A DNA stretch of 37,450 nucleotides, taken from IMG/VR virus record IMGVR_UViG_3300006079_000001, positions 1 through 37,450 of that record. One strand, written 5' to 3'. The stretch's first letter is position 1. The number at the start of each line of letters is the position of its first letter. Both the position numbers and the translations under genes were made by a program. The notes beneath the pieces were generated by a model. That model did no database searches. It had not been told where the DNA came from and saw only the letters and a list, made by a program, of their open reading frames with translations. Origin of the DNA: a virus. This document shows positions 1 to 37,450 of this stretch, in pieces.

Positions 1-28
1 AGACCTTTTTTTGTCTAAATTTTTAACT

Positions 29-1129
29 ATGGAGGGATTTATCAAATACATGAGGAGTGAGGAGGCTGTCAATCTGCACTCAAATAGAAACGCTAACCAT
101 CTGCTTTCTATCATTGCATTCAGGGCAAGTCGCAAAGGAAACCCAGTGCTTGGGGTTAAGCCGGGAGAGGCATTTATAGGAGATTTTAAGAAGATGGAAC
201 TAAGCGAGAGAGAATATAGGACAGCAAAAGACAATTTAGTTAAGTGGGGGTATATCACTACAACAACGACAAACAGAGGTACTATTGCAATGCTTTGTAA
301 TTCAGATGTATACGACATAAATTCAGACCTATTTGACAAGCAAGTGACAGGCAAACGACAGACAAGCGACAGACAAGCGACGACTATCAATAATGAAAGA
401 AAGAAAGAAATAAATAAAAATACTAAAAGTGATATTTTAGATAAAATTCCAAAAAGGAAAAACACAGAAGAAATCAGAGCTACTCTATACAAAATATTCG
501 GACCTGATGAGGTACACGTAGAAAACATAATCCAAAAATTTAAAAAGACTTTTATGATATTCCTATCTGATGATTTTGTAATGAAAGAACGAGCAAAATT
601 TATGCTATTAGATTTTAGCAAATTTAAGTACAATAAACTTTCTACAGATTTTGAGATAGAAGATGCTCTGTACAAACATCTGTTTAATTCATGGAATTAC
701 TCCGACAAGAAAAAGTCCACATCACTAAGAAATCAGACAGACTACAAAGCTTATCTGATTAATTTCTTTACCCATGAGCATCCGGATGCATCAGAGAAAA
801 AAGCTAAAGGAGTTATTGCATATCATGAAAGTACTGGAGTGCTTGAGCAGAGAATCAAAAAGTTTGCAGAAATTAGAGAGGATTTGATTAGCTTCCATAA
901 AAAATTCTTTTCCAAATACCCTAAGCTGTTACTTTTTGATATATTTGATATGTGCTATGATAAAAGAGGTCCATTTAGCACAATGAGACTAACAGACAGC
1001 CCTACAGAGTTTAAGATGAATCAAATACTACTATGGCTAAAGCGACAATACAAAGAGAGAGAATACCACATGAACACTAAAAGCATTAGAGCAAATATAG
1101 AATTAGTAAAAAGACAAAACGCACTATGA
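29..1129 (+). CDS. Winged-helix replication initiator-like protein
   Basis: Probably a phage replication-initiation or helicase-loading protein, 366 aa from this ATG. Residues about 40-95 read as a winged helix: an alpha-helical stretch (LSEREYRTAKDNLVKWGY) followed by a Thr-rich beta turn (TTTTTNRGTIAML), a pattern common in phage O/DnaD-like proteins. A Lys-rich linker follows (about 115-145) and then a helical C-terminal domain I do not recognise. It overlaps the primase-helicase gene by ATGA, so the two are probably translationally coupled. The reading frame is open to the window edge, and a TTG at 11 or a start outside the window is possible; I chose ATG 29 because the fold-like sequence begins there. 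Function is inferred from fold and neighbour. Confidence 0.6.
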   Translation: MEGFIKYMRSEEAVNLHSNRNANHLLSIIAFRASRKGNPVLGVKPGEAFIGDFKKMELSEREYRTAKDNLVKWGYITTTTTNRGTIAMLCNSDVYDINSDLFDKQVTGKRQTSDRQATTINNERKKEINKNTKSDILDKIPKRKNTEEIRATLYKIFGPDEVHVENIIQKFKKTFMIFLSDDFVMKERAKFMLLDFSKFKYNKLSTDFEIEDALYKHLFNSWNYSDKKKSTSLRNQTDYKAYLINFFTHEHPDASEKKAKGVIAYHESTGVLEQRIKKFAEIREDLISFHKKFFSKYPKLLLFDIFDMCYDKRGPFSTMRLTDSPTEFKMNQILLWLKRQYKEREYHMNTKSIRANIELVKRQNAL

Positions 1130-2931
1130 AAAAAGAAGCACTACGATTACACAAGGCAGGATTTAAGATTATCCCTACCAATGACCCTACTAAGCCTGAT
1201 GGCAAAAAACCACTGTGCAGGTGGAAACAATACCAAGATAAACAGACTGAGCAGGATATTAATAAATTATTTGACATGTCCGGGATAGGTGGCATGGCTC
1301 TGCTTACTGGCAAAGGAATTGAGGTCATTGATGTTGACTTGAAATATGCAATTAACCCGGATCAGTTCTTTACTAAGTTCATGGATGAGCTGCTTGATAA
1401 TCTCGGACTAGAAACCTACCAGAAATTAATCCTATCAAAAACCATAAGCGGAGGATACCACATAATTTACAAAACCAACATAGCAGAGGGAAACCAAAAG
1501 CTTGCATCAAGAGCTACCCTTGACAGCGAAAAGAAAAACGACCACGATAAGACGAGGGTACTACTTGAAACCAGGGGTGTAGGTGGATATATCCTTATCC
1601 CTCCTACTATTGGATACGTCTATGATAACAACAAACAGACACTAACAGAGATGCCAAACATCTCAGACTGGGAAAGAAACAAGATAATATCTGTTTGTAA
1701 GTTCTTTGACGAAACAAACGAGATTTATACCAATACATCCCCCACTCCTATTGAGGTGGTAGGTACACATAAGACAACTATTGAAGCATTCAATGAGTCA
1801 CATACTCCGAGAGAGTTTATTGAGACCGCAGGATGGCAGTTCAAATACAAACTAGGGGATAATCTCCACTTTGTAAGACCGGGAAAGACCTTGAGAGATG
1901 GGCAGGGTGGATGTTATAACCAAGACAAACAACTATTCTATGTCTTTACCTCATCAACTGGCTTTGACCCCGGTAAAGCCTACAATGCTTTTCAAGTTTA
2001 TTCCTACCTGAATCATGGAGGAGATTACAAAAAAGCTGCAAAAGTGCTCTACAATCTTGACTATGGAGATAGATTAAGCAAAAATAGAGACAGCTACAAC
2101 GATAAACTTACCGCCCTGACATCTACAAATAATGCGCAAAAGGCTAAAGCCTCGAATGAGGACAGGATGAATGAAATCTTTAAAAAGAGATTTGATATAA
2201 ACAAAATCCCAAAAGAAATAGAATATGTTTTGTTTATCAAAGACAAAACAGACGAGGTTATACCTATTGCATCCTTTGGTGATTGGATTACTGTAGTAGG
2301 AGCTGCAAAGAGTAGGAAATCAGCACTATCAAACTCTATTGCTGCATGCATACTATCCGAGGGGTTAAAGACTGTGCTATCATTCTCAGGAGTTCTGCAG
2401 GGTAGAAACATGATAGTGATAGATACTGAGCAGAATGACAATGACTATTGGGCTTCACAAAAGCAAATATATCAACAGGCGGCAGTATCTGCAGGGATTA
2501 ACCCTGATAACTTTTATTCATTCTGCCTCACTGATTGTAGAATATCTGAACGTTTAGAGTTCATTGAGTATGTCATGAACAGGGTAGGTGATGTCGGAGT
2601 GTTGGTACTTGATGGGATTGTAGATATATGTGAGGATTATAACGACCAAAAAGGTAGCAGGAGATTGATCGACCACCTGAAAGTATTAACAGCAAAGCAT
2701 AAAACTTTGTTTATGCCGGTCCTGCACAATGCCCGGAGTACAGGCTCAGCCCGGGGGCATCTCGGTACTGAATTGATAAACAAATCAAAAGCAGTAATTA
2801 AGGTAAGTAAAGACACTGACCAAAACCACAGTACAGCAGAATTTGAGTATATTAGAGGCAGGCAAGAACCAGAGAACTTTGATTTTGGGCATGATCAAAA
2901 TGGTAATTTAGTTTTGATAGGAAAATTTTAA
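1126..2931 (+). CDS. Bifunctional DNA primase-polymerase / RecA-like helicase
   Basis: Replication protein of 601 aa joining a primase and a helicase. The N-terminal prim-pol domain (about 1-200) shows the metal-binding DVD motif (D69, D71), the SGGYH motif (S108-H112) and the third acidic site (LLETRGVGGY, E148). A linker region follows, and a RepA/RecA-like ATPase fills about 360-590 with a phosphate loop at 392-399 (GAAKSRKS) and a Walker B strand (VGVLVLD, D496). A later HNARSTGSARG segment resembles the sensor region of RepA-type helicases. The phosphate loop has Arg where the consensus has Gly before the Lys. The gene overlaps the initiator-like gene upstream by 4 bases. Family assignment is strong; the exact reaction is not shown. 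Confidence 0.9.
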   Translation: MKKEALRLHKAGFKIIPTNDPTKPDGKKPLCRWKQYQDKQTEQDINKLFDMSGIGGMALLTGKGIEVIDVDLKYAINPDQFFTKFMDELLDNLGLETYQKLILSKTISGGYHIIYKTNIAEGNQKLASRATLDSEKKNDHDKTRVLLETRGVGGYILIPPTIGYVYDNNKQTLTEMPNISDWERNKIISVCKFFDETNEIYTNTSPTPIEVVGTHKTTIEAFNESHTPREFIETAGWQFKYKLGDNLHFVRPGKTLRDGQGGCYNQDKQLFYVFTSSTGFDPGKAYNAFQVYSYLNHGGDYKKAAKVLYNLDYGDRLSKNRDSYNDKLTALTSTNNAQKAKASNEDRMNEIFKKRFDINKIPKEIEYVLFIKDKTDEVIPIASFGDWITVVGAAKSRKSALSNSIAACILSEGLKTVLSFSGVLQGRNMIVIDTEQNDNDYWASQKQIYQQAAVSAGINPDNFYSFCLTDCRISERLEFIEYVMNRVGDVGVLVLDGIVDICEDYNDQKGSRRLIDHLKVLTAKHKTLFMPVLHNARSTGSARGHLGTELINKSKAVIKVSKDTDQNHSTAEFEYIRGRQEPENFDFGHDQNGNLVLIGKF

Positions 2932-2991
2932 GTAAAAAAAGTTCTTAAATGAAAAATTTTTATTATATTAAACATTCAAAAATACTTTAAC

Positions 2992-3234
2992 ATGGATATT
3001 GAAGCTTTAGAGTACAGTGAAAATCAACAATGTTTCCACTTTAACATAGACACGACAATACAAAAAGAAAACACTAATAGCTATGTGACTATAGCAAAAT
3101 ATATAAGCTATGAAAAGGCTGTGGAATTTGTGCATTTTGTCAAAAAAAATATACCAGTAGAAGAAAGAACACCCAACAGGATAAAAACTAATTATATTAT
3201 ATTCATTCAAAACTATTCAAAATGTCAGAACTAA
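2992..3234 (+). CDS. Small hypothetical protein
   Basis: An 80-aa protein I do not recognise, beginning MDIEALEYSENQQ. It is mixed alpha/beta in appearance with an aromatic YISYEKAVEFVHFVKKN helix. The start lies 60 bases after the primase-helicase stop, behind an AT-rich leader containing AACATTCAAA (2971-2980), and the end overlaps the single-strand-binding-like gene by 13 bases. Its place inside the replication block suggests an early or replication role, but nothing in the sequence proves this. Confidence 0.65.
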   Translation: MDIEALEYSENQQCFHFNIDTTIQKENTNSYVTIAKYISYEKAVEFVHFVKKNIPVEERTPNRIKTNYIIFIQNYSKCQN

Positions 3235-3572
3235 CAATCAAAGGAAAGCTTATCAAGAAATTTGAAGCGCAAACATTTGGAGAATCTTTTAGAAAAATAG
3301 AATTTGTTATAGAAACAGATGACAAATACCCCCAAAAGATTAAAATGCAGGCAACGCAGGACAACATTAAAACGATAGAAGAGTTGCCAGAGGGCACCAT
3401 TTGCACCATGCACTTTAATGTAAGAGGGAGAGAATGGACAAGCAAAGAGAATAAAGTAATGTACTTTGTTTCACTTGATGTATGGAGAGTAGAGGATAAC
3501 GGCACAGATTTAGCCGACCTATCAACAATGCCCACTACATCAGTGTCAAATGGAAATGACTTACCCTTTTAA
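3222..3572 (+). CDS. DUF3127-like single-strand DNA-binding protein
   Basis: A 116-aa protein resembling the DUF3127 family, which is widespread in Bacteroidetes and has an OB-fold-like pattern. The N-terminal strand pattern (LTIKGKLIKKF..., then FRKIEFVIETDDKYPQKIKMQ) fits that family. The C-terminus ends in an acidic, flexible tail finishing NGNDLPF, much like the DDDIPF tail with which bacterial SSB recruits partner proteins. Location directly after the primase-helicase supports a role in coating single strands at the fork. It could serve as the phage SSB; no other SSB was seen. The DNA-binding role is inferred from tail and context. Confidence 0.75.
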   Translation: MSELTIKGKLIKKFEAQTFGESFRKIEFVIETDDKYPQKIKMQATQDNIKTIEELPEGTICTMHFNVRGREWTSKENKVMYFVSLDVWRVEDNGTDLADLSTMPTTSVSNGNDLPF

Positions 3573-3796
3573 TGTGGGTTAGGTCACATAGTCCGTATTA
3601 TTACAAGCTAGCTAATGGCTTTAGTGATAACGGGAAAAGATACCTCACAAAGTACTTTCCTTTCCTAAAAGACAAAATTATAGAAAATGTGTATCTTTTA
3701 GGGATGACTACACCACAAAAATACATAACGATAACAGCTGAGGAAGAAGAAAAATTAAAAATTTTCGACCTTACAGATAATATAAATATGAACTAA
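3572..3796 (+). CDS. Small hypothetical protein
   Basis: A 74-aa protein of unknown function beginning MWVRSHSPYYYKLANGF. Its ATG shares a base with the TAA stop of the DUF3127-like gene (TAATG), so translation is probably coupled. It is basic and aromatic at the N-terminus and acidic near the C-terminus (ITAEEEEKLKIFD). It is the last gene before a 215-base gap and probably ends the replication operon. Confidence 0.6.
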   Translation: MWVRSHSPYYYKLANGFSDNGKRYLTKYFPFLKDKIIENVYLLGMTTPQKYITITAEEEEKLKIFDLTDNINMN

Positions 3797-3922
3797 ATAG
3801 CTAAGGCGGGATTGACTTTCAACTATTCTTTATTAACTTAGATTTATTCTAATACAAAAACAGCGGGTTTCTTTGTAGAAAAATAATTCTTATTTAATGC
3901 TCTAGGCTATTTTTTAAAACAC

Positions 3923-3993
3923 AAGGGGGAGGCTTATTATTAACTTTTTAACTTATAGGTGAAAATTATTAATTCTCGTAACTACTCCCCCTT
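3923..3993 (+). other. Spaced 9-bp inverted repeat in intergenic gap
   Basis: The 215-base gap 3797-4011 has no convincing reading frame. It contains a perfect 9-bp inverted repeat, AAGGGGGAG (3923-3931) and CTCCCCCTT (3985-3993), the second arm running into a short T tract and then AAAA. The 53-nt loop is far larger than in an ordinary terminator, so this could be a weak terminator, a structured leader for the following genes or part of a small RNA. No tRNA features were visible. Confidence 0.4.
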
Positions 3994-4011
3994 TTTAAAA
4001 ACTAGAATAGC

Positions 4012-4230
4012 ATGTGTAGCAAAACAGAATTAAAAAAAAAGGTGCAAAGGCTAGAATCAGAAAACAAAGTACTACGGCAAATCGTCAAAGAAACTATAAA
4101 AGCTTTGGAAAATGTACAAAAATTAGTATCAATTACAACCCTTGATACTGTTGCCTACGTCACTAGCCCATACAAGAACGAACGCAGACCAATACAAGAC
4201 CCTTTTAGGTCCTGTTTTGGGGACTGCTAA
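4012..4230 (+). CDS. Small coiled-coil hypothetical protein
   Basis: A 72-aa protein with an N-terminal coiled coil (about 5-45; KKKVQRLESENKVLRQIVKE has leucine-zipper-like heptads) and a Pro/Arg-rich C-terminal tail with two cysteines (FRSCFGDC at the end). I do not recognise a family. It starts the block of small genes between replication and packaging, directly after the spaced inverted repeat. Confidence 0.6.
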   Translation: MCSKTELKKKVQRLESENKVLRQIVKETIKALENVQKLVSITTLDTVAYVTSPYKNERRPIQDPFRSCFGDC

Positions 4231-4243
4231 AACCAACTAAAAT

Positions 4244-4621
4244 ATGATAACAATAATAATCTTTATATTGGCATTGTCAACATGCCAAGCACAAACAGAT
4301 ACGATACCTGAATTTAATCACCTAAAAACCTACAAAAAAGAGTTTTATTGCAATAATTACAATATGGCACTATACACTAAAAACAAATGGGATGTGCCAA
4401 TATACTACACCCTGGCAATGGCTGCACACAAAACTAACTACGGCAGGAATGGCAGGTATAAAGTAGGCGACATATTCGGCACTGGCAAATCATACCCCAT
4501 AGCAAACGCATGGGATGAATGGGGGCTAATGATGAAAACTACTCATAACTATGTAAAACATTCAAGAAAAGAGGCTATAGCAATAGCAAAAAAAACCGAA
4601 GAGATAGGAATAGAGTTTTAA
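4244..4621 (+). CDS. Degenerate glucosaminidase-like exported protein
   Basis: A 125-aa protein with a short signal sequence (MITIIIFILALSTCQAQ), cleaved after CQA or anchored as a lipoprotein at an imperfect lipobox. The rest matches the core of FlgJ/LytF-type glucosaminidase domains: VPIYYTLAMAA aligns with the usual helix, GDIFGTG with NLFG, and NAWDEWGLMMKTTHNY with the distal motif. However the catalytic ESGWG motif reads HKTNYG, so the acidic residue is replaced by Lys. It is also much shorter than active enzymes. An intact relative is encoded at 35679-36539. It may bind peptidoglycan without cutting it, or act outside the cell as an inhibitor or exclusion factor; both are inferences. 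Confidence 0.6.
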   Translation: MITIIIFILALSTCQAQTDTIPEFNHLKTYKKEFYCNNYNMALYTKNKWDVPIYYTLAMAAHKTNYGRNGRYKVGDIFGTGKSYPIANAWDEWGLMMKTTHNYVKHSRKEAIAIAKKTEEIGIEF

Positions 4622-4645
4622 TTTTTGTATATTAGAAAAAAATCA

Positions 4646-5086
4646 ATGTTAGTATATTTAAATTCTGCGCATAAAATCCCCCTTGGCTCAGTTATAGAAA
4701 TACCGCAAACAATGGTACTCTTTATGGAGAGGATTGACGCAATACTAGACAGAAAAGCAGAAAACGAACCAGATAGCTTAACTTACAAATGTATAATAGA
4801 TGATCCAATACACGACCCACTAGTACAGTTACAGAACGATAGCATATATGTAGCAAATGATATAGGGTTATACCCCGACTACAATACCGGGGGGTTAGTA
4901 TATGAGGACTTTATGAAAAAAATCACAAATATAATCCATAGCAAAGAAATATTCTTAACAGAAGACGTGTTGAAACAAATAACAGATATAGGATTCTCCG
5001 GGGTGTGGATTTTTGACAATTGCAAAAGACAAATTATAACAACTAAAGAAATAAAATCTTTAGTTATAGGAGAAATTAAAAATTGA
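4646..5086 (+). CDS. Hypothetical protein, 146 aa
   Basis: No family recognised. The protein starts MLVYLNSAHKIPLGSVIEIP if ATG 4646 is used; a TTG at 4625 would add seven residues and is less likely. It has a beta-rich N-terminal half and an acidic middle, with an aromatic GFSGVWIFDN segment near the C-terminus. The following terminator at 5108-5138 ends this transcript, so 4012-5086 forms a small operon. Confidence 0.55.
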   Translation: MLVYLNSAHKIPLGSVIEIPQTMVLFMERIDAILDRKAENEPDSLTYKCIIDDPIHDPLVQLQNDSIYVANDIGLYPDYNTGGLVYEDFMKKITNIIHSKEIFLTEDVLKQITDIGFSGVWIFDNCKRQIITTKEIKSLVIGEIKN

Positions 5087-5107
5087 TTGTTGTTTTTATA
5101 TTTGGGT

Positions 5108-5138
5108 AAGGGGGTAGTTGTAGGCTGCCCCCTTTTTT
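5108..5138 (+). terminator. Strong intrinsic terminator
   Basis: AAGGGGG (5108-5114) pairs with CCCCCTT (5128-5134), and three more inner pairs (5115-5117 with 5125-5127, including one T-G) close the loop to seven bases. Six T follow from 5133. It lies 21 bases after the stop at 5086 and separates the replication and small-gene region from the late region. Confidence 0.85.
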
Positions 5139-5146
5139 AGAAAACT

Positions 5147-5269
5147 ATGATAAAAATAATATTGCTTATATTAATTATACCCTTTGTGCTGTTTTATGGT
5201 GGCTTTTTTTTGGGTGCATTTATATTCGCAATATATAAACAGTTTAGAGATGGACATACAAAAAGATAG
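5147..5269 (+). CDS. 40-aa single-span membrane peptide
   Basis: A short reading frame, MIKIILLILIIPFVLFYG followed by GFFLGAFIFAIYKQFRDG and a basic tail ending HTKR. Residues 4-30 are almost entirely hydrophobic, giving one or two membrane spans with a positively charged C-terminus. It begins 9 bases after the terminator T tract and overlaps the next gene by 20 bases. The hydrophobic pattern and the good fit between its neighbours argue it is real, but no homologue is recognised. It could be a small exclusion or lysis accessory peptide. Confidence 0.5.
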   Translation: MIKIILLILIIPFVLFYGGFFLGAFIFAIYKQFRDGHTKR

Positions 5270-5597
5270 GTTTTGCCGCAAAGCACTATCATTAGCTGCT
5301 AAAATAAAACCTATACTAGGGTGCAAGTGGTACAAAGGATATACCCCTGAGCAAAAAGCCATACTACTAGATATGTGCTATATGCCTGAGGACCTTATTG
5401 ACTTTTTATTATTAGACGATGGAATAAATAAAAAAGTAGATTACTTTAATTCTATAGATGTTTATTTAATTTTAGAATACAAAACTTTTTCCTATAAACA
5501 TCCGTTAAAGTATAAGGTAGGCTTTATGCAGTTGATTACCAAGCAGATAAACCTACAACACGACTACCTAGATTTAAGATTTAAAATAGGGATTTAG
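5250..5597 (+). CDS. Hypothetical protein, 115 aa
   Basis: Protein of unknown function beginning MDIQKDRFCRKALSLAAKIK. The frame is open upstream to 5184, but ATG 5250 is preferred because it begins a normal soluble helix and leaves room for the membrane peptide encoded in another frame upstream. The predicted product is helical, with an acidic patch (FLLLDDGINKK) in the middle. It sits directly before the terminase genes. Confidence 0.55.
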   Translation: MDIQKDRFCRKALSLAAKIKPILGCKWYKGYTPEQKAILLDMCYMPEDLIDFLLLDDGINKKVDYFNSIDVYLILEYKTFSYKHPLKYKVGFMQLITKQINLQHDYLDLRFKIGI

Positions 5598-5629
5598 AAA
5601 ACACGTAAAAAAACGAGAAAAAAACGGTT

Positions 5630-5950
5630 ATGAGGGATAATAACGGTAAATTTAAAAAAGGAAATTCAGGAAGACCTAAAGGGTCAAAGAATAAAGACAT
5701 TTCAGTATTCAAAAAAGCACTCAAGACAGGACTTATAGAGAGGTTAGGAGATTTCTTTGATTTATTAGATTCAGAAAACCTACCAGATAAAGACCGGATA
5801 AATGCATACCTCAAAGCTCTTGAGTTCGTAATGCCTAAGCAGCAAAAGATAGAGCTTGATGGAGACATACATACTAACCTGATTCAGGTCAAGTTTGAGT
5901 CTACAAACATCCTACCCATCCACTCTGAAACGGAATTTATAGATGATTAG
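5630..5950 (+). CDS. terS: Probable terminase small subunit
   Basis: A 106-aa protein placed directly before, and overlapping by 8 bases, the large terminase gene. The N-terminus (KFKKGNSGRPKGSKNKD) matches the DUF5681-type basic motif often found in small terminase or terminase-associated phage proteins. A helical region follows (FKKALKTGLIERLGDFFDLL), and an acidic C-terminus (ETEFIDD). Small subunits recognise the packaging site and load DNA onto the motor ATPase. Position and basic motif support this; the sequence is shorter than many small subunits. Confidence 0.7.
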   Translation: MRDNNGKFKKGNSGRPKGSKNKDISVFKKALKTGLIERLGDFFDLLDSENLPDKDRINAYLKALEFVMPKQQKIELDGDIHTNLIQVKFESTNILPIHSETEFIDD

Positions 5951-7130
5951 CCCGTTCAAAATATCCCCCGTATTTGAGTGGAACTACAGAACCACCAAGC
6001 AAGTAGTCATCAACCAGGGGGGCACATCATCCGGCAAGACCTACAGTCTCCTGCAAGTGCTTGCATGCAAAGCTGCAGAGGAGCCCAACCAAATTATCAC
6101 AATAGTAGGGCAGGACATCCCCAACCTGAAGAGTGGAGCCATCAGGGATTTTGAGAGTATACTCAATAATCCTTTTTTTAGGTCTATGATAAAGAGCATC
6201 AACCTAACTAATAGAGAATATAGGCTACATAATGGGAGTTTGATTGAATTTAAGAGCTTTGACAATGAGCAGGATGCCAAGTCAGGCAAACGGGACTACC
6301 TTTTTATGAATGAGGCTAATGGTATTCCTTACAGCGTCTATGACCAGCTACAGATACGGACCACAAAGCAGGTCTTTATAGATTATAATCCTACCTTTGC
6401 CTTTTGGGTACATGATAAGCTGATAGGTAGTAGTGACAAGGTAGAGGTATTTATCAGCAACTATACCCATAATCCTTTCCTTAAGGATTCAATCAGGGAA
6501 AAGATAGAAGCTCTAAAGGGAAAGGATCCTAATAAGTGGAGGGTGTACGGCTTAGGGCTAACCGGAAATGTGCAGGGGGCAATATTCCCGGCAATCAATT
6601 GGATACCTGCAATGCCTACAACCGGGATTAAAAAATCTTGTCTGGGCATGGACTTTGGCTACTCAAATGATCCTACAACTTTAGTAAGACTATCTCTCTG
6701 TCAAGGTCAGCTATATGGAGAATTATTGCTTTATAAGACAGGGCTAACTAACCAGGACATAGGAAAAGAGTTTGAGAGATTAGGAATAAAAAGAGGAAAT
6801 AAAGGGGGCACGCTGATAATGGCAGATAGTGCAGAGCCAAAAAGTATAAAGGAGTTAAAAAATATTAACTGGAGAGTTAAGCCATGCAAGAAAGGTGCTG
6901 ATTCTATACGGGCAGGGATAGACTGCCTAAAGAGTTACGGTAAATTAAACTTAGTTAATTCCGAATTATGGAAACAAGAGCAACAAAAATACGTATGGAC
7001 TATTGATAGGAAAGATGGCAGAGCTAAGAATAAACCAGTCGATAAGTTTAATCATATTTGGGATGCTTTTAGATATGGTGAGCAGGGTATTAGGAAAAAT
7101 GAACTAAAATTAGTATCTTACAGCTCATAA
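5943..7130 (+). CDS. terL: Terminase large subunit
   Basis: DNA-packaging motor and nuclease, 395 aa, Terminase_3-like. The ATPase domain shows Walker A (QGGTSSGKT, 25-33) and Walker B ending in catalytic E124 (DYLFMNEAN). The RNase H-like nuclease domain shows GMDFGY with D237, MADSAEPKS with D295 and FNHIWDAFRYG with D374, the expected three acidic residues. Length is slightly below the usual 420-500 aa but all motifs are present. It couples ATP hydrolysis to pumping DNA through the portal and cuts the concatemer. Start ATG 5943 overlaps the small subunit gene. Confidence 0.95.
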   Translation: MISPFKISPVFEWNYRTTKQVVINQGGTSSGKTYSLLQVLACKAAEEPNQIITIVGQDIPNLKSGAIRDFESILNNPFFRSMIKSINLTNREYRLHNGSLIEFKSFDNEQDAKSGKRDYLFMNEANGIPYSVYDQLQIRTTKQVFIDYNPTFAFWVHDKLIGSSDKVEVFISNYTHNPFLKDSIREKIEALKGKDPNKWRVYGLGLTGNVQGAIFPAINWIPAMPTTGIKKSCLGMDFGYSNDPTTLVRLSLCQGQLYGELLLYKTGLTNQDIGKEFERLGIKRGNKGGTLIMADSAEPKSIKELKNINWRVKPCKKGADSIRAGIDCLKSYGKLNLVNSELWKQEQQKYVWTIDRKDGRAKNKPVDKFNHIWDAFRYGEQGIRKNELKLVSYSS

Positions 7131-7139
7131 ACACTTATT

Positions 7140-7772
7140 ATGGCATACGTACTACAGGCGTCACAATTTTCAGAGGGACTACAGAGCTACACAGCTCTAC
7201 TATTAGAGAGTATAAGGCAAATAACCTTAGTATCTCCTTTTAATATCCCTGATGCCCGTACTGCATTAGAGCTAAGCCAGATTACTACATTTAGCAATGA
7301 GGGGTTTGACCAGTATCTGACAGAGCTTTATAGCCTTGATTTAGACTATTCTTTGCTAACTGCTGCAGAAATAACTGTCCTTAATGTCATTAGGGAGTAT
7401 CTACAGCCTGCCCCATCATTTAACTGTTGTGGTGTAGATGCACCATCTGCATTGAATTACTCAAAGGAGTTTAATGAAAGAGTAGGTAGTTTGACATGGG
7501 AAAAGGAGATAAGGGCAGACCTTTTTGATACGGTCACTTGTGACGTGTTTAGCATTGAGGTGACTTTCACCCCTGTAGGTATAGCTCCTGCTTTGGTGGT
7601 TAATCCTGTTAGCTTAGGATCACTTGGGTGCATAGGTGGAAAAAGTGCATACTCACATTTATGGGTTGATTTTGTAGCAGACCCAGTTACAAATAGCTAT
7701 GATTTAGATTTTGACTTTAAAGATTCAACAGGTGCAAGTATTATAATTGTACCTGATTCTATTACTTTTTAA
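7140..7772 (+). CDS. Putative virion structural protein, 210 aa
   Basis: I do not recognise the family. An N-terminal helical part (about 1-95, with LLLESIRQITLV and VLNVIREYLQ) is followed by a beta-rich C-terminal part with many V/F/T residues (DVFSIEVTFTPVGIAPALVVNP). No signal sequence or membrane span is present. It lies between terminase and portal, a region of structural genes, and is followed nine bases later by another beta-rich protein. A capsid decoration or tail component is possible. Confidence 0.6.
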   Translation: MAYVLQASQFSEGLQSYTALLLESIRQITLVSPFNIPDARTALELSQITTFSNEGFDQYLTELYSLDLDYSLLTAAEITVLNVIREYLQPAPSFNCCGVDAPSALNYSKEFNERVGSLTWEKEIRADLFDTVTCDVFSIEVTFTPVGIAPALVVNPVSLGSLGCIGGKSAYSHLWVDFVADPVTNSYDLDFDFKDSTGASIIIVPDSITF

Positions 7773-7781
7773 TATATTATT

Positions 7782-8444
7782 ATGAACTTATTAAATTCAT
7801 TCTTGTTGGATTGCTGCCCACTTGCCACAAGTCTTACAGACATCCCGGCATCAGTATGCCCGGAGAACATGGGGCAAATCCAAAGATATTGGTTTGTTCG
7901 TAAAGGTGAGGTTATTTGGGATACGGCAGTACCTGCAAATAACGTACCTGCAACTATCGCGGCATTATCTCCAACTGTATTAGCAGGATGGACAATTCTA
8001 TTTGCTGCTGCTGATGATACGCATGTAGTTCCAAGTCCATTAATCGGAGGTGAGAGCACTTTAACCGGGGGCTCAACTATTACTCAGGGAGGTGGAGACA
8101 ACTCAACTCTATCAGGGACTACATTGGTTAATGGGATTAATCCTACTGATGGCTCTGCAAGATTCGACAGCTTAACAGGACCACAGATTGCGGCGTTCCG
8201 TACATTAGCATGTGAGGGCACAGGGCTTGAGGTTTATCTAATCAATCAGCAAGGACTTATCTGGGGACAGCAAGTAGGTGATTTATTCACTGGATTTGAT
8301 GTATCAAATGTAGTGCTGGGATCTATGACAAATGCAGGGTTTGGTACAAGAGATATGAATACTATGACTTTTCAGCTGGATTTTGATTATGACGAGACTA
8401 AAGCAGCAGTAACACCAACGGACTTTAACGCCTTAACTGTATAA
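7782..8444 (+). CDS. Putative major tail-like structural protein
   Basis: A 220-aa beta-rich protein. The start MNLLNSFLLDCCPLATSL is followed by RYWFVRKGEVIWDT, a Gly/Thr/Ser-rich loop (about 90-115) and a C-terminal block (FDVSNVVLGSMTNAGFGT, then TMTFQLDFDYDET) that has the look of tail tube or capsid-associated subunits in Bacteroidetes phages. No other good candidate for the tail tube protein is found at the usual place just before the chaperones, which makes this one worth considering, although before the portal would be an unusual location. This is an inference from composition and elimination. Confidence 0.45.
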   Translation: MNLLNSFLLDCCPLATSLTDIPASVCPENMGQIQRYWFVRKGEVIWDTAVPANNVPATIAALSPTVLAGWTILFAAADDTHVVPSPLIGGESTLTGGSTITQGGGDNSTLSGTTLVNGINPTDGSARFDSLTGPQIAAFRTLACEGTGLEVYLINQQGLIWGQQVGDLFTGFDVSNVVLGSMTNAGFGTRDMNTMTFQLDFDYDETKAAVTPTDFNALTV

Positions 8445-8445
8445 G

Positions 8446-8646
8446 ATGGCTAAGCCTACAACAGTAAAACTAAAAACAAAAACAGGAGCATGCGCAGAAT
8501 TGACATTAGCGCATGCTCAAGCTGTTTTGCAGAAACAGGAGGAGCAAAATAGGGATGATTGGGAGTTGTGTTCTAAAAAATATATATTTATAGAGAATGT
8601 TATTAAACGAAAGCCAAATAATAAAGCTGATAAAAAGCAAAAATAA
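8446..8646 (+). CDS. Small basic hypothetical protein
   Basis: A 66-aa Lys-rich protein beginning MAKPTTVKLKTKTGACAEL, one base after the stop of the previous gene. The C-terminal 15 residues are very basic (KRKPNNKADKKQK). It overlaps the portal reading frame by 50 bases if the earliest portal ATG is used. Position suggests a virion or assembly role; nothing specific can be said. Confidence 0.55.
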   Translation: MAKPTTVKLKTKTGACAELTLAHAQAVLQKQEEQNRDDWELCSKKYIFIENVIKRKPNNKADKKQK

Positions 8647-10327
8647 TCAGTTGGGTGTAATGATGTCCTATGAAAGTAGGTTAAAAGTTATGTCCGAACC
8701 ATTGTTTTTTAGAGAGCTAGAGAGTGAGCAAGGTTGGTCAGAGATAAAACTGGCTATCAGGAATAGCATAACTCAGGAAAAATATCAAAGGGTACTAAAT
8801 TATTTTAGCTATCCCTTGGCAATCGTATCTATAAGCGATGATATTATAGAAGACCTAAACAGGGTTTTTAATGGTAGAAACGCAAATTTTAACATACAAT
8901 ACCCCAATAAGCGTGCAGAGTCTCAGGCTACCGACATACTCTATAAGGTTAATACACGCAAATATGTAGAGGCAGTTGGTAGGCGAGCATTTAAGTGCAA
9001 ACCTCAGACTATTGTAGTTGTTGACAAAGACGACCAGGGGATACCTTACTACATTACTATTGAACTTGACAAGCTTATGGGCTATGAGCTTACAGATTGT
9101 AAGAGCAAGTTTAAGTATATTGTATTTCATCATTCAGAGGGTTTAGATGAAATGGGTGAGTATAAAAAGATAGCTTTTTATGATGAGGAATTTTATAGAG
9201 TTATAGAGGTTAGAGATAGTAAATATAGTGTAACCGTAGAAATCCCTCATAACCTAGGGTACTGCCCTGCCAGATGGTTTGTAGATGATTCTCTTAACAC
9301 AAAAGATGATGTTAAGCGCTTTTCGCCTCTGGCTAAGGTATTAGGTAGTATGTCCGAGTGGCAACAGTTCCACGCATACAGCTACTACGCTGAGCATTAC
9401 GGAGTTTTTCCCGTTGTTGAATATGCTGCAGCAGTTTGTGAAGATGAATACTGTGTTAATGGCATGGTTTCGGAGCCTATGGAAAATGGCGAAATGTCCA
9501 CACCTACAAGCTGCGGCACATGCTCAGCTAACAAGTTTAGCGGCGCAGGCACAGCTATAAAAATAAATCCTAAGATTGACAATGATGAAAATGACGTATC
9601 AGGGTATTTTCGGTTTATTTCCCCCCCTACTGGAAATTTAGAGTTTGAGCAGACAAAGCAGAACCATAGAGAGAATTTTATCAAAGTCAACACCACAGGC
9701 TTCAATGATACTATCAACAAGGAGGCTGTAAATGCTGATCAGGTCCGGTCGCTTATGGAGGATAGAAAAAAACCTTTACTCAAGCTTGCCGGGATACTTA
9801 ACAGGGTACATAAGTGGTTAGTGGAAACATGTATAAAACTGGCTATTGATGCTGATTGCAAGGTCCATGCGAATTATGGAACTGAGTGGTTTTTACTTAC
9901 AGAGGCACAGTTGCAAGAGCTTTTCGTAGGTGCAAAGGTGGCAGGTATGCCTGAGTCAGAGATAGACCAGATATACAAGCTGCTTATTGAAACCAAATAC
10001 AAAGGGGATCCACAGACAGTACATAAATTAATGATTGAGAACAACCTTAACCCTGCACCATATAGCACAGTAGATGAGTGCTACAAGAAAAAAGAACAAG
10101 GGGTAATGAGTGCAGAGGATTTGTACATAAAGGCAAATTTTACTAAATTCGTTAGCAAGTTTGAGCGAGAGAATGGTAGTATAGTAGAATTTGGGTCTGA
10201 TATTACTTTTCAACAGAAAATAGACATTATTTATAACACATTCAAAAATTACGTAAAAGATGAAAAAGAGCAAGATGATAACGGGGAACCTATCAGGGAG
10301 CAAGGAGCTCAAGCAGCTGATGACTGA
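8597..10327 (+). CDS. Portal protein
   Basis: Large head protein of 576 aa between terminase and scaffold/capsid genes, the standard portal position. The N-terminal half contains the mixed wing-like segment (IPYYITIELDKLMGY, ADCKSKFKYIVFHH-like strands), followed by the HNLGYCPARWF region and a long C-terminal helical domain (VNADQVRSLMEDRKKPLLKL) typical of portal stems and crowns. The portal is the dodecameric ring through which DNA enters and the tail attaches. Four clustered Cys pairs (EDEYCVNGM, TSCGTCSA) in the middle are unusual. An alternative start at ATG 8660 would remove most of the overlap with the gene upstream. Family is inferred from position, size and pattern. Confidence 0.75.
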   Translation: MLLNESQIIKLIKSKNNQLGVMMSYESRLKVMSEPLFFRELESEQGWSEIKLAIRNSITQEKYQRVLNYFSYPLAIVSISDDIIEDLNRVFNGRNANFNIQYPNKRAESQATDILYKVNTRKYVEAVGRRAFKCKPQTIVVVDKDDQGIPYYITIELDKLMGYELTDCKSKFKYIVFHHSEGLDEMGEYKKIAFYDEEFYRVIEVRDSKYSVTVEIPHNLGYCPARWFVDDSLNTKDDVKRFSPLAKVLGSMSEWQQFHAYSYYAEHYGVFPVVEYAAAVCEDEYCVNGMVSEPMENGEMSTPTSCGTCSANKFSGAGTAIKINPKIDNDENDVSGYFRFISPPTGNLEFEQTKQNHRENFIKVNTTGFNDTINKEAVNADQVRSLMEDRKKPLLKLAGILNRVHKWLVETCIKLAIDADCKVHANYGTEWFLLTEAQLQELFVGAKVAGMPESEIDQIYKLLIETKYKGDPQTVHKLMIENNLNPAPYSTVDECYKKKEQGVMSAEDLYIKANFTKFVSKFERENGSIVEFGSDITFQQKIDIIYNTFKNYVKDEKEQDDNGEPIREQGAQAADD

Positions 10328-10712
10328 TTATCCTAACCATTCATTTCCTGTAGAGATTCCAGAGTATAACCAAACTGCATACAATTTTATAGGTGTGCGT
10401 GCAAAAAACACAGGGCTTAACCAAGTGTTGCAAGTGCATCAGTTTTGTAAAAGCTCTGCAGACTGGAGTAGGTTAAAAGACGAATTTAAAACACCTCAAT
10501 CATTAGGTAATTATCACAGTGTAATAATGATACACAACCCTACTGTAGTGTCAAAGCCGGCATTTAAGCCTGCCACAGATGTACCAAAAAAGAAGAGGGT
10601 AACACCTCCACTTAAAAAAAAAATAGTTAGCATGATTGATGAGGGTGCATCTTCGGATGTCATTGCAGAGGAGTTAGGGCTATCAGTCAAGCAAGTAGAA
10701 AACAACATTTAA
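10320..10712 (+). CDS. Hypothetical protein with C-terminal HTH-like helix
   Basis: A 130-aa protein starting MTDYPNHSFPVEIPEY. The frame is open upstream and includes an ATG at 10260, but ATG 10320 is preferred since it overlaps the portal stop by only eight bases and has AAGGAG upstream (10302-10307, 12 bases away). The C-terminus (KKKIVSMIDEGASSDVIAEELGLSVKQVEN) has the three-helix look of a homeodomain-like HTH, preceded by a basic linker. In this position it may be a head assembly factor rather than a transcription regulator; a DNA-binding role at the portal or in packaging is possible. Confidence 0.55.
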   Translation: MTDYPNHSFPVEIPEYNQTAYNFIGVRAKNTGLNQVLQVHQFCKSSADWSRLKDEFKTPQSLGNYHSVIMIHNPTVVSKPAFKPATDVPKKKRVTPPLKKKIVSMIDEGASSDVIAEELGLSVKQVENNI

Positions 10713-10738
10713 TAACATTCAAACATAATAGAGACGTT

Positions 10739-11635
10739 ATGCAGCAAGATTTTAAGGATAAATTATCACAGGACAAGACATTACAGGCACAGGTATTGGA
10801 TGTGCTCAAAGGTACAGATGTAGGAAAAGCCTATGCAGAGACAATTGCAAGGAATTATTTTGAGGAGAACATTAGCCAGGAGCATAAAAAGATTTATGAC
10901 TTTGTGGATAATGCTCTGACAGGTGCAGGACTTGAAAAGCCGCAGGGAGTAAAGACCTCTGAATGGGCAAAGATGATAGCTGAGCAAAATAAGGAACTAA
11001 CTGAAAAGTTAAGCAGTTTAAAGAGTAACACTAATCCGGATGAAACGTTAAAGAAATTAGAGGAGCTAAAGGCTAAGCACAAAAAGGAAAAGTCAGAGCT
11101 AACAACTACAGCACAAAAGCAGATAGAAGATAGGGAAAGTATAATAAATACCCTAAGAACAAAAGAACGTGACTTGTTTAGAAAAGGGGATGTACAAAAA
11201 GCTATAAGTAGTTTAGAATTTAACAAGGGATTAGGGGAATCTTTATTAAATGACATTATAGAAATGAAAACCCAGACATTGATAAGCAATGCAATGGAGG
11301 AGGATGGCAAGACTATTTGGTGTAAGCCTGATGGTACAGCCTACAAAGATGGCATATTAAATGCGTCTTTAGAGTTTATCCTCAAAGCAGAGCTGCAGTC
11401 TGTACTACATACAAATGCCGCAGGAGGTGGAGCAGGGAATGCGCCAACTGTATCAGGAGATTTTAACGGGGCTCAGGTTATCATGCAGGAGACTACTTTT
11501 AAAACTCAAGAACAATTTTTATCAGAGTTTGATAAGATAGCCCAGAGGAAAGGGATTCCAAAGGGAGATGATTACAACAAATTATACTGGAATGCTTTTG
11601 ATAGGTACAATGTAAAAGACCTAAGAGAGTTCTAG
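10739..11635 (+). CDS. Probable capsid scaffolding protein
   Basis: A 298-aa protein immediately upstream of the major capsid gene. Residues about 75-150 are a charged coiled coil (AEQNKELTEKLSSL, LKKLEELKAKHKKEKSEL), and a Gly/Ala-rich segment (NAAGGGAGNAP, about 224-235) separates it from a C-terminal helical part (FLSEFDKIAQRKGIPKG). Scaffold proteins guide procapsid assembly and leave before or during packaging. Coiled-coil content and position are diagnostic; no protease motif is seen in or beside it. Confidence 0.75.
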   Translation: MQQDFKDKLSQDKTLQAQVLDVLKGTDVGKAYAETIARNYFEENISQEHKKIYDFVDNALTGAGLEKPQGVKTSEWAKMIAEQNKELTEKLSSLKSNTNPDETLKKLEELKAKHKKEKSELTTTAQKQIEDRESIINTLRTKERDLFRKGDVQKAISSLEFNKGLGESLLNDIIEMKTQTLISNAMEEDGKTIWCKPDGTAYKDGILNASLEFILKAELQSVLHTNAAGGGAGNAPTVSGDFNGAQVIMQETTFKTQEQFLSEFDKIAQRKGIPKGDDYNKLYWNAFDRYNVKDLREF

Positions 11636-11652
11636 TAAAAACATTTTATACA

Positions 11653-12696
11653 ATGTCAATAGTAAATTTAAAAAAGCAAAATGCAAGAGGTGTCTATCCC
11701 TCATTACTTGATAGACAAGAACTAAGACAGCAAGAATATGGATTCATTGATTTAGCGCTAAAAGGTACAGCCGGAATTATGACCGGTGTAAATCAGGGCA
11801 TAGTCTCACAGAGTTGGGGCGCACCTGCTACGCAAATTCCTGTATTTTCAAAGAACATTACAGCCGCAACAGTAGGGACAATGACCTGCGCTTTTCCTAA
11901 TAAGGATGCTACCGCTGACCTAGTTAATGTGACCTTTGTAAAAGCACACACAGGATTTAGAATTATTCCAAGATTAACGGACCAATCGGACATAGTTTCA
12001 GAGGCTCAGGATTTCATGCGTCAATTTTCAGACGCTGAGGAGGGGCTAGCTGACTTTTTGGAATCTCAAATACTTGCAGCCATTGATGCAGCAAAATCAA
12101 CTACTTATAACTCTGCATTTGTGGGTTTAGGTGCTAAGTACACATTGTTGGCTGATGCTTTGCAAGTAGCTGCAATTGATGTGCCTTTCTTCTTGAATGA
12201 TGCTAAAAGCATACTAGCAGCTGATGACTTACCACGCACAGGACTTGAGGTCATTGGTGACGCACAGCTAGCTAGTTTTGTACAACAGTACGTAAATCAA
12301 GGATCTGCAAACTCCAATAACACTCAGTTCCAATTTGCTGGCTACATGTTTGGTTATTCAAACACTACCGCTACAAGTGCAGGGGCAGTGTCTACGGGGT
12401 ATATTATGCCTGCTGGTTCTGTAGGAATTATTGCTAAGACATCCCCGGATGCTCAAGCTAACAGACAGAGTATGTCTGATGGTGTTCGTTGGTCTGTAGA
12501 AAGTTCTGATTTGATGGGCTTAGACATGGATATGATGGTTAAAGATAGTTGTGAGGATGTATCAGCTATAACCGGAAATGCAGACGATACCAACGCACTT
12601 GTGAAAAATGTGCAAATCGGAATAAATATAGCAATCGTAACGCCATACAACACAGGCACAAACGGAGGTATCAAGAAATTTGATTATCTACCGTAA
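11653..12696 (+). CDS. Major capsid protein (HK97-fold candidate)
   Basis: A 347-aa protein following the scaffold gene, with features of HK97-type capsid proteins: N-terminal arm (about 1-50, QELRQQEYGFIDLALKG), a long helix with LADFLESQILAAIDAAKST (spine-like), and C-terminal beta strands ending in VQIGINIAIVTPYN. No maturation protease or large delta domain is present. It is the only gene in the head region with a strong terminator right after it, which suits a highly expressed capsid gene. Assignment rests on order, length and pattern. Confidence 0.8.
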   Translation: MSIVNLKKQNARGVYPSLLDRQELRQQEYGFIDLALKGTAGIMTGVNQGIVSQSWGAPATQIPVFSKNITAATVGTMTCAFPNKDATADLVNVTFVKAHTGFRIIPRLTDQSDIVSEAQDFMRQFSDAEEGLADFLESQILAAIDAAKSTTYNSAFVGLGAKYTLLADALQVAAIDVPFFLNDAKSILAADDLPRTGLEVIGDAQLASFVQQYVNQGSANSNNTQFQFAGYMFGYSNTTATSAGAVSTGYIMPAGSVGIIAKTSPDAQANRQSMSDGVRWSVESSDLMGLDMDMMVKDSCEDVSAITGNADDTNALVKNVQIGINIAIVTPYNTGTNGGIKKFDYLP

Positions 12697-12723
12697 TAAT
12701 GTTTATTTTTGAATGTTAAAAAA

Positions 12724-12756
12724 GGGGGCAGTATGTCCATGCTGCCTTTTTTTTTT
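12724..12756 (+). terminator. Intrinsic terminator after major capsid gene
   Basis: GGCAGTAT (12727-12734) pairs with ATGCTGCC (12739-12746) around a four-base loop, with one T-G pair; outer G/T and A/T pairs extend it into an A tract before and ten T after (12747-12756). It stands 27 bases after the capsid stop and 13 before the next gene, so part of the transcript probably ends here while read-through feeds the neck and tail genes. Confidence 0.85.
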
Positions 12757-12769
12757 ATAATATAGTAAT

Positions 12770-13909
12770 ATGTTTGATAACCGAGTTATTGCAGAATTAA
12801 AGAAAGTGATAGGATGGAAAGACCACTGGGATCTAACAGAGATACCGACCTTGCCTGCGTCCTTAACGGGTACAGAGTCCGGGCAGTACTACCAAGACTA
12901 CCACCCAACTGTAAGACTTGATTATATTCAGGCATTACTACCATCTAATTATGCGTTAGAAACGTTCTTAGATGATATAGAAACCTCAGCTTTAAGCCAG
13001 CTACTTGAGAAATTAGTAGTACAAAAGAAGCTGAATAATGCAGGCATGGACCTTGCAAGGAATAACCTTATCTATGATAATGTCTTAAAAAATAAGCCAA
13101 TTATTAATGAGTCAAGGTTTGTAGGCATAGAGTTTTGCATGCAACCAGAAATAGGGCTTAGGGCGATGATTCACAGAATAGGACTATATCTTACTGCAGC
13201 ACAGCCTACATTAACTCTATATTTATACAATTCTATGCAGGAGTCAGTAGTATCTACTTTTACATTTACCTCTACCTCTGCAAACTCATTCACTTGGTTA
13301 TCTGAAAATGTCATATTAGACTATTCAGATGGTACAGGGTCAGAGGCTGGGGTATGGTATCTTGGATATTATCAAGACGACCTGATCGGTCAAGCTATTC
13401 AGTATGATTCTTTAAACTGGAAAAATGGATATTGCAGAACATGCGACAAGGGAGCAAGGAGCGCAAAGTACAATACTATTAGTAAGTATGTAGATATGTC
13501 TCCTTTCTATATTGATGCAACAAAGGTACCTGCAGTGGGTACTATGTTTGATACCGGTGATATGATTTATACCTATGATAATAATTATGGATTTAATTTT
13601 AACCTCTCTATCAAGTGCAATCTTACTCAATTTTGGATAGATAACAGAGCTACAATGACAAATGCACTAGGTAAAATAGTTGCTCTAAAAGTCCTTGAGA
13701 TGATGAAAGCAAGTAGCCAAGTCAGCGCCATTGAGCAGAATGTACAGATTAATATAATCCGGGACCTGGAGGGAGATAGTGACACAAGACAGGTTCCTTT
13801 TTGGGCTCAGGTGGAGCGAGCGGTAAAGGCTACTAATTTGGACCAAGCCAACGTAAATAGTACATGTGTACCATGCGCACGAAAGGGTGCATCATACGGA
13901 GCAGTATAA
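12770..13909 (+). CDS. Putative head/neck structural protein, 379 aa
   Basis: I do not recognise the family. It follows the capsid gene, where head completion or connector proteins are normally encoded. N-terminal 110 residues look helical (RLDYIQALLPSNYALETFLDDI), while residues about 115-230 are beta-rich with FTFTSTSANSFTWL-like strands; the C-terminus carries two Cys pairs (CRTC near 223 and CVPC near 370). Its stop shares a base with the start of the following gene (TAATG), so the two are probably coupled. Confidence 0.6.
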   Translation: MFDNRVIAELKKVIGWKDHWDLTEIPTLPASLTGTESGQYYQDYHPTVRLDYIQALLPSNYALETFLDDIETSALSQLLEKLVVQKKLNNAGMDLARNNLIYDNVLKNKPIINESRFVGIEFCMQPEIGLRAMIHRIGLYLTAAQPTLTLYLYNSMQESVVSTFTFTSTSANSFTWLSENVILDYSDGTGSEAGVWYLGYYQDDLIGQAIQYDSLNWKNGYCRTCDKGARSAKYNTISKYVDMSPFYIDATKVPAVGTMFDTGDMIYTYDNNYGFNFNLSIKCNLTQFWIDNRATMTNALGKIVALKVLEMMKASSQVSAIEQNVQINIIRDLEGDSDTRQVPFWAQVERAVKATNLDQANVNSTCVPCARKGASYGAV

Positions 13910-14361
13910 TGGGATTTGATGACAGCATATTAGATGACCTGAAGAGGACAATATCAGAGATACAGGATGCTGTCAATGGTTCTATACAAGAGTCCATAGA
14001 CCAGAATAAACAGATAATAATGGAGCTGCAGACACAAGAGCAGATGTACCAGGGGATTGATTCCAAAGGTATAGACATAAAACCTGCCTATGCAAACTCT
14101 ACCATAAAGATAAAAAGGAATAAAGGACAGCCTACAGATAGGGTCACTTTATTTGATACGGGAGCATTTTACAACTCCTTAGAGATTATTGCAGGTAAAA
14201 ATGATGCAATAATTAGGACAATTATTAGCTATTCTGTATTTTTAGTGGATAGATATGCTGATATTTTGGGGCTTGATGATGAGAACTGGACTAAGTTTCT
14301 GAACAATTATACTATACCAACCATTAAAAAGAACTTTGATGATATTATTGCAAAATCCTAA
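13909..14361 (+). CDS. HK97 gp10-like head-tail connector/neck protein
   Basis: A 150-aa protein starting MGFDDSILDDLKRTISEIQD. The frame is open further upstream, but ATG 13909 overlaps the previous stop as TAATG and begins a clean helix. The middle contains the motif TLFDTGAFYNSLEI, typical of gp10-like neck proteins (LxDTGxLxxS), followed by the strands and helix of that family (SYSVFLVDRYADILGLDDEN). These proteins sit between portal and tail. Position immediately before the tail-completion-like gene supports the call. Confidence 0.7.
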   Translation: MGFDDSILDDLKRTISEIQDAVNGSIQESIDQNKQIIMELQTQEQMYQGIDSKGIDIKPAYANSTIKIKRNKGQPTDRVTLFDTGAFYNSLEIIAGKNDAIIRTIISYSVFLVDRYADILGLDDENWTKFLNNYTIPTIKKNFDDIIAKS

Positions 14362-14362
14362 C

Positions 14363-15619
14363 ATGCCCGTACCAGTTAATGCAGTGGAAATTGATGCTGC
14401 TATATTGGATATTAAGGCACACTTAGAGACAGGATTATCATGGTTGACAAATGGCTATGGTAGAACTTATAAGAACTTAGATGCTCGCAATGGGACTACA
14501 GTATTTTATCCTGAGGCTTACCTGGGGGAGCAGAACAACTCACATAGATATATCAACCTTTCCCCTGACAATGACAAGCAGGGGCAATGTTTTTTTTATG
14601 TGACCAAAGAGAATATATCACAGTTCCAGCCGGGCATGTATTCATTTTTGAGCTATGATACTGCTATTATTTTTTCTGTAAACATGGAGCTTATTAATGA
14701 GGCTCTATTGCGGACAGAAATCTATCAGCAGGTGCTAGTGTCACAGGTTAGGGATATATTAACCAGACAACTACTAGGGGCAGCCTATCAGCTAACGATA
14801 GCATCTGTAGACTTTCAATTTGATAATGTGTACAGTGAGTTTGATTTGGCAGATGCTCAGCAACTTGAAAAAGCCCCTTTATCACACTTTAGATTTAATT
14901 GCACAATCAAACTGCCTGAAACGTGCCCCGTTCCGGTTATAGAAACATGTTTTAGCATGGATTTAGATGGCGTAAATGAGTATATTGACTGTACAAATAA
15001 TTCAGCTTTTGACTTAGAACATACCTCTCCTATGTCTTTTTCTTGTTGGGTAAAATTTGATACCTTGAATATTATTCAAAGCATTCTGTACAAGTGGGAA
15101 CCTAGCCGGGGTATTTTCTTTTCGGTTCGGTCAACAGGAGAATTACAGCTACATTTGCAAAATAACGGAGGACTTAACGGGCTGATTATAACAAGTTCGG
15201 GCGCAAATATAACCCCGGGAAATTGGTATTTTTTATCTTGTACATACGACGGAAGCAACACACCCGCAGGCGTTAAATTTTACAAAAACGGTGCGTTATT
15301 AACAGGCAACACAACTACAGCAAACAGCCTAACAGGTACAATTATAAATACTCAGCCGGTGCATTTGGGAGAGTTGGAAAATGGGCTATTAAATAAGGTT
15401 TTATGGTGGAAAACAGAACTTTCTGCGGCTGAAATTATAAACTATTACAATGATAAAAATATAATTCCTAAGGTATCGGATTTAATACTTAGCACAGATA
15501 TAAATAACTCTACATTTAACGGGACAGAATGGGATATTCCAGACCTCACAGGAATTACCGCAGGATACACATCTATTAATATGGAGGCAGGGGATAGAGT
15601 AGAAGACTGTCCAATATAA
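14363..15619 (+). CDS. Neck/tail-completion protein fused to a LamG-like lectin domain
   Basis: A 418-aa two-domain protein. The N-terminal part (about 1-185) has the length, position and helical start (AVEIDAAILDIKAHLETGL) of tail terminator/completion proteins. Residues about 196-365 form a concanavalin A-like domain: FSMDLDGVNEYIDC, MSFSCWVKFD, GNWYFLSCTYDG and GVKFYKNGALLTG are the strands of the LamG_3 pattern, with a closing VLWWKTELSAAEIINYYN helix. A carbohydrate-binding domain on a neck protein would decorate the head-tail junction and may tether virions to polysaccharide. ATG 14363 is chosen over 14336 because it follows the upstream stop by one base. Confidence 0.65.
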   Translation: MPVPVNAVEIDAAILDIKAHLETGLSWLTNGYGRTYKNLDARNGTTVFYPEAYLGEQNNSHRYINLSPDNDKQGQCFFYVTKENISQFQPGMYSFLSYDTAIIFSVNMELINEALLRTEIYQQVLVSQVRDILTRQLLGAAYQLTIASVDFQFDNVYSEFDLADAQQLEKAPLSHFRFNCTIKLPETCPVPVIETCFSMDLDGVNEYIDCTNNSAFDLEHTSPMSFSCWVKFDTLNIIQSILYKWEPSRGIFFSVRSTGELQLHLQNNGGLNGLIITSSGANITPGNWYFLSCTYDGSNTPAGVKFYKNGALLTGNTTTANSLTGTIINTQPVHLGELENGLLNKVLWWKTELSAAEIINYYNDKNIIPKVSDLILSTDINNSTFNGTEWDIPDLTGITAGYTSINMEAGDRVEDCPI

Positions 15620-15630
15620 AAATATAAACA

Positions 15631-15891
15631 ATGGCACACAATAAATACTATGTAGTAAGCGCAAGTGACCCGGATTTAAAAGAAATTGAGTCTATTATCG
15701 TTGGGTTTCCAGACAATCAAAGATATTCAATAGATGGCAATCAAATAGTAATAAAACTGCATGAGCACGACCATAAGGCATACCCTTTCTTGTCTGACTA
15801 TCCAGAGCAGAATCATGATAGTATATTATTAACTATGAATACCCCCGAATGGAGCATAAACCCGATGTTATGGATAGATACTACACTATAA
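15631..15891 (+). CDS. Small tail-region protein, tandem paralogue copy 1
   Basis: An 86-aa protein with no recognised family, beginning MAHNKYYVVSASDPDLKEIE. Residues about 20-60 (NQRYSIDGNQIVIKLHEHDH, then KAYPFLSDYPEQNHDS) align with the next gene's product, which has VYSNDGETIEIKLLDGDF and YKFLENYIEHGQS at the matching places. The two genes share one base at TAATG. They probably arose by tandem duplication. Position before the chaperones suggests tail assembly or structure. Confidence 0.6.
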   Translation: MAHNKYYVVSASDPDLKEIESIIVGFPDNQRYSIDGNQIVIKLHEHDHKAYPFLSDYPEQNHDSILLTMNTPEWSINPMLWIDTTL

Positions 15892-16055
15892 TGAGCAATG
15901 ATAAGAATATTAAACAGATTGTTAATGTTTCAGAATATTGCGTATATAGCAATGATGGCGAAACAATAGAAATAAAGCTACTAGATGGGGATTTTTCAGA
16001 TTATAAATTCCTTGAAAATTATATAGAACATGGACAAAGTATTATTTTTAAATGA
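15891..16055 (+). CDS. Small tail-region protein, tandem paralogue copy 2
   Basis: A 54-aa protein starting MSNDKNIKQIVNVSEYCVYS at the TAATG overlap. It is a shorter relative of the previous gene's product, keeping the YSnDGxxIxIKL core and the YxFLxxYxEH segment but lacking the C-terminal third. The frame is open upstream to 15849 but that start would cut into the upstream gene. Function unknown. Confidence 0.55.
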   Translation: MSNDKNIKQIVNVSEYCVYSNDGETIEIKLLDGDFSDYKFLENYIEHGQSIIFK

Positions 16056-16299
16056 GTTTGTAGTGTTTTTTTTGGTTTTTTGGTGTCTTATGCTTATAAT
16101 GTACAAACAAAGCATACCAGTAAGAATGTATAACAAGTTTAGTTATAATTTTATAGACAAGTTGACCAATTGTGAATTTTGTATGGAGTTCCACACATCT
16201 ACTGCACTGGCTATCATCTTAGCCCTGCACGATCAGAATCATCTGATACTTTTATACGGTCCAATGTCTGCCGCACTATCCAATATATTAAACAAATGA
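16030..16299 (+). CDS. Small membrane protein with Cys motif
   Basis: An 89-aa protein with two membrane segments (FVVFFLVFWCLMLIMY near the N-terminus and TALAIILALHDQNHLILLYG near the C-terminus) separated by a loop containing LTNCEFCMEFHTS. The CxxC before a helix resembles DUF1360-like phage membrane proteins. It overlaps the preceding gene by 26 bases and the chaperone gene by 4 (ATGA). A membrane protein inside the tail module is unexpected; it might act at the host membrane during assembly or exclusion. Confidence 0.6.
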   Translation: MDKVLFLNEFVVFFLVFWCLMLIMYKQSIPVRMYNKFSYNFIDKLTNCEFCMEFHTSTALAIILALHDQNHLILLYGPMSAALSNILNK

Positions 16300-16775
16300 T
16301 AACATTCAAAAAGAAAAAGACAGAGGTTAGATTTTATGATTCTATTGAGGATATGCCTCACAGGAGATACATGAAATTTAATAAGGAAATGATGAGAGGT
16401 AACGAGGTGGGTAATTCAATTGCTGACGTCATCAAAAGGATAGACAGAGCGATGGGATTTATTCAGGCAAAGGAATCTGACAAAGCTGTCAGGGAGTTGA
16501 GCAATGCCCGGCTAGCCTACTCTTATAGTCAGGCTGAGTTAGAGCCTAGGGGGTTGGCTTTGGCTGCAATGGTTAAGAGTATTAATGGCGTGGAGGTGGA
16601 TGACATTACATCATCAGGGCTACAAAACACACTAGAGGTATTGCAAAATATTGGTATGACTAAAAAAGAGTTATACGGCAATGCTGATTATATAAAAAAA
16701 AAGTCGAGCAAGAACTTAAAATATTCTTTCCTCTCCAGTTTAATGGGAAGAATATCATCTATAATCAGGCGTTAA
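16296..16775 (+). CDS. Tail assembly chaperone G-like protein
   Basis: A 159-aa protein directly upstream of the tape measure gene, the fixed place of the lambda G/GT chaperones. It begins MITFKKKKTEVRFYDSIEDM at the ATGA overlap; the frame is open upstream to 16179, but ATG 16296 is preferred since it avoids a 120-base overlap. Domain: an N-terminal strand-helix region, a helical core (VIKRIDRAMGFIQAKESDKA, NTLEVLQNIGMTKKELYG) and, after the slippery site, a 23-residue basic tail used only without frameshift. Chaperones coat the tape measure protein before tube assembly. The alternative extended product is described separately. Confidence 0.8.
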   Translation: MITFKKKKTEVRFYDSIEDMPHRRYMKFNKEMMRGNEVGNSIADVIKRIDRAMGFIQAKESDKAVRELSNARLAYSYSQAELEPRGLALAAMVKSINGVEVDDITSSGLQNTLEVLQNIGMTKKELYGNADYIKKKSSKNLKYSFLSSLMGRISSIIRR

Positions 16776-17047
16776 TAAAGAAACTTAAGAGCCAATTAGC
16801 CGTTATATTAGATGAGGAGGATGCAGAGCATAGCAATAGTCAGGCAACTAATGAGCTACTCAGGTTGATTAATCCTACATATTGGAATTTAAACATAGAG
16901 AATAGTGCAGAAAAAGAAATAGAGTTATCTTTTGAGGCGTTCATGTTGGCGGTCCGGGAGCATACAACTGAGGACCTGGAGAACATAACTACCTTTAGAT
17001 TTTACAGTCTTTTAGACTACATCAAAAAAAAGCAGAGCAATGGCTGA
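16296..17047 (+). CDS. Tail assembly chaperone G-T fusion by -1 frameshift
   Basis: Predicted 250-aa product: 136 codons of the G-like frame through AAG 16701-16703, then a -1 slip and 114 codons from GTC 16703 to the TGA at 17045-17047. The -1 frame is open from 16688 and reads as normal protein across the apparent gap before the tape measure (VEQELKIFFPLQFNGK, SQLAVILDEEDAEHSNS, FEAFMLAVREHTTEDLEN). It has no ATG near its beginning and ends eight bases inside the tape measure start, exactly the lambda GT arrangement. The T part is expected to bind the tape measure. Evidence is structural, not experimental. Confidence 0.8.
16697..16703 (+). promoter_or_regulatory. -1 ribosomal frameshift slippery site A AAA AAG
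   Basis: The heptamer A AAA AAG lies in the chaperone frame as codons AAA (16698-16700) and AAG (16701-16703), inside a run of nine A (16694-16702). This is the same slippery sequence as in dnaX of E. coli. After a -1 slip both tRNAs re-pair with AAA AAA and the next codon is GTC. The switch joins two reading frames that otherwise end and begin without signals. Confidence 0.8.
16721..16755 (+). promoter_or_regulatory. Stem-loop downstream of frameshift site
   Basis: ATATTCTTTCC (16721-16731) pairs over all 11 bases with GGGAAGAATAT (16745-16755), one pair being T-G, around a 13-base loop. It lies inside coding sequence of both frames, 17 bases after the slippery heptamer. This is further than the usual 5-9 bases, so it may act as a weak stimulator or through a longer fold. 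Confidence 0.55.
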
Positions 17048-19934
17048 TAGTGTAATAAAATATAGTGACCTGATTGGAGAAGATGACACATTTGATGTAA
17101 TCTTCGACAATATAGATAAGCTAAGAAAGGAGCTTAGTGACCTTGCAAAAGATGCTAAGAAAGGGCTTGAGCTTGTCAATCCTAATGATGAGAAAGCTCT
17201 AAAGGCAGCAGTAGAGCAGGTGGAGAAACTTGCCAAGGCAAAAAAGAAACTTGATACAGAGGAAAAGAAAGCAGTTAAGACTAAGAAGAAATTGGCTGAG
17301 CTTACTAATAAGGACCTGATACAGAGAGAAAAGTTAAAGATAGCTAACCGAGAAAGGATACAGAGGCTTAAACAAGTTGCTATACTTACCAATAAGGAAT
17401 CAGGAGAGATTGAAAAACTTAGAGCAAGGCTATCCCTTACTACTTTAGCTTGGAAAAAGTTGAGTAAGGAGGAGCTTGATAATACAAAAAAGGGTAAGAA
17501 TCTGATAGCTACAAAGAAAAAGCTAACAGACCAGCTCAAGAAATTAGAGAAACAAACAGGAGATACAAGGAGAAACGTAGGTAATTATACCACGTCTTTG
17601 GGAAAACTGGGTAAGGTGGCTGCAGGAATATTTGTAGGTAGAAACATAGTCTCTGGATTGCGTAGCATAGGGATGGGATTAGGTAATCTCATAGAAAAGA
17701 ATAAGGATACTAATGAATCTGCCAAGTCTATGTCTGAGTCTATGGGCAAGGTAGGTATTATCCTTGAAAAGATAGGGCTGGTCATAATCAATGTTATAGC
17801 TAAGCCTTTAGCTTTAATAATAACAGGCTTTGAAAAGTTTGCAAGTTCTGTGCTTGGTTTGGATGTAGGCACAAAGAAAGCGAGTGAGGGAGTTAGGGAC
17901 CTGAAGAACGAGTTTAATTCTGAGATTGAGGTACTTAAAAAAGGGAACATATCTACAGAGGCAAGAAAGCAACTGATAGAGGATATAAACAAAAAGTATA
18001 AAGACTATTTACCTAACCTACTGACAGAAAAGAGTAGTCTTGAGGAGATAGAAAAAGCTCAAAATGATGCTAACACTGCATTTGAAAAGAAAATATTATT
18101 ACTCGCAAGTGAGGAGCAGTTTATAGACATCACAAAAAGAAAGCTAGATGCTTTGAGGGCAGAGGCACAGTTGCAAAAAGAATTAGCTAAAGGTGAGGCG
18201 GCAAAAGCTAAAGCACTAAAGAAGAACAAAACAAGTGTAAAGTCAGGGGTTAATATAGCTTTTGGTGCTGCAAAAACTGCAATAAAGCAAACAAAGCTAA
18301 GGATAAAAACCAACAAACAACTGATTAAGCAGATTAATGCCGAAAAGAAAGCATTAGATGCTGTTATTAAAGCACAGGGAATCAATACAGCTAACTTTGT
18401 ATCTAACCAAAAGAAAAAAACCAAGGCAGTAGCAACAGCAGCAAAGGTGTTTAAGGACAATGCAGCACAAAGGATTGCAGCAATAGAAGCACTACAGGAT
18501 AAGATAGCGAAATCAGAGGCAGACAATATTGAGGACCAGACAAATAGGCTATTAGCTTTGGAACAGTTAAAGTTTGAAACAATAGAGAAGCAAAGAAAGA
18601 GTGACTTTGAAAAGTTTAAATCATTATTAAAGCAGCAGGAGGATAATGTTATAGCGTTTTATGGCAAAAAATCACAGGAGCTGATAGATTTTAAGAAAGG
18701 AGCAGGAGAGGAGATTTTGCAATTTGAGGCAGATACTCAGGCACTATCTGAGCTACAACTACAGGAGTCAGAGGATAGAAAATTAAAAATTAGAGAGGAT
18801 TTTGAAAAAAAACAAGCTGCACTACTTGAAAAAGGAATAAAAGAAGAGACAGAAATAACAGATAAAGAGATTGAGGAACAAGATAAAAAAGAATTTGCAG
18901 CTTTTGAGGCAAAATTAAAGAAGAAATTAGGACTACTAACCGAAGAAGAAAAGAAAGAGAGAGACTTTAATAGGAGACTAACAGACTTAAGAATACAAAA
19001 CATACAGAATGATGCTGATAGAGAGGTAGCCGCTCAAAAAGAAAAATTTAACAGAATGAGAGAGGATGTAAAGGCAGATGAAAAGATAACTATAGCACAA
19101 AAAAAGAAACTATTAGCAGAGATAGAAAAGTTAGAAAAACAATCAGCAAAAAAAACTAAAAAAGAAAAAACTAAAGAAAAAACTAACGAGCTTTTAGAGG
19201 GAATACAAAAAACCTCTGAAAAGATAGGTGCCGCAATAGTTGCAACCTTTGAGAAGCAGGCAGATGCTGCGGGGGATTTGGTTAAAACTCAATCCGATGC
19301 AGTGGAGACACAAAGGAAAAGAGCAGAGCAAGGACTATCCAATACTCTGAAATTTGAGCAGGAGCAACTAGCACAAAGAGAGGCTGAGAGAATAAGAGCA
19401 GAGAAGAAAGCAAAACAAGCTGCAGAATTTGTCGCACTAATCAACTTAGTGAGCGCATACGCTGCCTCAGGAGATAGTCAGGCTTTGTCCCGGGGCTTAG
19501 TAGATTTTAGTTTGTTAAAGGCTTTAGAAGCTGGTTTTGAAGATGGTGGATATACTGGAGATAAAGGCACCTCAGATGTTGCCGGGGTGGTGCATGGTAG
19601 AGAGTTTGTTGTAACTGCAGACGATGTTAAGAGATTTGGATTAGCTGGTAAGTCTGGGGGTGATTTTGGAGAGGCTATGAGTGATTATTTCTACTCTCCA
19701 CTACAGCAGAATCTATACAATGGACAGGCAGATAACTTTCAAAAGGAAATTAATGGCAGACCTAATGACTTTGCAAGACTTGAGGATGAGATGAGAGCCA
19801 TGAGAAGAGCTTTCCAATCAGTACCTAAGAATGATTTTGATATCCTACAAATGACAGATTACTTTGTAGACATAGCCAAAAGAGTAACATCCAATAGGAT
19901 GACAAATGTAAGTAAACAGAGAAAACGTTTATAA
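17040..19934 (+). CDS. Tape measure protein
   Basis: The longest gene in the window, 964 aa, following the chaperones. It sets tail length and is threaded through the tube. Residues about 15-180 are Lys/Glu-rich coiled coil; about 185-275 hold two hydrophobic stretches (VAAGIFVGRNIVSGL and GLVIINVIAKPLALIITGF) typical of tape measures that insert into the host membrane; then a very long charged coiled coil to about 800. Near the C-terminus is GGYTGDKGTSDVAGVVHGRE, a recurrent tape measure tail motif. At about 0.15 nm per residue, a known rule for helical rulers, the tail would be near 140 nm. No peptidoglycan hydrolase domain is apparent. Confidence 0.95.
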   Translation: MADSVIKYSDLIGEDDTFDVIFDNIDKLRKELSDLAKDAKKGLELVNPNDEKALKAAVEQVEKLAKAKKKLDTEEKKAVKTKKKLAELTNKDLIQREKLKIANRERIQRLKQVAILTNKESGEIEKLRARLSLTTLAWKKLSKEELDNTKKGKNLIATKKKLTDQLKKLEKQTGDTRRNVGNYTTSLGKLGKVAAGIFVGRNIVSGLRSIGMGLGNLIEKNKDTNESAKSMSESMGKVGIILEKIGLVIINVIAKPLALIITGFEKFASSVLGLDVGTKKASEGVRDLKNEFNSEIEVLKKGNISTEARKQLIEDINKKYKDYLPNLLTEKSSLEEIEKAQNDANTAFEKKILLLASEEQFIDITKRKLDALRAEAQLQKELAKGEAAKAKALKKNKTSVKSGVNIAFGAAKTAIKQTKLRIKTNKQLIKQINAEKKALDAVIKAQGINTANFVSNQKKKTKAVATAAKVFKDNAAQRIAAIEALQDKIAKSEADNIEDQTNRLLALEQLKFETIEKQRKSDFEKFKSLLKQQEDNVIAFYGKKSQELIDFKKGAGEEILQFEADTQALSELQLQESEDRKLKIREDFEKKQAALLEKGIKEETEITDKEIEEQDKKEFAAFEAKLKKKLGLLTEEEKKERDFNRRLTDLRIQNIQNDADREVAAQKEKFNRMREDVKADEKITIAQKKKLLAEIEKLEKQSAKKTKKEKTKEKTNELLEGIQKTSEKIGAAIVATFEKQADAAGDLVKTQSDAVETQRKRAEQGLSNTLKFEQEQLAQREAERIRAEKKAKQAAEFVALINLVSAYAASGDSQALSRGLVDFSLLKALEAGFEDGGYTGDKGTSDVAGVVHGREFVVTADDVKRFGLAGKSGGDFGEAMSDYFYSPLQQNLYNGQADNFQKEINGRPNDFARLEDEMRAMRRAFQSVPKNDFDILQMTDYFVDIAKRVTSNRMTNVSKQRKRL

Positions 19935-21724
19935 TGACTGATATAAGACACTACAGGAATGGGGTATTAGTTAATCCTAGAGACTTTGACCAGGCAAAAA
20001 TCACAATGGACTGGGCAGGGAAAAAGGAGGCAGCGAATATTACAATAAACTCTATTAAGTTAGTAGGTGAGGAGGGAAAGGCTTTGAGGACCCGGATACT
20101 ATCAGGGCTTAGTGGTGGTGTAGGATTCTTTGAGGGTGACCCGTACAGGATTGAGGTAGGACCACTGAACACACAGGCAAGCTTTGAGGGGTACTTAGAT
20201 TTTTCTGCAGGGGTCAATTTTATAGATGAGTGCGAGGTAGAATGTACTATCAAACGTGAGCAGGGGAGTGATTGGCTTAATGAGGTGGCTGATGGATTTA
20301 GTTATAGGTATCTTGAAAATCAGGGAATAATAAAAAACTCTGATTTTGTATCAGTGCCTTATGTTATTAATTATATACCTGATGGGGCTCAGTTGCTAAT
20401 CTTAGGAATCAGTACTTTTATGATGACTAAGGAGTTAATTGAGTCAATTAAAGCTATCTCAGACCGAATCAGTGACCTGACAGATGCAGCTATTCCGGTG
20501 GTGGGTGTTAGTGTGGGCGCAGGTGGGGGAGTGGTAACTGCATACGATATTGGGAACATCATTCTAGCTGCGTTAAAGCTAGTGGCACAGATTGCCTACA
20601 GTGTAGCTATTATTGTAGCTCTGGTCAAGCTCACAGAGCAAATAATTGAACAGCTTTTGCCTCCAAAGAGATACCATTTAGGGATGACAGTAAAGAGTCT
20701 ATTTGTAAAAGCCTGTCAGCATCTTAATCTGACCTTAGAGAGCACTCTGTTAGATGATATAGAGAAAGGAGGGAATAAGTGGGTATTACTACCATCAAAG
20801 AATCACAGAGGGGGAGAGAAACCTACAGGAGCCGATGCATCATGGAGGGAGACAGGAGTACCATCGCAGCAGGATGCTACAGATACCTTTGCAGGAGTTA
20901 TTAGGACATTCAAAGAGATGTTTAATGCAGATTTTCAGCTAAAGGATGGTAAATTTATATTTGAAAGGAGGGATTTTTTCATAAAAAGTACAGGCTATGT
21001 CATCCCGGATACATTTATAGACCAGGAGAAGCTGATAGATAACAATACTTTCAACACAGATGAGCTAAAAAGCTCGTATAATATCAATTGGAGCTTTGAT
21101 TCTCAGGACCTAAATACTCTTGATAACCAAAATGGCAGAGTTTTTCAGGCGGTTTTATCTCCAAAGGTTACGAATAATGACAAGTTAAAGTCTTTGACAG
21201 GACTGAAAGAGGTTAGCATACCTATAACATTAGGGGTAAGAAAAGACAAGTTAACAGTAATAGAAGAGGTAGTAAAAGCTCTTGTATTAGTTGCTGATGC
21301 CTTGACTGGTCAGTTAGGAAATCCACATAGCCTATCTGGGCAGATAACAAACAGGATAGGAGCACTACACAGCTCTAGCCATTTCCTAAGCAGTCCTAAA
21401 ATGGTAGTTATGGCAGGGAGTAGCCTACAATTAGACCAGAGGCAGATATTGAGTGCGTCCGATTTGTGGAATAATTACCACTATATAAACTCTTTTAAGC
21501 AAATTAATGGCAAGCATAACCAATATTGGATATACAGAGAACAAAAAATACCATTTTGCTTCAGGGATTTTGTAACTTTACTAGACAGTAATCAGGTAGA
21601 GACTACATCAGGGGAACCTGCGGATATTGAATCACTTGAGTGGGATATATGGGCGAACTTTGCGACAATTAATTATAGAATTAACAGGCTATATGATGAT
21701 AACTTTAATATTACATTCTTATGA
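19934..21724 (+). CDS. Distal tail/baseplate protein
   Basis: A 596-aa protein immediately after the tape measure gene and sharing a base with it (TAATG), where distal tail proteins are encoded. The N-terminus (MTDIRHYRNGVLVNPRDFDQ, then ITMDWAGKKEAANITI) looks like a beta-sandwich domain. Unusually, the middle contains a long hydrophobic stretch (about 160-235, including NIILAALKLVAQIAYSVAI and VALVKLTEQ) resembling membrane helices. The rest is beta-rich. It may form the hub at the tail tip; the hydrophobic region could help membrane penetration. Family not recognised with certainty. Confidence 0.65.
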   Translation: MTDIRHYRNGVLVNPRDFDQAKITMDWAGKKEAANITINSIKLVGEEGKALRTRILSGLSGGVGFFEGDPYRIEVGPLNTQASFEGYLDFSAGVNFIDECEVECTIKREQGSDWLNEVADGFSYRYLENQGIIKNSDFVSVPYVINYIPDGAQLLILGISTFMMTKELIESIKAISDRISDLTDAAIPVVGVSVGAGGGVVTAYDIGNIILAALKLVAQIAYSVAIIVALVKLTEQIIEQLLPPKRYHLGMTVKSLFVKACQHLNLTLESTLLDDIEKGGNKWVLLPSKNHRGGEKPTGADASWRETGVPSQQDATDTFAGVIRTFKEMFNADFQLKDGKFIFERRDFFIKSTGYVIPDTFIDQEKLIDNNTFNTDELKSSYNINWSFDSQDLNTLDNQNGRVFQAVLSPKVTNNDKLKSLTGLKEVSIPITLGVRKDKLTVIEEVVKALVLVADALTGQLGNPHSLSGQITNRIGALHSSSHFLSSPKMVVMAGSSLQLDQRQILSASDLWNNYHYINSFKQINGKHNQYWIYREQKIPFCFRDFVTLLDSNQVETTSGEPADIESLEWDIWANFATINYRINRLYDDNFNITFL

Positions 21725-21969
21725 AAATACATGAAAGCTTAGATAATTTAAAAGCCACTTTGTCACAGGCTAATGATATGTTAAAAATAAGCGAGCAAAG
21801 CTTAGATTTAGTTATGAGGGATTTAATAAAAACGGCATCACCTGAGCAAATTAAATCTATCCAAACGCATGTAGTAGAATTAAAAACACTATTAACAAGT
21901 GCTAAAAAAGGTGAAAATATAGATTTACAGGTAAAGTCAATATCAAAAAGAATATTAAATGAGCGTTGA
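21721..21969 (+). CDS. Small helical tail-region protein
   Basis: An 82-aa, almost wholly helical protein (MKIHESLDNLKATLSQANDM, then LKTLLTSAKKGENIDLQ), joined to the baseplate gene by an ATGA overlap and overlapping the next large gene by 11 bases. No family recognised. Coupled translation with tail genes suggests a tail assembly or structural role. Confidence 0.6.
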   Translation: MKIHESLDNLKATLSQANDMLKISEQSLDLVMRDLIKTASPEQIKSIQTHVVELKTLLTSAKKGENIDLQVKSISKRILNER

Positions 21970-24493
21970 AATAACAAAAAGAGAATATACCTCTATCTTT
22001 AGACCGCAGGACACCAATGTTAATTGGCTGTTAGGGAATACTGGAGAGTGGCAAAAGCTTACTATTGAGGCATCTTTTGGTGTTTTTATAGAGTTTGATA
22101 CTACTAATACGTTGTTTTTAGATGACCCTGATACAATGACTTTAACATCAGGAAAGTCTTGGAATGACTACGGGTTTGCTGAGGGGGATGATATAGTATT
22201 GCAATGGATACACAGGGATACGTCAAACCCTGCCGCACCTGTAGACAATATAAATATATTATCACCTATGCAAATTGCAAGGATAGACGACAATAAGGCG
22301 TATGTTGAGGTCAATGGTATCTCTTTGCAGGGGTTTGGGTCGTGGTCACAAATTATGCCCGTAAACAGTGGCACATACAACATTGTAAATGTTACGGTTT
22401 ACGCAATTAAAAAACCAGAGGGCATAGAGTTAAATTATGGTCACTTGAAAAACTCACAGAGCGCATCTAATAACCTGAGTAGTTTTATTGATGGTACTAT
22501 GACAGAGTTTTTAATAGAGAACACAGATACTATGACCATAGGTCAGGTATTGCCTATGTTGCCATTAGGCAATCAGTCGGGTATGTCAGTGGCTTATGTG
22601 AATTGTAAATACTTAGGGCAATCGTTCTACAACATAAAGAGCAACTATGAGTTTCAAATAGTATTTATGTTGAGCTCTTTTTTTGAGGACATAACAAATA
22701 TACAAGATAGAGTCCCCCCCGGTCAAGTGTTTGACGCTGCAAGCTTAACAGATAACTTTGAGCTAATCGGTTATCCTGTGTACAACAATCCTAACATACA
22801 AATAAAAAACCTGTTATCAAGTACTGATAAGCTTGGTAATACTGGATGGTTTGATGAGAATTACAACGGGCTTGATAATGACTTTACGATAAGTTCTGTA
22901 ACATACCAAAAGCACGAAAACCTAGCATTTCCATCAGGAACTACAACGGTATTGCAGTTGGATTATCAAAATAATATAAAAGTTACTGCCGTTATTGATG
23001 GTATAACAAACCTATCAGGACAGACAAAATATCAATTTGGTTTCGCTTGGATACCTTTAGAGGATAGCGATTACAAACATAACGAATTCCCATTTTTTAG
23101 AAACCTTAAAATGAGTACGGGGGGCGGAATATTGAGCTTTCAAGATTCATTTAATGTTAGTAATTCCTATGCCTTTACCCCTGCCTCTTTTGTTCCCGTT
23201 GCTTTTGGCTATGGGGTAGATGCAAATACAATGAATGTGCAATGGTTAAGGGCGGCAATCACAGGACCAGAGCAGATAACTTTTGAGGCAACATTTGAGC
23301 CTAACAATGGATTTGCTGCTTTTATGGCGGCAAAGGATTTGATAGAGAGGAACTATTGCATTTGGCTAAGTGTATCAGACCAAAATTTAGTAACAAACCA
23401 CAGTAACAGAGTTTCACTACTATTAGATAGTGGTCAAATGGATACTTTTGTGGAACCTGTAGGACCTTATCCGGGAATGACTATAGACTTTTTGGACCAT
23501 ACACAGGATGAAAATAGTGTAGCATCCACATGTGGTAACGATATACGTATAGAAGATGATTTGTTAGCAAGGGTATTCTTCACTATTGATGAGGCAATAA
23601 GTGCCACTATTCCAATCCCTACTGCTTTGAGTTATGGCTTTATAGTGGAGCGTATCTCTGATGGTCTGACCTATGAGCTTGAAAATTTCAAGATAGACCT
23701 TACTCAATTTCCTGATACTACACAATTCAATTTTGATGCAAGCAGAGGATTTAAATTAGTAGCCGGGAATGATAAGAACTTTGTCAAGGTGGATTACTGG
23801 GCACCACTTGACACAGGATTAACAGTCAAAGGAGTCAGAGGATTATACGGTTACAAAGTCAGATGGGAGGACTGGATAAAGCGTATCAATGTACCTGCAG
23901 AGATAGAGCAAGATTTTTATAATAACGCAGAGTTTAACAATGGCATTAATAATGATTGGTTCCAATGGCTTAGCAATGCAGGATACAACCTTAGCTTTGT
24001 GGTCTATACTGATGCCATTTTAAACGGGCAGGCAGTAAGGTACATTAATACTAAACCGCTGCCATTTGTGGACTATGATGACAATGCAAACATATCTACA
24101 GAGATAAGATACTACAGGCAAAGTGATAATACCCAGCTTTTCGGTGGCATCGACCCTATTACCGGTGGTGATTTGGGTGTCATTCTTGACTCTGATATAG
24201 TAAGAATTGAGATTGAATACACAAGGGCAGTAGGGGTGTGGGTATCTTTGGCAAACATATACGGGCTAAACACGATTGAGGTAGATGGTGGTGCCGGGTT
24301 CATGGAATACAGACAATTGAGTTCTTTAATGTTGCCAGAGGTAGATAATCCATTGATACCACTATCAGGTAGCACATTGCTAGATGTTCAAATAATTGCA
24401 CCTGCGGTACTACGGTGTACGTGTTTGGTGGATCCTAATAAGTTAATAAATGCTACTCGCTACAAGATAACAGGTAGGGAGGGCTGCAAATAA
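21959..24493 (+). CDS. Large baseplate/tail-tip structural protein
   Basis: An 844-aa beta-rich protein. It starts MSVEITKREYTSIFRPQDTN and has repeated jelly-roll-like strands (GEWQKLTIEASFGVFIEFDT, VYAIKKPEGIELNYGHL) and Asp/Asn/Thr-rich loops. Residues about 640-700 have aromatic clusters (WAPLDTGLTVKGVRGLYGYK). No signal sequence or enzymatic motif was seen. Together with the preceding gene it probably builds the tail tip or baseplate periphery; it may also carry receptor-binding parts. The family is not recognised. Confidence 0.65.
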   Translation: MSVEITKREYTSIFRPQDTNVNWLLGNTGEWQKLTIEASFGVFIEFDTTNTLFLDDPDTMTLTSGKSWNDYGFAEGDDIVLQWIHRDTSNPAAPVDNINILSPMQIARIDDNKAYVEVNGISLQGFGSWSQIMPVNSGTYNIVNVTVYAIKKPEGIELNYGHLKNSQSASNNLSSFIDGTMTEFLIENTDTMTIGQVLPMLPLGNQSGMSVAYVNCKYLGQSFYNIKSNYEFQIVFMLSSFFEDITNIQDRVPPGQVFDAASLTDNFELIGYPVYNNPNIQIKNLLSSTDKLGNTGWFDENYNGLDNDFTISSVTYQKHENLAFPSGTTTVLQLDYQNNIKVTAVIDGITNLSGQTKYQFGFAWIPLEDSDYKHNEFPFFRNLKMSTGGGILSFQDSFNVSNSYAFTPASFVPVAFGYGVDANTMNVQWLRAAITGPEQITFEATFEPNNGFAAFMAAKDLIERNYCIWLSVSDQNLVTNHSNRVSLLLDSGQMDTFVEPVGPYPGMTIDFLDHTQDENSVASTCGNDIRIEDDLLARVFFTIDEAISATIPIPTALSYGFIVERISDGLTYELENFKIDLTQFPDTTQFNFDASRGFKLVAGNDKNFVKVDYWAPLDTGLTVKGVRGLYGYKVRWEDWIKRINVPAEIEQDFYNNAEFNNGINNDWFQWLSNAGYNLSFVVYTDAILNGQAVRYINTKPLPFVDYDDNANISTEIRYYRQSDNTQLFGGIDPITGGDLGVILDSDIVRIEIEYTRAVGVWVSLANIYGLNTIEVDGGAGFMEYRQLSSLMLPEVDNPLIPLSGSTLLDVQIIAPAVLRCTCLVDPNKLINATRYKITGREGCK

Positions 24494-24500
24494 TACAAAA

Positions 24501-25817
24501 ATGGCTAATTGTTATAATTTAATATCTTGTAATCCGGGAATATATCCCAGTATATTATCTTTGTGCTGGAAAGGGTCACACCCGTATGATGGTATGGTGG
24601 TGTATCTGAATACAGCCCCGGTTAATCCTTTGGAAACATATACACTGAATTTTATAGGTACGGGGTGTGTGTGTACGGGTGACGTGCCCGAATTAAGACC
24701 CACTACTCAAAACTCATGTGCTCCAGCGTATGGGATATTTAAGTATCAAAATTGCGAAAACCCATTAGAATATAAAAACTTTGGGTTTCCTATTGCAGAC
24801 CCAACAAACAACACACTACGAAAAGTGGGAGATTGTGATTGTTGGACTTTTATAGGAGAGGAATCTATAGCAGATGAATTGATAGGAGGATATACAGAGT
24901 ACAATGACTGCTACGACTGTTTAGATGCCAGAGCATCAGAATTGTGTGATAGTTCAGAGCGCACAATAGGGTACGCTGCCAGAATAAAACTACCTGATTC
25001 TCCACCTCCGGATAGGGATTTTAGTAAATGCTGTTATTTAAATTTAGTATTAGCGGACCTTACAGATACAGATCCTTATCACAATGACTTTACCGGGGCA
25101 TGGTTCAAAAGAGAAACCCCAAACAGTACAGTAGATTTTAAGTTGTTAGATGTAGATACTGCTACTTTGTATGTTTTGAATAGTTCGTTATACGGCACGT
25201 TTCAGGACTTTGGAGGGGTTCAATCAGAGCTTAGTTTTTATATAGTTGACTGGAGAAAAGTACTATCTTTGTTGGGTACAGGAAACTATCAGATAAAAAG
25301 AGAGTTATCTATAGCTGGGATTTCTGTAGATTTGTTCTCTGATACCTACCATCTAAAGCATTTTAGTATCCAGGCATCAGATAAAACTGTTAGAATTGAT
25401 ACTATCATGGATGGTAAATTGATAGCAAAGGATACAGATTTTAAAGATTCAGGATACACTACATCAATGAGGCTAAGGGGATTTTTTGGCAGAGCAGAGT
25501 ATAGCTTTGAGCAGGACAACATAGCTAAAAGAGATTATAGCTACATGCAGAATACGATGAGCAGCAAAAGAGAGTATAAGTTTCAAGGTCTGCAGATACC
25601 TGAATGCATCACAGACGAGCTATTTAATTTTACTTTATTTGGTGCAGAATTATTCATATCTGACTATAACGGCAATAATCACAGCTATAGATATGAGTTA
25701 ATACCTGTAAAGCTTGAGGGAAATTCAGGTACAGAGTTTTTTGTAACAAATAGAGGGATTAATGTGAATTTAACGTTTTCAGATAGGACTGAAAACGATA
25801 GGAAAATAAACTGTTAA
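24501..25817 (+). CDS. Cys-rich tail protein, 438 aa
   Basis: A tail-region protein with fourteen cysteines in its first 180 residues, many paired as CxC (GCVCTG, DCDCW), CxxC (DCYDC) or CC (KCCYL), and only two more in the remaining 260. The C-terminal part is beta-rich ([32 protein letters not shown]). The Cys-dense N-terminal domain could hold a metal site or disulphides formed outside the cell; virion proteins rarely show such density. Its neighbours are baseplate and fibre genes, so it may be a tail-tip or receptor-binding component. Family not recognised. Confidence 0.6.
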
Positions 25818-25821
25818 TATT

Positions 25822-26646
25822 ATGGCAATGAAAGTATATAAAGTCGGTAAGTCGGTTGTAGTAGACCAGGCAGCTCATCCGATTTTGAGTATTGATGAGG
25901 GTGTGGCTATCTATAGGATAGAAAACGACTTAGTAACTATATTTAATAACCTAGATAAGTCTTTAGAGAGGACAGATACTATATCAAATATTCAGGACTT
26001 TGCAGGCACGCCAATTGGCGACCTGCAGGATATAGTGAAATATTTTGGGGCAGGAATAATTAACAGGGGTACAACGTCAACAGTGGATACGTCAGGAGGG
26101 GGAACAGGCGAGGTTAATACTGCAAGCAATGTAGGCGCAGGGTCAGGAGTATTTAAGGTAAAAACAGCCACAGACTTAGAGTTTAAGTCTTTAGTAGCAG
26201 GTGCAGGTGTTACTATAACCCCAGGCGCTAATGATATTACTTTATCAGCTACAGGGGCATCTGAAATGTTTTATCTTGAAAGGATAGAAACCATAGATAA
26301 CAATACTGCTATAAATGTTGAATATTTTACTTTTGTACAGGGTGGCACTCAGATAGTAAACGTAATAAATGCAGTGGGGGGGGTTTATTTATTTGAGCTT
26401 TCTTTTCTATGTCTTAATACAAGTAGATCCGGGTCTGTGGTGGTATCTCCTGAGCTTAATGCTATACCTATCTTTTCCCAAAGCTACTCACAGGAACCAA
26501 AAGATACTACTAATGTTTTCTATACATCAATATCTAAAAGGGTAACTTTGTTAGCAGGCAATAATACAATAAATATAAATTTGTCTAACGTGGGAAATGG
26601 TACGGGTAGGATTTTTGAAGCAAATTGCACAATCACAAAAACATAA
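25822..26646 (+). CDS. Tail fibre-like protein
   Basis: A 274-aa protein with three parts: an N-terminal module (1-80, [20 protein letters not shown] and [17 protein letters not shown]), a Gly/Thr-rich linker, then [19 protein letters not shown] and [20 protein letters not shown], a recurring phage tail-fibre motif, and a C-terminal beta domain (about 150-274). The N-terminal module recurs in the protein encoded at 27826-28449, suggesting both attach to the same tail structure. It likely functions in adsorption; the receptor is unknown. Confidence 0.7.
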
Positions 26647-26648
26647 AA

Positions 26649-27221
26649 ATGAACTCTTTTTTAATATCAAATCTATCCGGATTCTCAATAGTTATAATAA
26701 GCTTAGATAACTTTTCTTTAGGTCCTGCAGTTGCGGCAGTTGATATGATGCTGCCTGTTAATGGGGGCTTTGCTATGGATGACATAGCTAATAACCCAGA
26801 GATACAAACACTTTTAGACAATGGGGATATATCAGCTACTGATGGCTTTGGAGGTGTTATAAATAGTGTGGGCTTAGTCTTTGGGAAAATGCCAATAACT
26901 ATAAACCCCCCGGTAATAACTGCCAATAAAAACGACTATAGCCCGGTCGGATGGGATGGGGCTTATATTGTTAATATAGACCTGTTAGGGGTCAAGTCTA
27001 TAACAGGGTTTAAGGCTGGAAAAGATTGTGACAGGAAAATAATAAGGAATATTAGCAATTATGAATTAAAGCTATCACCTAATAGTACATCTAGTCTATT
27101 GTCAAATAGGATAGATACCCCTGAGCATGCAAATTTTAAGATAAAAAGATTTAGTAGCGTAGAGGTAATATATAATGCCATTACAAACAAATGGCAGCCT
27201 ATACACTCAAAGAAAACATAA
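26649..27221 (+). CDS. Putative adhesin/tail protein, 190 aa
   Basis: A protein of unknown function starting MNSFLISNLSGFSIVIISLD; ATG 26649 follows the previous stop by two bases and is preferred over 26625 inside the upstream gene. The middle is Asn/Asp-rich (MDDIANNPEIQTLLDNGDIS), the C-terminal 90 residues are beta-rich (NYSPVGWD-like, VKSITGFKAGKDCDRKII). It lies between two fibre-like genes with a shared module, so it may be part of the same fibre or its tip. Confidence 0.55.
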   Translation: MNSFLISNLSGFSIVIISLDNFSLGPAVAAVDMMLPVNGGFAMDDIANNPEIQTLLDNGDISATDGFGGVINSVGLVFGKMPITINPPVITANKNDYSPVGWDGAYIVNIDLLGVKSITGFKAGKDCDRKIIRNISNYELKLSPNSTSSLLSNRIDTPEHANFKIKRFSSVEVIYNAITNKWQPIHSKKT

Positions 27222-27224
27222 ACC

Positions 27225-27821
27225 ATGAACTTATATAGACAGTATCTAGGAGTACCCTTTATCAATGAAACAGCATCAGGTATTTATCCGTACAAGTATA
27301 GTAATACCCCTATAACAGGATGGAACGATATAACAACCATTGAAGAAAACGACCTATACGGGGCACATGCATCTGATTATGTCAGAGCTACAAAAGAGTG
27401 CTTCTTATTATTTAGCGCAAAGGTAGGTAGCACAGAGCTTGAAAAATGGGGTGCGTGTACTGATGAAGAAAAAAAAGTATTAGCGAGGAGGCACATTATA
27501 AATGACTTAAGCCTTAGGTTACAGGTGTTCCCTGCTAAAGAAGATGCGTATAATTTTATGATACATGCCGATAATTCCATATCTTGTAGAAGAGTAAGGA
27601 TTGACGTAGCCAAAATAAGTATAGGTTATTCCCTTAATGTAGTAGATAGAGTGGACTTATTTACATACTTATTCACATTAATTGAATCGTTTATAAGTGT
27701 TAATGATACATCTATAAGTGATTGGATGCATTCAGAGACAGGATTTAAGGCAAAAGAATACTGGAGCCAGAGCATAGAAGATACATATTATAACATAGTA
27801 GAACAAGGATTAAAAAGTTAA
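27225..27821 (+). CDS. Hypothetical protein in fibre region, 198 aa
   Basis: No family recognised. It starts MNLYRQYLGVPFINETASGI and is mixed alpha/beta, with a probable helix DEEKKVLARRHIINDLSLR and a hydrophobic helix (VVDRVDLFTYLFTLIESF, about 140-160). It is encoded three bases after its neighbour in the tail fibre block. It could be a fibre chaperone or a component of the adhesin. Confidence 0.55.
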   Translation: MNLYRQYLGVPFINETASGIYPYKYSNTPITGWNDITTIEENDLYGAHASDYVRATKECFLLFSAKVGSTELEKWGACTDEEKKVLARRHIINDLSLRLQVFPAKEDAYNFMIHADNSISCRRVRIDVAKISIGYSLNVVDRVDLFTYLFTLIESFISVNDTSISDWMHSETGFKAKEYWSQSIEDTYYNIVEQGLKS

Positions 27822-27825
27822 AATC

Positions 27826-28449
27826 ATGAAAGTATTTAAAAGAGGGGGTTTTATAATCCTTGACCAAGCAGGAACAGAAATTCCAATACCTGTAGGGAAT
27901 TTTGACTATTCTATAATTGCAGGATCTGTTAAGATTAGAGACGTGGCAGAAAATATAGGATACTCTGCCGCTGTAGTATCTATTCAGGATGAGTTTGGTG
28001 CGCCAATAGGTACAGCTGTAATGATTTCTGCATACTTTGCAGTTTTGACGACAGTATCAAGTGGGGGAGGTGATGCATCTGCAGCTAATCAGGTTTTAGA
28101 GATAACAGAACTGCAAAACATTGTAACGGCTTTAGCTACGTCAATAACGCCTCTTACAGTTACATCTATCCCGGCAAAAACTATAATAGTTACAGATTTG
28201 GCAGTCGTAGCGGTGGCAGCAAATTCTAATAGAAGAAAACTAGTGATTTCTGTTGACGTAGAAGATTGCTTTGTTAGGGAATTAGCCGCAGCAACAGACA
28301 ACGCAATAAGAAAGGGGATTTTTCTAAAGAAAAGCAGTGTATTAGTATTAGAGCCTGATGTGTTTGGGTACATATACCAGGGGGAAATATCTATAATTAA
28401 TGTACAAACTGGAGAGAGTCCGGTATTTTATATAGTAGAATCAGAATAA
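27826..28449 (+). CDS. Tail fibre-like protein with shared N-terminal module
   Basis: A 207-aa protein whose first 80 residues (MKVFKRGGFIILDQAGTEIP, VVSIQDEFGAPIGTA) are clearly related to the N-terminal module of the protein encoded at 25822-26646, with MKV[YF]K, DQA, IQD and PIG at the same places. A short Ser/Gly linker (SSGGGDAS) leads to a different C-terminal beta domain (about 110-207). It is probably an alternative or accessory fibre docked on the same site. Confidence 0.65.
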   Translation: MKVFKRGGFIILDQAGTEIPIPVGNFDYSIIAGSVKIRDVAENIGYSAAVVSIQDEFGAPIGTAVMISAYFAVLTTVSSGGGDASAANQVLEITELQNIVTALATSITPLTVTSIPAKTIIVTDLAVVAVAANSNRRKLVISVDVEDCFVRELAAATDNAIRKGIFLKKSSVLVLEPDVFGYIYQGEISIINVQTGESPVFYIVESE

Positions 28450-28450
28450 T

Positions 28451-28762
28451 ATGCAAATTTTAAGTCAAAATATCAATTTAATAGACACCTACCTAGAATT
28501 GTGGGCGGTTTATACCCCTTTAGAGTCGGGTGTATGGCACACTATAACGCTAACAGAGGCGGCGGCTAGTAGTTTAGTTGAAATAACAATTTTTGACGCA
28601 ACAAGTACCCATACTATGGGCGCCCGTTGCGTTGGCTCTACACTAGAAAGGAAAGTGCAAACAAGCACATCGCTTATTATTCGATGCGACCAACTCAAAC
28701 AAATCGAAATTTTTACAAGCGATTTAACAGGCTGCACTTTTATACTTTCGGCACAACTATAA
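28451..28762 (+). CDS. Small beta-rich tail-region protein
   Basis: A 103-aa protein starting MQILSQNINLIDTYLELWAV. It is beta-rich with Thr/Ser strands (GVWHTITLTEAAASSLVEI and TSTSLIIRCDQLKQIEIF) and three cysteines. It is the last gene of the fibre block before the lysis genes and might be a fibre tip or a small decoration protein. No family recognised. Confidence 0.55.
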   Translation: MQILSQNINLIDTYLELWAVYTPLESGVWHTITLTEAAASSLVEITIFDATSTHTMGARCVGSTLERKVQTSTSLIIRCDQLKQIEIFTSDLTGCTFILSAQL

Positions 28763-28776
28763 ATCTATTTACAAAC

Positions 28777-28799
28777 TTTTGTTTTCGTCCCAAACAAAA
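28777..28799 (+). other. AT-rich hairpin between tail and lysis genes
   Basis: TTTTGTTT (28777-28784) pairs perfectly with AAACAAAA (28792-28799) around a seven-base loop. It fills the 53-base gap before the membrane-protein genes. There is no T tract after it, so it would be a poor intrinsic terminator; it may be a processing site or slow the polymerase. Confidence 0.35.
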
Positions 28800-28815
28800 A
28801 ACCCTTTACTAAATT

Positions 28816-29100
28816 ATGGATGAAATCTTATTTAAGTTATTAGAGCAAACCCCCGTTATAATAGCTTTGGGTGTTGGAATTTATGCCCTTTGGAAAGACA
28901 AAAAACAAGTAAGCAAAGACGGCATACTAGAGCGAAAATTCCAAACAAAACAGATAAAAGAGTTGACAGAAAATCATGCGGGCGAATTGAAGATACTAAA
29001 CGAATATATAAGGTCTAGGGATATGGAAACCTTAGAAAGTTTAGAAGAGTTGACGGCTGCAATCTCTGATATAAAGAATGCAATAGAAACCAAAATTTAA
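28816..29100 (+). CDS. Holin-like small membrane protein
   Basis: A 94-aa protein with one N-terminal membrane span (LLEQTPVIIALGVGIYALW, about 8-27) followed by a charged, coiled-coil-forming tail (IKELTENHAGELKILNEYIR, LEELTAAISDIKNAIETK). One-span holin-like proteins of this shape (BhlA/UviB type) are common in Gram-positive and Bacteroidetes phages. It stands at the beginning of the lysis block, four bases before another membrane protein gene and near the amidase. The holin role is inferred from topology and place. Confidence 0.55.
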   Translation: MDEILFKLLEQTPVIIALGVGIYALWKDKKQVSKDGILERKFQTKQIKELTENHAGELKILNEYIRSRDMETLESLEELTAAISDIKNAIETKI

Positions 29101-29104
29101 TGAT

Positions 29105-29416
29105 ATGGAAAATGTTTCAGATTTTTTAGATAACCAAAATTCAAGGATTCAAAAACTTAGAAACAGGTTAAATCTAAAAACAGACAAAGAAGACAAAGAA
29201 GACAAAGAAGAAATAAAAGTACAAGAAATCAAAAAAAAAGCTGCAATAAATACAAAAATAACATATATTTGCATTATTGCGGCTATGTTCTTATTATTCT
29301 TTTTATCTGCGTTGGACTCTATTAATATCAACATACCAAAAATTGATATTAAAAACATTTTTGACGGGGGTAGACCCTCTGATGCTTATGATGATTATGT
29401 AAAAATAAAACTATGA
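29105..29416 (+). CDS. Membrane protein with charged N-terminus
   Basis: A 103-aa protein with a Lys/Asp/Glu-rich cytoplasmic-type N-terminal half (about 1-50, with a DKEDKEDKE repeat), one membrane span (ITYICIIAAMFLLFFLSAL, about 52-71) and a short C-terminal domain likely in the periplasm. It could be a second holin, an antiholin or a spanin-like component working with the previous gene. It ends by ATGA overlap with the next gene. Confidence 0.5.
   Translation: MENVSDFLDNQNSRIQKLRNRLNLKTDKEDKEDKEEIKVQEIKKKAAINTKITYICIIAAMFLLFFLSALDSININIPKIDIKNIFDGGRPSDAYDDYVKIKL
29183..29209 (+). repeat. Triple 9-bp in-frame repeat
   Basis: Three perfect copies of GACAAAGAA in frame, coding DKE three times within the charged N-terminal half of the membrane protein at 29105-29416. 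Copy-number changes would lengthen the charged segment without breaking the frame. Confidence 0.8.
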
Positions 29417-29658
29417 TAGAGTTAACGAATATACAAAATAGCTACTACTCGGAATATACAGCAGGTGAAAATATAGGATATATCACTTTCACTTATAGTG
29501 ATGAAACTATAACAGTTCTTGGAGGAGTAAATACCTCCGGCGAATTAGTGCCAGAGGTGGAGATATTAAACGAGGTACAGGGTAAAATCAACCCTACAAA
29601 AGTATTTAGGTGGGTAGCTAAAGTTTTAAAAGCTACTTTATGCCCTGAATGCACCTAG
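29413..29658 (+). CDS. Small hypothetical protein
   Basis: An 81-aa protein starting MIELTNIQNSYYSEYTAGEN at the ATGA overlap. Beta-rich N-terminal half, then a basic amphipathic helix (KVFRWVAKVLKATLCPECT) with a CxxC near its end. Its TAG stop lies on a CTAG that is also the stop of the amidase gene on the other strand. It ends the long rightward gene series that began at the left edge. Function unknown. Confidence 0.6.
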   Translation: MIELTNIQNSYYSEYTAGENIGYITFTYSDETITVLGGVNTSGELVPEVEILNEVQGKINPTKVFRWVAKVLKATLCPECT

Positions 29659-30563
29659 TGTATTTTATCTTTAACCCATAGCGCAGTACACAAGGCAGCC
29701 TCTGCCCTTTGTTGTCTGTGTTGTATTATAAACTCACAATCTACTGAAGACGTATGAAACCCAAACTCTTCAAGTATAGCGCCAAATTTGGAATAGTACT
29801 CTAGGTCTGTTTTTCTTAGTATATAAAAATTTGCCTCATAGTCTGAATCTCCGTCTATTTTTTGGTATCTATATTTCCAGTCGCCTACTTTCTTTTGTAC
29901 ATTTTTCATGTGCTCCTCTGCTATCAGGTCTGAAAGGTTTTGCCCTGTAGTTGTGTAAACAGAAAACCCCCTAGTTCCTAACATTCTATCTGCTGAGTTT
30001 GTAGAACTTATTGCATTGCTGTGAAATGAGTGCATGTATCCAAAATACCCCCTTTGTAGCCATGCTGTGATAATGTCGCACCTATCTTGTAGGGATGTAT
30101 CTTTGTATGGGTGGTATGTCCGGACTGTTTGGATTCCCATTTTAGTGCACTCCTCTATAAACATCTCAGCTACTATCCTATTTTCGTATCCCTCATAGTA
30201 CGACCCCCCCTGATGTAGTCTTTTGTTTGCGTGAAAAGCTTGTTTACCCTTTGTGGTGTAGTTCCCATTGTTGTCTATTCCTCCATGCCCAGCATCCACG
30301 AAAACTACAAATCTATCTTTGTGAAATGTCATCAAATTGGACTCTTTATTATTGTATTGTACATTGATGTTTATCCAAGTGTAATTACCTACTATCCCGT
30401 CCTCTGTTAAGTTGTATTTTCGTTGGAACTGTTTTACTAACTTATATGTAGTAGGTCCAAAATTACCATCTACAGGGTAAGACTCGGATAGTATTTTATT
30501 TAGTTTCTTTTGTATCTCTTTTACTTTATATCCTGAGCTGCCTTTAGATAGTAACATTTTCAT
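29655..30563 (-). CDS. N-acetylmuramoyl-L-alanine amidase (endolysin)
   Basis: Endolysin of 302 aa. Residues 1-70 form a PG_binding_1 domain (GYKVKEIQKKLNKI, VDGNFGPTTYKLVKQFQRKY). Residues about 85-300 are an Amidase_3 domain: H93 in DAGHGG, E127 in GYENR and H181 in SFHSN are the expected zinc ligands, with catalytic Glu in LEEFGF (E265/266). It cleaves the amide bond between muramic acid and the stem peptide. No signal sequence is visible, so export is probably by the holin-like proteins encoded on the other strand. It is tail-to-tail with them on a shared CTAG stop, and no terminator lies between. Confidence 0.9.
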   Translation of the reverse strand: MKMLLSKGSSGYKVKEIQKKLNKILSESYPVDGNFGPTTYKLVKQFQRKYNLTEDGIVGNYTWININVQYNNKESNLMTFHKDRFVVFVDAGHGGIDNNGNYTTKGKQAFHANKRLHQGGSYYEGYENRIVAEMFIEECTKMGIQTVRTYHPYKDTSLQDRCDIITAWLQRGYFGYMHSFHSNAISSTNSADRMLGTRGFSVYTTTGQNLSDLIAEEHMKNVQKKVGDWKYRYQKIDGDSDYEANFYILRKTDLEYYSKFGAILEEFGFHTSSVDCEFIIQHRQQRAEAALCTALWVKDKIH

Positions 30564-30595
30564 AATGGTCTAATATTGATAAAATAAATGGAAAC

Positions 30596-30621
30596 AATGT
30601 ATAACATTAAAGCTATACATT
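30596..30621. repeat. Perfect 8-bp inverted repeat upstream of amidase
   Basis: AATGTATA (30596-30603) and TATACATT (30614-30621) are perfect inverted copies separated by ten bases, in the 85-base gap between the amidase start (30563) and the 119-aa gene. It could be an operator or a small hairpin; there is no T tract. Confidence 0.5.
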
Positions 30622-30648
30622 ATTCCACTTATAGAAACTTTGTGATAA

Positions 30649-31008
30649 TTATACGGGTTTTTTGTCTAGTACAAACTGCAGAAAATCACCAAGCTCAATT
30701 ATTATATAGAACAAACGTTCTGCGAGCTCTTCGGTGTGTTTGTGCTCTATATTTAATTGTGTTCTTACTAGTTGTTGTATTTCTGCTTTCTCTTCAAAAT
30801 CGAGGTCCTGCCACTCTGCGGCTATCTCTTTGTGCTTTGTTACAATAGGGAAAAGCTGGAATAGGTTATCTAGGAACTTGAACGCTACCCATCCGGTAAC
30901 TTTTTTCCCTTTCTTTTTTTCTACAAGTTTGTATATCTCGTCAATCAGGTCAGTGTGCCAAGTTAATAGCTCTTTTAGTGTCTCAATACCTTTCTTTTTC
31001 TTTTCCAT
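30649..31008 (-). CDS. Helical hypothetical protein, 119 aa
   Basis: Begins MEKKKKGIETLKELLTWHTD and is almost completely helical and charged (LIDEIYKLVEKKKGKKVTGW, then RLFYIIIELGDFLQFVLDKK). No membrane span or signal sequence. No family recognised. It is the first gene after the minus-strand terminator at 31066-31097, and with the amidase it forms a leftward unit that must have its own promoter or depend on read-through. A role in lysis timing is possible but unproven. Confidence 0.6.
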   Translation of the reverse strand: MEKKKKGIETLKELLTWHTDLIDEIYKLVEKKKGKKVTGWVAFKFLDNLFQLFPIVTKHKEIAAEWQDLDFEEKAEIQQLVRTQLNIEHKHTEELAERLFYIIIELGDFLQFVLDKKPV

Positions 31009-31065
31009 TTTATGAATGTTTAGTTAAATAATGCCATTAATATACAATTTTTTTAATATAAAAGC

Positions 31066-31097
31066 AAAAAAAAAGGTAAGCTATATAATAGCCTACC
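31066..31097 (-). terminator. Intrinsic terminator of the leftward recombination operon
   Basis: Read on the minus strand, GGTAGGCTAT pairs with ATAGCTTACC, using one G-U pair (31079 with 31093), around a short loop, followed by nine T (31066-31074 as A on plus). In a plus-strand transcript the same place would be an A-C mismatch, so the hairpin is built for leftward transcripts. It lies 47 bases after the stop at 31144. Confidence 0.8.
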
Positions 31098-31143
31098 TCC
31101 AAGAAAGGGATTAACAACATGAAAAAACCCTCTCTCTCACTAA

Positions 31144-31359
31144 TTAGTCTTTGATAGAATCTCTTAATTTTTTAATAGATTCATTATTCAATATTTCAAC
31201 AAAAGAAACTAATACACTGTTATGATAATTTACTTTTTCTATAATTTCATTAATAATTTTATCATGTCTACTTTCAGGTATTAAATCCTCTTGAACAGAA
31301 TCAAACCACTCGGTATTTTCTTCTAATATTTCTTTTATTATTTTTGATAATATGCTCAT
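31144..31359 (-). CDS. Small acidic helical protein
   Basis: A 71-aa protein beginning MSILSKIIKEILEENTEWFD; helical and acidic, with a KIINEIIEKVNYHNSVLVSF helix. It overlaps the exonuclease gene by four bases and is the last gene of the leftward operon before the terminator. Function unknown; it may be an accessory of the recombination genes. Confidence 0.55.
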   Translation of the reverse strand: MSILSKIIKEILEENTEWFDSVQEDLIPESRHDKIINEIIEKVNYHNSVLVSFVEILNNESIKKLRDSIKD

Positions 31360-32006
31360 TGCTTAATATTTTTAAATTGTTCTATAATTTTATCTCTCTC
31401 CTTTCCTGCATTATAGATAACCTCTGCCATCTGCTCCATTAACTCATCATTCCTTTCCACTCTGATAGTATGTAGAAAGTTTTTAGATGCTAACAGTCGG
31501 GGATCAAAAGAGCAAAAGTCTACCCAGGAGCGACCAGAGCAAAACATCTGATGATGCACTTGATAATAGTACATTTTAGATTGTTTATATAGGTCTGTAT
31601 CATCCTTTAGATTGAGAAGATTGTTAAGGTGGTTGATACGGGTAAATGGGCATTTTATCTCTATCATGCCATCACTGCCTACCAAGCCATCAGGACTACT
31701 GCCAGTGTTCTCATCAAAAACGTAGAAACCTCCATTAGTTACCTCCTGTCCTGTCACTACCTCATATACATTCCGGGCCCCATCTTCGTTATCATTTCCC
31801 CATTGCATAGGCTTAGAGCTGAAAGATTCTACCTGAGCAGGGTAGATGTGCTCTATGGCTTTCTGTGTTATGTAAGTCTCAGCTGACTTGCTTACCTTTC
31901 CCCCTTTGCCTTTTACAAATAGGTTATAGATATTAGAGCTTGTAAATAAACCTAAGCGACAGTTAAGCCACTCAGGAGTATTTTGCTCTATATCAAGCCA
32001 TCTCAA
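31356..32006 (-). CDS. YqaJ-like viral exonuclease
   Basis: A 216-aa YqaJ/lambda-exo family nuclease. The PD-(D/E)XK core is visible: E74 (NDNEDGAR), D106 in SSPDG, E116 and K118 in EIKCP, and Q149 in the YYYQVHHQM helix, the motif arrangement of this family. The N-terminal QNTPEWLNCRLGLFTSSN is the usual YqaJ beginning. It degrades the 5' strand from DNA ends to make single strands for the annealing protein encoded next to it, with which it overlaps by four bases. The pair forms a typical phage recombination module. Confidence 0.9.
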   Translation of the reverse strand: MRWLDIEQNTPEWLNCRLGLFTSSNIYNLFVKGKGGKVSKSAETYITQKAIEHIYPAQVESFSSKPMQWGNDNEDGARNVYEVVTGQEVTNGGFYVFDENTGSSPDGLVGSDGMIEIKCPFTRINHLNNLLNLKDDTDLYKQSKMYYYQVHHQMFCSGRSWVDFCSFDPRLLASKNFLHTIRVERNDELMEQMAEVIYNAGKERDKIIEQFKNIKQ

Positions 32007-32587
32007 GACTTGATGTTTTTGAGGATGACCTTTTTAGTTTTGGCATCCAAAGTGTAAGCTTTCTCTACTGCCTCAAAATTACCATCTCTCTCATAAGCTT
32101 TCCCGGCATGCTCATACATTCCTACAGGCAATGCAGTCTTTTTAGCAGGAGCTATCTTCTTTCCTGCCATAGATGCAGCATCATCATCTACATCTGTACT
32201 GATAGCTAAAAGGGCAGCAAGGGCATATCTTTTTGCATAGGTGATACCTCCTCCTATTTGCTGCAGATTGTTTGTACCTCTGTTATCTGTCATGGGATTG
32301 AATATCATTGCACTACCTTTGAACTGTCCAGATTCATGCATTAAGGTAGTTATCAGGTACTCTCCTGCAAGGTCTTGAGATATGCTTAATTTGTTCTTTG
32401 TCAGTATCGGTCTGACAGTATTCAAAAGACCATCTAAAGACACATATTTGTTTCTTAGGTGCTTATTTTGGCTATCTGCCTTTAAAGATGCTTTCTGAAA
32501 ATCTGTAGCAAATCCTATAAGTGCTTTGCTAAGTTCTGAGATTTCCATCGTTTGCCATAGTTGAGGCGTTAATCTAATAATTTCCAT
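32003..32587 (-). CDS. ERF-family single-strand annealing protein
   Basis: A 194-aa protein of the ERF family, with the family signature at residues 113-136 (GGGITYAKRYALAALLAIST followed by DVDDD) and the earlier KYVSLDGLLNTVRPILTKN segment. ERF proteins anneal complementary single strands in phage recombination. A basic linker (KKIAPAKKTA) leads to a C-terminal helical part. ATG 32548 (MEISELSKALIG) is an alternative start and would remove the overlap with the upstream gene; I kept 32587. It pairs with the YqaJ exonuclease gene downstream. Confidence 0.8.
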   Translation of the reverse strand: MEIIRLTPQLWQTMEISELSKALIGFATDFQKASLKADSQNKHLRNKYVSLDGLLNTVRPILTKNKLSISQDLAGEYLITTLMHESGQFKGSAMIFNPMTDNRGTNNLQQIGGGITYAKRYALAALLAISTDVDDDAASMAGKKIAPAKKTALPVGMYEHAGKAYERDGNFEAVEKAYTLDAKTKKVILKNIKS

Positions 32588-32762
32588 TTGTTTGATTGTT
32601 TAAATAATTGTGAATAGATTTTTCTTGTTCTTGTTCGTAGTGCAAAGCTAACAGCCTTGCTTGCTCATCCTGTCCATAGATGTCAACTAACTGAGATTCT
32701 TTAGGCTCAATCAGTGTTTTGACATCCTCTAAGGTACGGATTTCATTTACCTTTTTGCTCAT
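32574..32762 (-). CDS. Small charged protein of the recombination operon
   Basis: A 62-aa protein beginning MSKKVNEIRTLEDVKTLIEP, rich in Glu, Gln and Lys, ending in an Asn-rich tail. No family recognised. It overlaps the ERF gene by 14 bases and its upstream neighbour by four. It is probably translated together with the annealing protein. Confidence 0.55.
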   Translation of the reverse strand: MSKKVNEIRTLEDVKTLIEPKESQLVDIYGQDEQARLLALHYEQEQEKSIHNYLNNQTNGNY

Positions 32763-33025
32763 TTTTTTTCTAATTTTCGGGTTATTTTAATACCTAAAAT
32801 CTCCATAGAATCCAGCATATCATGAAATGCAAGCCAAGGTATCTCCGCCTGATCATAATACCATGATGCATCTTCCCGGTGGTGTATCTCCTCCTCAGGT
32901 AGATTATTCTCCATTAATCCCATGTACTTACATACAGTCTCAAAGACCTTTGTTTGCTCTACAAGGTTATAGTTCTCTTCTATTGTTAGTATTACTATCC
33001 CTTTAACACTCATTCCGTTTCCCAT
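32759..33025 (-). CDS. Hypothetical protein, 88 aa
   Basis: Begins MGNGMSVKGIVILTIEENYN, with a second possible start at M5. The middle is acidic (NLPEEEIHHREDASWYYDQA), and a helix follows (LAFHDMLDSMEILGIKITRK). No family recognised. The gene is the first of the tightly packed leftward group leading to ERF and YqaJ, downstream of a hairpin at 33061-33103. Confidence 0.55.
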   Translation of the reverse strand: MGNGMSVKGIVILTIEENYNLVEQTKVFETVCKYMGLMENNLPEEEIHHREDASWYYDQAEIPWLAFHDMLDSMEILGIKITRKLEKK

Positions 33026-33060
33026 AATTTCGCATATTAAAAAAGTTATAAAAAGAAAGA

Positions 33061-33103
33061 ACAGAACTATTATCTTTTTTGGGTATCTGGATAATAGAAC
33101 TGT
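33061..33103 (-). terminator. Hairpin, possible leftward attenuator
   Basis: ACAG..CTATTATC (33061-33074) pairs with GATAATAG..CTGT (33090-33103): eight perfect inner pairs, a two-base mismatch and four outer pairs. Read leftward it is followed by T-rich sequence. It lies between the promoter-proximal 106-aa gene and the 88-aa gene, so it could reduce transcription into the recombination genes. Confidence 0.45.
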
Positions 33104-33114
33104 TATGATTAATC

Positions 33115-33435
33115 CTACCAGTGTATTTTGTCAAGTGTTCTGACATCTAAGCATCTCCATGCATTTAGGTTAGTATCCCAAAAGGTCTGCAAAAACCACT
33201 TTTTACGGATGTAGCAACCTTTTGGGAACTTATGGTTAACATAGTCCATGTTAAGAGTAGCAAGGGCGTCTCTTTCCTCTCCTGTGCTCTTCTTTGTGAA
33301 TGTAAAGTAGCATAATCCTTTTTTCATCTTAGTTTGTAGTTTCATTTTAGCCCATGCAAATTTGAGTGCATCAGAAAAGGATGTAAATTCTGTTCTTACA
33401 GAGTGAGCGAGCTTCATTACTTTTGACTTATTCAT
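33115..33435 (-). CDS. SH3-like beta-barrel protein (DUF2693-like)
   Basis: A 106-aa protein, first gene of the leftward operon. The N-terminal helix MNKSKVMKLAHSVRTEFTSF and SDALKFAWAKMK, followed by GLCYFTFTKKSTGEERDALA and TLNMDYVNHKF, match the pattern of DUF2693-type small proteins common in Bacteroidetes and their phages. The C-terminal WFLQTFWDTNLNAWRCLDVR is aromatic. Molecular function is not known. Its leader shows strong similarity to the leader of the gene at 34348. Confidence 0.65.
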   Translation of the reverse strand: MNKSKVMKLAHSVRTEFTSFSDALKFAWAKMKLQTKMKKGLCYFTFTKKSTGEERDALATLNMDYVNHKFPKGCYIRKKWFLQTFWDTNLNAWRCLDVRTLDKIHW

Positions 33436-33484
33436 GTTGTTTAATTTTAAAAGTTATTTAGTTAATTAGTGTACCACAAATATA
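33436..33484 (-). repeat. Duplicated promoter-leader, leftward copy
   Basis: Read on the minus strand, the 49 bases from the -7 box to the start codon resemble the plus-strand leader at 34298-34347. Of the first 36 bases about 32 agree, including TATATTTG, TACACTAATTAA and TAAATAACTTTT. The two copies face opposite ways in the genome but read the same way with respect to their genes. Confidence 0.85.
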
Positions 33485-33508
33485 AAGTACTTTGCATAAA
33501 TATGCAAG
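33477..33508 (-). promoter_or_regulatory. Leftward promoter P1 of the recombination operon
   Basis: On the minus strand the Bacteroidetes-type elements are CTTG (33505-33508) and TATATTTG (33477-33484), separated by 20 bases. This matches the known TTG / TAnnTTTG consensus of the main sigma factor in Bacteroidetes. The -7 box ends 41 bases before the start codon of the first gene of the operon. The -33 box lies within one of the TGCA cores of array A. Confidence 0.8.
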
Positions 33509-33541
33509 TTATTTGCAAAGTTTATGCATTTTATTTGCAAA
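33491..33541. repeat. Operator array A: five helically phased TGCA cores
   Basis: Five cores TTTGCA, TATGCA, TTTGCA, TATGCA and TTTGCA have their central G at 33494, 33504, 33515, 33526 and 33537, that is 10, 11, 11 and 11 bases apart. A sixth, CTTGAT, continues the phase at 33548 and is the -33 box of promoter P2. The first pair makes the dyad TTGCA-N6-TGCAA. The array overlaps the -33 region of P1 and borders P2, so a bound protein could control both. Confidence 0.8.
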
Positions 33542-33545
33542 ATAC

Positions 33546-33575
33546 TTGATATTTTAACAAAATAGCCTATATTTG
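33546..33575 (+). promoter_or_regulatory. Rightward promoter P2 of the HTH and resolvase genes
   Basis: TTG (33546-33548), 19 bases, then TATATTTG (33568-33575): an exact match to the Bacteroidetes promoter consensus. It lies 38 bases before the ATG of the HTH-like gene and diverges from P1. The -33 TTG falls one 11-base step after the last core of array A. Confidence 0.8.
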
Positions 33576-33613
33576 TAGGTATAAACTATATTTTTCACTA
33601 AAAAAGACAGAAA

Positions 33614-33868
33614 ATGAAAGCAAAAACTAAGAAAGTGTTACATGAGTGCATCTTAAGATATATAGATAGGTACGACATAAAGCATCTGCAGGAAAAAAAT
33701 CCTTTCCCGGTATCTTGGAGAACAATAAGCAATATAAAAAAATCTGCATTGCTAAATGATAATAAGATTTTCAGCAGAAGAACACAAAGACAGCTATTGG
33801 ATTTTTTCAAATTAGCCTATAGGCTAGATGGCACTGATTTTGACATCATAGAAACCCCTGCAGTATGA
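33614..33868 (+). CDS. Small HTH protein, candidate Cro/repressor
   Basis: An 84-aa basic protein. The segment FPVSWRTISNIKKSA reads like the recognition helix of a Cro/CI-type (XRE) domain, followed by SRRTQRQLLDFFKLAYRL like its fourth helix; the N-terminal ILRYIDRYDIKHL would be the first helix. Encoded between two arrays of operator-like repeats, just after promoter P2, it is the best candidate for the protein that binds them. It may be an autoregulator of P1, P2 and P3. The HTH call is based on pattern only. It overlaps the resolvase gene by ATGA. Confidence 0.6.
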   Translation: MKAKTKKVLHECILRYIDRYDIKHLQEKNPFPVSWRTISNIKKSALLNDNKIFSRRTQRQLLDFFKLAYRLDGTDFDIIETPAV

Positions 33869-34218
33869 TTACAGAGATATATCTTAAGGGGCTCATCCCC
33901 GGGCTTAATGGTACAGATGGATTAATAAGGGAAAATCATTGGAAAGCCATAAAGCGGAGGGAACTATATAAGGTCCTCATCAGGAGCCAAACCACAAACA
34001 GGCATAAAGGCAAAGTTATTATTAAGTATATAGGGTACAAGTCTATCCTTATGGACTGGGATAATTTTGCTGCCAGCTTTAAACATATAGGGGACGCTTT
34101 AGTATCTAACAAGATTATAAAAGATGATAAGCCTGCAGTAGTAGTGCAGTTCCTGCCTGAGCAGATAAAGTGCAAAAGAATTGAGCAAAAAGTAGTCATT
34201 ATTATAGAGGATTACTGA
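33865..34218 (+). CDS. rusA: RusA-like Holliday junction resolvase
   Basis: A 117-aa protein of the RusA family. The active-site acids are visible in SILMDWDNFAASFKHIGDAL (D64 and D66, with K73 and D77) and IIKDDKP (D87, D88), at the family's spacing, and the final strand VVVQFLPEQIKCKRIEQKVV is typical. RusA-type enzymes cut four-way junctions and help trim recombination or replication intermediates before packaging. It complements the ERF and YqaJ genes on the other side of the control region. The ATGA overlap with the HTH gene suggests joint expression from P2. Confidence 0.85.
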   Translation: MITEIYLKGLIPGLNGTDGLIRENHWKAIKRRELYKVLIRSQTTNRHKGKVIIKYIGYKSILMDWDNFAASFKHIGDALVSNKIIKDDKPAVVVQFLPEQIKCKRIEQKVVIIIEDY

Positions 34219-34230
34219 TTTTTAGGGTAT

Positions 34231-34281
34231 TTTGCATTTATTTTGCGTATAATATGCAATATCTTTGCATAAACTTGCAAG
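34231..34281. repeat. Operator array B: five helically phased TGCA-like cores
   Basis: Five cores TTTGCA, TTTGCG, TATGCA, TTTGCA and CTTGCA have their central G at 34234, 34245, 34256, 34267 and 34277, that is 11, 11, 11 and 10 bases apart. The last pair forms TTGCA-N6-TGCAA and shares an 18-base pattern (TTTGCATAAANNTGCAAG) with array A. The final core contains the -33 TTG of promoter P3. Confidence 0.8.
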
Positions 34282-34305
34282 GTAATAGTATTTAGCTTAT
34301 ATTTG
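34275..34305 (+). promoter_or_regulatory. Rightward promoter P3 of the early gene operon
   Basis: TTG (34275-34277), 20 bases, then TATATTTG (34298-34305). Spacing and the CTTGCA context of the -33 box are the same as in the leftward promoter P1. The -7 box ends 42 bases before ATG 34348. Array B runs upstream from the -33 box, so a repressor there would block the polymerase. Confidence 0.8.
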
Positions 34306-34347
34306 CAATACACTAATTAATTAAATAACTTTTTAAATTTTAATAGC
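34298..34347 (+). repeat. Duplicated promoter-leader, rightward copy
   Basis: Fifty-base leader from the -7 box to ATG 34348, the counterpart of the minus-strand leader at 33436-33484. Shared blocks are TATATTTG, TACACTAATTAA and TAAATAACTTTT at identical spacing. Because the downstream genes are not related, the leader was kept or copied as a control unit. Confidence 0.85.
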
Positions 34348-34668
34348 ATGAAAAATCCTTTAGAAATCGCAGAGAGTCTTTACTACACAGAACTTAAATC
34401 CATCAAAGAGTCTACAGATGAGTTTGGTTTTTATATTTACACTATTACTATTGTTGCAGACACAGAGGGGCATGAGTTTGAGTTTGAGCAGGATCTCACA
34501 TGGTTTGAGGGAGAGACAAAAGTATCTGATAGAGAGATTAAAAAGTACTTTAATGCTAAGATGCTTGGGCAGGACATTGACTTGACAGATATGAAATGCT
34601 ACTCAGGCAGTTCTACATGTGACTTAGAAGAGCAAATGATAGATGCATACATATCTCCTGACTGTTAA
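34348..34668 (+). CDS. Hypothetical acidic early protein, 106 aa
   Basis: Begins MKNPLEIAESLYYTELKSIK and is acidic and aromatic (GHEFEFEQDLTWFEGETK), ending with a Cys-containing tail (MKCYSGSSTCDLEEQMIDAY). No family recognised. It is transcribed from P3 and is followed by a strong terminator nine bases after its stop, so it is probably made in quantity as a single-gene transcript. Acidic early phage proteins of this size are sometimes DNA mimics; this is only a suggestion. Confidence 0.6.
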   Translation: MKNPLEIAESLYYTELKSIKESTDEFGFYIYTITIVADTEGHEFEFEQDLTWFEGETKVSDREIKKYFNAKMLGQDIDLTDMKCYSGSSTCDLEEQMIDAYISPDC

Positions 34669-34676
34669 ACAATACA

Positions 34677-34709
34677 GATACTCTCTACATTAGAGAGTAT
34701 CTTTTTTTT
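34677..34709 (+). terminator. Strong intrinsic terminator after early gene
   Basis: GATACTCTCT (34677-34686) pairs perfectly with AGAGAGTATC (34692-34701) around ACATT, followed by eight T (34702-34709). It closes the P3 transcript after one gene; the genes from 34730 need read-through or another promoter. Confidence 0.9.
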
Positions 34710-34729
34710 ACTTTTTAAAAAAAAATACA

Positions 34730-34954
34730 ATGAGCGTAGTAGAAATAAAAAAGGATAAGGATGGAGAGGGTATCAGCTATCAAGTACAATGCCCTGAAAC
34801 AGATATTTTAACTTGGCACTGGGTCCACTACTCTAATTTGCACTATATGTGTGACGAAGATTACAACCCTATGCAATTAGAGCAAGTATCAAAAAATAAT
34901 TTAATTGACCTTTTAGATAATCACATAGAAAATGGTAAAAATAGAATTAACTAA
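34730..34954 (+). CDS. Small hypothetical protein
   Basis: A 74-aa protein beginning MSVVEIKKDKDGEGISYQVQ, with an aromatic/His middle (LTWHWVHYSNLHYMCDEDYN). No family recognised. It begins 20 bases after the terminator and overlaps the next gene by 23 bases, so it is the first of a three-gene group. Confidence 0.55.
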   Translation: MSVVEIKKDKDGEGISYQVQCPETDILTWHWVHYSNLHYMCDEDYNPMQLEQVSKNNLIDLLDNHIENGKNRIN

Positions 34955-35159
34955 TATTCAGGCAGTGGTCCTGAGTTTGTACCTGGAGAGCATCCGGGAA
35001 AAGATTGAGCTCAAGGTAGCTAAGAATATCAATGAGCATTTATTTCTGTCAGCAGAAAAAGCCTATAGCACTCAGATTCCTTTTTCTGACATTCAGGGAG
35101 AGGTGAGCGAGGAGCTAGACCAGCTACATGACATTTACAACCAAAAAAACAATAATTAA
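34932..35159 (+). CDS. Small helical hypothetical protein
   Basis: A 75-aa protein starting MVKIELTNIQAVVLSLYLES; two amphipathic helices and an Asn-rich end. The beginning resembles that of 29413 (IELTNIQ) but only by a few residues, which may be chance. Function unknown. Confidence 0.55.
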   Translation: MVKIELTNIQAVVLSLYLESIREKIELKVAKNINEHLFLSAEKAYSTQIPFSDIQGEVSEELDQLHDIYNQKNNN

Positions 35160-35180
35160 TCACTACTAAAATTTAACAAC

Positions 35181-35552
35181 ATGTTTAAAACATTCATTTT
35201 AGATGCAGACAATGGACAAATAGCCTGCACTACAACAAACCGAAAGGTACTTAATATCAAGGTACAGGATTTTAAAAACTTTATTCCTTTTCAATGGAAT
35301 GATGAGAGTGCTATAATAGCAGATGAGGAGCTTCAGGGTTTGATTTTAGAGGTACTAAATCAGATTTACAATGATGAGCTAACTATTAGACTTTTCAAGG
35401 CTAAAAAGTACAATATTCATTATTGCTACAAAGGTCAGAACAAAGTGACATCATACGATAACTTTATAGATGCACGTAGGCAACACACCAAAATGCTAAG
35501 TTATGGAGACTTATACTCTGCAATTTTTACAGATTTTAACCCGGTATTGTGA
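35181..35552 (+). CDS. Hypothetical protein, 123 aa
   Basis: Begins MFKTFILDADNGQIACTTTN. Predicted alpha/beta with an acidic helix (DEELQGLILEVLNQIYNDEL) and a basic C-terminal half (FKAKKYNIHYCYKGQNKVTS). No signal sequence. It ends the group from 34730. No recognised family. Confidence 0.55.
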   Translation: MFKTFILDADNGQIACTTTNRKVLNIKVQDFKNFIPFQWNDESAIIADEELQGLILEVLNQIYNDELTIRLFKAKKYNIHYCYKGQNKVTSYDNFIDARRQHTKMLSYGDLYSAIFTDFNPVL

Positions 35553-35574
35553 TTTATTTGGGTTTTTTTAATTT

Positions 35575-35605
35575 GGTGCCACAAAAAGGTGCCACTTTAC
35601 GTAAA
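35575..35605. repeat. GGTGCCAC direct repeat and adjacent palindrome
   Basis: GGTGCCAC occurs at 35575-35582 and 35588-35595, 13 bases apart, followed at once by the perfect ten-base palindrome TTTACGTAAA (35596-35605). The 126-base gap 35553-35678 otherwise shows no gene. The cluster could be an operator for the following membrane enzyme gene. Confidence 0.5.
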
Positions 35606-35678
35606 TATAAGAATGTATTGAGCTTGGTTACACAGTTTGTACCCCTGCTTATGGTTATTCTTTAACAAAAAAAATTAT

Positions 35679-36539
35679 ATGAGAAATTTATTAATTTTAA
35701 CAACTAAGTGTTTAGTTATGTTTTTTGTGACGCTTTTGTTAGTTGAGGGTATTTGTAGTTTTTTTCCTACCCCTCCGCTTACTGTTACCCCTCCGCTTAC
35801 TGTTACACTGGAAAGAGATAGCGAGAATTTAAAAGGAATGTGTGATACTATCCCTTTTATGGAGGAAAAAGATGTATATGCAGGCAGGACAGACATAAGC
35901 CCTAACTGTGAGTATAACAGTCTAGGACTGCCAAAGGGTAGATATTGGCTTACTGCCAGAGAGTGGAGAGGTAGCCATCTAAAAAGTATGCAGGCATCTA
36001 CTCAGGTGAAACGTTTGATCATGGGCAGATTCAAAATTTGGAAAGCCTGCCACATTACAGAGTTTATTGAGCACATGGGTAAAGCTGCTCAGGAGGAGTG
36101 CAAAACATTTCCGGAGTTAAAGCCATCTCTAATAGTTGCACAAAGCCTGATTGAGTCTAATTTTGGGCTTAGTCGCTTAGCTATACAAGGTCACAACCTT
36201 TTCGGGCACAAATACAGAGGGCAAAAAGAGGGATTCATTATTGCAGCTGATGACTCGCCTACAGATAAATTCACACGCTTCAAATCTGAGTGGTTTAGTT
36301 TGAGATCTCATTCTTACCTACTCATGAGAAAATACAGAAAGAGAATAAAGAGCAAACAGCCTACATTAGACGAGTGGCTATCTGCTCTGTGCGGTGGTAT
36401 GACATCTGCAAGGTCACGAAAGTATGTTAATAGGGGTGGTAGTGTATATGCTACCTCATGCTTTACAAATGTATGCTACGCTCAAAAATTAAAGCGTATT
36501 ATTAAGTATTACAAATTAAAAAGATTTGATATATGTTAA
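35679..36539 (+). CDS. Membrane-anchored glucosaminidase-like lysozyme
   Basis: A 286-aa protein with an N-terminal signal or anchor helix (MRNLLILTTKCLVMFFVTLL), a Pro/Thr linker (about 30-42) and a C-terminal glucosaminidase domain. PSLIVAQSLIESNFGLSRLA carries the catalytic Glu in ESNFG, HNLFGHKYRG is the second motif, and SYLLMRKYRKRI the third. Such enzymes cut the glycan chain of peptidoglycan. A TTG at 35637 opens the frame earlier but ATG 35679 starts the signal sequence. It could act in lysis with the amidase or at DNA entry; its position in the early region argues for a non-lysis role such as superinfection exclusion. Confidence 0.75.
   Translation: MRNLLILTTKCLVMFFVTLLLVEGICSFFPTPPLTVTPPLTVTLERDSENLKGMCDTIPFMEEKDVYAGRTDISPNCEYNSLGLPKGRYWLTAREWRGSHLKSMQASTQVKRLIMGRFKIWKACHITEFIEHMGKAAQEECKTFPELKPSLIVAQSLIESNFGLSRLAIQGHNLFGHKYRGQKEGFIIAADDSPTDKFTRFKSEWFSLRSHSYLLMRKYRKRIKSKQPTLDEWLSALCGGMTSARSRKYVNRGGSVYATSCFTNVCYAQKLKRIIKYYKLKRFDIC
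35769..35804 (+). repeat. Tandem 18-bp in-frame repeat
   Basis: Two perfect copies of an 18-base unit (35769-35786 and 35787-35804) code for the repeat PPLTVT in the linker of the membrane-anchored glucosaminidase. Slippage would change linker length by six residues without breaking the frame. Confidence 0.85.
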
Positions 36540-36601
36540 TCTCTTGCTTGGTGTTAATGATAATAGGGGCTGTTATATCAGTCTACAATCAAAAAAAATG
36601 A
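36533..36601 (+). CDS. 22-aa hydrophobic peptide
   Basis: MLISCLVLMIIGAVISVY followed by NQKK: one membrane span with a basic end. The ATG overlaps the stop of the glucosaminidase gene, so it would be translated by coupling. Peptides of this form include phage lysis inhibitors and toxin-like membrane peptides. Too short to establish by homology; it may be noise. Confidence 0.35.
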   Translation: MLISCLVLMIIGAVISVYNQKK

Positions 36602-36636
36602 CTATATTTAAGTCTCATTTGTTAATTGTTTAGTGT

Positions 36637-36668
36637 TGTGCTATCCTTTGTTTTTCAAGGGTAGCACA
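36637..36668 (+). terminator. Hairpin before nuclease gene, terminator or attenuator
   Basis: TGTGCTATCCTT (36637-36648) pairs over twelve bases with AAGGGTAGCACA (36657-36668), one pair being T-G, around an eight-base loop. A weak TTTATAATTT tail follows. It ends 12 bases before ATG 36681 so it may also mask the ribosome site. Confidence 0.5.
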
Positions 36669-36680
36669 TTTATAATTTAT

Positions 36681-37190
36681 ATGGTAAAGATAACAGAGAA
36701 GCAACGAGATGAATGTGTACAATATGCGCACGATTTGGTAAGGTCTGGCAAGCAGTTCAACAGGTACGGACAACCGGAATATATACAAGTAAACAGGACA
36801 GCACTTGGTAAGATGGGGGAGGTGGCTTTTTATAACCTGCTAATCAATTCGGGGATAGAATCAGACTACAAAAAGCTACTAACCATCAGGAGCCATGCAG
36901 ATAGCTTTGATTTCCTAATGCCAAACGGTAGGTATAAGATTGACATAAAGACAATAAAAAGCTACCACAAATATCTACTAGTGCCAAAAGACCAAACCCC
37001 GAAAGACATATATATATGTATCAAGATGTCCGGGCTTGATGCGTATTTTGCAGGTTATAAGTGGTATAGGGAATTAATACAAGAAACAAACGAGCAATTG
37101 AGTAGTAATATGCCAGAGGGAACTTGCTACAATTCTACACTAGATAAATTAAAAGATGTTTCTTTATTATTAAAGTACTGGTATTTTTAG
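36681..37190 (+). CDS. PD-(D/E)XK nuclease-like protein
   Basis: A 169-aa protein with a restriction-endonuclease-like core: TALGKMGEVAFYNLLINSG contributes E47, SFDFLM gives D77 and YKIDIKTIK gives D88 and K90, the D-X10-D-X-K layout of PD-(D/E)XK enzymes. It may be a DNA-degrading enzyme, an anti-host nuclease or a resolvase; the sequence does not say which. The frame is open upstream to 36633 but ATG 36681 is preferred since it follows the hairpin and starts a helix. It is followed by a strong terminator and closes the rightward early block. Confidence 0.65.
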   Translation: MVKITEKQRDECVQYAHDLVRSGKQFNRYGQPEYIQVNRTALGKMGEVAFYNLLINSGIESDYKKLLTIRSHADSFDFLMPNGRYKIDIKTIKSYHKYLLVPKDQTPKDIYICIKMSGLDAYFAGYKWYRELIQETNEQLSSNMPEGTCYNSTLDKLKDVSLLLKYWYF

Positions 37191-37228
37191 TATATTAATC
37201 TTGTTATTGTATTTTGAACGGGAGCGGC

Positions 37229-37255
37229 TTTTAATTAGGCTGCGTTTTAATTAGG
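37229..37255. repeat. TTTTAATTAGG direct repeat
   Basis: TTTTAATTAGG occurs at 37229-37239 and 37245-37255, one every 16 bases, between the nuclease stop and the terminator. Possible protein-binding site; otherwise unexplained. Confidence 0.5.
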
Positions 37256-37258
37256 ATT

Positions 37259-37290
37259 AAGTATGCCAGTTTCTGGCATACTTTTTTTTT
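37259..37290 (+). terminator. Strong intrinsic terminator at the end of the early block
   Basis: AAGTATGCCAG (37259-37269) and CTGGCATACTT (37273-37283) pair perfectly over 11 bases with a TTT loop, followed by seven more T to 37290. It ends rightward transcription before the 160-base final region. Confidence 0.9.
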
Positions 37291-37390
37291 GTTTTTTTTA
37301 AAGAAAACGTATTTAATCGTATCAAAAAACATCAAAAACGCTACTTTTTACACTTTTTTACATTTTATTACTCTTTTTGTGTCAAAAACC

Positions 37391-37420
37391 TGCAATACTA
37401 ATATAGTTGTTATATATTTA
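37391..37420 (+). promoter_or_regulatory. Promoter-like sequence P4 near the right end
   Basis: CTGCAA (37390-37395) followed after 20 bases by TATATTTA (37413-37420), one base from the -7 consensus, with CTAATTA and TTTAAATT downstream as in the P1 and P3 leaders. TCAAAAAC-like words repeat upstream. If the genome is circular it would read into the replication genes at the left edge. No gene is present between 37191 and 37450. Confidence 0.4.
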
Positions 37421-37450
37421 CATCGTACTAATTATTTAACCGTTTAAATT

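Follow-up and report, generated by a model that had tools for sequence, protein, structure and literature searches.

Positions 16296-17047 of the analysed window (the whole 37,450-nucleotide stretch, an IMG/VR virus record) hold one split gene, a putative tail assembly chaperone gene, which probably gives rise to a short and a long chaperone by slippage of RNA polymerase on a run of adenines, as its relatives may do in either of the two reading-frame arrangements. The frame change is real: the G-like open reading frame (ORF) and the start-less -1 frame are the halves of a single protein. Joining 16296-16703 to 16703-17044 yields a predicted product of 250 amino acids, the length that the first-pass annotation had given for a fusion at an A AAA AAG heptamer in the proper frame. 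Compared to PHROG 8914, a family of 250 positions, the G half matches positions 1-145 (E 1.9e-34) and the -1 half matches positions 134-247 (E 8.9e-18), in register with the G half. This continuity supports the same annotation in placing a G/GT-type dual-product gene, with a -1 shift at the A run, before the tape measure gene. Its coordinates for the G stop (16775), the open -1 frame without a start (16688-17047) and the tape measure start (17040) were all correct. The first ATG, GTG or TTG of the -1 ORF lies only deep inside it.

Table 1 Features of the chaperone locus, in window coordinates.
Feature	Position	Strand	Details
Small gene upstream of G	16030..16299	+	stop overlaps G start
G-like short product	16296..16775	+	159 aa; ATG 16296, TAA 16773-16775
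Parts of the short product			conserved N-terminal domain of 136 aa, then 0-frame tail of 23 aa
-1 frame extension (T-like)	16688..17047	+	119 codons open; TGA 17045-17047
Used part of the -1 extension	16703..17044	+	114 aa, plus stop TGA
A9 homopolymer, proposed slippage site	16694..16702	+	codons ATA AAA AAA AAG; A9-A11 across the family
Heptamer A AAA AAG, alternative ribosomal -1 site	16697..16703	+	0 frame
Tape measure protein	17040..19934	+	964 aa; phrog_14476, E 9.9e-18

The gene abuts the tape measure gene, an order shared by its relatives, and the tape measure product also matches phrog_1506, phrog_21845 and phrog_24 (tail length tape measure). Its product matched no fold on record, and it is from the gene order, the two-product anatomy and the annotation of relatives that we infer its role, as the tail assembly chaperone gene of a family of Bacteroidota siphophages (PHROG 8914). 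Searches of the PDB by sequence, and by structure with models of the short and long products, returned no credible match, an absence that is not evidence in itself, and the chaperone of phage K1H was matched in structure only at E 1.9. The significant matches among viral structures are to unnamed proteins, two of which have the lengths of the two products of phage 1/32 described below. No Rfam match was found in the window, and family libraries beyond PHROG gave nothing useful. The short domain of the window was modeled with a pLDDT of 82. In the model of a long relative (L044, pLDDT 92.5) the three lysines encoded at the A run (KKK, residues 134-136) lie inside a helix spanning residues 123-144, so the short form is predicted to end within that helix.

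The same frame change is found at the same KKK codon in ten viral contigs that are 62-91% identical, come from many different metagenome samples and carry A9 or A10, with the -1 frame intact throughout. Among the relatives that keep the split are the close marine ones (L002-L011) and the isolate Flavobacterium phage 1/32 (KJ018210, F132_37/F132_38). Phage 1/32 has the same family member in the same place, with nested products; it differs from the window in having A10 rather than A9, and its protein is 36% identical to the window's fusion. Its GenBank record already holds a short CDS and a joined CDS annotated as tail assembly chaperone. Thus, the earlier view that the frameshift goes unmarked and is missed holds for ordinary ORF calling but not for this record. 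The -1 extension is 73-82% identical across six viral relatives, and the length of the 0-frame tail varies among the split relatives; three representatives (L011, L117 and L118) have no such tail and stop directly after KKK. All 13 split representatives of the extended set described below need a shift of exactly -1, and the -1 frame yields the full protein in 13/13. Finding the same split in ten contigs and in phage 1/32 makes a chance or erroneous frame break very unlikely in this clade.

Most relatives encode the full protein, of 235-258 amino acids, in one frame. These include phages of Bacteroides, Parabacteroides, Elizabethkingia, Croceibacter and F. psychrophilum, and they still hold A9-A11 at the same KKK. 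The extended set of 102 loci was reduced to 66 representatives under 80% nucleotide identity, of which 53 are one-frame and 13 need -1; KKK with A9-A11 is present in 66/66. With 48 further representatives used for validation, the run is found in all 114 divergent representatives counted, in either codon phase. Lysine at the site is encoded by AAA in 192 of 198 codons in the discovery set, compared to 56% elsewhere in the genes (log10 P about -58), and in 143 of 143 codons in the validation set (log10 P -47); the representatives are related, and both P values therefore overstate independence. Pooled, the two sets give 335 AAA codons out of 341, against about half elsewhere. Most of the scans for loci used patterns away from KKK; one later scan did include KKK in its pattern, but left the codons degenerate, which placed no selection on codon choice. 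The run totals about 10 in both codon phases. AAG is used as the third lysine codon only behind ATA, which keeps the run at nine, and no run is shorter. Its length is identical in 28 F. psychrophilum phage records. A homopolymer of about nine or more A or T residues that is kept as a nucleotide feature is one mark of programmed transcriptional slippage, and such a homopolymer is what the family holds.

Five other runs of at least nine A's occur on the + strand of the window, whose GC content is 37%. A9 is therefore commonplace there, and the weight rests on the conservation of the run and not on its presence. A second KKK, at 10605-10630, is written as A10 in a gene of 150 amino acids that follows the portal gene; a weak stem lies upstream of the A10 (10614-10623), and the other two frames stop directly after it. 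We rejected it as a second slippage site, as relatives keep the lysines and not the A run, which is probably there by chance. It serves as an internal control for the conservation of the chaperone run, being kept as protein only. An eight-A run at 17024-17031, near the end of the -1 frame and just before the tape measure start, is not found at that length in relatives. One representative, L094, was considered as a member without the run and was rejected in that role when a better profile put its A9 in place. A remote 280 amino acid match without the run (L123), from the search of Bacteroidota genomes, was excluded from the counts, and another match (L122) was too weak to place. Searching nearly 700 Bacteroidota genomes added few loci: one with E 3.7e-73, which was already known, and two weaker ones.

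In the one-frame genes the run is accompanied by a hairpin. A stem of at least 5 bp that ends 0-1 nt before the run is present in 42 of the 53 one-frame representatives, with 34 different 5' arms, and the mean stem score is 15.5 compared to 9.3 for synonymous shuffles. Covariation in the fixed register is 0.333 against 0.202 in shuffled sequences (0/500 as high), and reaches at most 0.172 when the register is slid. In the validation set the hairpin was found in 35 of 45 one-frame relatives, 15 of the 35 having one common arm sequence; about a fifth of one-frame members have no hairpin. Codon choice upstream of the run is conserved in one-frame genes (ACC and GCC at codons -7 and -6, GCG and GTC at -2 and -1), and this is explained by the inverted repeat located there. 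RNAalifold on a gap-free upstream alignment found no consensus structure in a single register, probably because the register of the stem differs by one base between subgroups. No inverted repeat adjoins the 5' side of the run in the window or in 10 of the other 12 split members; of the two with a stem, L117 has a true one and L003 only five weak bp.

The one-frame genes are also arranged so that losing a base would soon end translation. Of 42 hairpin genes, 38 run into a stop within four codons once one A is lost, compared to 26.8 expected from synonymous codon choice; in the validation set this applies to 34 of 35 genes, compared to 24.6 expected. These counts are suggestive only of loss of one A as the direction of slippage in one-frame members: early stops in the -1 frame were not in excess in the first set but were enriched in validation (30 against 21.3).

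A tree built from the joined proteins implies six flips of the frame state, at least five of them on well-supported branches. L117 lies amid one-frame genes with a hairpin and A10, yet it has A9, and its default frame reads KKK-stop. Bacteroides phage BF8P1 (L120, 1545-1555) has A11 where 16 matching records of close B. fragilis phages have A10, and owing to the A11 its chaperone gene is annotated as two genes. This is either a natural within-species frame swap or a sequencing error; an error is possible for single cases such as BF8P1 and L117. L117 and two other family members sit on contigs assigned to other phyla (L117, Bacillota MAG; L118, Clostridia MAG; L116, Propionibacterium MAG). These are probably mis-binned phage contigs, the family being otherwise seen in Bacteroidota phages.

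We propose that the run of 9-11 A's at the invariant Lys-Lys-Lys, which sits mid-helix, acts as a switch between a short protein made of the N-terminal domain, about 134-159 amino acids long, and a long one of about 250 amino acids with both N- and C-terminal domains. RNA polymerase would slip on the run and add or lose A's, so that part of the mRNA would be read in the other frame. For the window, with A9 and no hairpin, the short protein would be the default and transcripts carrying an additional A would encode the long one, unless the ribosome instead slips by -1 on A AAA AAG. In most relatives, with A10 and one frame, the default would be the long protein; there, a hairpin formed in the nascent RNA just before the run may favour the loss of one A, leading to a stop at or near KKK and so to the short protein. 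A change of one base in the run would swap the default while both products are retained. The RNA-DNA hybrid of RNA polymerase is 9-10 bp long. Since the run is kept at nine or more in any codon phase, even in genes that need no frame change, slippage by RNA polymerase is favoured, and a run of 9-11 with a hairpin at its upstream edge appears to fit that enzyme better than the ribosome. Taken family-wide, with slippage on A9-A11, hairpin-driven loss of an A giving a hidden short form and one-base swaps of the default, the proposal is on balance the reading that we favour from comparative sequence evidence, with somewhat less assurance than its core.

A possible though less likely explanation is the process known from lambda G/GT and E. 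coli dnaX: programmed -1 frameshifting by the ribosome, here on A AAA AAG or A AAA AAA. According to it, tRNA-Lys would slip back by one base, producing T in the window or early termination in one-frame relatives. Such frameshifting is known for tail chaperones (PMC5009743), and two chaperone genes were measured at 6-7% (PMC3711429). An X XXY YYZ heptamer stands in the 0 frame of the window and of the A9-G relatives, exactly -1 is required by every split member, and in the window, where there is a good heptamer and no hairpin, ribosomal -1 slippage would account for the long form equally well; in that case sequence cannot fully separate it from insertional slippage on A9. In the family as a whole, however, the run never falls below nine although the heptamer needs just seven. 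A AAA AAG is confined to the A9-G subgroup (6/66 representatives), and in one-frame members the third lysine codon is never AAG, although this would make the best-known site. The hairpin ends so close to the run that it would already be open once a ribosome stood on the slip site. Neither a purine-rich Shine-Dalgarno-like stretch just upstream nor a structure signal downstream was found (the z score of the downstream 75 nt is -0.65 in the window and averages -0.12 across split members), which gave no support to a downstream stem-loop as a stimulator. Stimulators of these kinds, Shine-Dalgarno-like or downstream structure, are sometimes absent from frameshift sites. When the first-pass annotation invoked the known lambda mechanism it was thus right about the kind of gene and named a plausible process; ribosomal -1 slippage as the mechanism is not established, as the conserved unit is at least nine A's.

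Transcriptional slippage also has to be weighed against readings in which no product is made by a shift, or in which the shift is beside the point. An assembly or sequencing error, or a recent mutation that broke a single-frame gene with nothing programmed, draws on the many single-frame relatives, the error-prone nature of homopolymers and the isolated one-base differences (BF8P1, with A11 against A10 in its kin, and L117). It is nevertheless highly improbable here, given the same split in ten contigs and an isolate phage with an intact -1 frame, and the exact same run length in the 28 F. psychrophilum phage records. That the -1 ORF is an independent gene, read from a start of its own or by re-initiation, has nothing in its favour beyond the ORF being separate, and we give this very little credence: a usable start codon is absent near its 5' end, and by homology it corresponds to the C-terminal half of the single-frame proteins, with KKK at the joint. 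The run and hairpin could also be kept for a DNA or RNA reason unrelated to frame, such as a pause, processing, packaging or recombination signal. The maintenance of a nucleotide-level feature in single-frame genes agrees with this, but the element coincides with the domain boundary at which the split members shift frame, and early out-of-frame stops are enriched behind it, so that we find a frame-independent role improbable.

Several known systems resemble parts of the arrangement. As in lambda G/GT, the tape measure gene follows immediately, and the gene would encode a short and a -1 extended product with a common N-terminal domain, the longer one by a shift into a start-less ORF, with the lysine slip site near the end of G (lambda facts partly from PMC5009743). 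In G/GT-type chaperones the short product greatly outnumbers the long one, and a tail needs both to assemble. Unlike lambda G/GT, the products show no match to known chaperones, the conserved element is at least nine A's and not a heptamer, and most family members are single-frame and have a hairpin upstream of the run. The dnaX gene of Thermus thermophilus uses transcriptional slippage on A9/T9 with inserted A's, and efficient slippage in vivo occurs on nine A's or T's (PMC5009743). The T. thermophilus dnaX case, taken with the -1 frameshift of E. coli dnaX, resembles the present proposal in slippage on nine A or T residues, a short and a long product from one gene and homologues with opposite default frames (PMC5009743); dnaX is an unrelated gene, and here a single family of phage genes contains both arrangements as well as a subtype with a hairpin. 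In a Roseiflexus IS transposase a 5'-adjacent stem loop causes the loss of one base (PMC5009743). The inverted repeat directly 5' of the run is shared with our one-frame genes, as would be the frame change by a one-base deletion. The run there is T5C5 and slippage makes the full product, whereas here it is A10 and slippage would make the short one; the window itself has no hairpin.

We found no report of slippage or frameshifting in the tail chaperones of these phages in the literature outside subscription papers, and as far as the literature searched shows, a putative slippage element kept alike in split and in intact chaperone genes had not been described, although its kinds are known. If the proposal is true, many published phages, among them B40-8 and B124-14 of B. 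fragilis and the FpV group of F. psychrophilum, make another tail chaperone product that their annotations lack, and it becomes clear how single-ORF chaperones may still supply G and GT forms. The family would then be a natural series for testing hairpin-directed RNA polymerase slippage in Bacteroidota, and a search for broken frames alone would miss slippage sites hidden in intact genes.

The window also encodes portal, major head and tail proteins. Most relatives have a gene similar in size to the small one upstream of G, which shows a weak DUF1360 match (E 0.027). The gene at 14336-15619 encodes a tail-region protein (phrog_8145) that has, at its C-terminus, an additional lectin domain of the concanavalin A-like type (Laminin_G_3, E 2.3e-14), and its counterparts in annotated relatives are mostly much shorter.
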